From Liolophura sinensis (Eukaryota; Mollusca; Polyplacophora; Chitonida; Chitonidae): DNA of 64,000 nucleotides. How positions within the stretch are numbered: the stretch's first letter is position 1; each line of letters starts with the position of its first letter. Where the stretch lies: the NCBI RefSeq assembly GCF_032854445.1, contig NC_088300.1, positions 72,454,984 through 72,518,983 on the forward strand, given 5' to 3'. The position numbers and the translations under genes were made by a program. The notes below the pieces were generated by a model. The model searched no databases. It saw nothing but the letters and a program-made list of their open reading frames with translations, and was not told where the DNA came from. Shown here in pieces: positions 1 to 64,000 of the stretch.

Positions 1-141
1 GCCAATAAAAATGACTGAGAATCTTATGATAGGTCTTATTAACACCTAAATGACCTGCTAACGGCGTTTCATGCGCTATGGTCAGTATGTCTTTTCGATA
101 AGACTTGGGCACAACTACCTGATGCTTAATTGCCCATTCAT
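1..141 (-). pseudogene. LTR retrotransposon integrase, zinc-binding N-terminus (cut by window edge)
   Basis: Read on the minus strand in the frame ATG-TTT-CGT, this stretch gives an uninterrupted segment that includes WAIKHQVVVPKSY, HETPLAGHLGVNKT and a final FYW. This is the start of the H2C2 zinc-binding domain (His...GHLG...K-T...FYW) of Ty3/Gypsy integrases, which opens the integrase and helps bind cDNA ends. The frame differs from that of the gag-protease ORF to its right, whose last residues (DVSLGG) overlap it out of frame, so a single-base indel lies near 140-165. The paired cysteines, the catalytic DDE core and any reverse transcriptase would lie left of the window. Family assignment is firm; activity cannot be judged and is unlikely given the frameshifts. 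Confidence 0.8.
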
Positions 142-2054
142 CCTCCCAACGAAACATCGGGAGGCCTCCACTGCCGCATCAATATGCCAGACTTGACATA
201 GTAGTAGCATGGGTCAGGTAAAGATTCACCATCTTTAGCTGCATCATTAAACAAGCAAGAAATACTTGGATCACTGTGTTGTTCAGCAATCAACTCAGTC
301 CTACAAAATGGCTGATCACCATTAACAAAATTAGTATCTACTTCCTGCTGGCTGTCTAATTTGGAAGAATCTCCATCCAACATTTTGTTGAGAAAAGTCT
401 CACTCAAATCAACAGTATTACCCTGGTCTGTACTGACTTTTCTAGACATAGCTCTTGTAACAACACAGGAAGGATATAAACCCGCTATCTCGCTTTCAAC
501 TGGCTCTGTGACTGAATTCATAGAAGGCTTATCAACCATTAAGGGATCAACAGTAACTTTATCATGTGCTAAGTCATTTCCCAACAACAAATGAATACCC
601 TCAAAAGGTAATGAAGGCTTAATGCCTACCCTGACAGGTCCAGATATCAAATCTGACGACAAATAAATATCATGAAGGGGAACACTGACAAAGTCACTAG
701 ACTCTACACCTCTAATAAGGGCACGAACCCCAGAGTATGACTCTTCAGAAAAGGGCAGAGTATTCATCAACAGCAGAGACTGAGATGCCCCAGTATCCCT
801 TAATATCTTTATAGGGGTAGCCCCAGACATGTCGCTTCTAAGCGACACTGAACCAGAATTGATAAACGGAGCGAAGCTATCCATAGAGCATTTGGGAATC
901 TTATCCAATCCCATGTCAGCTAACTCAGATCTGCTTTTAACTGCTGATGTAACTTCCGGCAATGTTTTGTGCTTTGCAACACAAAGACCTGTGGGCTTAG
1001 ACTCATTCTGAGCTTCCCGTCTCCTTTTCAACGTGTAACATTCACTCATCACGTGACCTACCCGCTTGCAAAAATTACAAGTGACCCTATTTCGAGGACT
1101 ACCATTCCAATCTGAACTACGTGAACCATGAGCTGTAGAACCATTGGAGCCTGGTGTAGAACTCTTCTGTGTAGAGCTACCTCTACCTGTTGCATGTGAC
1201 TGGGTATTTCTACGTGTAAATGAATTAAATGGCTTACCCGTGTATGTAACCTTATGTGTCAAAGAATAATTATCAGCTAAACTGGCTGCCTCTTCAAGTG
1301 TACTCGCCTTCTGCTCATCAACGAACACCTTTACATCATTATGAATACAACGCTTGAACTCTTCTACCAGCACAAGCTGACGCAAACTTTCAAAATCCTT
1401 GCCTATTTTCTTGGCTATACACCAGCAATCAAACAACTGCTCCTTAGCTCGACCAAATTCAACGTATGTCTGATCTCTACCTTTTTCATAGTTACGAAAT
1501 TTCTGGCGGTAAGCTTCAGGCACCAATTCATAACCCTTTAAAATTACCTCTTTCACATAGTCATAATTGGAAGCACTCTCTACACTTAACTGAGTGTAAA
1601 TTTCCCTGGCCTTTCCAATTAGCACACTCTGTAATAACATAGTCCAGAACTCTTTAGGCCACTTCAAGCTATTTGCAATTTTCTCAAAATGCAGAAAATA
1701 CTTATCCACCTCTTTTTCCTGAAAGGATGGAACTAACCGAATGTATTTGGTCACATCAAATCCTGAATCCTGTCTACCGGAAGGACCCGGTTTCTCATCT
1801 CTCTCTATCTCTAACTTTTTCATTTGGAACTCCAATTCTCTTTCCCTCTCTCTTTCTTGCCTCTCACTCTCCTCTCTCTGCACTTCCCTCTCTCGCTCCT
1901 TTTCCTCTCTCTGCACTTCCCCCTCTCTCTCTTTTTCCTCTCTCTGCACTTCCCTCTCTCTCTCTTTTTCCTCTCTCTCCATTTTCAACTTTTCTATCTC
2001 ATGTTCCCTCTCTTTCTCTTTCTCTCTTTCCTCTTTCTCTCTCTGCATTTTCAA
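138..2054 (-). CDS. gag-pol: Ty3/Gypsy gag (capsid, zinc knuckle) plus aspartic protease
   Basis: Open frame of about 638 codons. In order: a highly charged K/E/R coiled-coil-like stretch (about residues 1-90, encoded by purine-only GA-rich repeats); a retrotransposon gag/capsid region (about 100-255; motifs VDKYFLHFEKIA and YRQKFRNYEK); a serine/threonine/glycine linker; one CCHC zinc knuckle CNFCKRVGHVMSEC; and an aspartic protease with the catalytic triplet in LRDTGASQSLL. The knuckle binds RNA during packaging and the protease matures the polyprotein. The left end runs out of frame into the integrase domain. The first Met is not a natural start; translation would begin upstream in the separate gag N-terminal frame. 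Only about 235 residues separate the protease motif from integrase, too few for reverse transcriptase plus RNase H. Confidence 0.88.
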   Translation of the reverse strand: MKMQREKEEREKEKEREHEIEKLKMEREEKEREREVQREEKEREGEVQREEKEREREVQREESERQERERERELEFQMKKLEIERDEKPGPSGRQDSGFDVTKYIRLVPSFQEKEVDKYFLHFEKIANSLKWPKEFWTMLLQSVLIGKAREIYTQLSVESASNYDYVKEVILKGYELVPEAYRQKFRNYEKGRDQTYVEFGRAKEQLFDCWCIAKKIGKDFESLRQLVLVEEFKRCIHNDVKVFVDEQKASTLEEAASLADNYSLTHKVTYTGKPFNSFTRRNTQSHATGRGSSTQKSSTPGSNGSTAHGSRSSDWNGSPRNRVTCNFCKRVGHVMSECYTLKRRREAQNESKPTGLCVAKHKTLPEVTSAVKSRSELADMGLDKIPKCSMDSFAPFINSGSVSLRSDMSGATPIKILRDTGASQSLLLMNTLPFSEESYSGVRALIRGVESSDFVSVPLHDIYLSSDLISGPVRVGIKPSLPFEGIHLLLGNDLAHDKVTVDPLMVDKPSMNSVTEPVESEIAGLYPSCVVTRAMSRKVSTDQGNTVDLSETFLNKMLDGDSSKLDSQQEVDTNFVNGDQPFCRTELIAEQHSDPSISCLFNDAAKDGESLPDPCYYYVKSGILMRQWRPPDVSLGG

Positions 2055-2065
2055 CTTTTCTAACT

Positions 2066-2368
2066 CTATCTCATGTTCCCTCTCTTTCTCTCTCTCTCTT
2101 TCTCCAATCTCAACTTTAACTCAAACTGCTTAAACTTAAGCTCGGCATCAGACTGACCCTCGAACTCATAATCAGATAATGCAGAACTATCAAATTTCCC
2201 TATCTCCACTAAATGTTTTAACAAAGTATGCTGCATATCTCTTTTCCTCCATGAAGACTTTATGGACAAACCTAAAAATGTCCCTAACTTAACCAAGTCT
2301 TCCTTCTTTAAACTCTCAAAAACATCCTGATCGGGCGCATTAAACTGTTTAGGATCAAAATCTCCCAT
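2066..2368 (-). CDS. gag: Retrotransposon gag N-terminus, frameshifted from the rest
   Basis: A 100-codon frame that starts with ATG at 2368, about 105 nt downstream (on the minus strand) of the primer binding site, which is where gag should start. The protein begins MGDFDPKQF and becomes charged (KFKQFELKLRLEKERE). It runs into the GA-rich repeat at 2070-2110, where the +1 neighbouring frame continues as REHEIELEKLKMQREK and joins the long gag-protease frame. The simplest reading is one indel in the purine repeat that split one gag gene in two. A programmed shift is unlikely this far upstream of the knuckle. No catalytic motif is expected in this part. Confidence 0.75.
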   Translation of the reverse strand: MGDFDPKQFNAPDQDVFESLKKEDLVKLGTFLGLSIKSSWRKRDMQHTLLKHLVEIGKFDSSALSDYEFEGQSDAELKFKQFELKLRLEKERERKRGNMR

Positions 2369-2473
2369 TGTAAATATTTAGCCACTGAATCTTTCACCGT
2401 TAAAATTAAGCAATCGCTTCTCACTTGTTTTTAACTTCAAATATCCGGTGCAAAACAAAAGGGAAACAATCAG

Positions 2474-2491
2474 TTCCCGGACAAGCCCCCA
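2474..2491 (-). other. Primer binding site, tRNA-Pro type
   Basis: On the minus strand the 18 bases TGGGGGCTTGTCCGGGAA match the 3' end complement of tRNA-Pro (the primer site type known from murine leukaemia viruses) at 16 positions. The site lies 5 bases inside the predicted LTR end (..GTAACA-GAAAT-). It fixes the direction of the element (5' end at right) and the inner LTR boundary. Confidence 0.75.
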
Positions 2492-2496
2492 ATTTC

Positions 2497-3458
2497 TGTT
2501 ACGGTATTGAAAACAGCAACAGAAAACAGACTCAGTGACTCAATATTACAATGTAAACAATGCTTTATATATAAATGAGACGTACAGTTTTACAAACAGT
2601 TCAACAACAACAACAACATACACATCAGTATTACCGGTCTTAACAAGTTTCCAGTTCACCTTTACATCCCAAGGAACGTATTCCAGGAAATCCAACGTAA
2701 AGACCATGGGATAAACACACAATTCACACAAGTCACAAATTGTCCTAGACAGGTACTTCGCTAGGATAGCGAACACGAACACAGTACACAGGTTACACAG
2801 AACTGGAACAGTCAAGCCTTTGAATGACGTCACACCCGCAGAGCACAACACAGGGTAAATACAGGCATGGAGGTATAATCCACTTTCGATCAGTCACAGC
2901 TCCCGCAGAAGCTCACAAACGAGCCGTTCAGAGACGTAGAGTAATGTCACCTTGTGGCAGAACGAACGTCCTTTGCAAAACTGAAAACTTCAGTTTAGAG
3001 TCCTTGACGACCTTGTCGGTCAGGTGAGGTCAGCGTGTTAAACAAACTACACAGTCAACACTGTATAATCATAATAAAGATCCGAACACCAATAAACGTG
3101 ACTTCCGCAGAAATTCACATAAACCAGACATCAGTACTACTGTGGTACACAAACGGTGTCGGCATAAAAATCTGTCCTCCCAAACGAAACTGGCATCACC
3201 AGCTCATATCAATATAATGGACTCAATACGAGAGCGTCGCACACTCTCCTGGCTCCCAGTGGATGCAGCAAAAATACCTCCCCTCTGCACAGAAAACACG
3301 GCTTATATACGTGCCAGGTGGATTCAACTATTTTTAAACACAGAGTTTAACAGCCAATGAACAGCCAGTTAAATAAACAGAGCCTTGAACAAGGTGCTTT
3401 CGGCCAGGCCCGCGCTGTACATATATAACAGGGCCTGTTATGCTTATAACATATAACA
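2497..3458 (-). mobile_element. 5' LTR of the Gypsy element
   Basis: The inner edge is set by the primer binding site: on the plus strand the block begins TGTTACGG next to it. The outer edge is placed at TAACA ending at 3458, giving terminal TGTTA...TAACA inverted ends and a length of 962 bp. Another TAACA at 3430 would also serve. A TATA box sits inside. The second LTR is outside the window, so LTR identity and target-site duplication cannot be checked. Small ORFs inside (for example 2546-2851 minus) are not recognisable proteins. Confidence 0.6.
3302..3309 (-). promoter_or_regulatory. LTR TATA box
   Basis: TATATAAGCC on the minus strand, about 150 bp inside the predicted left-reading LTR start. 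Transcription would begin about 25-30 bases further, near 3275, giving a U3/R layout typical of an LTR promoter. Confidence 0.5.
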
Positions 3459-4989
3459 CAAAGGTCCGCAGACTAACAGTACATGAAGACGTTAAATAGT
3501 CATACATAACAAGAAAACTCTTCCATGCACGGTTTTATGTGTTATGTCCCCTATTACTCCTTGTTGCTTGCCTGGCAGGAGGCAAGATCCGTGCGGAATC
3601 GGTTGCTAGAGGGCATGCAATGTACAGCACATGTACTTTCCCACCATGTTATTTTTATTAAGAAGAAAGGGAAAGAAGGAAGCGGAAACAAGACAGATTA
3701 TTAAAATCTTGATAATCCTGTCAGTAAGCTAAACATAACCCTAAACATGAAAATTGATGATGACAAATAAAATTTTGTCAAAATATTGAAACGTCAAGGA
3801 AACAACTTTTCATTTCTTGGAGTATCTACGCTGTTGCATAATGTACTAATGATTACTAATCAAACCCAATAATCGAAGATATAGAAAACAGACAATCAGT
3901 TATTCACGGGAGAGGGATATATTGTGTTTAATTTAATTCTAAACATGTAGCGAGATGCATCAAGCATTGTCAGATTGTTCAGTAAATATTTCCTGGTTTT
4001 AGAGGCGTCAGTTTTATACATACACATTCCAGACGTATTTCGGTTGTTGTTTTTTGCGTGAATAACCATTGTCTTTTTACAATGATTACGTTATCTGGTA
4101 TGTAAATTTCTAGATAGTATCTTATGGAATGTGTGGGGTCAATCATGGGACTTTCCTTAAGATTGAGATTAACATTTGTAATTACCACACACCATGGCCT
4201 TAGGACTGAAATGACATTGACGGCTGGTTGAAAGAGTAACTAACTCAACTGGCGTAATGTGCACCAGGCCTGCTCTAAAGTCGGTCTCTAAGTAGTGTTT
4301 TATGACCAGTTCAATATTGCCACAAAATACAGTTTAACTTCCATTGTCTGTGAAATCTGTGAGATGTATGCCGTGTGATGACTCGTAACAATGACTCGCT
4401 AAGCACACAGGGGGTGGGGGTGGGTGTGTGTGGGAGGAGGGGGGGGGGGCGGTTCCTAGAGTGTTGTGTTTAATGCCTATAGAAGGAACTCAATTCTCCA
4501 GTATGCGAAGGGACGTACACCAAATGACTGCTCTTCGTCTGTCTTGTAAATGATTTGCTCCACTATGATTCTAATTCTTTGATGACAACTTCTTCAGAAT
4601 AGAACAAATAGTATATTTCTGCCACTCTCTTTATGACGTTAAGTTTATTAGTGTACACTAAATCTTTTACATCCAAACTGTTGTGCTGACTCATAATGAA
4701 TCTGGTAGAGTGTAGAGTTGGTGGGGGTATTGAGGGGGATGCCGAGGGAGAGGGTGGTTATCATATTTCTTACAAAATCTTTTAGGTTCCTCCACTGTGT
4801 GTAAGTTCCTAATCAAACCGGAAAATAACCCAAAAGTTCCTTGTGAAAAAAATAACTCCTTCCGGATAAAGAAAGCTGGCCCACAATGTTAAAGTTTATA
4901 ATGACATGCTAAGGAGACATGTAACCTTGGTTGTGAAATTATGTCAGTGAGAACAAATCTTGATGTTATCCAGATATGCGCCGTGGGAT
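3459..4989. other. Non-coding, no gene seen
   Basis: AT-rich sequence. No ORF with recognisable protein and no long repeat. A G-rich tract lies at 4410-4452. Confidence 0.5.
4410..4452 (+). repeat. G-rich low-complexity tract
   Basis: Runs of G (GGGGGTGGGGGTGGG, then GGGAGGAGGGGGGGGGG) that meet the simple four-run G-quadruplex pattern. No gene nearby explains it. Confidence 0.6.
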
Positions 4990-5120
4990 CAAGTTCAGCT
5001 CATGCTAGCTTCCTCTCCTGCTGCACGTGGGAAGATCTGTCAGCAAACTACGGATGGACGTGGGATTCCCTCCCACCATAATGCTGGCCACTGTCGTATA
5101 GGGAAAATATAAGTGCCTGA
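4985..5120 (+). mobile_element. SINE-like dispersed repeat, body only
   Basis: Carries the block GCTTCCTCTCC...GTGGGAAG.TCTG.CAGCAA.CT.CGGATGG..GTGGG...CCCACCATAATGCTGGCC.C.GTCGTAT that recurs at about 26505 and 31060. The AAAT tail is missing in this copy. Confidence 0.65.
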
Positions 5121-6760
5121 GTTACCCATTGCAACATATCGTCTACTTAATAAACATCGTAGTTTATTACACAAGTTTAAAATATTAAAACTACATTAAC
5201 AGTTTGTAAATAAGTTTTTCTTGTGCATGACTCTCTCAAAGTAACCAGTCAATGTATGTTTTCGTGAGTGTGGCATACTTTATACTTACGACGTGTGGTC
5301 TGTATATTATTGGAACTTTGAGCACAGGCTGCTTGTGCTAAAGTTTCCTCTATGAATAGCAGCTCGTGTGAACTGCATGCAGGGTAATGATGGGTAGCAT
5401 ATATAGTATTTCTTTAATTTCATTTATATTTCACGCCGCATTAAAGGATATTACCCTCTTTGCGACGGTTTTGAGAATTTATCGATGCATAGTGAAAAAT
5501 CGACAGAGCACAGTAAACCCTTCGCACCTCGCTGTCTCAGCGGCCTATGACGTCAAACAAGCCATATCATTGGTCAAGATCTACTCATCTATGGGGAGGC
5601 TACATTACATGTCTTAGCAAGAGATAGCCTAATACAAGGTAGGCCTATACACGCTTACGTACTGATGTGAAGTTTATCTGCAGTGATCACCCGGTGAAGA
5701 ATTCCATCTATTGTATGGTAATGATTATCATCACAATCATGGACAAGTGGGGCTTCATTATTAACAGTTGTATAACATTCCACAAGAAAAAATATCCCAG
5801 TTATCTGAGGAATTCACAAAATACGTAAACGTCTGTTAAATTAAGAAACAATTCAGCCATTACAATAGCTGTCGAGGTCACACTTCAGTTTATTCAACAG
5901 ATCATTGATAGTATATATATAAATCCGAGAACGCATTCTTCGTTCAGTATCAGAACATTTAAACGTACAGGTAAAAATGCAGCTAGAATACGCGTTCAGA
6001 GTCGTTACAAAAATGGTATTATAATTTTATGACAATGACGTATTATTAAAAACCCATTGCATCCTCTATAAATTAATATTCTGATAAAAACACTATATTC
6101 GGCAACACATGCTCTGCCTTTTATACAAGCCTAAAAGGATTCGTCACAGGCCATGTGCGCATTAGATGTTTCCCGCGAGATATCGTGTGATCTGTGTCCT
6201 TGTGCTCGAACAGTACACAAACATAGCTCAGTCAGTCAGAAGACAACAGAAGCCAGTTGGACAAGGTGGTGAACAGATGACGATCTCCTGACATGGGTGT
6301 AGATATGGTATTTTTGGCTTTAAAAAAAGCTTCCAAATGGCTTTATTTTCTAGCCGAAGGAGTACATACCCATCTTCTTTACATACCTGTAAGGGTATTT
6401 TTACGTAATAATTTTGCCTAGTTGACATGCACATTGATAGCTGAGCGTATTCTTACCAAGCACAAGTCTGCAGTATTTACATCTTACTAATATTTCAGTT
6501 CAGTACAACGCCTGTACATACATATATTCACTCTATGTCCAATAATGCACAGTGAGTTTGATAATGCATTTTCAACTTTTTGCAGAGACATACCGTCTTT
6601 ACCTCCTTTGCAAAAAAGAAGGATTTCTACAACCTGCATGACAGTACTGCTGTTGCCAACTAGCGTTCAAAAGCGCCTAGTCCAGTTATTGGAACCTACT
6701 CTCTTTGGTGTAGGCTTATGTGTAAGTATATGATTCAAGCCATACACTGCATAAAAGTTC
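5121..6760. other. Non-coding, no gene seen
   Basis: The short ORFs at 5387-5617 and 6228-6434 have no recognisable domain, and no other supporting signal is visible. Confidence 0.5.
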
Positions 6761-6762
6761 AT

Positions 6763-6990
6763 TATTTATTAGTTTGATTGTTTCCTAAACCCCGCACTGA
6801 AGAATTTTTCACATACGATGAGGGCCATGTTTATATGTGGAGGAAACCGGAATGGCCGAATCAAACCACCAACCTTTGGCAAGTTTGACAAGTAGTGTTC
6901 AACGAGCGTTAGGATAGTCAAATAGCGGCTGTAGTCGAACACGTATTGTTACCCCACAGACAGAGAGCTGTAATCAAACAAGTTCCCTGA
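6763..6990 (-). mobile_element. SINE-like dispersed repeat, diverged
   Basis: Starts with an interrupted TTATTTATT tail, then a decayed copy of the core seen cleanly near 54300 (TGTTTTACGCCGTACTCAAG) and the block GGAGGAAACCGGA...ACCACCAACCTTTGGCAAGTT, which is shared with copies near 8190 and 12110. Confidence 0.5.
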
Positions 6991-8139
6991 TCTGTGTTTA
7001 TACTCAGCCCGCTCAGCTGTAATTATACGTGTTTTATACACGTGAAGCTTGGGAGGTTAAGTCTTTGATAAAATACACCGTAATATTAATTTAGCTGATG
7101 GAATCTCTCCATTTGATTAAAAAATTGGAGCGGTTATACAGACGCTTCAGGCTGATGTTTTCGTAAGGTTAATCCAACTGGCTTCGACTTTTGAGGAAGT
7201 TAAAAATGTTGATAGGATGTTTGAAGAGATTACGATCAAGAAAAGGGTTTTGTTGGATATACAGCCGCTAGGCGTGATGGCACGAAGATTTACTTATTAT
7301 TCGTTTAACATTGATTTAAATGAATTAATTGTATTTATTAATAAAGAAAATGTACCCTGACGATGTTATCTTTGTTCTGAAGCTTTGTTTCAACCCGCGA
7401 AAGCCACAGTTTCCAGTAAATGAAACTCTTGAAATGACCTGTGAAGGCTTACCAACTTGTCGAAGTGTCTTGTCAAATTGCGCTGCGAGCAGATTCTATC
7501 TCATACTGTTTTTATTTTGTTCGTAAATAGTAACGCCTGGAGAGAAATAACGGGTATATCATGAATATCTATGTAAGTAGATCGGCTACAAAAAGCGACT
7601 AATTTATTAAGACAGTCGTTCATTAGTTCGCTCCTCTGAAACAGGCCAATACTGGATGGGGAAAGTAACTGGGTTGAGCGGATTATTCATTGTTCAATCT
7701 GTTTATCCATTCATTAGATTGGTGTTCATGTCGCCCTCAAGAACATTTCCCTGATATAAGCCGTCAGGCTTATCGGTGTATAGGGAACTGGTCAGAGGAA
7801 ACCACAGCACGTTGCATGGAGGCTGAGAATACGCCTGACGTTAGGCCACGGTCGCATCAAAGAGAGTTGTATACTTACATGTGAAGACATTGAACAAATA
7901 ACACGTAACTGTAACGCCCTCTATATTTTTTGATGAAAATATATGGCTGTATGACCGGACAATCCATGAGTATAGCGGTAAGCAACATTCAGATAAATAC
8001 ATAAATAGTTCAACGACCCTAGACTATTAAGAACTAGGCTGAAAACTGAACAATTAAGACCACGATTAAGCAAGTCATCCTAAGCCTTTTATCTTAAAAT
8101 TTTATATAAAATATGTTCAAACAGTTACAGTTAACACTA
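6991..8139. other. Non-coding, no gene seen
   Basis: Short ORFs only (7329-7526 and 7690-7884), without domains or splice context that I can support. Confidence 0.45.
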
Positions 8140-8385
8140 CTCCCCATTCACTTATACGATGATGAAGGGTTCCTCGGGAAACCAATGCCGTTTGGCAAGT
8201 TACTGATACATCTTCTCGCATGTGACGTACAGATATATACACCATATTGCTAGAAGACACGTGGTCCTCATGGAACGATAGACTGCGTCAGGGGATCACA
8301 CGAGCGTGTTGTCGCCAATACCCAGCAGCGCAAAGAGCGCAGAAATCCACAAATTCTCTGTCCTGGTAACAAGCTTTACTTTGAT
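8140..8385 (-). mobile_element. SINE-like dispersed repeat, tRNA-type subfamily
   Basis: Shares TTTGGCAAGTTACTGA...CATGTGACGTA...TATTGC.AGA...GTGGTC...CGCAGAAATCCACAAATTC with the copy at 11999-12345. The tail is not visible. Confidence 0.5.
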
Positions 8386-9914
8386 CTTTTCTTGAATGCA
8401 AAGAATGATCAATGCTGTTGCTATTTTAATGCAAATAATAAGCAGTCGGGAACAAGTATATTTTCTATAGAATGAATTATACAATTTTCTATGTGTAGTG
8501 GCAAAAGAGTCAGTTTCCAATTTTTTAAATTGTACTTTGGAAGTTGGCCTGTCGATTGTGTGCCTACTTTCTAGCTGATAAAACTGGCCTTAATTTTTTT
8601 CTTTTGCATACCAATGACATGTTTTTAACTTTGATAATTGCCGTGATTTGCTGCCCGAAATTTGACCAGTCATTGCCTTCCTATCGGATAAAATGTTTTG
8701 TAGGTCTTCACCGAATTTTGTTGACCCTTAAATTGTATCAAATTTGACACCGCTAATAATTTATTCATCACACACCAGGGAATACATACAAGTGTGTCAC
8801 ACAGATTTGCCTGTGTTTTAAAGGTGGCCAAATTGGGTGGATCATCTGATAACATGAAAGCAAGACGACCAGAGTTTTTGTTTTTGCCAAGCTTAATGAG
8901 TAACTAATGATTCAGAAGTTACAAACAACTATTAATTAACATGTGATAGTCTCCTTTGTGAACATTAGCTACTATACTTAAAATTTTCCGCTCGTATGGC
9001 ATCAAAACATACACCTGTGTACTATTAGACATGTGCATAAAAATAATCACAGATGACCGGAGCCTAAACGTTAGTGTCACTTAACTGCTCTACCTCATTG
9101 CCGCCATTGTCTTTTGTCGATAACGAACTGATTTAAGAAAAAACGACGTCGGAATAACGTCAAATAAAAACAAAGTAATGAAAAAGCAACATACAACTTG
9201 GTATAATCATTAAATAATCCCCTTGGCGATGAGATACAAATCTCTTAAAGCTAGGTAAATTACCTGCATGACACGCTTTTTACCGTGTTTATTTCGAGAT
9301 AATGTCAAGATAATGTACATATACACCGTGCTTTTCTGACCTCGGGAGTAAAACACTTTCTTTATTATTTCTTACATTGTCTGTCTAATTGTAGAATGGA
9401 GTCAGACAAGTCATGGAGGTTCTCAGAGACTCGGAGAATTTTTCTTTTGTTAACAGACAGTTTCTAGATGTTAATATTGATCCCATTTTGGATCATTATA
9501 TCCTGATCTGAGAGATTATTATATGTGACATAATCCGATCTTGAACGCCGCCTACTGTTAAGTTTTCAACATCACTTAAGTGAATGTTTTGACCTTAGTC
9601 TGTATCTACCTAACAAACTGTTGATTTTTTAAACACTCAATTTCTCAATAGAAATGTCATATTATCACCCCAATGAGTAGTCTGAAAATGTTTCTCTCAT
9701 TATTGGTGCAAAATCATTACTTTATTTAAGTGAAGAAATATTTGGGACAAATGTTTTCTATGAAGGCAGTCTTTAAACTGCATGGAGCACATTTAATTGG
9801 TTGCTTTGGTACTGACTTAATGAAAGAATTGCTTCACTTTAATGTACACTGCTTTTCTAGCTCGCTGTCAGTGTGGTATCATATATGATGGGTGCAACCA
9901 TGGTGTATTAACCA
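8386..9914. other. Non-coding, no gene seen
   Basis: AT-rich, with no recognisable coding, RNA or repeat structure. Confidence 0.45.
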
Positions 9915-10020
9915 GTAAATGTTGCCAATGTAGTCATCAATGATGATGGTCGATATGGAAATGCAGTCATCATTGATGATGGTCGGTATGGAAGTGCTGT
10001 CATCAATGACCAGTGAAGTG
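9915..10020. repeat. Short tandem repeat, about 36-bp unit, 2-3 copies
   Basis: Units of the form GTCATCAATGATGATGGTCGATATGGAAATGCA with point changes. The GGTCGATATG core is shared with the 33-bp array at 10435, so both probably come from one degenerate minisatellite region. Confidence 0.65.
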
Positions 10021-10124
10021 TTCAGCGATGGAGACGATATGGAAAGTGATAAATATTATTGTGGAAAGAGAGATAAACTGATGGATGCTGCTATGTAATT
10101 GTAGTCAGCAGTGCTGGGGTCCGA

Positions 10125-10262
10125 TATAGATTTATTTATTTATTTCATTTGATTTTTGGTCACTCTGTAGTCAAGAATATTTCATTAATACGACGGTATG
10201 AGTGCCTCCCATGAGAAAACGGAGACACGGGAAAGAATGCCAGCCTGAGCTTCGTCGATTTA
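10125..10262 (-). mobile_element. SINE-like dispersed repeat
   Basis: Has an (ATTT)n tail, then TGGTCACTCTGTAGTCAAGAATATTTCATTAATACGACGG and a shortened body ending CCAGCCTGAGCTTCG. The order matches the reverse orientation of the family. Confidence 0.65.
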
Positions 10263-10434
10263 GACATTTAGTCATCAATAATGGCTGCTGATGGAGAAGT
10301 GTAGTCATGAGCGATTAATGTTAATGTTGAAGTGCAGTCGACAGCCATCAACGATGTAGCCATGGCGAATGTAAATGTGAAACTGTGTGCATCATTCATA
10401 AATGCTAATGTGAAAGTGTAGTCAGTCTAGTAAA

Positions 10435-10720
10435 GGAGGTCGATATTTGAGTGTACTCATCAGTAATGGAAGTCGATGTTTGAGTGTACTCATCAGTAAT
10501 GGAGGTCGATATGAGAGTGTACTCATCAGTAATGGAGGTCGATATTTGAGTGTACTCATCAGTAATGGAGGTCGATATGAGAGTGTACTCATCAGTAATG
10601 GAGGTCGATATGAGAGTGTACTCATCAGTAATGGAGGTCGATATGAGAGTGTACTCATCAGTAATGGAGGTCGATATGAGAGTGTACTCATCAGCAATGG
10701 AGGTCAATATGAAAGTGTAG
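10435..10720. repeat. 33-bp minisatellite, about 8.7 copies
   Basis: The unit is AGTAATGGAGGTCGATATGA followed by GAGTGTACTCATC. Because 33 is a multiple of three and the unit lacks stops in three of the frames, the array makes spurious ORFs on both strands (11-residue repeats such as SITDEYTLIST on the minus strand). No start context, splice signal or composition argues for a real protein. Confidence 0.9.
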
Positions 10721-10739
10721 TGTATCATTAGTGATAAAA

Positions 10740-11998
10740 GTACAGTCACGAATAATTAATGTGCATTTGGAAAATGAGGTGTCCTGCAGGCTTATGCGAA
10801 GTTTGATATCAACGGCGATTTGCCTACATTGTGTACATCTTAAACTGTTAGAGTCCAACGCATCATGCGGTGTACTCTACCTCCCGTTAATTCAGGTGAT
10901 TCTCCAACTTTTGCATGTTCCGCTTAAACCTAACATGTCATGCTTAAGCGCACTTAACCCTATTGACAACTCTCATTAAAACTACACCTCACATTGTTCC
11001 CACCATTTCTTTGTTACAATAATGCTCATGTTTGTACATGACTTTACAGCTCATTAAAACTGTTAGATGGAGCGTATACATGTCCTTTGTGATTTACCGT
11101 CCTCTCATTTTGGTGGAGACCACACGGCATGCTACAGGCCCCTAGGGGCTAAACTTTTACTTAAATATTATATAGCTGTCAACACGGCAAGGAGTTTAAT
11201 AATAAAGACGGCAAAGATATAAACTTTGAATGAAACTGGTACAAAAGGACCTGGTAACAGTACATAGTCTTTTATAACTCTTACTATAACTTTGTCTAGA
11301 CCACCATGGTTTATCCTGCAACAGAAATTTGTGCTTGATTATACTTATTTGTTATTACAGTTCGTTCAAAGATATATGATATGTGTCACTAAATAATGTA
11401 TTTCTTTTTTTTATTAAAAGATTTTATCTTCTTCCTTGTACGTATGTTAAGAATACGTACAATTTTCCGGTGAATAATTTCGTATGGCTGGAGGGCTAAC
11501 TCGTCCAGTTTAATATACTGTGTCGGATTTCCACCGAACTGGCTACTTCAGACTGCTTAAAATGTCCTTTTAATTGCTGTGAAATGTAAGAATTCTTCTT
11601 GAAATCTAAAGTCTGCATCCAGATTTGTGCGTCGCAACACCCTTCTCACACAGGCCATTGTATACATATGAAACACCAGACTACAGCCGTTTTACACTAC
11701 GTTTGTGACAAACCGATAATATGACGTCAGATTACGTCATTTATACGTCAAATTATATTCACAGAATAATAATACAGAATGTCAGTGCAAGAGATAAATA
11801 ATAAAGGATAGGCTAACGTTAAGTTTACAAAGTAATCTTAGTCAAATTGACGAATGACGCAAACACTTACTCTGGCCGAGGTATACGTGTGATCTGTTTT
11901 TTTCATTAACTACTGGGCGACGCTATGAACCAACTTCAATTGACATTTAGGACTTGATTTAAGGCCGTCGTAAAACTTCTAAATTTGATACATAGTCA
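10740..11998. other. Non-coding, no gene seen
   Basis: No recognisable coding or repeat structure apart from scattered AT-rich runs. Confidence 0.45.
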
Positions 11999-12000
11999 GG

Positions 12001-12031
<31 letters not shown>

Positions 12032-12345
12032 TTGTTGCTCAACGCCATAATCAAGAATTGTTCGCAGTTTTCGCAGCGGTCATTTTTATTGGTAGAGTGC
12101 AGGGGTTAATTTCGACCTTTGCCAAGTTACTGATGACATTTGCCATGTGTGACGTATATGAACATTATCACCATACTGATGCAAGACAAGCGGTCTTCAA
12201 CGAATGTTACAGACGGCACAAACGGCCAAGCAAGCCTGGTTATTCGCTCATTGTTATCAAGGTCCGCCAGTAGTGAGAGCGGTGGAGCCTACAAATTCCC
12301 TGTCCAAGGCCCGTTTTGAACCCGGAGCTAGTGTGTTATGGTAAG
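11999..12345 (-). mobile_element. Longest copy of the tRNA-type SINE-like repeat
   Basis: Begins with a (TTTA)n tail (11999-12030), then TTGTTGCTCAACGCCATAAT, the block CGACCTTTGCCAAGTTACTG, GACAAGCGGTCTTC.ACGAA and GTCCGCCAGTAGTGAGAG, and ends with TTTTGAACCCGGAGC. The reverse of that end, GCTCCGGGTTCAAAA, is a plausible Pol III B box, so the tRNA-like head is on the right and the element reads on the minus strand. Confidence 0.7.
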
Positions 12346-14897
12346 GAAAAAAGGAATTTACACATGTCATGCGCTCAATGGAAATTAATCATAAATTCAG
12401 TACTGTTAATAAATGATGGAGCCAAAAGTCAAATACAATGAGGTATTATTCATAATTAACAGAATACACTATTCGGAAAGACAAAAAAATATGCATTCAA
12501 GCGACTGTCAATTTGTCATTAAAAACAGAAAGATGCTAAAGGGAGGCTTAAAATGCAATACGACAGCAAATTTCTACATGAATAATGAGATAAAAATGTT
12601 TGAGGGAACACACGGAACCAAAAGAATTAACCTTTACGCAATGTGTATTATATATTCATATTCAGGGTCACGTGCCATGAGAAGTTAAAACATGACAACT
12701 GCAAATGTATTGCAAGAATGTGGACGACAATCATACCTCGAGGATTTACTGGTCACCTTTTTGACATCCCCCTTGTTGTATGACAGACTCTACATGGCGA
12801 CTGCATCATTAGAGCTCAGACATATTGGTTCCACCACCCCCTGGCACGCGCAGAATCTGAGATCGAGACAGGATAACCTGTTGAATTGACACTTTCCATG
12901 CTGACAGTGCTATTGTCTGAAGAACCGATCACTTGCTTGATAATTCTGGTATGACCTGAATTCTGTATGTGCGTTTTTATCCAATTCCGGAAAGCCGTCG
13001 TCAGTTAATTGACACCCCAACTAGCTGACGAATCGTTCAGCATACACTTTGTATTCAGTGACTTAGGTATGTTAGAAAAGGAGACAGTTAATGTTTTCAT
13101 TTCGTGAGATACATTGTCAGATATCGTAATAATGTAAGTCTTTTGTAAACAGAGATAGAAATAAGCCCATCGCAGTGCCCCTGTACTTCTGAAGCCAGTA
13201 ATATCTTGTCATAAAGAGCGCACAATTACTAAAAATACTCTGAAGTGGACTTTGAACCATTCTGCAACCACTAATTGTAATGGAAATAGTTTGTGTGCGA
13301 CAACAAAGGTAAAAGCTAACATAAAAGAGGATATAGAAATTCCGACGTAAGGAGATATATTCGTAAAGGTCATAAATAACTTTTTTAGCGATGGAACAAA
13401 CGCACTACCTGTCGGAATGACACTTTGCATCTTGACATTCAAATAGATGAGTATCAAGCAAAATCAGTTGAATTGTAATTTCTATTATTCGTCAGTCAAA
13501 AACGTTACAATCTTTTATACGTCTTTTCCTCTGGTCATAAGAAAACTATCTCATGTGCCAGTCAATCAATCAATAAATGAAAGACAACAATCAAGCAACG
13601 ACGAGGAACTTCTCCTTTCTCATTATGACTAATTGAATGAATCGAGGAATGCACGAGCCATGCAGTCAACCAAATAAATAATCAAGCTGGGATCAGCGGC
13701 TAATTTGCTTCTGCGTGTCATCATTTATGCAATATTTCAGTCAAGCAGTCAAACATTCAATGATTCAATTTATCACCAAAATTCAAGGAAGGTGGATGAA
13801 GGCCGGTTTTCGTATCGCATGATTGTTTATCACCGCTCAGTAATTTCTGTAAATGACAATCTCATGTTGTTTGTCTGTATATTCAGCAGTATGTCGGTCA
13901 TGGCATGTCAGTGCCCCTTTGGGACGGGCCGGGTTTATACTGCCGACACTTGACGCAGCCTCTCTGGAACACCAGAGACACCAGACACGACGTCCCGGCC
14001 AGTCACATCGTGTTATCCTAAATGTTAAAATCCGCTCTATATATCTAAAGGGATGGGGGAAACAATGTTCCGTAAATCAATCCATGTGTTGATTATAAAT
14101 GCGATCTAACATTCTATCATCCGTTGATTTATTCAGTCATCCTTTCCAGCGGTGGCACGTACTTGTACCTAACAGAATCAGTCGTGTACAAGCTGAACCT
14201 GTCATCCAGGTTGACAGTGATACACCTGTATCAATCCGAACGAAGCGGAGATTAACGTTGAGCAATCTAGACTTCTAATCATCCACCATAAGCATGATTG
14301 TTTGATAAAACCGGAGATTGCAACACACTCCATGGCATGGAATAAATTTTCGTTATGTAATTCCATAATCAGAGATAAAATGAATGTGTTAAATCAGGCG
14401 AGTTATTATGAAGACGTAAAAGTCTAATTATAAAATTCATACAAGACATATACGATACCCTCAGTTTCATTACATGACGCACTTATTAATATGACAATCT
14501 TGATCCGCTTGTCGAGATAAGAACCTTAGACAGTTAGCCTACCTATAGATCTACTCAGCGAATAGAAATCATTTCAATTTGTCACGTAGATATATCGTCT
14601 GCTGGGAAATGCTCAACTCCTAATCGAGTTTGTCTGGCCTATTACTGTTTTCAATTGACTTGAGTCACGTTAATCTGTGGCAGCAGTAAACCTTCGCCGG
14701 TTAATTTGTTTTAAGTCACGCTAAGGCATTAAACATGAGCTCTAAATGTGTATGCGTGAAGTCTTATATGATTTTACAACCACAGCGGTGTTACTCAAGC
14801 CAGATGTTTTCCAGTCATCTGCACAAAAGGTTGAAAACGTCTGATTACATGGTTTAACCGTTCATGCTTGTAACTCCCAATCAGCATAATCATCATG
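12346..14897. other. Non-coding, no gene seen
   Basis: Several 60-90 codon ORFs without domains. No splice-consistent gene could be built. Confidence 0.45.
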
Positions 14898-15040
14898 ATT
14901 TGTTTATTTATTTGATCCTTCTCAGTGTTTAATTTATACTATACCGATCGTTTTATGGGTGGATGAAATCGGAGCGCCCAGGGTAAACCACCGCCCTTAG
15001 ACAAGTTACTGACGAACGACCAGTAGAGCGTATTTGATCA
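14898..15040 (-). mobile_element. SINE-like dispersed repeat, truncated
   Basis: TTTGTTTATTTATTTGATCC tail, then TTCTCAGTGTTTAATTTATA and AAACCACCGCCCTTAGACAAGTTACTGACGAACGACCAG, the same order as the copy at 11999. Confidence 0.6.
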
Positions 15041-15440
15041 CTAATTGTCATCAAAGGTCTAAGAACAGTAAGAGCCGAAGACTTCACAAAATCACTTTCA
15101 AAAATCATCGTAATCGTGCTGATGTGGTTGTTTTATCACCGTGTAACTTTGTCGAAATGTTAGAATTAGAGCTACATGTGACACATTTGTCAGCCATCAT
15201 ACATCGCTGTTCTGCCTTTTCTCAAAGTGTACATAAAGTCCAAACTGTTTAACAATTAAACATATACCTATGACACTATTCAGCATGCCCTGTATATTAT
15301 ATAGACGATCTTTGTATAATGGCTATATGTATCGCCCAACAATTGGTCAGTCAAGACAGAGCTAATCCCACTGTTTTGTTTTCACAAAATAAACCATTTC
15401 GTGCACATTTTCAATATCTAAATCTTGATCACTAAATCAC

Positions 15441-16572
15441 GTATACCGAATTCTCTCTATACCTGATTCAAACCAGAGCCCAGTTTCACAAAGACATTCG
15501 CACATATAGGACGGCAAAAATATCCTATGACAAATGTACGATAAAAAAATACCATAAACCGCTTTGTGAAACAGGCCCCAGTACCGGATTCTCTCCATAC
15601 CTGACAAACTCCAGGACTCATGGAAGAGACAGCAATACAGTACCGGATTCTCTCCATACCTGAACAAACCCGGGGACTTATAGAAGAGTAATGCAGTACC
15701 GGATTCTTCCCATACCTGACAAACCCCGGGACTTATAGAAGAGTAATACAGTACCGGATTCTCTCCATACCTGACAAACCCCAAGGCTCATGGAGGAAAG
15801 AGTAATACAGTACCGGGTTCTCTCCATACAAGACTAACCCGGGGACATGTTGAGGAAAGAGTAATACAGTACCGGATTCTCTCCATACCTGACAAACCCC
15901 GGGACATGTGGAGGAAAGAGCAATACAGTACCGGAGTCTCCCCATACCTGACAAACCCGGGGACATGTGGAGGAAAGAGCAATACAGTACCGGAGTCTCT
16001 CCATACGTGACAAATCCCGGGACTTATGGAAGAAAGAGTAATACAGTACCGGGTTCTCTCCATACCTGACTAACCCGGGGACATGTGGAGGAAAGAGTAA
16101 TACAGTACCGGATTCTCTCCATACCTGACAAACCCCGGGACATGTGGAGGAAAGAGCAATACAGTACCGGAGTCTCTCCATACGTGACAAATCCCGGGAC
16201 TTATGGAAGAAAGAGTAATACAGTTCCGGATTCTCACCATGCGTGACAAACCCTGGGACTTATGGAAGAAAGAGTAATACAGTACCGGATTCTCTCCATA
16301 CCTGACAAACCCTGGGACTTATGGAAGAAAGAGTAATTCAGTACCGGATTCTCTCCATGCGTGACAAACCCTGGGACATGTTGAGGAAAGAGTAATACAG
16401 TACCGGATTCTCTCCATACCTGACTAACCCGGGGACATGTGGAGGAAAGAGCAATACAGTACCGGAGTCTCCCCATATGTGACAAATCCCGGGACTTATG
16501 GAAGAAAGAGTAATTCAGTACCGGATTCTCTCCATACGTGACAAACCCCAGGACTTATGGAAGAAAGAGAAA
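15441..16572. repeat. 59-bp minisatellite, about 16-17 copies plus an isolated outer unit
   Basis: The unit contains GTACCGGATTCTCTCCATAC, then TGACAAACCCCGGGAC, ATGTGGAGGAAAGAGTAATA and CA. The continuous array runs from about 15581 to 16572. One diverged unit (15441-15473) lies beyond the palindromic element. Unit variants alternate (CGTGACAAATCCC versus CCTGACAAACCCC; ACTTATGGAAG versus ACATGTGGAGG), suggesting higher-order blocks. ORFs here on the minus strand (15437-16485) are by-products. Confidence 0.9.
15474..15589. mobile_element. Small palindromic MITE-like element
   Basis: Inverted arms: GTTTCACAAAG on the left (about 15484-15494) and CTTTGTGAAAC on the right (about 15562-15572), extending imperfectly outward to GAGCCC / AGGCCC. 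The middle is AT-rich. The arms are near-perfect over 11 bp. It splits the outermost unit of the 59-bp array from the rest. Confidence 0.6.
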
Positions 16573-17599
16573 ATAAAATACACGGTTCGATCCACAAACC
16601 TGAAATATGAAACTAATATATAGTTCATTTCTGACTAGTGAGTGAACCCAGTGATTGGTTAGTTTATGCAATTCTGTGCAGTGTTATAAGCCACTGCAGC
16701 TTAAAACAACCCACAGATAGTTATCAGGGCGATAAATCAATAAAAATATCATAGATTCAGTAGAACCATTTCGTCTCGCATCATCTCAAGTGCAATAGGT
16801 GCGTACTTGGGAATTTCAACGAGAAAAAATACTTGTTCAATGAAACATATATAATTTAAAAGAAACTTTCGTTTATAACCATGCCCATTCGTGAACGGAA
16901 GGAAACATCAAACATTGTCGATCTTCAAATTGTGAAAATTTCGGTCAAATTACTACAATCAATTTCTACCCTGAACTGCAATTTTTCATGACAATGTGTG
17001 ATATAATAACGAGTAAACGTGCTCTATTATATTATAATAATGACAATGGTTTATTTACAAAGTTTGTCAGTTGTAATAATTAATTCATCACTGTCTGCTT
17101 TAATGAAGTTAGATTATATCTTTACCTCCATGTGCGGGAGCAAATTATGGCTTGAATACTTAATGAGGATCAGTCTTCTGTCATAAAATCAATGCAAATT
17201 GGACAATTCTTTTAACGGTTTATCGGTCACCCAATCTAACCACATAAAAGCTTGTCTTTCACCTCGAGGTCCCAGCGGCCTTCTGAATTAAGTGTTTAAA
17301 ACGAAGCTTATGCCTTTCATTCACTGCACATATCTCTACATGTGAAGTTTGCTAATAAGAACGTGGCCGAAATACATCATGATTTTTAAAAAAAATTCAA
17401 TATTAACTGTTGTTTGGAGGTTGAAATTAATGATGTTCAGTGGAATTAGACGTGAAATAGTGTGTGGAACTCGTTGTGCCTTTCTATACTAGTACATAAC
17501 AACGTCTTCTGGGCGAAGAGGACATTGACTGCAAATCCGAGGACTGCAATGACAACACTCCCAAATGCCACTGTTAAGGACATTCAACATAAACTCTTA
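16573..17599. other. Non-coding, no gene seen
   Basis: AT-rich; no recognisable feature. Confidence 0.45.
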
Positions 17600-17722
17600 C
17601 ATCTGATCGCTCTGATCAAAGAGGTCTCGTGCTCAAATCCATCTTCCGCCGATTAGGCTGCGACTTTAAGTCAGGAGATTTGACGTGGTACCTAAATAAA
17701 TAAATAAATAAATAAAATAAAA
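17600..17722 (+). mobile_element. SINE-like repeat with tRNA-like head and (AAAT)n tail
   Basis: GAGGTCTCGTGCTCAAATCC resembles a decayed B box. It is followed by GGCTGCGACTTTAAGTCAGG and a tail of AAAT units (17694-17722). The GACTTTAAGTC block is shared with the copy at 18890. Confidence 0.6.
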
Positions 17723-17814
17723 CCTCCCCAAAACAGTGAGATTTTCAACAAGTTTGAATTTAACATTGCAATGATAGGTAACCGCTTTTAATGGCATGGG
17801 AGAGACTTGGTCAG

Positions 17815-18430
17815 TGATCAGCACTCGGTCAGGGTTGATGCCTGTGCTAGCTCAGGGTAATATAGAACTAATCGTGCACTTACCGCTCTGATGTAAAGCA
17901 ACTGATGCTTACGATGGCAAAGCAGAAATAGACACTTAAGGCACTGTTGTGAAACAATTAAGGGATGCTGATACTGGCTCATTGGTCAGGCAAAAATATA
18001 CACTGTAATTTAACGATATGAAAACAATCAAGAGATGCTTGCACTAGCTCACTGGTTAAGCAAAAATTCATACACTTATGGCACTGATGTAAAACAAGGA
18101 ATGCTTACGCTAGCTCATTGATAAAGCAGTAGTAGACACTTAAGGTACTGAAAGGAAAAAGGGATGCTTGCACTAGCTCACTGGTAAACCAGAAATAGAC
18201 TCTTATGGCACTAATGTGAAAGAAGGGATGCTTGATAAAGCAAAAACAGACACCCATTTGGCACTGATGTAAAACAAAGGATGCTTACACTAACTCACAC
18301 TAGCGGAAGTAGGCACTTAGGGCACTGAGGTAAAACAAGGGAGACTTGCACTAGATCACTGGTAAAACAGAAGTAGAAATGCCTGTAGCACTGATGTGAA
18401 ACAAGGGATGCTTACAACAGCTCATGGTTA
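17815..18430. repeat. Degenerate tandem repeat, about 60-65 bp unit, about 9-10 copies
   Basis: Recurring phrase GATGCTTGCACTAGCTCACTGGTAAAGCAGAAATAGACACTT with GGCACTGATGT.AAACAAGG. Units differ by many substitutions and short indels, so this is an old array. Confidence 0.75.
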
Positions 18431-18879
18431 GTTCAGCGCCAATTTATTGGTCTAATTCATGTGGTCCTCATTTAATAAAAAATTGTTATATAGGCGGACT
18501 AGGTGAGAACAATCCAAACGTGAAGACACCAGGAGAGACACCTCTTGGAGTCATGTGTACACGGATACCCATCAGTGACTGAGACATCAGACAGTGTGGA
18601 CGTGAGTCTTTCCACATGAGTGACCTCTGAGAAGATTCCTCTATACTTCATGCCCCTTCCCACTTGACAAGAACTATACGGTCGCCTCGTCCCGGTAGCT
18701 CTTGTACTCATCAGCCTTGTGTGAGGTTCAGTTGTAAGCTAATCTAGAGGATTATCATCGGAGTTCATATCTATATATCTGAAGAACGTGTAACGATTTT
18801 CAGGGATCCATTAAAAGTCTGGTTATAATAACACAAGCCAGGGTTATACATCTTCTTTCAGGATTTATGACATGTTATC

Positions 18880-19140
18880 TTTGACTCAGATGACTAAAGC
18901 CTTGGCTCGCTGCAACTATCAGGACGCATGAGGTCGAAGGTTCAAATTCAGCTTGATGTTTTGCTTACGACTTTAAGTCCAGTGGCTTTCCCGGTACAAG
19001 AAGCTGAGGGAAGTCAATGGTTTTCACCGGACACTCTGGTTTCCTACACAAAATCCGACTGTTCTGTTGGCACCTGCATCTCTACTAGTACTTACCTCAT
19101 TGTATATACTTCTTTGTTGATATCTTGAAAAAATGTTACT
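18880..19140 (+). mobile_element. SINE-like repeat with A/B-box-like head
   Basis: CTTGGCTCGCTGCAAC and GAGGTCGAAGGTTCAAATTC are spaced like tRNA promoter boxes. GACTTTAAGTCCAGTGGCTT and a body with GGTTTTCACCGGACACTCTG follow. The body is shared with the copy at 28795. Confidence 0.55.
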
Positions 19141-19167
19141 TATAACAACGAAATATAGCTATACGAT

Positions 19168-19313
19168 TTATTTGATTTTTTTTGATTGGTGTTTTACCCT
19201 GTACTCAAAAATATTTCACTTATACGACGTCGGCCGGAATTATGATAGAGAAAACCGAGCAGAGCTCGGACGAAATCCATAGGTTGAGCTGCACTTGAAC
19301 TCCCAGCGACCAG

Positions 19314-19316
<3 letters not shown>
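19168..19316 (-). mobile_element. SINE-like dispersed repeat
   Basis: TTTGATTGGTGTTTTACCCTGTACTCAAAAATATTTCACTTATACGACGTCGGCC in reverse orientation, with a shortened body. It ends directly at the (TA)n tract. Confidence 0.65.

Positions 19317-19385
<69 letters not shown>
19314..19385. repeat. (TA)n microsatellite, about 35 repeats
   Basis: About 70 bp of uninterrupted TA immediately next to a SINE-like end. Prone to length error in assembly and to cruciform formation. Confidence 0.95.
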
Positions 19386-19387
<2 letters not shown>

Positions 19388-19689
19388 TTTAATGGCAGAC
19401 CCATTCTAACGAATGATTTCTGCCATAGCTCAGCCATTAGTATCAGTAGGTACATGTATGTACTATAATAAGCATAAGCATACACACACATATGTATACT
19501 ACACACAATTTTTTCATGTCTGGGTTTGTCTCAGTAAATACACACCGCCAAACATTCAAATATGAATGACTAAACAACATAACTCTTGAGGAGGGATATT
19601 CACGGAGTCACACCATAGTTTGTCACACCATAGTTTGGGGTTGACACAGAGGGTCAAACAATAGACAAACAGTCATGGATTAACAAAGG

Positions 19690-19926
19690 TTAACATAAAA
19701 TGCTTACTGAGGTGTCACAGCCTATTACAGCTCTTACATGGTGGAAATGGTGGGGTAATACAACCTTGTGTAACAAGCTTATCAGCGCCAGAGTTTTAAT
19801 AGATATCTTCAGCACGAAGCTTAAACGGACGAGGAACTTTCGTATTATCCTCGTAGAGGACATCGTAGACAGAACCCAACACGGCAGATGCCGAATTACT
19901 CCTACTGGACTTAAGCTTAACAACAT
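19690..19926 (-). pseudogene. Fragment of an unidentified, possibly TE-borne ORF
   Basis: A 78-codon frame ending HHFHHVRAVIGCDTSVSILC. A GCDT-type motif following a His occurs, from memory, in repetitive lophotrochozoan and cnidarian ORFs of unknown function that travel with transposons. No other motif is visible. It sits just beyond the 3' end of the decayed reverse transcriptase and might belong to a different element. Weak call. Confidence 0.2.
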
Positions 19927-20007
19927 ACTTTAGAGTACGGAATTGTCATCTAATATACAACGGCCATTCTTTACACAAAATCTGGAGGACATTAAGGGGC
20001 GATGTTC

Positions 20008-21389
20008 TCAGAGCAACTGTACATACCCGTAAGGCAGTGCAGAATCTAATTGAACAGAATCTGACTTCGACTTCAAAGAAACACGCACCGAACCATATGC
20101 TTCGTAGCAGTAATCTAAGCGGGATCTTATCAGTGCTCTGTAAAGTAAAAGCAAGGTGGACTTGTCAGCTCCCCATGATTTACCTGAAATACAGCGCATC
20201 AAATTTATAACCTTCTGACATTTAGTAAACACCATGCTGATGTGATCAGACCAAGTTCGAAGATCATACCCAATTATTTAAATTTACCAGACACTTTAAC
20301 CACACTGCCACCTAGATAGAGAAGTGGTGTATAATTCGGCCGCCTTCTAGTAAACATCACACATTATGTCTTGTCGTCAGCAAATAAAGAGCGCTCGGGA
20401 TTTGGGTTTATAACTGAAGGTAGATCATTGATGGCCAAGTTGAATAAAGCAGGTGACAGAACACTTCCTTGGGGCGTACCGTTCATAATTGGGACAGGAT
20501 GTGAAAAATCTCTTCCAATCCTTACTCTTATAGATCGGTTGGACAAAAAACTTTTTACCCAGCCCAACATCTTACCCCCTATGCCAATGGCTTGCATTTT
20601 CACCGGCAGGCCTTTTCTCCACAACATGTCATACGCCTTTTCTATATCCAAAAAAACTGCAAGAACATATTCTTTATTGATAAGCGAGCGTCTTATTGTA
20701 TTCTCTGGTGTAATGAAATGATCAGTAGTGCATCGGTTCTTTCTGAACCCACTTTGGACAGGCGACAACAAACCATTTTTATCTAAAAACCATGTAAGGT
20801 GAGAGTTTATCATTTTCTCCATAAATTTGCACATTATTGATGTCAAAGCAATAGGACGGTATGATGAGAGTAATGAAAGATTCTTACCAGATTTAGAGAC
20901 AGGAATAACCACAGACCTTTCCAGGAAAGAGGTAGCTGCATGTTTGTCCAGATGGTATTATACAGTGTGAGTAGAACAGAAAGACATTGATCTGGAAGAT
21001 TCTTCCATGGATTGATGGATAAACAATCCATCTTCGCCTGGAGACGAGTCTTTTGACGTATGAAGCGCCTGCTTAAGCTCAAACAGAGAAAAGTCCTCAT
21101 TAATTGGCATGTTATCAAAAGCATTGTTGTCAAACTTACACTTTTCCTCTACTTTATGTTCATGAGTCAGAAAATCAGCAGAATAGTTGTCTGAGCTAGA
21201 TAAGTAGGAAAAACTACTAGCCAAAAGGTTACATTTTTCAACATTGGTGATATATTGGTTACCATCACAAGTGAGAGTAGGCACACTGTTAGATATTATT
21301 ACAGCACCGTTAAGAGAAGATGGGGCGACTCGAGGAGAGGGGAAAGACGAAAGGAGCCCGAGAAAAAATATAGGATTTGGACTTAGCAC
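20008..21389 (-). pseudogene. Decayed non-LTR retrotransposon reverse transcriptase (Jockey-like)
   Basis: Pieces in three minus-strand frames line up in order. The linker before RT (20958-21389) has KQALHTSKDSSPGEDG. The RT palm (20364-20912) has SYRPIALTSIMCKFMEKMI, QSGFRKNRCTTDHF, FLDIEKAYD, NGTPQGSVLSPALFN and the catalytic LFADD. The thumb and post-RT part (20008-20235, extending through stops to about 20350) has GKSWGADKSTLLLLYRALIR followed by SRLDY. Between FADD and the thumb the usual stretch is mostly missing and a stop follows DDKT, so there was an internal deletion. At least two further frame changes lie between 20900 and 21130. No endonuclease, ORF1 or poly-A end is recognisable. 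Clearly dead. Confidence 0.85.
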
Positions 21390-21399
21390 ATGACAATTC

Positions 21400-24300
21400 G
21401 GAGCTAGATTAAACTAAGCATCGATCAATCTAAACTTAACTTAGCTACTAGAAGCCGAAGCTGTGATCAGGCCGGGCTAGGCCCTGTGAACAACAGGTGT
21501 GCACAGTACAACAGCAACGTAAACAACCAACAGAAACAGTCAAATCCAGAACAAATACGAAGTTTTCCCAACAACTAACTATGTAAACAACTTATTTATC
21601 ACATATACACACTGAGACATGAGACAAACCCAGATTTAAAGAGACCAAAACCTGAAATTTAGTCAAATTTTCTCTGAGCAGCCAAAATCGTGTCAGCTAT
21701 GCCAAGGGCTGATAGCTTCCCTCACCTCCCAGCAACCGTAGCTATACTAAACAATGTTTCTGTTATAATAATGATGATTATTTTTACCAGATCTCAAGTT
21801 AAGTCGAAACAAGGAAACAGATCTATTTTGTAAAATCTCACATATAAAACGCTTTGTAAACAAATCAATATTAAACAGTCTGTCAACGACTATTTCTTTG
21901 TCATTCAGATTACAAGAAATGACATTTTCCTTCTCTAAAACAAGCGTTGTAATAACTATGAACGGATTACAAAACTTCCTGAAGAGAATCTAATTGTATA
22001 GGTTATGCCTTCGTGTGGATTCCTCCTTATCGGGCAGATCCGTTAACAACAAAGAAACTGTTACCCAAGAGAAATCCGCTGTTAATTTAAGATCAAGGCG
22101 AGGGATGAATTCATAGAAAGTTAATTGCAGAGGCGTCTAAATGTGTGACGAAGTCCGGAGTGTAAAACAAGTCTTGATTCACTTACAAATTACTATTAGG
22201 CAAACATCTCAAAAATTTAAAGATATTGTAGAAAAGAATGGAACTGAAAGACATGCCGGTCATTCTTAGAAACAGGCACCCGGATGCGAATAATAATAAT
22301 TGCTATTATTCAAGCTGAACATACGACACCTCCGCGCATTCATCCCTGCTTGATGTTCACAGGAACTTAATGATAAAGGTTAATATAGTTAAATAAGTTA
22401 CGGTGAACAATAATTGACCTAAGCTTTAAAAAATGGGTACACCTTGTGGTTTGTGGTCTGTGGGAAATACTAATTAGCTTCCGGAAATCCACGTTCATTC
22501 GGTACTTCATTGGCAGGTATTTTAACACTTTAAAATCCCAGTGAATATACCTGAGGGGCTACTTCATTAACATGTGATCTTTTCATAATATCAACATGTC
22601 TCATGAGAGACACACCCAGAAGGAACGGTGACTGTCCTAGAGCAATGCGTTCTTACACTTCATCAACGTGAAAATATAATTTTCATGTCATTCAGTAAAT
22701 GAATAGCGCGCACTTAAATTTAGTTAATGACTCTTTTTTTCGACCACTTACAGGTTTTTGTTTCCAAACCACCATTACATACAGCGCTTCTACCATCCTT
22801 TCACACATTCCTAATTATATATGGAAACAGGCGAGTGTAAAAATACGGCCCTACATGATGTCACACCACGTGTAAAATCATCCAGCAGATAAGACTGTGA
22901 CTGTGAACTCCACATCAAGTGTTTTCCAACTGTCAACAGAATGTTTTTTGGGGACAGAAGGGTTTCCCAGCGTGGTATCAAATGGTTACTCTTTTCTTGT
23001 GACCGAAAGTTTTGCTATAGATTGCTATATGGTTAACTATGAGAATGGCATAAACTAAATTAACGACATTTAAACAATTGACTTTTTAGCCGATAAAGTT
23101 GTCCTAGTGAAATGGGTCCGCTAAAGCACACATCTCTTAATGTACAATTATTCAGTCTACATCTATAGATATGATGTCCCCGATAAAAGTGTCATCGTCA
23201 ACAAAAGGACTTAATGTCTCATATCTACGCCACCTGAGCCAACTTCTATGTCATTGTCACTACCAAAAAGCCAAAACGTGATCTTTTGTTTTGCGTATTT
23301 GTCATACACTTTCTATAAATAGGCAATGTTCCTTACTCCCGCCAAAGGTTAACTTTAAAACAGCCCAGAAACAAAGAACACAAGGTTTATATTTCCTCCT
23401 CTGCCCCAATCTTCTGGGTTCGCTATAGTCAGATTTGAAGACCTACAGTGTAGTGATCAATATACATGCAGATACATAATTCCCAGTCACTTCTCGTTCT
23501 TATTGTCATGATTTATCAGCATTTACTTTATACAAACATGGCATGAAATTTATGCTGCGGTTAGAAATCTCCAGCTTCTGAACAGACGAACATTTAACGA
23601 TAACAAATAATCTTAATGAAAATGTTAGGCTAGTGCTAGCGCCTGGTTATAAACTAAAGGTTTTATAGTTTAAGGAAATAACGTTTGCCTGACGTGTTTT
23701 TGATCGCTTTTAATTACTGTATTAATATAATTAAGTTAGTGTAAGGTGCAGAACATAAGAAATCTTGCCATTCTCATAATAAAGCAACTGCAGGAGGAAA
23801 TGTATCTCGTGCAACTGTTGACAAATCCAATGCAAGGGGTTGTTCGTGTTCTTTGTTTGAACAGTTATTGCTTGTTTTAAATGTCTGTAGTTACATCTTG
23901 TTAATCAAATCAATCTGAAAGTCTGGGTAGAGGGGCTAGGCGGGGTGGGTTGTACGTGGCTAATCTTTATGTATACACATCAATAATGGGAGTGAAACCC
24001 TGACAGGGACAAGTAACGGCATTTGACTTAGAATGAACAAGATTCCGGATTTCACCGGCTATACGTGTGACCATTTCCCAAGTATGTAGCACAACGCCCG
24101 CGTTGATCTGGTTTTACTCTCTATGCTGTAGACTTGTTATATTTTATTTACTGGGCGTATAAACTGGGCAACAGTCACCCACTTTCTTCAGTAGCGTCCT
24201 TTACTGTGTTACCTTTCTTGCTTAAGTCACAGCTCTTACGTGATAGGCCACCATTCTGTAGTATTCTGACCTTAAAGTTATGTTGTCACAGAATTGAATA

Positions 24301-24870
24301 TTAAACGACTGAGGCTGGAAGACAGAGGCCCAGACGGCACTTTGACGGAAGGTTTGTAGCTCTTCTTTGAGCTTCATGGATGTATTGGGATGGTAAGAGT
24401 TACAAATGAAGTAGTTTAGTTGGATGCTCCTGAGAAGTGCAATGAATGAATGATGTGGCCTTGTGAAAGTGTGGAAGAGGTCCAGAGAAACGTCTTAGGT
24501 TAATGATGTGGTCTCGTAAGGCTGTCTCGAGGAGTGTATACGACTCTAGACATGTTCGAGGTACGTTAGTATAGGGGCCTTGAAGGCGTATCAGATGAAT
24601 GCCGCATTCACATGCATATCGCATTTGAAACTAGGACAAACCCTGTTTCATACGATTTCTAGCGTTCAACAAATCGCTTCGTGAGAAAGCGGCTTAAGAA
24701 AAGAATTTTATCCGACTGAAGTAGCTTACTAGACAGGTACAGCTCATCATTGACCCGTCTTTCTGTATCAATGACGTTAGTAAATATGGAGACCTGTAGC
24801 ACGTGACTTCCAGTATGGAAGAAGACGTTGAGCTGAAAGTGTGCATGTGTGACCATATCAGTATTGCTTT
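21400..24870. other. Non-coding, no gene seen
   Basis: 3.5 kb of AT-rich sequence without recognisable coding regions or repeats. The part next to 21400 may include old 5' sequence of the non-LTR element. Confidence 0.45.
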
Positions 24871-24879
24871 ACACCTCCG

Positions 24880-25262
24880 TATGTTTGCATCAGCCGTATA
24901 GCTAGTGCTGATACGTACAACCATACATGTGGTGTTGATTTGTTTGTTTGTTTGATTGGTGTTTTACGCCGTACTTGTGGTGTTGATGCATAACCGTATA
25001 AATGTATACTTGTAATCGTATGGCTGGTGTGGAAAAGAGGTGTTGATAAATTACCTTGCTGTTGATTCTTATGCTGCGTAGCCGTGTAACTAGTGTCAAT
25101 ACGTAGCTGTATAGATGATGTCCATACATAGAGGCATAGCTCGTGTCCTTGCATAGAAATATGGCTTTTGTTGATACGTAGCGGTACAGTTGGTGTTGAT
25201 ACATACCTGAATAGCCTTTGTTTATTCGTATACGCACAGGTGTTGATACGTAGCCGTGGTAC
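24880..25262. repeat. Degenerate tandem repeat, about 25-30 bp unit
   Basis: Repeated phrase GTAGCCGTATAGCTGGTGTTGATAC with much drift, broken by a SINE-tail fragment at 24940-24985 (TTTGATTGGTGTTTTACGCC). The overlapping minus-strand ORFs (24858-25237) are by-products. Confidence 0.7.
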
Positions 25263-26190
25263 TGCTATATTGCCGTTAGTCCATATAACATTCTACACCG
25301 TCCATCAGTGCACAGTGTGATCAACATGATGTTGCCATATGACAATTGTGTCTGATATATTTAATTTGTTTTTTTTTTAAATATGGCTAGTGACAAGTGT
25401 CATGTTGAAGTAGACTTGACATAGTGGATTCTCAATATCCTGCAGTATTAGGCTGCTTAAGCACATTTCCCCCTAATGGTATACATACATTTAGCTACGC
25501 TAGGAAAACTCTTCACTGACAAAGCGACACTTAATTGGTTTTTTTTTTGTTAACTTTGATGTCTCCATGTCTTGGATTTGTCTGAAGTAATGGCTTTAGT
25601 TTGGTAGAATTTACGAGCTGGAGTTTTGTTGGTCACATACCGTTTTGATGTGCCGATAGTCTGTCCTGAATTGCTCAAGTGCAGTGTAAGTGTTAGCAGC
25701 TATCTTGTCACAAGTCACAGGTAAGGCTTTGAGATTGCCGTAAAAGGCAGATCTTATCGCTGCGGGAAACAACAAAGGTCTTTCTGTTGATCGTAATAAA
25801 CTCCCAGACATCATATATCTGCTCCTAGCTGGGACATGAATGTCGCATCCATTTACTTTTAATTTATTTAACACATGTTGTGTTTCAATTTTAATTCTTG
25901 ATTTGCTCGTATAGCTGGTTCGTAAGTACACATATACATACGTTTAGTAACTGACAAAAAGCCATGATTAAAGAAAGGCTGTCTGGGCTGATATACTCAT
26001 CTGGTTTGATCTTAAGTAATCTCTGTGTTTTGTGATGCCTTTTGAAGATAACAAATTTGTAGATAAAAGAGACAGGCGAAGAGGGAAAAAAAACAAGGAA
26101 ACCTGGGGAGTTCTCGATATCAGCTGACTGGTGGTAAAACGCTGCAAGTGTATTGTAGGCAGCGCGAGCTCTCGTCAGGGGCTTGACTAA
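25263..26190. other. Upstream region of the metalloprotease gene
   Basis: No coding feature that I can support. The minus-strand ORF at 25611-25931 (106 codons) has no recognisable motif. The last 150 bp become GC-richer toward the promoter. Confidence 0.45.
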
Positions 26191-26195
26191 GCGCT

Positions 26196-26203
26196 TATAA
26201 AGG
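26196..26203 (+). promoter_or_regulatory. TATA box of the metalloprotease gene
   Basis: TATAAAGG, 76 bp before the ATG at 26279. Transcription would start near 26226 and leave a 5' UTR of roughly 50 nt. The bHLH gene has the same TATAAAGG. Confidence 0.6.
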
Positions 26204-26278
26204 AGACAGACGTGCAGCCGAGCGCGTTTAGACTGTCTCTAGCCCCCGTCGGTCGACCACGTGCCTGCTTATACCGCT

Positions 26279-26360
26279 ATGAACAAAGGCATAATGCAAA
26301 CATGGATTTTAATATCAGTAATGCTTGCCTGCTGCATGGAATACGTAAAACCCGCGACAG
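26279..26360 (+). CDS. Metalloprotease exon 1 (signal peptide)
   Basis: Codons 1-27 plus one base. MNKGIMQTWILISVMLACCM is a typical signal peptide with a hydrophobic core at about 9-19. Donor is ACAG/GTAAGAG. First ATG after the TATA box. Confidence 0.85.
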
Positions 26361-29300
26361 GTAAGAGTCCTTTGATTTCGTTTTGAAAAATGTCATTTGT
26401 AAAGTTTTTTAAAAATTAAATTTAACTGTTAATATGCACACAGATGGTGTCAAAATTATATTCTTAAATTTAGTTACCCATCTTATAAAATTAGCAGTCT
26501 GCCAGCAACCTGCGGATGGTGGTGGGTTTTCCACCGGGCTCTGCCCGGTTTCCTACCACCATAATGTTGGCCGCCGTTGAATAAGTGAAATATTCTTGAG
26601 TACGCAGTAAAACACCAATCAAATAAATAAATAAATAAATATAAAATTAGCATATGCTATAAGAGGGATTTTTTTCTTAAAAGATTTTTTCTTGCATTGT
26701 ACACGCTATTATACCTCGTTTTATTTTAATGTTTATTTCATGTCGCGACGCTTAGAGTTTAAAATACATGTATTGTATAGAACACGTTTTTCATAAACCT
26801 TGGGGTCAGTGATAGCTTAACAAGTACCTGGAGGCACCCATGTTTACCTTAAACTTATTACAATGTCGGTTCTTAATTAAACAAGCGGTCGGTAACGTTG
26901 GCTCTGATATAGAGTTTGACAGAAGGACTGTCTCGGCCCAGAACCTCTCAAGCATGCAGTTAGCAGCAGGTTAGATTAGCCACTAATTCAAACTCCACGG
27001 CCTTCAATCTTCATCTCCAAGCCAGAGTTATCATATATATATAAATATATATTTTTACCATAAACTAACATTTATTAATAGACGTATAGGAGAGTATGAG
27101 GAACGTCCCATGGACACAACCCCATTGTGATGTATAGTTTCAAGGCCGTTCCGATACTATTTAGATCAGGGTTTTTTTTTCTGTGCAGAGTTGGTTTTTA
27201 AAAGACGAAAGAATTTATGTGAGATAAGATTAGTTAGTTGATATCGTTCAATTGTTACAACACGCATCCATTGTGAATGCGTTTATATGAAGAAGATGAA
27301 GAATGCAGTGTAGCTTTTGTGCATATCCTCAAATAGCCTGGTAGTGACTACGAAACTCAGGTGTAGTAAACCTGAAGCATATACCTGAAGACAATTTGTA
27401 CAAAGCATTATGTTGTTCAATCTGCATCGAAATAGGTGGCGATTTCTCTGGCTATGCGGCAGAATAAACTCGGTTCTTTTCGAATAATATTTAGTTACAG
27501 TTACGGTGTTGTGTGGTTCACAGGCTGTCACATTCGACAGTCCCTGACCATTGCAGATGAACAACTGTTTATTACGACTTATTGTCTTAGATGTTCTAAT
27601 AACATGTAATAATACCGTGCACCCCCACATACCCATGTATGCAACGGAAGGATAATGTCCCTGGGTGTGACTTTATATAACATGCTTGTTGGATAGTACC
27701 TGTTTTGCCTAGATTGCAGGCAATGTTGAAGGTTGTCGCATTTTGTTTGGTAATAGCTGTAATGATGATGGTATCTGTTGAATTCAATGCTTGTAGGTTT
27801 GGGAGTGAATTTGGGACGCAAACAACCCAATCACGTTGTAGGCATTGCAGGCAGATAAAGTTGTGCTTATTGATTGTTGTTGAACGCCATGCTCAAGAAT
27901 TTTTGACTTACACGATGGCGGCCAATATTTTTAAAGCAATGGATAAGTGGTATGGTCAGCTGAGACTTCTTGGTGGAGAAAGCAATATTTCCCACCTGAT
28001 AGATTAGTGTTAGCCAGCTTTAAGGGACATTATTTTGTGCTCAGCTTGCTTCCCGCTCTGATTTTCTTTTCTTGCCAGAAGCATCCAGTGACTTGAGAAT
28101 CCATCATCTAGGTTGATGGCATGAAAGTGGTACAAACTGTAACATTTGAGTCAAAGGCTAGTTCCATATGCTTGAGGCAGTTGTATTGAAGGACAACCGT
28201 CAAAAGAGACTTCATTAGTCTTATCTATGGTAACATTATGATAAATGGTATCGTCCCATATCTCTGCACCTAACTGAGACGTCAACAGAGACATTAAACC
28301 TCAGGTTGAGGTATGCAGCTTGGTACAGCATTGTGTATACACATTGTAGTACTTGTCCTACAGCACTTGAACAACATACTAGATCAGGAAGCAAAACGTG
28401 AGCGGGATTTTAAGAAAAGTCTCATGTACTCCATCAATTTGTATACAGAGTGTCAATCTATAGGTTGCCCTAATTTGGCTATGTAGTGATGATATCCCGT
28501 GTTTCAAACTTCCTTCTCTACATGTAAGTTTTCCTTAAGAATATTTAATAATTATGCGTCACTCAAGCTTACATCATTGAGTTTATGCGATCATTATGCA
28601 TGTACTGTCCCGATAGTGGCTTGAAACCTGAGATATCTGATATGACAAGAAGACTTTAATGTGTAATAATATGGCAGAGACGGGAGGTCACCGACGACGA
28701 CACACTAGGCTAATATTTCACGAACATTTGTGCAGGAATAATTGGTGGTCGATCGTGGCATCGCGGCTGAGATGTTTCTCTTTGATTGGCCGGTCACGAT
28801 CATATGGCTAATTCCAAGGCCGAAAATCTGTGCGACAAATGTGAGAAATTTGGTTCAACTCGCCGATGGTTTGCTCCAGACACTTCGGTTTCCTTCACCC
28901 ATAAAGATTGCCATCGTGTAAGCGAAACATTTTTGAGTACCCCTTTAACCTCGAACTAATCAAATCCGTGAAATTTCTAAACTATTCAAGATATGTTTGT
29001 TTAGAATTTGTTGATATACTACCATTTGGAATTTGGCTGAATCACACGCCTGCCTTTTGATGCACCATTTAGGCCGTGGCTAAACTACTACATGACATAC
29101 TTTTGATGCACCATTTAGGCCGTGTCTAAACTACTACATGACATACTTTTGATGCACCATTTAGGCCGTGGCTAAACTACTACATGACATACTTTTGATG
29201 CACCATTTAGGCCGAGGCTAAACTACTACATGACATACTTCTGATGCACCATTTAGGCCGTGGCTAAACTTCTACATGACATACTTTTGATGCTCCATTT

Positions 29301-32300
29301 AGGCCGTGGCTAAACTTCTACATGACATATTTTTGATACATCATTTAGGCCGTGGCAAAACTTCTACGTGACATACTTTTGATGCACCATTTAAGCTGAG
29401 GCTAAACTACTACATGACATACTTTTGATGCACCATTTAGGCCGTGACTAAACTTCTACATGACATACTTTTGATGCACCATTTAGGCCGTAGGCTAAAC
29501 TTCTACATGACATACTTTTGATGCACCATTTAAGCCGTGGCTAAACTTCTACATGACATACTTTTGATGCACCATTTAGGCCGTGGCTAAACTTCTACAT
29601 GACATACATTTGATGCACCATTTAGGCCGTGACTAAACTATTACATGACATACCTTTGATGCACCATTTAGGCCGTGGCTAAACTACTACATGACATACC
29701 TTTGATGCACCATTTAGGCCGTGGCTAAACTTCTACATGACATACTTTTCATGCACCATTTAAGCCGAGGCTAAACTTCTACATGACATACTTTTGATGC
29801 ACCATTTAGGCTGAGGCTAAACTTCTACATGACATACTTTTGATGCACCATTTAGGCTGAGGCTAAACTTCTACATGACATACTTTTGATGCACCATTTA
29901 GGCCGTGGCTGTACATGGCGTTCTTTGAATGCACCATTAGACTAAAGTTCCAGGTAACATTCTTCTGGGTCACCACTTGGCTGACCATCGTATTCGAGGC
30001 TTTTCATACATAATTTCATCATAATGGCTCAACTATTTAAATGCCAGACTTTGGATGCACCGTTCAACTTTTATGATTGAACGTCAACAGGCTACTTTGT
30101 CCAAGTTTGTTTCGGTGCACCTTTGGTGTCTTCTTAAATAATCTGATTTTGAATAAATGTTGAACAAAATGACTACAGTTAATTGATTTGGAGCGATAAT
30201 TGAAAATGTGAAGACGTATGAAGTGAACAAAATCATAGCGTATGGATTCTCCAACGTACACAGTTTTACGGGTTACAGTTTACTGTGTATTTTATTGTGT
30301 AATGTTGTTTAATTTACTTTCACCTTTTTTTTTTTTTGATGAATGCAGTGGTCGCCGAGACAAGTTCCATCAACATCCAAGAGGGCTTTCCGGAGGAGCT
30401 CCACGTATCGCTGTATATCGACGACAATAGGCCCATGCACATGCGCCTAAAGAGGAGCAGCACGCTGGATTCAAATGTGCCGCTCTTTGTCATATGCAAT
30501 GGCTCACTATTCGAGAAGAACGGCACGAATGATTTGGTAAGATCTGATAACACATAGTAGAGGTAGAAAAAAGTCACGATTCAAATTAAAATACATTATG
30601 AACTTATCCAGGTCAATCAGACATGGACTGGGGTCCCGGTGTAAATATCCCCGTTACGACTGGGTCATGTCACCTACAACCGGTTTGGTAGCGGAGCGTG
30701 GGACTAGCACTGACCTAGGGCACAAAGCCAGTTCACTTCCGCGCAGAGGTAATAATCGGCATTAGTTCGATGATTATCAGATATGTATTTTTTAAAATTT
30801 ATTTGTGCATTGACAATGGATTTATTGTTCCCTTTTTCTGCGAGTTAACTGTTTATTAAATTAGAATGAAGATAATTAGAGAGATTAAATGCAGATCGTT
30901 GATAGCAAATAACACATCGTAAGTGAACATAAAGCGCTTGCCCTGAGGCGGTACATGTACCAAATTTCCATTTATGATTGTAGATCAAAGTGACCATAGA
31001 CGTTAATTCACTCATTCCAATGGCCTTTAAATAGATACAACCAATACGGTCACTGTGAGCCCATGCTGGCTTCCTCTCCGGTCGTAAGTGGGAATGTCTT
31101 GCAGCAATCTGAGGATGGTCGTGTGTTTCTCACGGGTTTACACCCACCATAATACTGGCTGCCGTCGTTTAAATGAAATATTCTTATTTACAAATAAATA
31201 AATAAATAATTAATTACGTTAATCAATTATGAACATTCACATTTTTTTAAAGCTCACGGGTGTATCTCTTTAATACCTTGATATTTCTTATTCAGTAAAA
31301 GTTTGTCATATTCTGTACTTGTACTTACGTTTTACACCCTCTTTCACGGTCTAACCTACATAGTTTTCCTGTTTGGGCATTTCATTCATAAATATCGCGT
31401 CCGGTTAGTCACGTGGATTTTCTAGATGAGTCTCGGGTATCTCCATTGGATATCCGTCAATGTCCACCGCTTGATGCTATTCTCAGATCGCCATGGACCG
31501 ATATCTAATCACCACATCTTAAAATAGATAAATAAGGTTAATATAGGGATTGCCCCAAGGAAAAGTGTGTCAGGATTAACTTGCCCGAGCGAGAACTTGC
31601 GGCGATGATGTGAGAGCAGTACACGCGGATCAAATGTGAATGGCCACAGGCTGGCTTTACAGTAACACTCTGTGACAAAAGCCTTACACAATTAAGTCTC
31701 GGAATTTGATTCAGAGACATCCAATTGTCCACACAACTCAACAAGCCAAAAATTATAAAACAGCACTATTGTGTCATTTGATATTGAAGCAATCGTTCAT
31801 TAGAAAGGCCAAAAATACCGTCGATAAAAACAATGTAATACCCTTGATATTACATGTCCATCTATCAGCACAAGGCTCATATATTACATATACGTGTACA
31901 CAGTTGCATAACACCCTGTAATAGACCCTGTTGATATTTCTCAGCAATATCGATGAAATACCGATGATTACATCATACTTTGCAAGCAGACTTAAATTAA
32001 ATTACATCAATAAGTGTCTTTTATCTACACATTAATTATTAAATGCAGTTGTTCAATTCAGTTAGTTACTACGCCAGTACAAGTCACTTAACATACACCT
32101 CGGCAATCAACCAGTCATACAAACAGTCTGATAATTAATTAGTCAATAAATTAATAAAAAGAACATTTAGCAACAAATAGTCAATCAGTCACTGATACTC
32201 ATACAGTCAGTTAACATTGTATGGAAGGAGTCAGTGAAACATGAATCAGTGTATTCCGTTAGCCCACTACTGACACAGTGGTAGGTATTAGGCTGTTAAC

Positions 32301-35300
32301 ATGAAAGCTGCAGTCAGACAGGACGTTCAACATGCAGTGAGGTAGTAGAGCACAATAGTGCTCCTACTTCATACCTGTTTTGTTCCATGTTTATGGTTGC
32401 GCTTAAGGAAAAGAATTGTTAATATTCCCTTTAAATATTGATGGTTTTAACTGTTGTAGCACGTGAAAATCGTACCCCTTTGAGGCTATTTAATTTTTAT
32501 TCTTTGCCTTACGGACGGTGTCATAATTAGCAAGGTTCGTTGGGTAAAAAGAACTTTTAGATTACAAGTTCATCAATGTATCAGTTGAAAGCAGATAGCT
32601 GTGAGTAAATCAGCTGACAGCTTGTCATCAGACGCGCAAGCCCACTCATACTGTCATGACTAACGCGTGCATATACAACAAGGTTGGCAACGGTTTGCTC
32701 ACACGAGCGGAACAATTAGTGCCCATGAACGGTCCTGTTGTTCATATTGAAAGCAAAACAAAAAAACAAAAATAAACACATGCCTCCACAGGGAGGTAGT
32801 GTGAGCATGCGGCAAGCCACAGGTTGGGATTTTCTCGTTCGGAGTTTGCTAGCCGTCCCTGGCTATTGTCTTAAACAATACTGCGATGTAATATGACCAA
32901 TTACATGTAAGGTGCACCCACCTCTCATTCGCCCGAGGAGAGCTATTTTTGTCAAACGAGGGATGGAAATTTAAAGGCACGTGTTCGATGAACAACCTGT
33001 ACACCACAAAACACACCTTCTGAATGGGACGCTGCATGTTAAACGTCACCTGCTGTGTTTAACCACAAGCAAGGGATGTGAATGATTCAAAGACACCTCT
33101 CTGGATTTGCATTTATTCGTTTGGATTAAATGTATTAATTAAAGACATGGAAACGCCAAGTGTTTCGATAGATTTTCGTAAACATGTGGGCGACATGCCC
33201 ATCGGTAAAACATGACGTGTGCAATTTATACCCCATGACTTGTGGTAAAACAGTGGTCATAAAAACCGAGTCTTTGGACAAATGTATTTTCTAAATGTTA
33301 GGGTCCTTGAATCATTGAAATGTCCATGCGAGCAATCCCATTTTAATTACCTAATTATTCAAACATGTACTAAGGTATTATCCATATCATCAAAATGTGA
33401 CAAAGCTCTTGTATATACAGGAATGGAAAAACTCACATGAAAATAGCACCTGTAAAGTAAACACTTGTTGATAATTACCAGAACCGAGAGCATTCACGTG
33501 TCCTCCTTTTATTGCCACGGGCTTTCTTCTCATAAAAAAGCTGATTTGTCAGTCAGATTATTTCTGTGTACAATGAGAAGTTCCGCTTCTTCCTTTGCTT
33601 CTGTGTTCACAGGATTAAATTGTGTCAGTGCCTCTGTTGTTTTAGTGGGTTTTCACGTGCAACACTCAACACTATAGAAGTGCCAAAACATGAAGCAAAT
33701 GACTGGTTGTTTGACAAAGGTCGGTCTTATTCCTTGTGGTAAGACACTGATAATTTGGTGACACTTGAATTTCTACGCACATACGTTCGAACTCCTACTA
33801 CTGCTTATAAGTTATGTTTTTAGTCCCCTGGTGCGTAGAATTCTGTCGGAATACTAATCTCATATTGCTGGAAAGTGGCAGATGGCTGTGGTGCCTCTCG
33901 AGTAGGGTTATAGTTGCATTTGCAGTAGACTTGTTAACACTTCACCACATGACGACCAAGTAGATAACTACAGTCCTGTAACTACATTAGCTACAGATGG
34001 CTATTTTACCATTTCACAGTATTGGGTTAAGATCTGATTGTTTATCTGAAATAGCTGTCGAGATTTTTATTAAGAGGAAGAAACCGTCTATGTCGGACTC
34101 GAAACACATCCAGACGGAGTGTTATCATGAAAACTGAGAGATTTTACAGGCAAAGCATGGTGTTTTATTATTTGGCCTTACAAGCACATCTACATGTGCG
34201 CCTTTACAGTTATCACTCAGACTCAGTCTGTGCAAGTTTAATCTTTAGCAACGAATTAATCTGGAACTTTGCTTCAATTTGTTTGGCAATTGTGTTTTTA
34301 TTTTTAAACTTTTCTAGCCTAAATCATACTGCAAAAGCTTAGATACTCGAATAAACCGAGAACACGCAGTTTTTATTTGTCATCTTCAGCAGACGAAATA
34401 CTGAATTCTCAGGTTTATTAATAAATGATAGAGGAATGGCCCAGTACACTTTTCACATTGTATTGTATTTTTGACAAGTACACGCTAAGGGTTGAATAGG
34501 GACACAAGTGTTGTTGTGCTATGTGCAACAGAGCAAAGCAAAACCTGCTTTAGAACTAAATCCTCATTGGATGAATCACGCCATAATTTCTGTGTAAACG
34601 TCCAATCAGAAATCCCGTCAATCAACCACCAAGTCCTATCTGTGGCCAAATTACGCGACCAGAAAAAAGCAGCTTGTAATATAGTGTTTGGATTACCTGA
34701 CTGAGAACTGAGCCAGAGATAATCTCTTCTAAAGCACGTGTCATGGAATGATTAGTGAGCCAGACGACAACATTTGTCCAGGTACATACAACTTAATCAG
34801 CTGACACACGGTTAACCGTACTGAAATCTCTCTGAGCCACACATCTGGGGTTTAAATTCAAAGCATTCTCTTGATCTACTAATGACAACATAGTAATATT
34901 TGTCGCCTTTTAATAACAAGATAACTTTTCGAAGGAGTTTGCTTGCTCCTGTTTCATGTTTATCCTGTAGACAACTATAGGTGCTGTTTGGTGGCGATAT
35001 TTTTCACTGGTTTTTCAAGCCCATAAACTGATCAGGTAGATTTACAGGCCATAAATGAATAAAAACTTTGCATCATGTAGAAAGAGAAAAATTCTAGGAT
35101 AATGAAGAAAAGAAATTGAACGTTTCATTGGATAACCTATCTTGCATACGGGGCCTGGCCAGTCATATGGATTTTGCGATTGAAATTATTTGACATTAAT
35201 AAGCGTATGATGTGACTCTTCACGAGACTGGAGTATCAAGATGGCTATATGAAATGTCCAGGTACAAACGCAGTAGATGCCAATCCCATTTCAGGATGGA

Positions 35301-38300
35301 GAAAATGTCGTTTTCCGACACCAAATAAACGAATGAAAAAAAATATCTATCTAATGTTCACATGTTACCGTTACAGTTAACAGCTGCTCTCAAAAACTCA
35401 CATCCAAGTAGCCATGGATTTGTAACACTTGACCAGAGCATGGTTAAGAACATCTCTCGAAAACTAGCAACACATGCCCAATGTAATCGACCTGCCGATG
35501 GTCCTGATTTTCCCCTGGTTCTGCTTGGTTTCCTCCCTCCATATTGCTGGTAGCCGTCGTATATGTGAAATATTCTTGAATACGGCGTAATACACCAACC
35601 AAATAAATAGATAAATAAGTCTAATATAACGAGGTTGCTGCATATCTCCACCTACAGCGTGATGGTGCTCATTCAGTTGAACGGATTTGTTTTTTCAGTC
35701 ATGAAAAGTCGGAGTAACAGCTAAAGTTCTACTACACGAAGAGCAAACGTTGCACTTCTGAGTAGTGTACATGATAATCAGGCGGTCTATATCCAGACGT
35801 ATCACCCATTCTTTGAACTAAAATACAATAAATTTTTCATAACAAAATTATCCTGTGGTTTTAGTTACAAAGTGATGTAACCAGTTCGACAAATTTAATT
35901 CCATTTTCAGTTCATTTGACTGCAAGTTCGCTTAAAGTGTCACGTGATATTAATATTTGTTTGTTGAATGCCTTTGACTACCACGTAAACAGAGCATTAA
36001 TCAAGTTTAATCATGGGTTTTCAAGGTCACAAACTTTCAGCTTAAAATCCATGGTCACAAGATTTTGTTCTTGTCGCCACACTAGCTAATTTATCTGAAA
36101 ATGTGAAGTACATATAATTAGGGGTAGGGGTTGATTTGTGTTTTGCTTGTTCACATTCATCATCCGTCTTTGAAGTATGATAGCTTTAGGCATCTACGGA
36201 TCTACAACCCAAACCTCAGGCCCATCGTTAATGTACAGACGGTCGTTTGGTCAAAGTTAATTCCTTGTCAGTAAATAATGATTAAGTTGTGTTATATTTT
36301 AATCATTATATTTTAAAAATTTTACAGATAACAAAGTTTCTATTTCCTTAAGAGATTTCTGTATATCTAAATAAAACTCTGTGAAACGTTTTGTGTTTTA
36401 CTATCAAGCCTATTATATCATTATTTAACTTTTACCATTTTGGGTGAGAAATAGGACATGCTGCCAGTTCTACTTGTTTGAACTTTTTGTGGTGTCTTTA
36501 AACAATAACAATAATAATACCTACTGTCAAAATACAAATATACGTTTATTATTATTATCCGCGAATCTTCGCTAGGTTTATTTGTGCCAACATTAATCAT
36601 GGTTAATTCATGTTTCTAATAAAAATGGGAAGTGCTGGAAGCATTTTAAGATTTATTAGTATATACATCATCAAAATATTTTTTGCAGTGTATCTGTCTA
36701 TGTGTCCAGAGCTCGGTAGATATTACAGTACATAAAATGTCAAAACTGGTTTATTTATAACTTCATTGTGTTCATTTAAGCTTAGATAGATAAGAAGGTA
36801 TAAGAAGCCAGATTGTAAAAATGTCAGACAGAGGTAAATAAAAAAAAAACACCAACCAAATCGTGTTTATGTTAATATTTGGTTAAATCTCCAAGGTCAA
36901 AGATCTGCAGTCAGTACATAGCATCAAATATCAAATAAAACATAAGACCATAAGTTTAACGTTAGTATGATGTGCATACCTGTATATCACACGTGAGGAA
37001 GTTTGTCGGAAACTTATCAAAGGTCATTGGTTTACTCCGGGCACATATCAAACTGACAGTTACCATGCAAGTGGGAATTTCTTGAGTGTGACCTTAACAA
37101 GGATCAAATGAGTATACGTCCCTACTTTACGTTGCTTTTTTGTTGAAATAGGGCAATGGCAATTTGACAAAATGAATACATAAGAGAGCCGTAAAATTAC
37201 GGATAAATGTACAGTTGTGAAAAGATACCGTTGGGATTCAACGAGTGGAGAAGAAATCATCCGCAGAAGAAGGAGGCATGGACCTCCCTCTGTGTAGCAG
37301 GCTTCGTCCACTTCAAAGCCTTCTAATGCCCAGTTTCTTAATACCGCGACCTTTGAAAGTGGACTGTTTTATTCTTGTGTGTTAGTTTTTTCTACTTGGC
37401 GAACACATTTGAACAGCTGTACCATTATTTTAGGACAATTTATTGTAAGCCCTTTTGCTTCTTTCTCCCGAAACCAGATTGGTGTAACATTTCCCAGCAA
37501 TCTCCGGATAGATTACATAGTTCATGCAAAATGTCAATACCCTTAGAAGTATATCTTTATAATTTTTGACCTAAATGCTAATGGAGGGCATTGATGGTCA
37601 GTACATATTAATTGTTAGATTAATTGTTAAGCTTTACCAGGCGTTCTTCTTACCCATTTTTTAAGACCAGCTAATTAATTTTACCCTGGTCACGTACTTA
37701 CAGAGGTTTTCAATGTGAATCTGTCTTAATAAAGAAGACAATGTGGATATCCTAACCACTCACGCTTGACGCCGTCTTAATTACCTTCTGGTAAACCACC
37801 AGTGTACATGCCAACGATTACCTAAAAGGCCCGGAACAGACTCAAACGTATTGCTGTGATTGTCTTCCTATTTTACCTCTGTGTATGCAACTCAGCGTAT
37901 CATCAATTAACTTTTGTAACAAGATCATAAAACTGTCAATGCTACAGCAAATGTCTTACATTGTTGCACTTCTACACTTGCCCGATGACGTTTACTTGAT
38001 TAGCATTATTACTACAGCAGATATGTTACATTGTTGCACTTGTACTCTTTGTTTCCTCAGCAGATAAGTTACGTTACTGCACTTGTACAATTTGTTTCCT
38101 CAGCAGATATGTCATATTACTGCAGTTGTACACTTTGTTTCCTCAGGATTCATTTTATCGGGCACTTGTTTCATTTTTCTTTCGAATTAACTGTGACGTC
38201 ATTGTAGCCTATGTTTGATATAGGCAAATCGATGCGTTCCCAACTTATATTAAAGATATCCCGTCTTATAATAGGTACAGACAATGCTCATGTCAACTTT

Positions 38301-41300
38301 TTTGTGCAAAGTCATAGACATTTGCATGCCGGTTATCCGTATGAATCGACTGAATGAGGTTGTAAGCTGGGAATTGCAAACGTGGGGGGTGGGGTGGGGT
38401 GGGGCTAGGCAAACATGTGACAGTGGTTCTCCGTACAGTAACAGCCATGAGGCCGCGGGTTCCTTACCGGTCTTAGGCAGCCGTTTTCGAGATTCCTTCG
38501 CGCTCCGGCCCTGGTGACTGTAATAAACGCTTAAGACCACTTGTCTTCCACCAGAATAGCGAACAAGTTTGTACATCGTCAGTAGTTTGCCAGAGATCAG
38601 TTGTTTGCTCTTGGCACCCCGGCTTCCTCTACACACAAGTCCAAACGTCATCGTATAGGTGAACAATTCTTGAGGAGGTGACAAACATCAACCAAGTACA
38701 TTTTACATGGTCTGAGCAACGCCAACCTGCTAATGAGTTTAACAAAGTTTAACAAATCTTTGTCGAAATACTGAACAGTCAGCACTGTTTATGCTTACTT
38801 TTTTACGCTGTTGCTTTATGCTGAACAAACCATTCTCTTGTAAAAGCTGAATGTGATGGCCTACAACGTAAGAAGGACGTGGGTTATGCTGTATACTATA
38901 ACGTAAACTAATTTCACTGACTATCTCGAAATAATACTGTCCAGGTATGGCCATAAAGATTTTCCTTTGTGATTTAAACAACTACAAGATGCGTTAAAAT
39001 GTAATAAAATGTTGCATGATAGTTTCATTATATTTGTACTTTTGCTTACAGGCAGCCCAGTTTTACCAGGACATCGATACGGGTGCAGCTATCGAACTGT
39101 CATGTGACAACTCGACGGAGGAGTGCATACCGTCACTGGTAAGTTATCATCACAATTGTAGTTTGGCACTCGGAGAGAAATCTAGAGTGATCCATTTAAG
39201 TGGATAATAAAAATTAAATTCTCGTAAATTGCTGAAAATTATGTGGATGGACAAAATTTGAAAATGATCAGTTACATGAGTGCAATTGTTGGAACAAAAT
39301 TTTGTTAATCATTTGTCTTGACAGACATTATACTCTGCAGTAGCCGATGTAATATGAAAATGATTTGTTCGCGTTATGTCTTTGCCCTGACTGATAAGTT
39401 TCTTTTATAGAAATAAGTACTATTTTATTTACTATGTCATTGGAAAACATGTGTAAAATAGTGGGCAAGTCACATATAGTTGTTTAACATACAGTCGTGT
39501 ACACCAGTGGCAAACCCATTATGTTACATTTATTAAGACGTCACTTATGTTCAGCACGGAAACGATACCCTTAGTAAACTGTACCATGAATTTAATACAA
39601 GAGGACACGGAAAAAAAACAATGCCCCATGTTCATCTCATCAGTAGGATTTAAAAGCAGACATAATAGATGCCAGGCATTTCAGTGCATTAAAGGACTCC
39701 TCTTGTTTTTATCTTTTATTTTCCTAGTTGTCTTTACAAATGTCACTTTGTATCTTCCACTTCCTTTGTTACATGAGCTGTAACGCACAATGCCTTGATG
39801 CCCCCTTGTCAAGTTCACCTGCACACAAAAACCGCTTTAAAAGCTGACAGGCATTGTGTTTGAGGTCGCAATACAGGGTGACTTTGTTCAAAAAGGTCCT
39901 GGGAATGAAAATACCTTTTATTATATTTGTCTAATTTTAATCAAGTCATCTAGTCACAAGGACTCTGATATACAAACGACCATGTGGCACCGGATATCTT
40001 TCATCTAAATCCCTCTGTGCTTTGCTCTCCACGTTTGTAGAGCTCTATATTTAATTGTTAAAGGAAACATAGCACCTTTTTTGTATTGTCCTGCGGATGG
40101 GTTGAATCCCCTGGAGTCTGCACACACCGAACTCTGTCATGATTGTGATAATTGTATCAATTCGCCTTGAGTTTAGTTTGGAACTTAGTTTAGTTTAACT
40201 AACTTTAGTTTATGTTTTGTTTAGAACTTTGTTCAGATTAACATAATACACTGATTTCTGTTCAAAAAGAGCCCGCCACACACAATGAAAGACGCAAAGA
40301 ATGTCTGATAATAGCATCCAGGTGTGATAAGAAAGTGATAACAATGATCTATTTTAATACATTATTTACATCAGGTAGAACTGATATCAACTGTACATTT
40401 ATACCACTGTCAATGAAAATCTAAGGAAGAAACTCATGGCACATGTTGAAAATGCTTTGTAAAAGGGGGCCACATGATTGCAAGTATAATAACGGAACTT
40501 GTACATGTATCATGTTCTCAAGAAAATTGAATGAGTCGGAATCAGTTGAAAGGAAATATAACAATTTGATAAATTTTCTGATAAATTCAAATGTCTTAAT
40601 TATACCAGACGGTCGATACCTGCTGCAATGTTCAACATGCGTCTCTGTGCACCTCCTCTAATGTTACAAATATATAGACAAACATATCTCAAGGCAGTGT
40701 GCATTCTCCCGTATAAAAAAGGTCAATAAGATTAAAGCCTTTCTACCGGACTTGGTTTTCTGCATGGAACACCTATTTTCTACTTTGACTAAGATACTAG
40801 GCCTGAGCCAGCGTTTCCTCTATTGTAAGTCTGTACTGATGTGAAACGCTTTTAACATGTCCACAGAGTAAAACGAGCTTTACATATACGACCATTACAA
40901 AACAGGTTCCTACCTTTTGTTACTTTGTTTGTTAATTGTATTATTTATAGTTATTATTAACTGGCATCAACGATGAGTTATTGCATCACTTCATTTGCGT
41001 ACACGAGCCCTTAAATGGTCTCCTTTAAGTTTTACAATGAGTATAATTCTCTTGTAAGTAAACATGGACAGAGCGTTCAGAATGTCTGGCGCTCTGCTTC
41101 ATGTTCTGTCTAATTCCGCTTAACTCGGGGCTAGGGGTTGTATATTCATTGTGTTGAATTAGATCTCCACTTTAGACATATGAACAAATGCAATCAAAGC
41201 AAAAATGAGACACTTAATTTAATATCGACAACATTCTAGCGTGGTGCACGATTTGAATACTGATTTCACCCAGTCACCTAGAGCATACCTTGCATCTTTC

Positions 41301-44300
41301 ACACATCACTGAGAACGGTTGACTGCTTCTCCTTGTATGATTCCGTCCTATTCTTGTACTTTATACACTCCTTAGTTCTTTGGTAATGGTTTTGGGAATT
41401 AACCTTACGATTATTGACCGGGAACGTCCATCTTGCATGGTTGACGGCTGGTATACGAATGTCTGTTTCGACGCATAGATCTCTCGCATATTCTTCTTTC
41501 TCTAAACCAATTGTTGTTGTAAATTTGGCCGCCGTTGTTAAACAATTTGAATTGAATACATAAAAGCATTTATGGAATTTAATATTTTGCGTTTTTCGGC
41601 TTTTAGCGAGGTTCGTTTTACCAGGACAAAATTCTGTACGAACTTTCGCCGTTTGTGGAAAATGACACTCTTGCGATATCCCATATAAAAAAGCGAAGCA
41701 CAGATTCGCACCAAGTGGTACAGAGGACGGATCAGGATGGCAATGGTAAGTCCGTGGGACTCTTCATGTCTACATCTAATGTTGGGCTTGTGATTAAATA
41801 GTACATGGGTTCTCCTCAGAAACGGAAATATATCTACACATAAACATTGATTGTGTTTTATAATGTTTAATATGGCTAAAACAATGTCAGTGTTTTGCAG
41901 TGATGCTAGGCAAAATTCAGGCATTCCCGTTTCCTCTTCCTCGTAAACTGATGATAAACATGCATCCACTAAAGTATATATAGTATTCTTGCGTATGCCA
42001 TTAAGCAACGATCAAATAAATAAATTGATACAGGAATATTTATCAGAACGCCTGTAGGTCTGCTTGTATTGAAAATTGTTCTTCTTGCTTGTTGTTGTCT
42101 CCACTGATATAGAAATGTTCAAGACAGCCTCTTGTCAGTTTACCTCAGTCAGGGTTTTATTCTAACTGTTCGTGTAAATGCATAAATAGTAGCAATACAA
42201 TGCACATGAGAATGGGGTAACAGTTGCTGAGTCTCAAAGTAGTTTCTCAGTTTATTATACCTATTTTTGTTTTCTCCATGTTTTAGAGATATTTCAAGCT
42301 CCTATGAGTGTTCGGTTTACTGTAGAAGTGCGGAAAATGTCCCAAAGATCAAAGCGGTCGTACAAAGAGCCGCGTTGTGTGGAATTAGTCGCTGTCATCT
42401 CGTATGACATATTTAACAGGTAAGTGCTGGACTTACTAGGTGAATTTCAAATCCTCCCAACTACTTAATACCTCCAAGTGGGTGTCCAAAAGATTAACTG
42501 TCATCCACCAATCAATCAGCTAATAAACCATTTATTTCATAACAGTTGATTTATCACGAAGATGCGAAATAACCAACCACTAGCAGGTTAATCAGAAGGA
42601 TAAGGAATTTAGTAATCAGACCATATCAGTCAACCGCTTTAGTGTACGCCAAAAACTATTTCATGGATTCGTTCAACACAAATTCGGAGCATCTGTTTAG
42701 GAATGTTTCATTCATTAAATAACTCGATACGCTTAACAGATGTTGAGATTATACATATGTGCTGATTCATACTTTGTATTAAGGGTGATGGTAAACCTTA
42801 AATTAAGGGCAAATAGCACGCTCCTTAACCACTCTGACCTACGAGTAGTACATGTTATCAGCACAGGTGTGTTGCGGCAGGTGTGTATCTAATATATTGA
42901 CGTTAGACATGAGAGCGCGTCTGAAAACACGAAGACTTCGTATCAGTTAAGTATACATATATCTCCTGTCACCGACCCATGGACTGTGCATGTCCAAAGC
43001 AAACGCATTCAAATTTAGTGTGCATGATCAATTGTATTCGAGTTATTAACACAGCCAGCCACATATTACGTGTGTATTGGTACAACTCTCCCGCCCCAAC
43101 ACACAGCTTCGCCACCGCGCGTGCTAACTTAACCAGGTGTGAAATCGCCGACTTGTACTTGTCAGGATATGATCGTCAATTATTTAAAAGCATCTCACGT
43201 GACAGTTTTATCAGCGCTTTTCACAAAAATATATGTGTCACGATATCTAACAGTTTCACTCACAGAAAAATAAGCTTATATTTAATTTCACCTTCACTTC
43301 AAATGGGAAGAGAACGTGGGGAATGTGATGTAAATGTTTACAGTCCTAACACGTATTGTGTAAGACACGAAAACGCCTGTAGGATACAACACATATGGAC
43401 GCAACGCCCTTAATACTGGTGTAAATAAAAAAGTCATGCCCTCACATTAGCCATGCGTGTTGTTATTTATATGTTCATAAGCGTTGAATGCTTTGAATTG
43501 TTTTCTTCAGAGGACAGACAGCCGTTTTGGTTTTCTCAGAATTTTTAACTTTATCTTTTAATTTATTCTACAAATAAGTATTGAGAATGTCCACTTATCC
43601 AATGATTACACCAATGTTTGTACTTGTCATCTGTCATACAAAAAAAAACCGCTCATTTTCCTCGTGTTTAGCTCGAGGCCATAGCTGTAAATACAGTTAT
43701 ATTTATTAACATTGCACTGTGCATATTTATAGCTTGTTGTTTGTAAATATATAATCAAAATGTAATGAGTAAACTCTGGGTGACGTAAGAAGTTAAATGT
43801 TACCATTGATTATCAAATGTCTCCACAATACTTGTGTATAGTAATATTTGGATGCTACGTTGACCGGTGCCTCGCGTTTTGCTGTTCATCAACCTATTCA
43901 CCTGAGGAATAATATTAAGAAATGTGGTAAATCTAGTGGAGTTTAAACGGCGAAATTGGAAGTCATTAAAATGTGTTCATTTCCTTTCAGATGGTACAAA
44001 CTTAGTCCACATTTTGACAAAACAGCCCGAGAAAATGACGCTTTGTTCAACATACGCCGTTATTTTGCCATGGTTGTTCAAGGGGTATGTGGCGATGTTT
44101 GTTTGCATGACGAACTGCTAATGCTTACCTAGGTACTTTCGACTGCGGCTTTGCGTCAGGCTGTTTGTCAGGTAAACCTGACCTGGTGCGGCGCGCCGCG
44201 TTGGGCTCTGCCCTGTTTCCGTCACCCATGACCTTGACGAACGATATACAACTGAAATAATCAATCAGATAACTAAATGAAAAAAGTCATATATTTTGAA

Positions 44301-47048
44301 GTGAAAAGTGCTTCGCGATTCCTTTTGCTCAAGTGATGATGAAATTTGTTTGGCACATTTCATAATGTATTATATTTTGACTTATTGACCGCTGGATAAA
44401 ATAAAATTTATGTTTATTATTTCACATAATGTGCTATGCTTTATTTCGGTTCGCTTTGACAGGTGGATTTACGGTATTCAAGTATCATCACCATAGACTT
44501 CAGCCTGTGTGTCAAGCTTTCTGCTTACGTCATTGCAACTGTAAGTTTATTAGGCTTAAAACGGTGTAAAATGTTCAGAAACCAATAGTTATAGTTTCTT
44601 ATTTCCCTATATCTTAGGAGCCTTCCCTTATACACCATCAACATTTGGGTGTATAGACGTAAGCTACGGCCTTGACAATGTCTCCCAGATATCAGTATCA
44701 TTGATTATTTAGGAACGTATTGTCTAGTACAGTCTGCGGTATGTTTTCTCTCATTCTCCTTAATAAATCCATGCAGCGACTACAGTGTGATAGCTGGTAA
44801 ATTGTTACAAGTAACCGATGAAATACGACCTTTTGTCTCTCATTCTCCTTAATAAATCCATGCAACGATCACAGTGTGGTAGCTGGTAAATTGTTACAAG
44901 TAACAGATGAAATACGACCTTTTCTCTCCCATTCTCCTTAATAAATCCATGCAGCGACTACAGTGTGATAGCTGGTAAATTGTTACAAGTAACCGATGAG
45001 ATACGACCTTTTGTCAATTCACCTTAGTTAGCATTGTCTGTCTGCTCAGCGTTGTATACCCTAACTTCCCAGACTAAGCGGGATTCCCCATGGACGGAAA
45101 CTAAAAACGTGGGCGGGGCTGTGGATGGTGCTGATGTCCTTCCCTTCTTTAGAACCTGGTCGATCCACAACGGTGGGAAGATTGGTCCATACGACCACAT
45201 ACAGCTGTTCACCGGGTGAGTGTCAGCTAATAAACTCAAAAGCTGATGGAATTGAGTGGCCTCCCCTGATGCCCTTTTCAACAAAACATCACAGAGAGCG
45301 TAACTATAACATGTGTTGATTTTATTGGCCTATCAAGCCAATGAAATAATGTTTCACAGTTCACTTAAATAATCGGTAACCTTTTCTAATATGTGCGCAG
45401 CTATGTACCTGATCGTTGTTAGTTTGATTGTTACCTTAGAATTCAACATCGTTTTTCATTTTTATTTCAATCATATAAGAACTTGTTTTCTACTGTTAGT
45501 ATGAATAGTGCTATCTAACTTACTTACCTTGCCGGAAACACCAGCCATGATTCACGTAAAGTCGTCCTATTAGAGTTCTATATGTGGCCCTGTGTTAGAT
45601 TATCCTCCGATATCACAATGTACAGAATGCACGGAATGTTCATATTAGATCCTGTTTCTTACAGGTACGATGTAAAGACAGGGGGAGATACATCCGCTGT
45701 GGGTAGGTAAACTTCACCACCACCTTATCTGTTGGCTTTAAGAAACAGACCACCTGTAAATTAAATTACACATAGATCAAAAGACATGGTTTTCTTGTCT
45801 ATTTGTTACAGGTCTGAGCTACATCCGTTCCACGTGCCTGAAATCTTGGGCCGTGTCTGTAATATTCATGTCTATGTGTTACAGGTCTGAGGTACATCAG
45901 TTCCATTTGCCTGAAATCTTGGGCGGCGTCTGTAATATTCATGCCTATCTGTTACAGGTCTGAGCTACATCCGTTTCACGTGCCTGAAATCTTGGGCCGT
46001 GTCTGTAATATTCATGCCTATCTGTTACAGGTCTGAGTTACATCAGTTCTATTTGCCTGAAATCCTGGGCCGTGTCTGTAATATTCATGCCTATCTGTTA
46101 CAGGTCTGAGTTACATCAGTTCTATTTGCCTGAAATCCTGGGCCGTGTCTGTAATATTCATGCCTATCTGTTACAGGTCTGAGTTACATCAGTTCTATTT
46201 GCCTGAGATCTCGGGCCGTGTCTGTAATATTCATGCCTATCTGTTACAGGTCTGAGTTACATCAGTTCTATTTGCCTGAAATCCTGGGCCGTGTCTGTAA
46301 TATTCATGCCTATCTGTTACAGGTCTGAGTTACATCAGTTCTATTTGCCTGAGATCTCGGGCCGTGTCTGTAATATTCATGCCTATCTGTTACAGGTCTG
46401 AGTTACATCAGCTCTATTTGCCTGAAATCCTGGGCCGTGTCTGTAATATTCATGCCTATCTGTTACAGGTCTGAGTTACATCAGTTCTATTTGCCTGAAA
46501 TCCTGGGCCGTGTCTGTAATATTCATGCCTATCTGTTACAGGTCTGAGTTACATCAGCTCTATTTGCCTGAAATCCTGGGCCGTGTCTATTGTGGAGGAT
46601 AACCAAGACATGATGCACACAACTACGGCTTCCACACATGAGATAGGCCATAGGTAATGAACCACGCCCTGCTGGGAACGCAACCAAAATAAGCAGAACT
46701 TTAATCAGTAGCTATTATACTTGTATTCATGTAAATTTCCAGGCATATTTTCTTCTTTCATTTTGATCAAAACCTAGTGCATGTGTCTCTCTAACTAGGA
46801 ACTTCGTTACTCTTCCACACAGTTTTAATATGCATTCTGTGACCCATGGAAACCAAGAATAAACTGTTCACAGCCAGTATTTACAGTTAAAAGAGCAGGT
46901 ATTATTTTCTGTAAAATATTTTCATTGAGACCAATTTTGAGTATGACACTGAATAAATTCTTTCCTTCTCAAAAATACACATGAGAATATACATGTACAC
47001 AGTAGTTTGCACATGAGTAGTTTCAGTTGTACCTATTTGTTTATTTAC

Positions 47049-47079
<31 letters not shown>

Positions 47080-50000
47080 TGACTGGTGTATTACATCGTA
47101 CGAAAATATTTCACCTATAAGCAACGAGAAAAATGTGGGGATGAGACCGGACCAAGTCTTAGGATGCCCCGCGAAGCTGGCCTGACACATGAAAAGTCTT
47201 GCAACGTAATACCACATCGGGCGTAATGCGCAAGCGCGAGTAGTCTCAAAGATAGTCAATAAATAAATATGATAGTGCTTTTATATTTTCAGCTGGAAAA
47301 CATAAGTGTACATACAAATCCACCTTGTTCAGTCAAATGCAGCGTACGCTAACCTGCGACTGGCATGTCGCTAAAGCAAAACCTCTCATCTCAAACCAAT
47401 CGTACTGTTATGTCGCAAAAGCCAACCTCTCATCTGAAATCAACCATACTGTTATGTCGCAAAAGCCAACCTCTCATCTGAACTCAATCATACTGTTATG
47501 TCGGTAAAGCAAACGGAAAACAGCTACACATTACTCCATGCTTGACGGTATAGGACAGCCATTCATATATCCTATTTTCTCTTCAGTTTAGGTGCCTATC
47601 ACGACGGTCACAGAAATGTCTGCCCAAAATCCTCAAAGTACATTATGTCGCCGAAGATAGGACAGCCGAGCAGCGCGGATGAACTAAATCCATGGAGATT
47701 CTCACAATGTTCCGTCAGCTATTTTGCCAAAACATTAAGGCTTCTAAAACGGTAAGTTTCTAGTTCCTGGAGCCAAAATTGAATTGGTGGTGGGAGGGGG
47801 GAGTAGGCACATAATAAACATATCCACATATTAAACAAACCGCACATAATACTGTACAGTAACCAACTTACGTTGGTCAGTTAAGTCATATAAATAGGGG
47901 AGACAACTGCGAATTTGTCACATAAGAGTGACATACATTTTAATTTATTTGTCATAGGAGTACAATTAGGCATATTCTTACAACAGAATACGCTAAAAAT
48001 GTAAAAATGGAGGAACTACAATTAACAACACACCTGTGATCAAGAAATTATTTCGCATACAGCTTATTTATTTGGACAGTCCAAAATAATGAAAGCAGAA
48101 TAATCTAATGCGCGGAACTTTAAGCACTTCTTCTGTAAGAGGGCTTCAATGGATAGAACAACTTTGTGAAACAGTTTTGACTTCGGTGATCATATTTTGA
48201 TGTTGGTATTTCGGATAAGAATTTCTTACCTTCGTGCATTGGCCGTAAAGTTTAAAATAGTTATGCACGCATTATTATTAAAGTTCACATTTAAAATGTA
48301 ACCTCAGATCTGTTGATTGACAGGTATGGCATTGACTGCATCAGCGACAAGCCCCGACTCCTTGGCGACCGCCAGTGGAAATCTTACACACGGAATCTGC
48401 CGGGACAACTGTACCCTCCAGACCAACAGTGTAGATTGATGCACGGAGATACATCCTTCATGAGCCGGAAACTCCTACAAGAGAGGGTAAGTGTTTTGTA
48501 GCTAGTTCCTCCAAGAGAGAGTAAGTGTTTTGTGCCTAGTTGAGTGTAGATTGATGCACGGTAATACATCCTTCATGAGCCGGAAACTCCTCCAGGAGAG
48601 AGTGCGTGTTTTGTATCCATAGTGTAGACTGATGGATGGTAATACATCCTTCATGAAGCGGAAACTCCTCCAGGAGAGAGCACGTGTTTTGTAGCTAGTT
48701 TAGTGTAGATTAATGCACGGTAATACATCCTTCATGAGCCGGAACTCCTCCAGGAGAGAGTACGTGTTTTGTATACATAGTGTATACTGATGGACGGTAA
48801 TACATCCTTCATGAAGCGGAAACTCCTCCAGGAGAGAGTACGTGTTTTCTATCCATAGTGTAGACTGATGGACGATAATACATCCTTCATGAAGCGGAAA
48901 CTCCTCCAGGAGAGAGCACGTGTTTTGTACCTAGTTGAGTGTAGATTGATGGACGGTAATACATCCTTCATGAGCAGGAAACTCCCCCAGGAGAGAGTAC
49001 GTGTTTTGTACCTTGTTGAGTGTAGATTGATGCACGGTAATACATCCTTCATGAAGCGGAAACTCCTCCAGGAGAGAGCACGTGTTTTGTACCTAGGTGA
49101 GTGTAGATTGATGAACGGTAATACATCCTTCATGAGCCGGAAACTCCTCCAGGAGAGAGTAGGTGGTTTGTATCTATAGTGTAGACTGATGGACGATAAT
49201 ACATCCTTCATGAGCCGGAAACTCCTCCAGGAGAGAGTACGTGTTTTGTATCCATAGTGTAGACTGATGGACGGTAATACATCCTTCATGAGCTGGAAAC
49301 TCCTCCAGAAGAGAGCACGTGTTTTGTATCCATAGTGTAGACTGGTGGACGGTAATACATCCTTCATGAGCCGGAAACTCCTCCAGGAGAGAGTACGTGT
49401 TTTGTAGCTAGTTTAGTGTAGACTGATGGATGGTAATACATCCTTCATGAGCCGGCACTCCTCCAGGAGAGAGTACGTGTTTTGTACCTTGTTGAGTGTA
49501 GATTGATGGACGGTAATACATCCTTCATGAGCCAAAAACTCCCCCAGGAGAGAGTACGTGTTTTGTACCTTGTTGAGTGTAGATTGATGGACGGTAATAC
49601 ATCCTTCATGAAGCGGAAACTCCTCCAGGAGAGAGCACGTGTTTTGTACCTAGTTGAGTGTAGATTGATGGACGGTAATACATCCTTCATGAGCCGGAAA
49701 CTCCTCCAGGAGAGAGTAGGTGGTTTGTATCTATAGTGTAGACTGATGGACGGTAATACATCCTTCATGAGCCGGAAACTCCTCCAGGAGAGAGTAGGTG
49801 GTTTGTATCTATAGTGTAGACTGATGGACGATAATACATCCTTCATGAGCCGGCACTCCTCCAGGAGAGAGCACGTGTTTTGTATCCATAGTGTAGACTG
49901 ATGGACGGTAATACATCCTTCATGAGCCGGAAACTCCTCCAGGAGAGAGTACGTGTTTTGTATCCATAGTGTAGACTGATGGATGGTAATACATCCTTCA

Positions 50001-53000
50001 TGAAGCGGAAACTCCTCCAGGAGAGAGCACGTGTTTTGTACCTAGTTGAGTGTAGATTGATGGACGGTAATACATCCTTCATGAGCCGGAAACTCCCCCA
50101 GGAGAGAGTACGTGTTTTGTACCTTGTTGAGTGTAGATTGATGGACGGTAATACATCCTTCATGAAGCGGAAACTCCTCCAGGAGAGAGCACGTGTTTTG
50201 TACCTAGTTGAGTGTAGATTGATGGACGGTAATACATCCTTCATGAGCCGGAAACTCCTCCAGGAGAGAGTAGGTGGTTTGTATCTATAGTGTAGACTGA
50301 TGGACGATAATACATCCTTCATGAGCCAGAAACTCCTCCAGGAGAGAGTACGTGTTTTGTATCCATAGTGTAGACTGATGGACGGTAATACATCCTTCAT
50401 GAGCCGGAAACTCCTCCAGGAGAGAGCACGTGTTTTGTACCTTGTTGAGTGTAGATTGATGGACGGTAATACATCCTTCATGAGCCGGAAACTCCCCCAG
50501 GAGAGAGTAGGTGGTTTGTATCTATAATGTAGACTGATGGACGATAATACATCCTTCATGAGCCGGAAACTCCTCCAGGAGAGAGTAGGTTGTTTGTATC
50601 TATAGTGTAGACTGATGGACGATAATACATCCTTCATGAGCTGGAAACTCCTCCAGGAGAGAGTAGGTGGTTTGTATCTATAGTGTAGACTGATGGACGA
50701 TAATACATCCTTCATGAGCTGGGAACTCCTCCAGGAGAAAGTACGTGTTTTGTATCTATAGTGTAGACTGATGGACGGTAATACATCCTTCATGAGCCGG
50801 AAACTCCTCCAGGAGAGAGTACGTGTTTTGTATCCATAGTGTAGACTGATGGACGATAATACATCCTTCATGAAGCGGAAACTCCTCCAGGAGAGAGTAC
50901 GTGTTTTGTAGCTAGTTGAGTGTAGATTGATGGACGCTGATACATCCTTCATGAGCCGGAAACTCCTCCAGGAGAGAGTACGTGTTTTGTATCCATAGTG
51001 TATACTGATGGACGGTAATACATCCTTCATGAGCCGGAAACTCCTTCAGGAGAGAGTACGTGTTTTGTAGCTAGTTGAGTGTAGATTGATGGACGCTGAT
51101 ACATCCTTCATGAGCCGAAACTTTTCCAGGAGAGAGTACGTGTTTTGTATCCATAGTGTATACTGATGGACGGTAATACATCCTTCATGAGCCGGATCTC
51201 TACCAGGAGAGAGTACGTGTTTTGTATCCATAGTGTAGACTGATGGACGGTAATACATCCTTCATGAGGCGGAACTCCTCCAGGAGAGAGTACGTGTTTT
51301 GTATCTATAGTGTAGACTGATGGACGATAATACATTATTCATGAGCCGGAAACTCCTCCAGGAGAGAGTACGTGTTTTGTAGCTAGTTTAGTGTAGACTG
51401 ATGGACGATAATACATCCTTCATGAGCTGGGAACTCCTCCAGGAGAAAGTACGTGTTTTGTATCTATAGTGTAGACTGATGGACGGTAATACATCCTTCA
51501 TGAGCCGGAAACTCCTCCAGGAGAGAGTACGTGTTTTGTATCCATAGTGTAGACTGATGGACGATAATACATCCTTCATGAAGCGGAAACTCCTCCAGGA
51601 GAGAGTACGTGTTTTGTAGCTAGTTGAGTGTAGATTGATGGACGCTGATACATCCTTCATGAGCCGGAAACTCCTCCAGGAGAGAGTACGTGTTTTGTAT
51701 CCATAGTGTATACTGATGGACGGTAATACATCCTTCATGAGCCGGAAACTCCTTCAGGAGAGAGTACGTGTTTTGTAGCTAGTTGAGTGTAGATTGATGG
51801 ACGCTGATACATCCTTCATGAGCCGAAACTTTTCCAGGAGAGAGTACGTGTTTTGTATCCATAGTGTATACTGATGGACGGTAATACATCCTTCATGAGC
51901 CGGATCTCTACCAGGAGAGAGTACGTGTTTTGTATCCATAGTGTATACTGATGGACGGTAATACATCCTTCATGAGGCGGAACTCCTCCAGGAGAGAGTA
52001 CGTGTTTTGTATCTATAGTGTAGACTGATGGACGATAATACATTATTCATGAGCCGGAAACTCCTCCAGGAGAGAGTACGTGTTTTGTAGCTAGTTTAGT
52101 GTAGACTGATGGACGGTAATACTCCCTTCATGAGCCGGAAACTCCACCAGGAGAGAGTGCGTGGTTTGTGCCAAGTTCAGTGTGTCCTGATGCATGTAGG
52201 TACATCGTTCATAAATCCATTTCTTTACAGAGAATAGCAGCCTTTACAACTGTCTATGTGATGATAAGAGTAATTTCCCTTGTCTAGTACTACACGCTAA
52301 TGCGAGTGGTTCTTGCTCAACTCCTGATCCAGCCCCTGCTAGCAAACAAATAGATTCTTGTGTCCCATTGGTCCACCCTAGTCAGGATTACATCACAATT
52401 CCTATTAGTACCTATTTAAACCTTATTTATTGTCTCCTAAGGATGTGCCAACAGAAAACCGCATTTGGACAAATAGCATTATCCGAGGCCACGAAATTGA
52501 GTACATTTTCTGTCCTTCACAGACGTTACCCAATATATGTACGGGGATGTGGTGTCATTCGGGAGGGTCAAAGTTCACATTTCACATCCCAGCCCGAGGC
52601 ACGTCGTGTGGAGACAAGAAGGTCAGTAATATATTTAAGACGTAGGGCACAGAGAGAAAAACCGGAGCAGCGACGACGGTGTGATAGCTGGCAAATGCTC
52701 ACACTTAGCCGTTGAAATACAGCCTCTTGTCAGTATACCGCAGTTAGGTTTTATTCTAACGGTTCACATAAATGCTTAATTAGTAGCAAATTACACGCCC
52801 CCTAGCACCATGGCTTAACTAGAATTAGGTAAAAAAAGCTACAGTGATGTTAATTGCAATATATTAGATGTCACTGATCTAGATTTAATCAAAATGCTGT
52901 GTTGTCATCACATTTTACATACAATCACATTAAAACAATGCACAGGCACCAGGTCTCGGGGATGCTTAGTCCATCAGCAGAATCCTGGCTTATGAATGAA

Positions 53001-54732
53001 TGAATGATTATGGCTTAACGCTCCTGGCTTATGCAGGAATACAATATAATTAAGACGTATAATTCTAAAAAGACAAAACATGTTTTTGCTTTATTTTGAT
53101 CGACATAGCTAATATCTAGTACTTCTAATAGCAGGGAAAAAACTTGTACGTTACAAATAGCTTTATATAATCTGACTTCCTATGAATGTTGATAACTTAT
53201 TACCAATAATTATGATAATTTCAGAAACGTTTTTATACATTTCCTATCAGTTCTGTTTTTTTTTTCTATTTTCAGTGGTGTATTGACGGAAAATGTCAGG
53301 TCAACGCTACAGCTCCCTTTATGAATGGTAAATATTAAAACTTTTGTATTATGTCATGTCATTCGTGAGATAATTAATCTCTCATAACGATGTTTGTTAC
53401 TGCATAATTATAAACAGATTTGCTCAGATACGGATTAGCCAATGACGTTAAATCATACATGCAACGATAAATGTACACGTGAATGTCAAAGAAATGCATG
53501 TTCCTTTAACATACCTACATGCAAAACATAGTAAGTAAAGTACATTCTCCCCACATATCTGCCATTTGTTTTCATTCCATCATATGCCGTTAATAAACAA
53601 TTTTTTTGTTTATAACTGTATAAAGCCAATTGTACACAATTTCCATATGATCTGAAATTAGGCTAATCTGTGTTGAAATTATGTGAAACCTCTTCCTCTG
53701 TTTCGACCAGAACAATGTCCGTTCGGCGATTTTGTCACGGATATTTTCGTGGGATGGACCTGTAAACGCCTTGTGCAACACTGGGATTATCTCTGCATCT
53801 GGGATTACCAAGGCATGAAGAAGAAGTGCTGCGATTCCTGTGCGCCTGTTCTCCGTAAATCTCGTGGGAAAAGATCTCTGCTGCGGTCACCTAGTGACAA
53901 GGAGATAAAAAGGGAGTTAAACAGACGAGCCCTGCTTAAAGGACGGCGTTCTAGAAGTATAGGACAAACATCTCTAGACCAATCGTCCTTAGTTCATTTA
54001 GGCCTACTACAGGCTAAAACAAAAAGGAAACGACACATATCATCGCAAACAGGTAATTACTTTTATATAGTTTAATACTTTGATGGATTGCCAATTAAGA
54101 TAAACGATGTCATATTTAAATGATACATGAGTCATGTAAATTTTGGTAAGGTTAATTTAAATTAACCGCTGGTTTTTGTGTGTTGTTGTTCTGTTTTGAA
54201 AATAAATCTGATACAGGCGCATTCGCATTTTACCTTATATTTAAGAATAGCTATCTTTTACTTGCCTCGTGGGTGACTCCAAAGGTACGAGCTAATATTT
54301 ATTTATTTAACTGATGTTTTACGCCGTACTCAAGAATATTTCACTTATATGACGGCGGCCAGCATTATTTTTGCGAGCTAATAAGCCAAATCAGTTGCCA
54401 AAAGGTTTGAATATGTAAGATGTTTACATTCACTCTGATAACTATGATAACTAGGGATCAGTTGCCTTGTCTCACCCAAGCCTACATGCGAGAGCGCTCA
54501 AGACTGCTTAAATGAAACTACGGCATGATTTATATTAGCTCTGCCTGTTTGATTCAACTTGAAAACGTCATGTTAATTTATCTGGTGCATATACATTAAC
54601 TTTATACACAATTTTTAGGAAATTTATTTGAACAAAATTATTTCTTCAGGTATTCGCGGGTCCTCATATTACCTCTCTACCTCCGTACATTTGGATGGGT
54701 TCGTTTTCGACAACCTGCCGATGGCTGCGTAG
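26279..54732 (+). CDS. Secreted ADAMTS/MIG-17-like zinc metalloprotease (16 exons, 707 aa)
   Basis: Whole-gene entry; exons follow separately. Sixteen exons join with matching phases at GT-AG introns into 2124 nt. Predicted protein: signal peptide (1 to about 27); M12B-type prodomain (about 28-189) ending in furin motif RSKR (186-189); catalytic domain (about 190-435) starting CVELVAVISYD, with zinc motif HEIGHSLGAYHD (His375, Glu376, His379, His385) and Met-turn YIMSP (Met400); ADAMTS-type cysteine-rich module (about 440-557; PGQLYPPDQQC, GTSCGDKKWCIDGKC); six-cysteine PLAC/ShK-like module (569-610, ending KKKCCDSC); basic tail with PC-like sites; short C-terminus. Family knowledge: such enzymes are secreted and remodel extracellular matrix. 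No thrombospondin repeats, which resembles nematode MIG-17 more than classical ADAMTS. All catalytic residues are intact. Uncertain points: the exon 8 acceptor and the last exon. Confidence 0.92.
26502..26641 (+). mobile_element. SINE-like dispersed repeat, well preserved
   Basis: Body GTCTGCCAGCAACCTGCGGA, TTTCCTACCACCATAATGTT and GGCCGCCGTTG, then GTGAAATATTCTTGAGTACG, AACACCAATC and an AAAT tail. The clearest 3' half of the family in this window. Confidence 0.8.
27868..27990 (-). mobile_element. SINE-like dispersed repeat, fragment
   Basis: TTGTTGAACGCCATGCTCAAGAATTTTTGACTTACACGATGGCGGCCA, in reverse orientation relative to the 26502 copy. Confidence 0.55.
28795..28970 (+). mobile_element. 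SINE-like dispersed repeat, diverged
   Basis: GGTTCAACTCGCCGATGGTTTGCTCCAGACACTTCGGTTTCCTTCACCCATAAAG, then GCGAAACATTTTTGAGTACC. Same body type as the copy at 18880. Confidence 0.5.
29054..29912. repeat. 46-bp minisatellite in intron 1, about 18-19 copies
   Basis: The unit is CTTTTGATGCACCATTTAGG, CCGTGGCTAAACTTCTACAT, GACATA. Copies are mostly 90 percent or more alike by eye; main variants are CTTCTAC/CTACTAC and CCGTGG/CTGAGG. Decayed pieces continue to about 30065. Confidence 0.92.
30349..30536 (+). CDS. Metalloprotease exon 2 (prodomain)
   Basis: Residues 28-90, starting VVAETSS and including GFPEELHVSLYIDDNRPMH and LDSNVPLFV, the pattern of reprolysin-type propeptides. Ends in phase 0; donor GTAAGA. 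Confidence 0.9.
31055..31212 (+). mobile_element. SINE-like dispersed repeat
   Basis: CCATGCTGGCTTCCTCTCCG, GTGGGAATGTCTTGCAGCAATCTGAGGATGG, CACCCACCATAATACTGGCTGCCGTCG, GTGAAATATTCTT-type core and an AAAT tail. Confidence 0.75.
35450..35625 (+). mobile_element. SINE-like dispersed repeat
   Basis: CGACCTGCCGATGGTCCTGA, TTGGTTTCCTCCCTCCATATTGCTGG, then TGTGAAATATTCTTGAATAC, GGCGTAATACACCAACCAAATAAAT. Confidence 0.75.
37945..38146. repeat. Short tandem repeat, about 45-bp unit, about 4 copies
   Basis: Repeats of AGCAGATATGTTACATTGTTGCACTTGTACACTTTGTTTCCTC with changes. Confidence 0.75.
38382..38408 (+). repeat. G-rich tract in intron 2
   Basis: GTGGGGGGTGGGGTGGGGTG GGG in short: at least four runs of four G separated by T, a canonical G-quadruplex pattern on the sense strand of the gene. 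Confidence 0.75.
39052..39138 (+). CDS. Metalloprotease exon 3 (prodomain)
   Basis: Residues 91-119, phase 0 at both ends; AAQFYQDIDTGAAIELSC is followed by DNSTEEC. Acceptor TTGCTTACAG, donor GTAAGT. Confidence 0.88.
39139..41606 (+). other. Intron 3 (2.5 kb)
   Basis: No repeat or gene recognised. Confidence 0.6.
41607..41745 (+). CDS. Metalloprotease exon 4 (prodomain)
   Basis: Residues 120-165 plus one base. FYQDKILYELSPF then AISHIKKRSTDSHQ; the Y-x-L-x-P pattern is typical of ADAM/ADAMTS propeptides. Donor GTAAGT. The minus-strand ORF at 41538-42008 overlaps it and is a shadow. Confidence 0.9.
41965..42030 (+). mobile_element. SINE-like 3' end fragment in intron 4
   Basis: TAGTATTCTTGCGTATGCCATTAAGCAACGATCAAATAAATAAATTG: only the terminal core and AAAT tail. 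Confidence 0.55.
42124..42200 (+). repeat. Dispersed repeat X, copy 1 (intron 4)
   Basis: CAGCCTCTTGTCAGTTTACC, then AGTCAGGGTTTTATTCTAAC and AATGCATAAATAGTAGCAA. Matches the copy at 52665-52799. Family not recognised. Confidence 0.6.
42287..42419 (+). CDS. Metalloprotease exon 5 (furin site, start of catalytic domain)
   Basis: Phase 1 in, phase 2 out; residues 166-210. Includes QRSKRSYKEPRCVELVAVIS: a consensus furin motif RSKR, then the first beta strand of the M12B catalytic domain. Donor GTAAGT. Confidence 0.93.
42420..43990 (+). other. Intron 5 (1.6 kb)
   Basis: Contains a 144-codon plus-strand ORF (42979-43413) with no recognisable domain and no splice logic linking it to the gene. 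Treated as chance. Confidence 0.6.
43991..44084 (+). CDS. Metalloprotease exon 6 (catalytic domain)
   Basis: Residues 210-241: RWYKLSPHFDKTARENDALFNIRRYFAMVVQG, shown here in pieces RWYKLSPHFDK and NIRRYFAMVVQG. Matches the helix and strand that follow the first strand in M12B enzymes. Acceptor CTTTCAG, donor GTATGT. Confidence 0.9.
44155..44280 (+). mobile_element. SINE-like dispersed repeat in intron 6
   Basis: GGGCTCTGCCCTGTTTCCGT, CACCCATGACC and a decayed core ending ATCAATCAGATAACTAAATG. Confidence 0.45.
44463..44540 (+). CDS. Metalloprotease exon 7 (catalytic domain)
   Basis: Residues 242-267, VDLRYSSIITIDFSLCVKLS then AYVIAT; phase 0 at both ends. Acceptor TTTGACAG, donor GTAAGT. 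Confidence 0.9.
44747..45016. repeat. 89-bp tandem repeat, 3 copies, abutting exon 8 (repeat X, copy 2)
   Basis: The unit begins TCTCTCATTCTCCTTAATAA and contains CAGCGACTACAGTGTGATAGCTGG and GATGAAATACGACCTTTTGTC. The period is 89 bp twice. The unit is homologous to the dispersed repeat at 52665 (GCAGCGACGACGGTGTGATAGCTGG ... TTGAAATACAGCCTCTTGTCAGT). The last copy runs into TTCACCTTAGTTAG, which contains the predicted exon 8 acceptor. Confidence 0.9.
45028..45215 (+). CDS. Metalloprotease exon 8 (catalytic domain)
   Basis: Residues 268-330: ALYTLTSQTKRDSPWTETKN, VDGADVLPFFRTWSIHN and YDHIQLFTG; the last is the conserved strand before the active site. The only phase-0 acceptor is CACCTTAG at 45027, directly after an in-frame TAG, which adds LALSVCS at the exon start. 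The better-looking acceptor TCTGTCTGCTCAG (exon from 45050) would bring a stop after four codons. The start is therefore less certain than the body. Donor GTGAGT. Confidence 0.85.
45665..45702 (+). CDS. Metalloprotease exon 9 (38-nt micro-exon)
   Basis: Residues 330-343: GYDVKTGGDTSAVG across both junctions. Acceptor TTTCTTACAG, donor GTAGGT. Continues LFTG into GYDV as in other M12B enzymes. Confidence 0.88.
45812..46541 (+). repeat. 73-bp array of exon 10 acceptor copies (10 extra copies in intron 9)
   Basis: Units start at 45812, 45885, 45958, 46031, 46104, 46177, 46250, 46323, 46396 and 46469, exactly 73 bp apart without indels. The eleventh start, 46542, is the real exon 10. Each unit holds the first 47 nt of exon 10 (GTCTGAGTTACATCAG...GGCCGTGTCT), then 26 nt ending CTATCTGTTACAG, i.e. 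the intron end and acceptor. The three leftmost units are the most diverged. Every unit is a complete decoy 3' splice site. Confidence 0.97.
46542..46653 (+). CDS. Metalloprotease exon 10 (first half of zinc site)
   Basis: Residues 343-380, GLSYISSICLKSWAVSIVED then NQDMMHTTTASTHEIGH. Holds His375, Glu376 and His379 of the zinc motif. Phase 1 in, phase 2 out, donor GTAATG. Its first 47 nt are the seed of the array on its left. Confidence 0.95.
47038..47262 (-). mobile_element. SINE-like dispersed repeat in intron 10
   Basis: (TTTA)n tail of about 40 bp at 47041-47080, then GACTGGTGTATTACATCGTA and AAATATTTCACCTATAAGCAACG. The body ends GAAAAGTCTTGCAACGTAAT. Confidence 0.65.
47367..47515. repeat. 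44-bp tandem repeat, 3 copies, in intron 10
   Basis: GTCGCAAAAGCCAACCTCTC ATCTGAAATCAACCATACTG TTAT in three near-identical units, 70 bp before exon 11. Confidence 0.85.
47587..47751 (+). CDS. Metalloprotease exon 11 (second half of zinc site, Met-turn)
   Basis: Residues 380-435. LGAYHDGHRNVCPKSSKYIM supplies the third zinc ligand His385 and Met400 of the Met-turn. LNPWRFSQCSVSYF is the terminal helix of ADAMTS-type catalytic domains. Phase 2 in and out; donor GTAAGT. Confidence 0.95.
48324..48486 (+). CDS. Metalloprotease exon 12 (disintegrin-like / cysteine-rich start)
   Basis: Residues 435-489: YGIDCISDKPR, LPGQLYPPDQQCRLMHGDTS and FMSRKLLQER. The PG-x-x-Y-x-x-x-QQC pattern is the usual start of the ADAMTS disintegrin-like region. 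Donor GTAAGTG. If this donor is missed, translation ends after VSVL at 48501. Its last about 60 nt seed the large array on its right. Confidence 0.94.
48487..52190 (+). repeat. 78/81-bp array of exon 12 end plus donor (about 47 copies) in intron 12
   Basis: The unit is TGTAGATTGATGGACGGTAA, TACATCCTTCATGAGCCGGA, AACTCCTCCAGGAGAGAGTA, CGTGTTTTGTA, then one of two linkers (TCCATAG giving 78 bp, or CCTAGTTGAG / GCTAGTTGAG giving 81 bp). It copies the exon 12 stretch coding CRLMHGDTSFMSRKLLQER and its donor (original AGAGG/GTAAGTGTTTTGTAG). Many units keep GTACGT or GTAGGT at the donor; others have GCACGT, which removes the GT. Both unit lengths are multiples of three, so long false ORFs appear on both strands (up to 395 codons minus). 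Confidence 0.97.
50690..52110. repeat. 708-bp higher-order duplication inside the exon 12 array
   Basis: Nine-unit block repeated once: for instance the segments starting near 51046, 51108 and 51335 recur at 51754, 51816 and 52043, and the stretch left of 51030 recurs left of 51738, all exactly 708 bp apart. Rare variants (GAGCTGGGAACTCC, GGACGCTGATAC, GAGCCGAAACTTTTCC, CGGATCTCTACC) occur in the same order in both blocks. Confidence 0.92.
52442..52621 (+). CDS. Metalloprotease exon 13 (ADAMTS-type cysteine-rich module)
   Basis: Residues 490-549, phase 0 at both ends: HEIEYIFCPSQTLPNICTGM, WCHSGGSKFTFH and IPARGTSCGDKK. Matches the C-x4-WC...P-x-x-GT-x-CG pattern of ADAMTS cysteine-rich modules. 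Acceptor TTGTCTCCTAAG, donor GTCAGT. Confidence 0.94.
52665..52799 (+). repeat. Dispersed repeat X, copy 3 (intron 13)
   Basis: Fullest copy: GCAGCGACGACGGTGTGATA, GCCGTTGAAATACAGCCTCT, TATACCGCAGTTAGGTTTTA and CATAAATGCTTAATTAGTAG. Links the copy at 42124 (right part) with the 89-bp units at 44747 (left part). Confidence 0.7.
53276..53327 (+). CDS. Metalloprotease exon 14 (end of cysteine-rich module)
   Basis: Residues 550-566, WCIDGKCQVNATAPFMN. Completes KKWCIDGKC. Acceptor with a long T run, CTATTTTCAG; donor GTAAAT. Confidence 0.93.
53711..54052 (+). CDS. Metalloprotease exon 15 (PLAC/ShK-like module and basic tail)
   Basis: Residues 567-681. Six cysteines at 569, 584, 595, 606, 607 and 610; CIWDYQGMKKKCCDSC matches the CC-x2-C ending of PLAC modules and the Met...C..SC ending of ShK toxin-like domains. 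Then a lysine/arginine-rich tail with SRGKRS, GRRSRS and KRKRH. Acceptor TTTCGACCAG. If the donor GTAATT at 54053 is ignored, the frame ends at 54075 (NYFYIV), a possible alternative C-terminus. Confidence 0.9.
54295..54375 (-). mobile_element. SINE-like 3' end in intron 15
   Basis: TATTTATTTAACTGATGTTT, TACGCCGTACTCAAGAATATTTCACTTATATGACGGCGGCCAGCA (in short pieces), the cleanest reverse copy of the family core. Truncated after it. Confidence 0.7.
54650..54732 (+). CDS. Metalloprotease exon 16 (last coding exon)
   Basis: Phase 1 in; IRGSSYYLSTSVHLDGFVFD then NLPMAA and TAG. Acceptor TTATTTCTTCAG. No domain. Supported by phase and a good acceptor only; the alternative is reading into intron 15. 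Confidence 0.65.
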
Positions 54733-55231
54733 TAAAATTACATATAGCCCAAGCAACTTGGGACCAATCAGTGATGCTCGTGTGCGGTGTGACACTAGAA
54801 GGCATGATGAGTGGAAAACTTGAGAGGGCGTGGCGGATTTCATTATAGAACTGCTCATTACAGGAGAACAATTTATGAGTTATGAGGAATTCGGTGTAGG
54901 CACACTTCAGGGTGTTTCTGTGAATCTTCACGTCGAAAACTACTGTGTGACTGTTCGGTAAAACAGTTCAAGAAATATGATTGGCCCAAGGATAAAAATG
55001 CTCAGTGGGGTCGTCGACAAAACCTATGGGAGTGCAGTCGCGGTCACCGGAGACATTGTACATACATGTGAAATATGACAGGCTTGTGAATAAAACTGCG
55101 TGAATGGCGTGTGGATGTGCACCTAACGATGCATGTGCTGTAAGTGTTTATATATGCAAGCTTGTGCTATACATTCGAACTGTATGTGTAAAAACTGTAT
55201 ATATACATATTTACAAAGAGATACATTTGTA

Positions 55232-55237
55232 AATAAA
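55232..55237 (+). terminator. Polyadenylation signal of the metalloprotease gene
   Basis: AATAAA 500 nt after the TAG, followed by T/GT-rich sequence (TTTATTTATTGG...TTTTTGTTTTATT). Gives a 3' UTR of about 520 nt. Confidence 0.55.
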
Positions 55238-55857
55238 ATTTATTTATTGGGATGTTTATATTTTTGTTTTATTGAACTTCATTTATGAGAAGGAAACAAG
55301 CGTCTCTAAAGTTTTAGAGGTTTATACGTGGCAGTAGCATTCTATTGTGCAGCTAAATACTGACGAAATGTACAGTACTGTTTTACCTTCCTACAGTAGG
55401 CGTCGACCCTAGCTTTAGAACACAAGTCAGGACCTTCATTGTTCCATTATAGAAATATCAGAACAAGGAGAATTGAAGACCTCAAATAAACGTTAGTCAT
55501 GACCCTGCGATAAAATGTTTTTTTTCACACGAAAATGACGGACCATCCCACTTAAAGCCTGGGAATACAGGATTCCAAACTTACTCTAAGGATTTGAGTA
55601 TTTTGGGTCGTAATTGTCGGAGACAATAACAGGATCTGTCTGGACTGTGGTAGATCTGGTCTGAACTGCGCAGCCCTTTAATCTGCTATCATGAGATCCC
55701 GGTAGGATCAGTTATCTCAACTGGCAATCGTAGTCACAGAGTTTTGACGATGCATGGTAAAAATTTGCAAACTCGTTGAACTAGTTTAAAACTTATTGTT
55801 AATAGACAGAAAGAAGTTTACAAAAAATATACATCAAAATTACCGTCGGGCATAGTT
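55238..55857. other. Intergenic, no gene seen
   Basis: AT-rich sequence between the metalloprotease 3' end and the SINE-like fragment; nothing recognised. Confidence 0.45.
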
Positions 55858-55979
55858 ATTTATGATTTGTTTGAATCTTCTTTTCCGCCGTGCATATGGA
55901 TATTTCACTTATATGACAACATCACGACTTACATCGGCATCTGAGCCGGCGGAAACTGGATTTAAACCTGCCACCACAT
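55858..55979 (-). mobile_element. SINE-like dispersed repeat, diverged
   Basis: GATTTGTTTGAATCTTCTTT, TCCGCCGTGCATATGGATATTTCACTTATATGACAA, and TTTAAACCTGCCACC at the right end, which looks like a reversed B box. The terminal-repeat element starts at its right edge. Confidence 0.5.
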
Positions 55980-56432
55980 GGACACAGACCCCCATTACAA
56001 CTTCCGTTTTTCAGTAGGGACGATTGTAGTTCTGTGTATTTTAGGGTGTAAAGTCTTTTTTTGCTGCCAGCCTGCCGTTTTTGGTGTACAGGTGCATGCT
56101 TGGTATCAAAATGATGGAAATTGTCTAAGCTTTGGGCAGGTATGAGTTTTAATGGTGAAAGTTTGAAATTCTGGGCGAGAGGACACAAGGAGACAGGTGG
56201 TGATGAGGCTGCGAGTGACGTCCCCTTGGCGTTGCTAGGCACCCCTCCCAGCTGCCGGCATGGAAAGGTCCAGATTTTGACGGTCAACCTATGTCAAGAT
56301 TTTTACAGCTTCTTTCTCACAGGCTGGGCCAGGTATGCACCAAAGCTTATTGGCCTCGGAATGTTTGGGACTGAGCTACAGCGCTAAACGTTAACATTGT
56401 CGCTTATGGAAAACTAATGGGGGTCTGAGGCC
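55980..56432. repeat. Left 453-bp terminal repeat
   Basis: Contains an 88-codon plus ORF (56121-56387) and an overlapping minus ORF. Both recur identically in the right copy, as expected for duplicated DNA. No domain recognised. Confidence 0.9.
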
Positions 56433-58156
56433 TGATCTGTCCACTTGTGCCAAAACATGTAATATGTCACTGTGTGCTCAGATTTCGCAGCAGCGTGATA
56501 ATATTTGGTGGGTACATCTGCGATGTGGTTTGCATTGACATGGAACTTGATTGAGCAGTTTTAAAGCTTTTTAATTCTATATTTTCCCCACATATCCATT
56601 TTGTCTAAAAATCGGCTAAAACGCTCTGTGGTCAAGGGTATAGTACAGGAGTATAAACAGACTGGAACAAACACAGACAACGTTTCATTGTTCCTGGTTT
56701 TTTAAATGTCTCTTTTGGGGCTGACATTTGATGAATAATGCAAAATTTGAGTGCTGCGAGTGAAATTGGAGTATGTGGCTGATAGATAGGGTGGTGTGAT
56801 TAAGGATGGTCGATAAGGCCTTGCATCACATATAAGGGCCCAGCCTCACACAGGTGGATAAAAACACATCAGCAGATTAATTTACTTGGCTAGAGTAGTA
56901 GAGAGGGCCAGTGTGCATTTAATTTACAAACCAAGTCAGGTTCCTCCCATGTGTGCCACCACACACTAGGTAAATGTGCTTCAAATCATCCTGCAGGTCA
57001 CAAAACATTAAAAACAGGCATCTCTGCTGCAACACTGTCTGCTGTTTTGGGCATAGACTTGAAGTGGACAAGGTAAATTTTCCTCTTTAAACTTAAAAAT
57101 AAACCACTGTAGGCATGTAGTTTTCATTGCATGTGTATATTCATTCCTCTGACAAGTTACATGTGCACTCACACAGTATGTGTGGCGTTGGAACAAAAAT
57201 GATCAATTTCAAGTTTCTAGCATACATGTAAGTGTGATCTGTTGGAATATTGCCCTTGTGAAAATGAGTCTCTGCCCCACCAGGTGTCTGTTTCTCCACC
57301 AGAACATAGTACGCTGTTCCTGCGACATCTCAAGGAGTTTTTGTTTTAGTATCTGGCCCAGTGTGGCATCCACCTCCCTGGGCAACTGGGATTTTTTTTA
57401 TGTTTCCAATGTCCTCACACACAAGTTAGAAATTAGACAGCTACATATGGCTTTCACATCCTAGTTTAATACCTATTGAGCTTTCGTCTTGGTTTCCCTC
57501 TTTAGATCTTGTCTCCCAAACATGGCGTCAGTGAACTTTGCCTGGTTTATGCATATATTGAACTGGGATCTACCTAGGTGAGTGGGGTCTGCTAGCCGTT
57601 CAGCTTCCTCAAAGGCGTGACCATTCGGATGCAGTCTTCCACTCCCTTGGCCGACCTAGAATCCCCGTCATTGGTCCGGTACTACACCATGACACATACC
57701 CCTCCAGCACCCCCGACCCCCCCCCCCCAAACGGGGAAACGTCACAGGTTTCTCATATATGTACGGACAGTTTGAATGTCCATTCCTCATGCCCACCCAG
57801 GAACACCCAGTGTGGAACCTGATTACGGATGTAATTTCTCACTGATTATTTGAGGATTTCTGTGTTGTTACAGGTTAAAAAGTATAGCTTTTCCCCTCTT
57901 CTTGGGTCCCTTCAACATGTCTTGGGAGGGTTGCCTTGCTGACTGTCTGAATGACCAATGTGCATGTACTGTGTGGCTTTATTTTTGTAAGTGGCAAATT
58001 CATATTTCTCCCCTCTACTTATCTCTTGTAGATGCCAGTGTCACACTTTGGTGTTTGTTATGTAGAAAGTACTAATTTAGTCTGAGGCAACAACACAGGT
58101 GGTGGGATTCTTTTGCACTGTGAGTTGAGGTAAGCCAGCCAACCAATGGCAGCCAT

Positions 58157-58234
58157 GGGGGAGACGGGAAAGGGGGGTAGTGGGGGAGGGGGGGGGGAGG
58201 GTAGTGGGGGAGGGGGGGGGGGAGGGTAGTGGGT
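58157..58234 (+). repeat. G-run repeat inside the 3.4-kb element
   Basis: About 75 bp of G with few interruptions, in a near-duplicate unit GGGTAGTGGGGGAGGGGGGG. Strong G-quadruplex pattern. A 13-C run lies 440 bp to the left, at 57717-57728. Confidence 0.85.
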
Positions 58235-58915
58235 GATCTTTTAAAGGGTTTTATCATGTGAATCACTATGTAAAAGGGATACTAGTCTTTTCTTTAGCCC
58301 TATCCATGGAAACTGTGCCTATGAGCATTTCTATATCAATTTGGATGCATATGTTTACTTTGATGGTGATCAAAATGTACTTTTCTGGAATTTTGAAACT
58401 CCGCTTTGCTACCCACCTGTATCACTTTAAGTCAAATTTTGCACAAAGTTGCTAAAAGGTATGTCCTATATTTTGTAAGTGAATTGTCAGATAAATTACC
58501 TGTCTTTTGATATATATTTTGACACTTTTGGCTTTTAAGTATTTTCTTTACACTGCTGTAAACAAGAAAATCTACTTGAAAATCCATACTTTTCTAAATG
58601 TTTGTCAATGGAAAATGTAAAATACTTTGTCATTGGAATTTTTTCGTTTTTCTTGCAGATATACATACCAGCTTTCCAAAACATTTGACCTGGTTGAGAT
58701 ATTTTGAACGGTATGTGCACTACAGAGCTTTGAACTTCATGCTTGAGGACGGACAAACAGACACATTTCCAAGATAGGGGTACCCCAAGTTAAATTCCTC
58801 CTACTCAAAAGTTTTTGCATGTATCAAGCTGTAACTTTATGTGTGAGGTTTAGAGGTAGTAAGCATTATGTGGTGCAAAAATTATTGATTTTGAAAAAAG
58901 TTGGCTGGTGTGATA

Positions 58916-59368
58916 GGACACAGACCCCCATTACAACTTCCGTTTTTCAGTAGGGACGATTGTAGTTCTGTGTATTTTAGGGTGTAAAGTCTTTTTTTGC
59001 TGCCAGCCTGCCGTTTTTGGTGTACAGGTGCATGCTTGGTATCAAAATGATGGAAATTGTCTAAGCTTTGGGCAGGTATGAGTTTTAATGGTGAAAGTTT
59101 GAAATTCTGGGCGAGAGGACACAAGGAGACAGGTGGTGATGAGGCTGCGAGTGACGTCCCCTTGGCGTTGCTAGGCACCCCTCCCAGCTGCCGGCATGGA
59201 AAGGTCCAGATTTTGACGGTCAACCTATGTCAAGATTTTTACAGCTTCTTTCTCACAGGCTGGGCCAGGTATGCACCAAAGCTTATTGGCCTCGGAATGT
59301 TTGGGACTGAGCTACAGCGCTAAACGTTAACATTGTCGCTTATGGAAAACTAATGGGGGTCTGAGGCC
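58916..59368. repeat. Right 453-bp terminal repeat
   Basis: Same sequence and orientation as 55980-56432. Its outer edge is 24 bp from the first in-frame stop after the bHLH exon. Confidence 0.9.
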
Positions 59369-59457
59369 ACATCGAGGATTGGCGGGCCCGGTCAGCCAGC
59401 AAGGCCCCAGCCACCGATGTAGTGACGTGTTACACACTTATATACGTATACACTTAC

Positions 59458-60021
59458 CTCTGAGCGTTTGTTCCACGGATTTGAACTTTGACAAATATTT
59501 GTTTCTTGACACCTGGGATAGGAGTGGTTTACGAAGGTTTTAATCCAAGAATGACTGCTCGGTTCATTTCTCATAATGGGACTGTTACATGGTGTATATC
59601 TGCCTCCTATTTGGGAGTCACGGTTGGTTGTAAAACCTGGAATATCATCCCGACTGCAGCAGGAATCGATCTCACAAACCTGGACTGGATGTGAGGCTGT
59701 ATATGTAACGTTCATGCAGAGATTTTCCGTCAGCTGTTCGATGTAATCCAAAGCGCCCGTAAGAATATCAAATTTGGACATTTTCAGCTCGTACTGGTTT
59801 TGGGGAAGACTCTTTTTCAGAGCACTGAATGCTTGATTCACAGCCATCATTCGGCGGCGTTCCCGTGTGTTACGACGCCGCACGAATTCCACAGAGCGCT
59901 CCGAATGAGGAATATGCCGTCGTTTCTGCTTTGTTGAGTATCTTGGTTCATCGCCGCGTTTTGGCGCGTCAGAGCAACTTCGGTCGGATTTAGATCTACA
60001 TTGGGAGTACGAAGTCGGCAT
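59458..60021 (-). CDS. bHLH transcription factor, first coding exon (group A type)
   Basis: Start ATG at 60021 (context AAAATGCC, with an in-frame TAG at 60037-60039). 188 codons to GAG, then GTAAGTG at 59457-59451, a consensus splice donor. The bHLH domain is at about residues 47-99: basic region RRRNTRERRRMMAVNQAF with the E-box-contacting Glu (about 54), helix 1 FSALKKSLP, and helix 2 KMSKFDILTGALDYIEQL. Such proteins dimerise and bind CANNTG sites in the nucleus to control cell fate. The basic region resembles the Fer/Ptf1 and achaete-scute groups, but I cannot place it in one family. After the domain: His/Ser/Cys-rich sequence without motifs. If the donor is not used, the frame runs on 22 codons to a TGA at 59392. 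No downstream exon was found. Confidence 0.88.
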
Positions 60022-60141
60022 TTTAAACTCAGTCACCTACAAGCGCTGTTTCAAAAGTCAGTCAAAGCAGTTATAGCAGTGCAAGATTCTAAGTGTTATA
60101 CCTTGATCAAAGGACAGTATGAGTTGTGTATGAGTATCAAG

Positions 60142-60149
60142 CCTTTATA
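60142..60149 (-). promoter_or_regulatory. TATA box of the bHLH gene
   Basis: TATAAAGG on the minus strand, 121 bp upstream of the ATG. Predicted start of transcription near 60115, 5' UTR about 95 nt. Confidence 0.65.
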
Positions 60150-60191
60150 ACCATCGCTAGTGTATCCACATTTTGGCTGCAGGCAAAATCG

Positions 60192-60197
60192 CACGTG
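60192..60197. promoter_or_regulatory. E-box upstream of the bHLH TATA
   Basis: CACGTG about 45 bp upstream of the TATA box. A palindromic bHLH binding site, so auto- or cross-regulation by bHLH factors is possible. Single-site evidence only. Confidence 0.35.
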
Positions 60198-60249
60198 AGC
60201 GTTTGGACAAAGATCAGATATAATTATTGAAGTCAGACGGGATGGTGTG

Positions 60250-60850
60250 CGATATAGCCTTTGGGCATTCACCCCCTCGGAGATCCGACTGAAAGTCCCG
60301 TAAAGGCGTTACGCCTCTTTTTTCTGTCACTCCACTTCAAAGGATATCATGCATAATACTGAACTATTTTGTTTGGTGCAACCGTTGATTAATACAAAGA
60401 TTTACTTTTTCACATTTATTTTCTCAGCTAGTGTGGAATAATGTATTTTAGAGTTTGATACATTTGTTTAAAACCTATACACTTCTTTTATGGTATATTT
60501 AAGGATAAATAAAATACATTATTTAGCTTTCTTTCCAGTAAAAATATCGAACTAAAGCTCTATTTCATCTGCCATACATGTGAATATGCGTAAATAGAAA
60601 TTAGAACAATACACGAAGTTCGAACACATAGACGTGTGTAATAGATTTTTATTTTCATAATAGGTATTCGCAGTCTTATATTTGCGTGGGTGGGGAGGGG
60701 TGGGTGGGAAGCGTATGAAATATGAGAAATATGGACGGCTGAGAGGCATGCTGGAATTTTTCACCCTGAGTATGACCATTTTTTCAAGTTGCTAGGAGAT
60801 GTGTAAGCTGCTACACTTTAAGCATTGACATGAACATTTAGAACAAAATT
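60250..60850. other. Upstream of the bHLH gene, no gene seen
   Basis: Has a short inverted repeat AAAGGCGTTACGCCTCTTTTTT near 60303-60325 and a G-rich tract (GTGGGTGGGGAGGGGTGGGTGGG) at about 60686-60708. Nothing coding. Confidence 0.45.
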
Positions 60851-60852
60851 TT

Positions 60853-61115
60853 AACTGAGATAAGCTGACCATAGGCCGTATTTTATTCGTTACATGTGAC
60901 CATTTGCCAACTGAGATAAGTTGACCATAGGCCGTATTTTACTGGTTACGTGTGACCATTTGCCGACTGTGATAAGTTGACCATAGGCCGTATTTTATTC
61001 GTTACATGTGACCATTTGCCAACTGAGATAAGTTGACCATAGGCCGTATTTTACTGCTTACGTGTGACCATTGGCTAACTGTGATAAGTTGACAATTGGC
61101 CGTATTTTACTGGTT
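60853..61115. repeat. 56-bp tandem repeat, about 4.7 copies, dimeric
   Basis: Unit AACTGAGATAAGTTGACCAT, AGGCCGTATTTTACTGGTTA, CGTGTGACCATTTGCC; starts at 60853, 60909, 60965, 61021 and 61077. Odd units have ATTCGTTACATG and even units ACTGGTTACGTG, i.e. a 112-bp dimer. Confidence 0.9.
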
Positions 61116-64000
61116 TTACCATCCGTCATCTCAAACTTGAACAATATAAAACGCAGTTAAACTAACCGATAATCTGATCGGATGTTCGATTTATACCATT
61201 ACAGTTTAACAAGTATACTACTGTAAGATTGTTGTTTTGGAATTTAGGCATTAAAATCAGTGTCAGAGATACACCTGAACAAATGAAAACAGTTTTAATA
61301 ATTGAATAGTACTATATGTATAATACACATTTTAATAAAACTGATCACGGTAATGTGTATGTCTTAATTATGTATGCATGTATCTGTGACGTTCTGAAAC
61401 GCCATGCATGTTGTTACCCAGTAATGAAGGTGTTATAGTCCACACGCAAGTGGAGACGGGGCGTAAGTTAAAGGGCTTTGAAGAAAGCCGCTTTTCTCAC
61501 TACAGCTGATCAGCCAACACTGAAGCAGCGGCCAGGCACAGCTGGAACCTTTGCGTTGTGGTCAAACTTCAAGACGGTTGTATGTGATAAGAAAACTGTT
61601 TACATATGCCGGTGACTAATTAGAAATCTACGAGGACCGTTCGTGTAAGGTACACATTTATGTAAAAACAAATAATTGTGTAGAAAGACATTAATTAACA
61701 TACTTGATCTACTTTTTGTGTACAAATTTATTTTATTTATTTAATTGGTGTTTTACGCTGTCCTCAAGAATGTTGGAAGGAAACAGGACAGAGCAGGTTG
61801 CTGACAGACATTCCCATGTACGAATGAGGTACAATATATTAAATCCATATCACATGCAGTTTCAATTAAATTCTCTACATTTAAGGAATAACTCTTTTAT
61901 ATTACCTGAATTGCTGACATTCATGTTGGTTTCATCGTTGCAGATTTATTAAGTCTCTCTGTTTTATCGGCATCATCATTAACTACCATATATTTGCTTA
62001 TAACGTTGCTTTGAATGCAAAGTTGAAGCCGTCAATGATGGTTTTACGACAGGGGCTTCTTCCTGCACCCATTCACTCTGGGTGCCGCTATCGCATTCGT
62101 AGACCCATATTGATTTATTTATTTGATTGGTACTCATAGGAGACCAGCAAGTAAAGTAACAAGTAAATCAGCACAGATAAAAGGTCTGACCAAAGTTCTG
62201 CAGCACGGAACTATTCCATTGCTTATAGAGCAATAGACATTTAAGATCCAATAGGTACACGTCAATGGTACTCGTCTGATGGGAGAAATGTCTTGATCTT
62301 CCGTCGTGTGTAGTGTCACAAAAAGCTTACTACATGATTGGTTTATACATAAATTACACAGGGCTGCGACTATTGGTGATCCCTTCTCCGTTAATAAGTG
62401 ACAGCTTCTCTCACTCCTTTGCTCTGTACAGAAATAGCTCTGACAAATTAACGTCACACAGAAAAAGTTAACCTGTCCACTCTCTAACAGCGAGCACAGC
62501 TTGGATTACAACGAATGGCTCTGTTATAGATGTAACTTTACTAGCCCCAAAAGAAGCTAATATTGTGTTGCACACATTTGTTGTATTCCATTTCAGCCCT
62601 AATGAGCTGTATATACATGTTCGGTACACAGACTGGGATGCGTTCCCATATGAGGCACTCCAGACACAAACTTGGTAGTTTGTTTTGATGTCCTGTAGGT
62701 TGGCAATAATGTTCTGCGTTCTTTTTTTTTTTTGGGAATATTTTCTGTCGGAAATGTTGAGGATAAAAGTAATTAAAAGTTGGGGTAGAAGTACCGTTAA
62801 CGTTAGACTTGTTCTTGTGTGTTGAGTCTTGAATAGCCTACTTTTCGGGTATGTCCTCTATGAGTACAGGTACAACCAAGATGGGACAGTGTGATGAAGT
62901 TAAACGGTTGAAACACGATTCTCATACTGTTATGCTGGCCATCTTGTGAAACAGTCACCAACTGTTTGACATGTAAAGGTGTAAGCATTTAGAGTTTATC
63001 TGTATTGTTCGCATAAATAAGCAGGTTATGGAATGTGACCAGTTAACACACGTTACACCATTGGTAGCATACTTATTTGGAACTTATTAATTTTTGGTTG
63101 TATATGCGCCATACACATCGCATGAGAGCGGAATTCCGTGTGGACGGACACATGATGTGGTCAGCTGAGCTGAAACATGTCGTGGAATGTACTATAGTAC
63201 ATATATTCTGTGTGGCAGATAGTAATTTAGTGTATGCGGGGTAATTATGATCAAAGGCATATGTAAAACTTGTATGTTAAGTCTAGTGATGTTAAGATTA
63301 CCTCTATACTATGAGTAGTGTAAAGACATGTAACATATGCGTGCTAATATCAAGGTGATTCATACATGTAGTATAAGAGCACATTAGGTTGTATTGTTGA
63401 TACATACCCAAAGTTGGACTAAGTAAGGTACAGGAGTAATGTATCAATACCCGTCGTAACATTATAATGTTATGTGCAACACAGTAGTTGGAGGATAGTT
63501 GTAGTCCTTAGTTTTGGATACTGTTAATGGTTGCGACAAGTATTGTTGTTGTTGCATGTTTAAATTTTGATATTTTTTTCTGGAGTGTGTGATAGCAGCA
63601 ATTATAAAGCAGATATAGAATCCCTTGTTCTAGTCGATTAAGGGATTTTAACTAGTGAGGGTATGTTACTATATGTGGTTTTAAAGACCTGGATTAATCC
63701 TAGTATTGTACTATATGTGTTCATGACCCAGATATAAGAGTGCTAATGGCTACAGGTAGTGTATGAGGTATTAATGGCCATTACAATATTGTATTAAAAT
63801 CAGAACAGGGATGCCATTCTCGACATACTATGTCTGAATACCTGTGGAAGGACTTATCGTGACAACATTATATGAATGTTTGAATGCTGCCAAGGCTACA
63901 TGTACATGTGAACTCATTGTCTATATTGGTTTGTATGTTGCAGTGCTCTTCCCTGGTTATTTTTGGACACTGGAATAAACTTTGAACTTGCAATGCAGTG
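61116..64000. other. Non-coding, no gene seen
   Basis: SINE-tail pieces at 61728-61770 and 62110-62140. Otherwise no recognisable coding region. An AATAAA at 63974 near the window end could close a plus-strand transcript, but no exon supports it. Confidence 0.4.
61728..61800 (-). mobile_element. SINE-like 3' end fragment
   Basis: TTTATTTTATTTATTTAATT, GGTGTTTTACGCTGTCCTCAAGAATG, then GGAAGGAAACAGGACAGAGC. The core and part of the body are deleted together. Confidence 0.6.

Follow-up and report, generated by a model that had tools for sequence, protein, structure and literature searches.

Tandem duplications of splice boundaries, involving either the 5′ or the 3′ edges of exons, have been described in amphioxus and named mirages (PMC3087553), and further cases have been reported there for PGBD5, Adh and TnC (PMC3902484). 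In the sections of the first report consulted here, splice signals are retained in many of the copies and, according to its authors, RT-PCR and Adh3 data suggest that regular splicing is not disturbed. As far as the consulted portions of the published work go, mirages have so far been an amphioxus peculiarity; a literature search for splice-boundary minisatellites retrieved, within the same portions, no case from a mollusc, and the mollusc papers that it returned concern other things. Exon-adjacent tandem units, each with a splice signal, are also found in the VNTR of intron 18 of human ABCA7, in which every 25-bp unit begins with a donor; there, longer VNTRs are accompanied by more skipping of exon 19 and lower expression, and the retention of one unit is unchanged (PMC5954066, main passages). 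Moreover, the Rogers model, as cited in PMC3087553, derives new introns from AGGT proto-splice sites duplicated in tandem. Which of several neighbouring sites is used has been addressed with human data and minigenes: in introns longer than 250 nt the sites closest across the exon win, in short introns those closest across the intron, and for 3′ sites of the long-intron class the upstream preference is reduced, not fully reversed (PMC9225289, in the parts consulted).

In a window of 64,000 nucleotides we found eleven copies of an intron/exon junction (array A) and, in the same gene, a larger set of copies of an exon/intron junction (array B). Array A is probably a further instance of this rare kind of repeat, apparently in a phylum new for it. 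As in the amphioxus cases described in the consulted parts of PMC3087553 and PMC3902484 (Adh3, the globins BflGb6 and BflGb9, TnC and PGBD5), minisatellite-like copies span exon/intron boundaries (11 in array A and 46 in array B), the copy next to the exon body would supply the coding sequence, and splice signals persist in many copies (11/11 and, among the full copies of array B, 37/46). Unlike them, the host is a mollusc, the unit of 73 bp has 10 upstream copies, a 46-copy donor array lies in the same gene, and the locus is known from genome sequence alone; that the published mirages, as far as consulted, belong to cephalochordates concerns range and not structure. The ABCA7 VNTR differs from array A in its 25-bp, donor-first units and in that the correlation between length and skipping was shown by RNA (PMC5954066, main passages). 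Array A resembles the Rogers model, in the part of it cited, in that its units run GT...AG and its duplicated edge is AG/GT (the slash marks the splice site), and departs from it in that no new intron or exon is seen, the boundary being old and common to a paralog.

Results

The host gene and its reading frame

A profile search of the 609 Mb assembly with PF14830 gave 8 matches, which all fall within a stretch of 11.4 kb on contig C8. A gene with eight haemocyanin units is a molluscan trait, and this eight-fold cluster identifies the host as a mollusc; amphioxus, also considered as the source, was rejected on this ground.

Once joined, the exon at 45153-45215 and exons 9 to 12 (Table 1) form a single open frame, which continues through exon 13, the exon at 53276-53327 and one exon from 53711; the numbers 9 and 10 follow the numbering of the original prediction. 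The joined frame contains HEIGHSLGAYH (HExxHxxGxxH), as in ADAMTS-like M12B metalloproteases, and its product exceeds the cut-off for PF01421 (Reprolysin, 49.9 bits) and PF17771 (ADAMTS cysteine-rich domain 2, 60.7 bits). Furthermore, the first five exons of this frame matched 42 distinct PDB chains, including ADAMTS-1, -4, -5 and -13 and venom reprolysins. Judged from its predicted product, the host gene is an ADAMTS-like reprolysin.

Table 1. Coordinates of the arrays and of the neighbouring exons (window positions unless a locus is given; U1 values refer to pairing with the donor).
Feature	Coordinates	Strand	Details
Exon 9	45665..45702	+	Donor GG/GTAGGT at 45703, U1 duplex -11.6; open joined frame
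Intron 9	45703..46541	+	839 nt; exon 9 donor to first acceptor copy only 109 nt
Left breakpoint repeat (intron)	45796..45803	+	TGTCTATT
Array A, unit 1	45796..45858	+	Partial on intron side; acceptor (first exon base) 45812
Array A, units 2-10	45859..46515	+	Nine 73-bp copies; acceptors 45885, 45958, 46031, 46104, 46177, 46250, 46323, 46396, 46469
Array A, unit 11	46516..46588	+	End of the real intron, start of exon 10; acceptor 46542
Exon 10	46542..46653	+	112 nt, codes HEIGH; weak donor ATAG/GTAATG at 46654, U1 duplex -6.5
Right breakpoint repeat (exon 10)	46584..46591	+	TGTCTATT
Exon 11	47587..47751	+	LGAYHDGH...; joined frame
Exon 12	48324..48486	+	Real donor AGG/GTAAGT at 48487, U1 duplex -11.9
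Array B	48507..52169	+	Exon 12 end and donor repeated in 46 full copies and a 34-bp partial one, spacing 77-81 bp
Exon 13	52523..52621	+	Frame and splice signals
L048 array (paralog)	L048:277-961		Contig C3; HELGH exon end and donor in 42-bp units

All 11 acceptors of array A were tried as entries into the frame. Since 73 = 3 × 24 + 1, entry upstream of the real acceptor shifts the frame, and a stop was reached in 10/10 cases, nine times at a TGA two units on (at 45961, the start of unit 3, for entry at unit 1) and, for entry one unit early, at the TAA at 46600 inside exon 10. The zinc motif HEIGH was retained from 46542 only. The original prediction was borne out for the two entries that it had traced (one unit early and at unit 1), for the zinc motif and for the place of the real exon 10 start in the eleventh and last unit. 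A paralog 82 kb upstream has a homologous exon of 109 nt with the same AG/GT start and no array, and this speaks for placing the true start of exon 10 at 46542; by this comparison the exon 10 boundary is old and shared with the paralog.

In the rest of the window, on the minus strand, we observed a long ORF, retroelement gag-like by eye (138-2120), a reverse-transcriptase ORF (RVT_1, 20364-20957) and a bHLH protein with 67% identity to the protein P0002 (59392-60036).

Structure and origin of the array in intron 9

The string TTACAG/GTCTGAG occurs 11 times in the window, at ten intervals of exactly 73 bp and with no indels, and TRF scored the array at 10.9 copies and 1377, far beyond chance. 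The acceptor is intact in 11/11 units. The units had been announced as ten exact copies: the spacing is indeed exact, whereas the sequences of units 1 to 10 differ from unit 11 by 14, 8, 8, 1, 1, 4, 1, 4, 0 and 1 mismatches per 73 bases, so that only unit 9 is identical to the real one. Similarly, the composition of 26 nt of intron end and 47 nt of exon start holds for units 2-10, and unit 1 shares only approximately the last 16 nt on its intron side. Units 4, 5, 7 and 10 are identical to each other, as are units 6 and 8, and units 9 and 11. Divergence is greatest in the three leftmost units, and the units near the exon share types, in agreement with the homogenisation near the exon that had been suggested, and the identity of unit 11 with unit 9 indicates that the real exon start itself took part in the turnover. 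Array A is real as assembled sequence; the window is placed once at 100% in the assembly, a result that shows only agreement with its own assembly.

In units 3-11, 0/26 intron columns and 10/47 exon columns vary (p = 0.011), a pattern that could mean that the acceptors are under constraint; the same test gave p = 0.12 for units 2-11, 0.29 for units 4-11 and 1.0 for units 1-11. Selection keeping the decoy acceptors was considered and dropped as unproven, since p moves from 0.011 to 1.0 with the choice of units.

The 8-nt sequence TGTCTATT is found at each of the two breakpoints of the repeat; as a chance control, 22-bp windows were paired at random about 20,000 times, and 107 of the pairs share an 8-mer or longer. 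The 73-bp unit corresponds to the 58 nt between the two TGTCTATT copies plus about 15 nt of filler. These features suggest a microhomology duplication followed by expansion: a duplication between the two copies flanking the acceptor, with the filler, may have produced the 73-bp unit, and expansion and homogenisation including the real exon start, to which the unit identities point, would then have led to 11 copies.

Choice among the acceptors

From -20 to +3, 9/11 acceptors, the real one among them, have the same letters, hence the choice among these must come from outside the unit. As originally proposed, splice-site choice can fairly be tested on this natural locus, because local acceptor strength cannot discriminate the units. 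With 839 nt for intron 9 and 933 nt for intron 10, the exon-centric rule favours the last acceptor; the exon 9 donor is at the same time so close to the first copy that short-intron rules would favour the first. On the proximity rules, exon definition would most likely favour the acceptor at 46542, and the copies are probably ignored by the cell; some leakage onto them is plausible, given the weak exon 10 donor and the nearness of the first copy.

A second array in intron 12

Array B, which did not figure in the original prediction, is a second boundary array of the same gene, on the donor side, and it exceeds array A in size. Its 46 full copies carry GTACGT (28), GCACGT (9), GTAGGT (7) or GTGCGT (2), thus GT is kept in 37/46 and GC is found in 9/46, with U1 pairing from -1.4 to -7.2; in the partial copy the donor is GTAAGT (-8.3). 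Of all these donors, the real one of exon 12 pairs most strongly with U1. The copies are degenerate and their edge reads AGA/GT, not AG/GT.

A predicted protein of 157 aa, P0001, from a contig of 3,209 bases, was the sole match among 29 candidates, and 20/20 of its matches in this genome are exon 12 and its copies. The protein runs through exon 12, the intron start, one diverged copy (0/500 shuffles reached its score) and then other sequence. This layout points to a difference in the copy number of array B, with the proviso that the contig may be collapsed; the array has either expanded in this genome, or contracted or been collapsed in the contig of P0001.

Boundary arrays in paralogs and their frequency

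The edges of paralogous exons were examined at loci L041-L056, without the own-gene loci L050 and L055. Of the 35 paralog exon matches, three are repeats of one gene; the other 32 exons have 64 edges, taken as the tblastn ends with 30 bases on either side. One edge in 64 is copied, at 47/60 bases, all the others reaching at most 32; in the host gene, 2/16 exon edges are copied (for exon 15 the position of the last edge was an arbitrary choice). The copied paralog edge lies in L048, where TRF found 16.3 units of 42 bp. Among the 15 positions listed for this array, the real one included, GT is present in 13 of the 14 others, and the donors of four copies match the real one in strength (-11.5 or -11.6 vs -11.5). 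Moreover, the similar paralogs L051 and L052 differ beside an acceptor, with one copy of a 32-bp intron unit in L051:1460-1510 and about six in L052:1299-1510, which indicates that such arrays are born recently.

Minisatellites, defined by a period of 20 or more and a TRF score of 50 or more, form 68 arrays in the surrounding 284 kb and cover 26,093 of 284,000 bases (9.2%). Boundary arrays are not in excess: across the host gene and its paralogs 3/80 edges are copied vs about 7 expected from minisatellite coverage, the former figure being a rough lower bound from these genes only. With this coverage and no excess at the edges, a guarding or dosage role is not needed.

Two long minisatellites of the window lie at 15579-16569 (59 bp × 16.9) and 29054-29910 (46 bp × 18.6), and within the 284 kb at least 156 ORFs cross array edges. 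An element with TTTTACGCCGTACTCAAGAATATTTCAC, which we take to resemble a dispersed SINE, was observed at 54300-54370; it recurs beside the array of L048 and, in reverse orientation, in the flanks.

Discussion

Array A is probably a mirage minisatellite, seeded by chance on the intron/exon junction of an ADAMTS-like gene, spliced out by exon definition and without a dedicated function. The region is rich in minisatellites, one of which would have been seeded at the junction; only unit 11 continues as a full exon, whose donor follows at 112 nt, and its acceptor would therefore be the one used, and the ten upstream copies would be removed as part of the intron. Stray use of a copy leads in the frame to a premature stop, presumably followed by mRNA decay. 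This reading is based on the exact 73-bp register, the stops met by the ten early entries and the identical acceptors in 9/11 units, as well as on the arrays of the same kind at the exon 12 donor and at a paralog donor, with fewer copied edges than expected. The breakpoint repeat, the arrayless paralog exon, the copy difference between L051 and L052 and the single copy of P0001 argue in the same direction, and so do the amphioxus arrays reported as harmless to regular splicing and the exon-centric proximity rule. Against it weigh the distance of 109 nt between the exon 9 donor and the first copy, the incomplete reversal of upstream preference for 3′ sites in the human data, the weak exon 10 donor and the invariant intron columns of units 3-11.

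A functional role had been envisaged, in which the array guards the catalytic exon and copy number tunes the amount of active enzyme. Such a decoy array, whose copy number would set the use of poison acceptors or the skipping of exon 10, is in keeping with every early entry being a dead end and with the intact acceptors; loss of the 112-nt exon 10 would by arithmetic also shift the frame, and in human ABCA7 a longer VNTR goes with more exon 19 skipping and lower expression. We consider it unlikely, since boundary arrays with degenerate copies occur also at the donor edge of the host gene and in a paralog, exon edges show no array excess, and in ABCA7 the retention of units is constant across VNTR length (PMC5954066, main passages). 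Guarding is thus not upheld, also in view of the minisatellite coverage and of the splicing reported as undisturbed in amphioxus (PMC3087553, in the sections consulted), and on the same grounds tuning is unsupported, although ABCA7, its nearest support, leaves room for it. The units, reading GTCTGAG...TTACAG over 73 nt, could alternatively erase themselves: a splice onto a copy would leave GT at the joint, the remainder would be removed later by recursive splicing, and the mRNA would always be the same. In the pre-mRNA, U1 pairing of CAG/GTCTGAG (-6.3 to -7.1) is near that of the exon 10 donor, and the AG/GT edge is common to the paralog; however, the regenerated site drops to -4.5 once joined to exon 9, GTCTGA is far from the strong GTRAGT-like 5′ site expected after AG at a ratchet point, 73 nt make a short intron, and the copies of array B read AGA/GT. 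Recursive splicing was therefore downgraded as the main reading, for its weak regenerated donor and for the lack of the AG/GT register in array B, and we regard it as quite improbable. It is highly improbable, in turn, that the real genome has fewer copies of array A and that the assembly is in error; several units are identical, as such an artefact would have it, but units 1-3 and 6/8 have private differences whose pattern is ordered, and independent boundary arrays exist in intron 12 and in L048.

A broader proposal is that boundary minisatellites are recurrent and of fast turnover in molluscs, hidden by exon definition with AG/GT re-splicing, with copy number leaking into enzyme dose; taken as a whole, this is rather unlikely. 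If true, two rules would compete in array A over identical sites of a single natural transcript: the intron-centric one, with unit 1 at 109 nt, and the exon-centric one, with 112 nt between unit 11 and its donor.

That one molluscan gene family holds three cases suggests that mirages may arise wherever minisatellites are often born, and that they are tolerated by splicing. In array A, nine acceptors alike from -20 to +3 and two near copies stand in one transcript, on which proximity rules would be testable without designed mutations.
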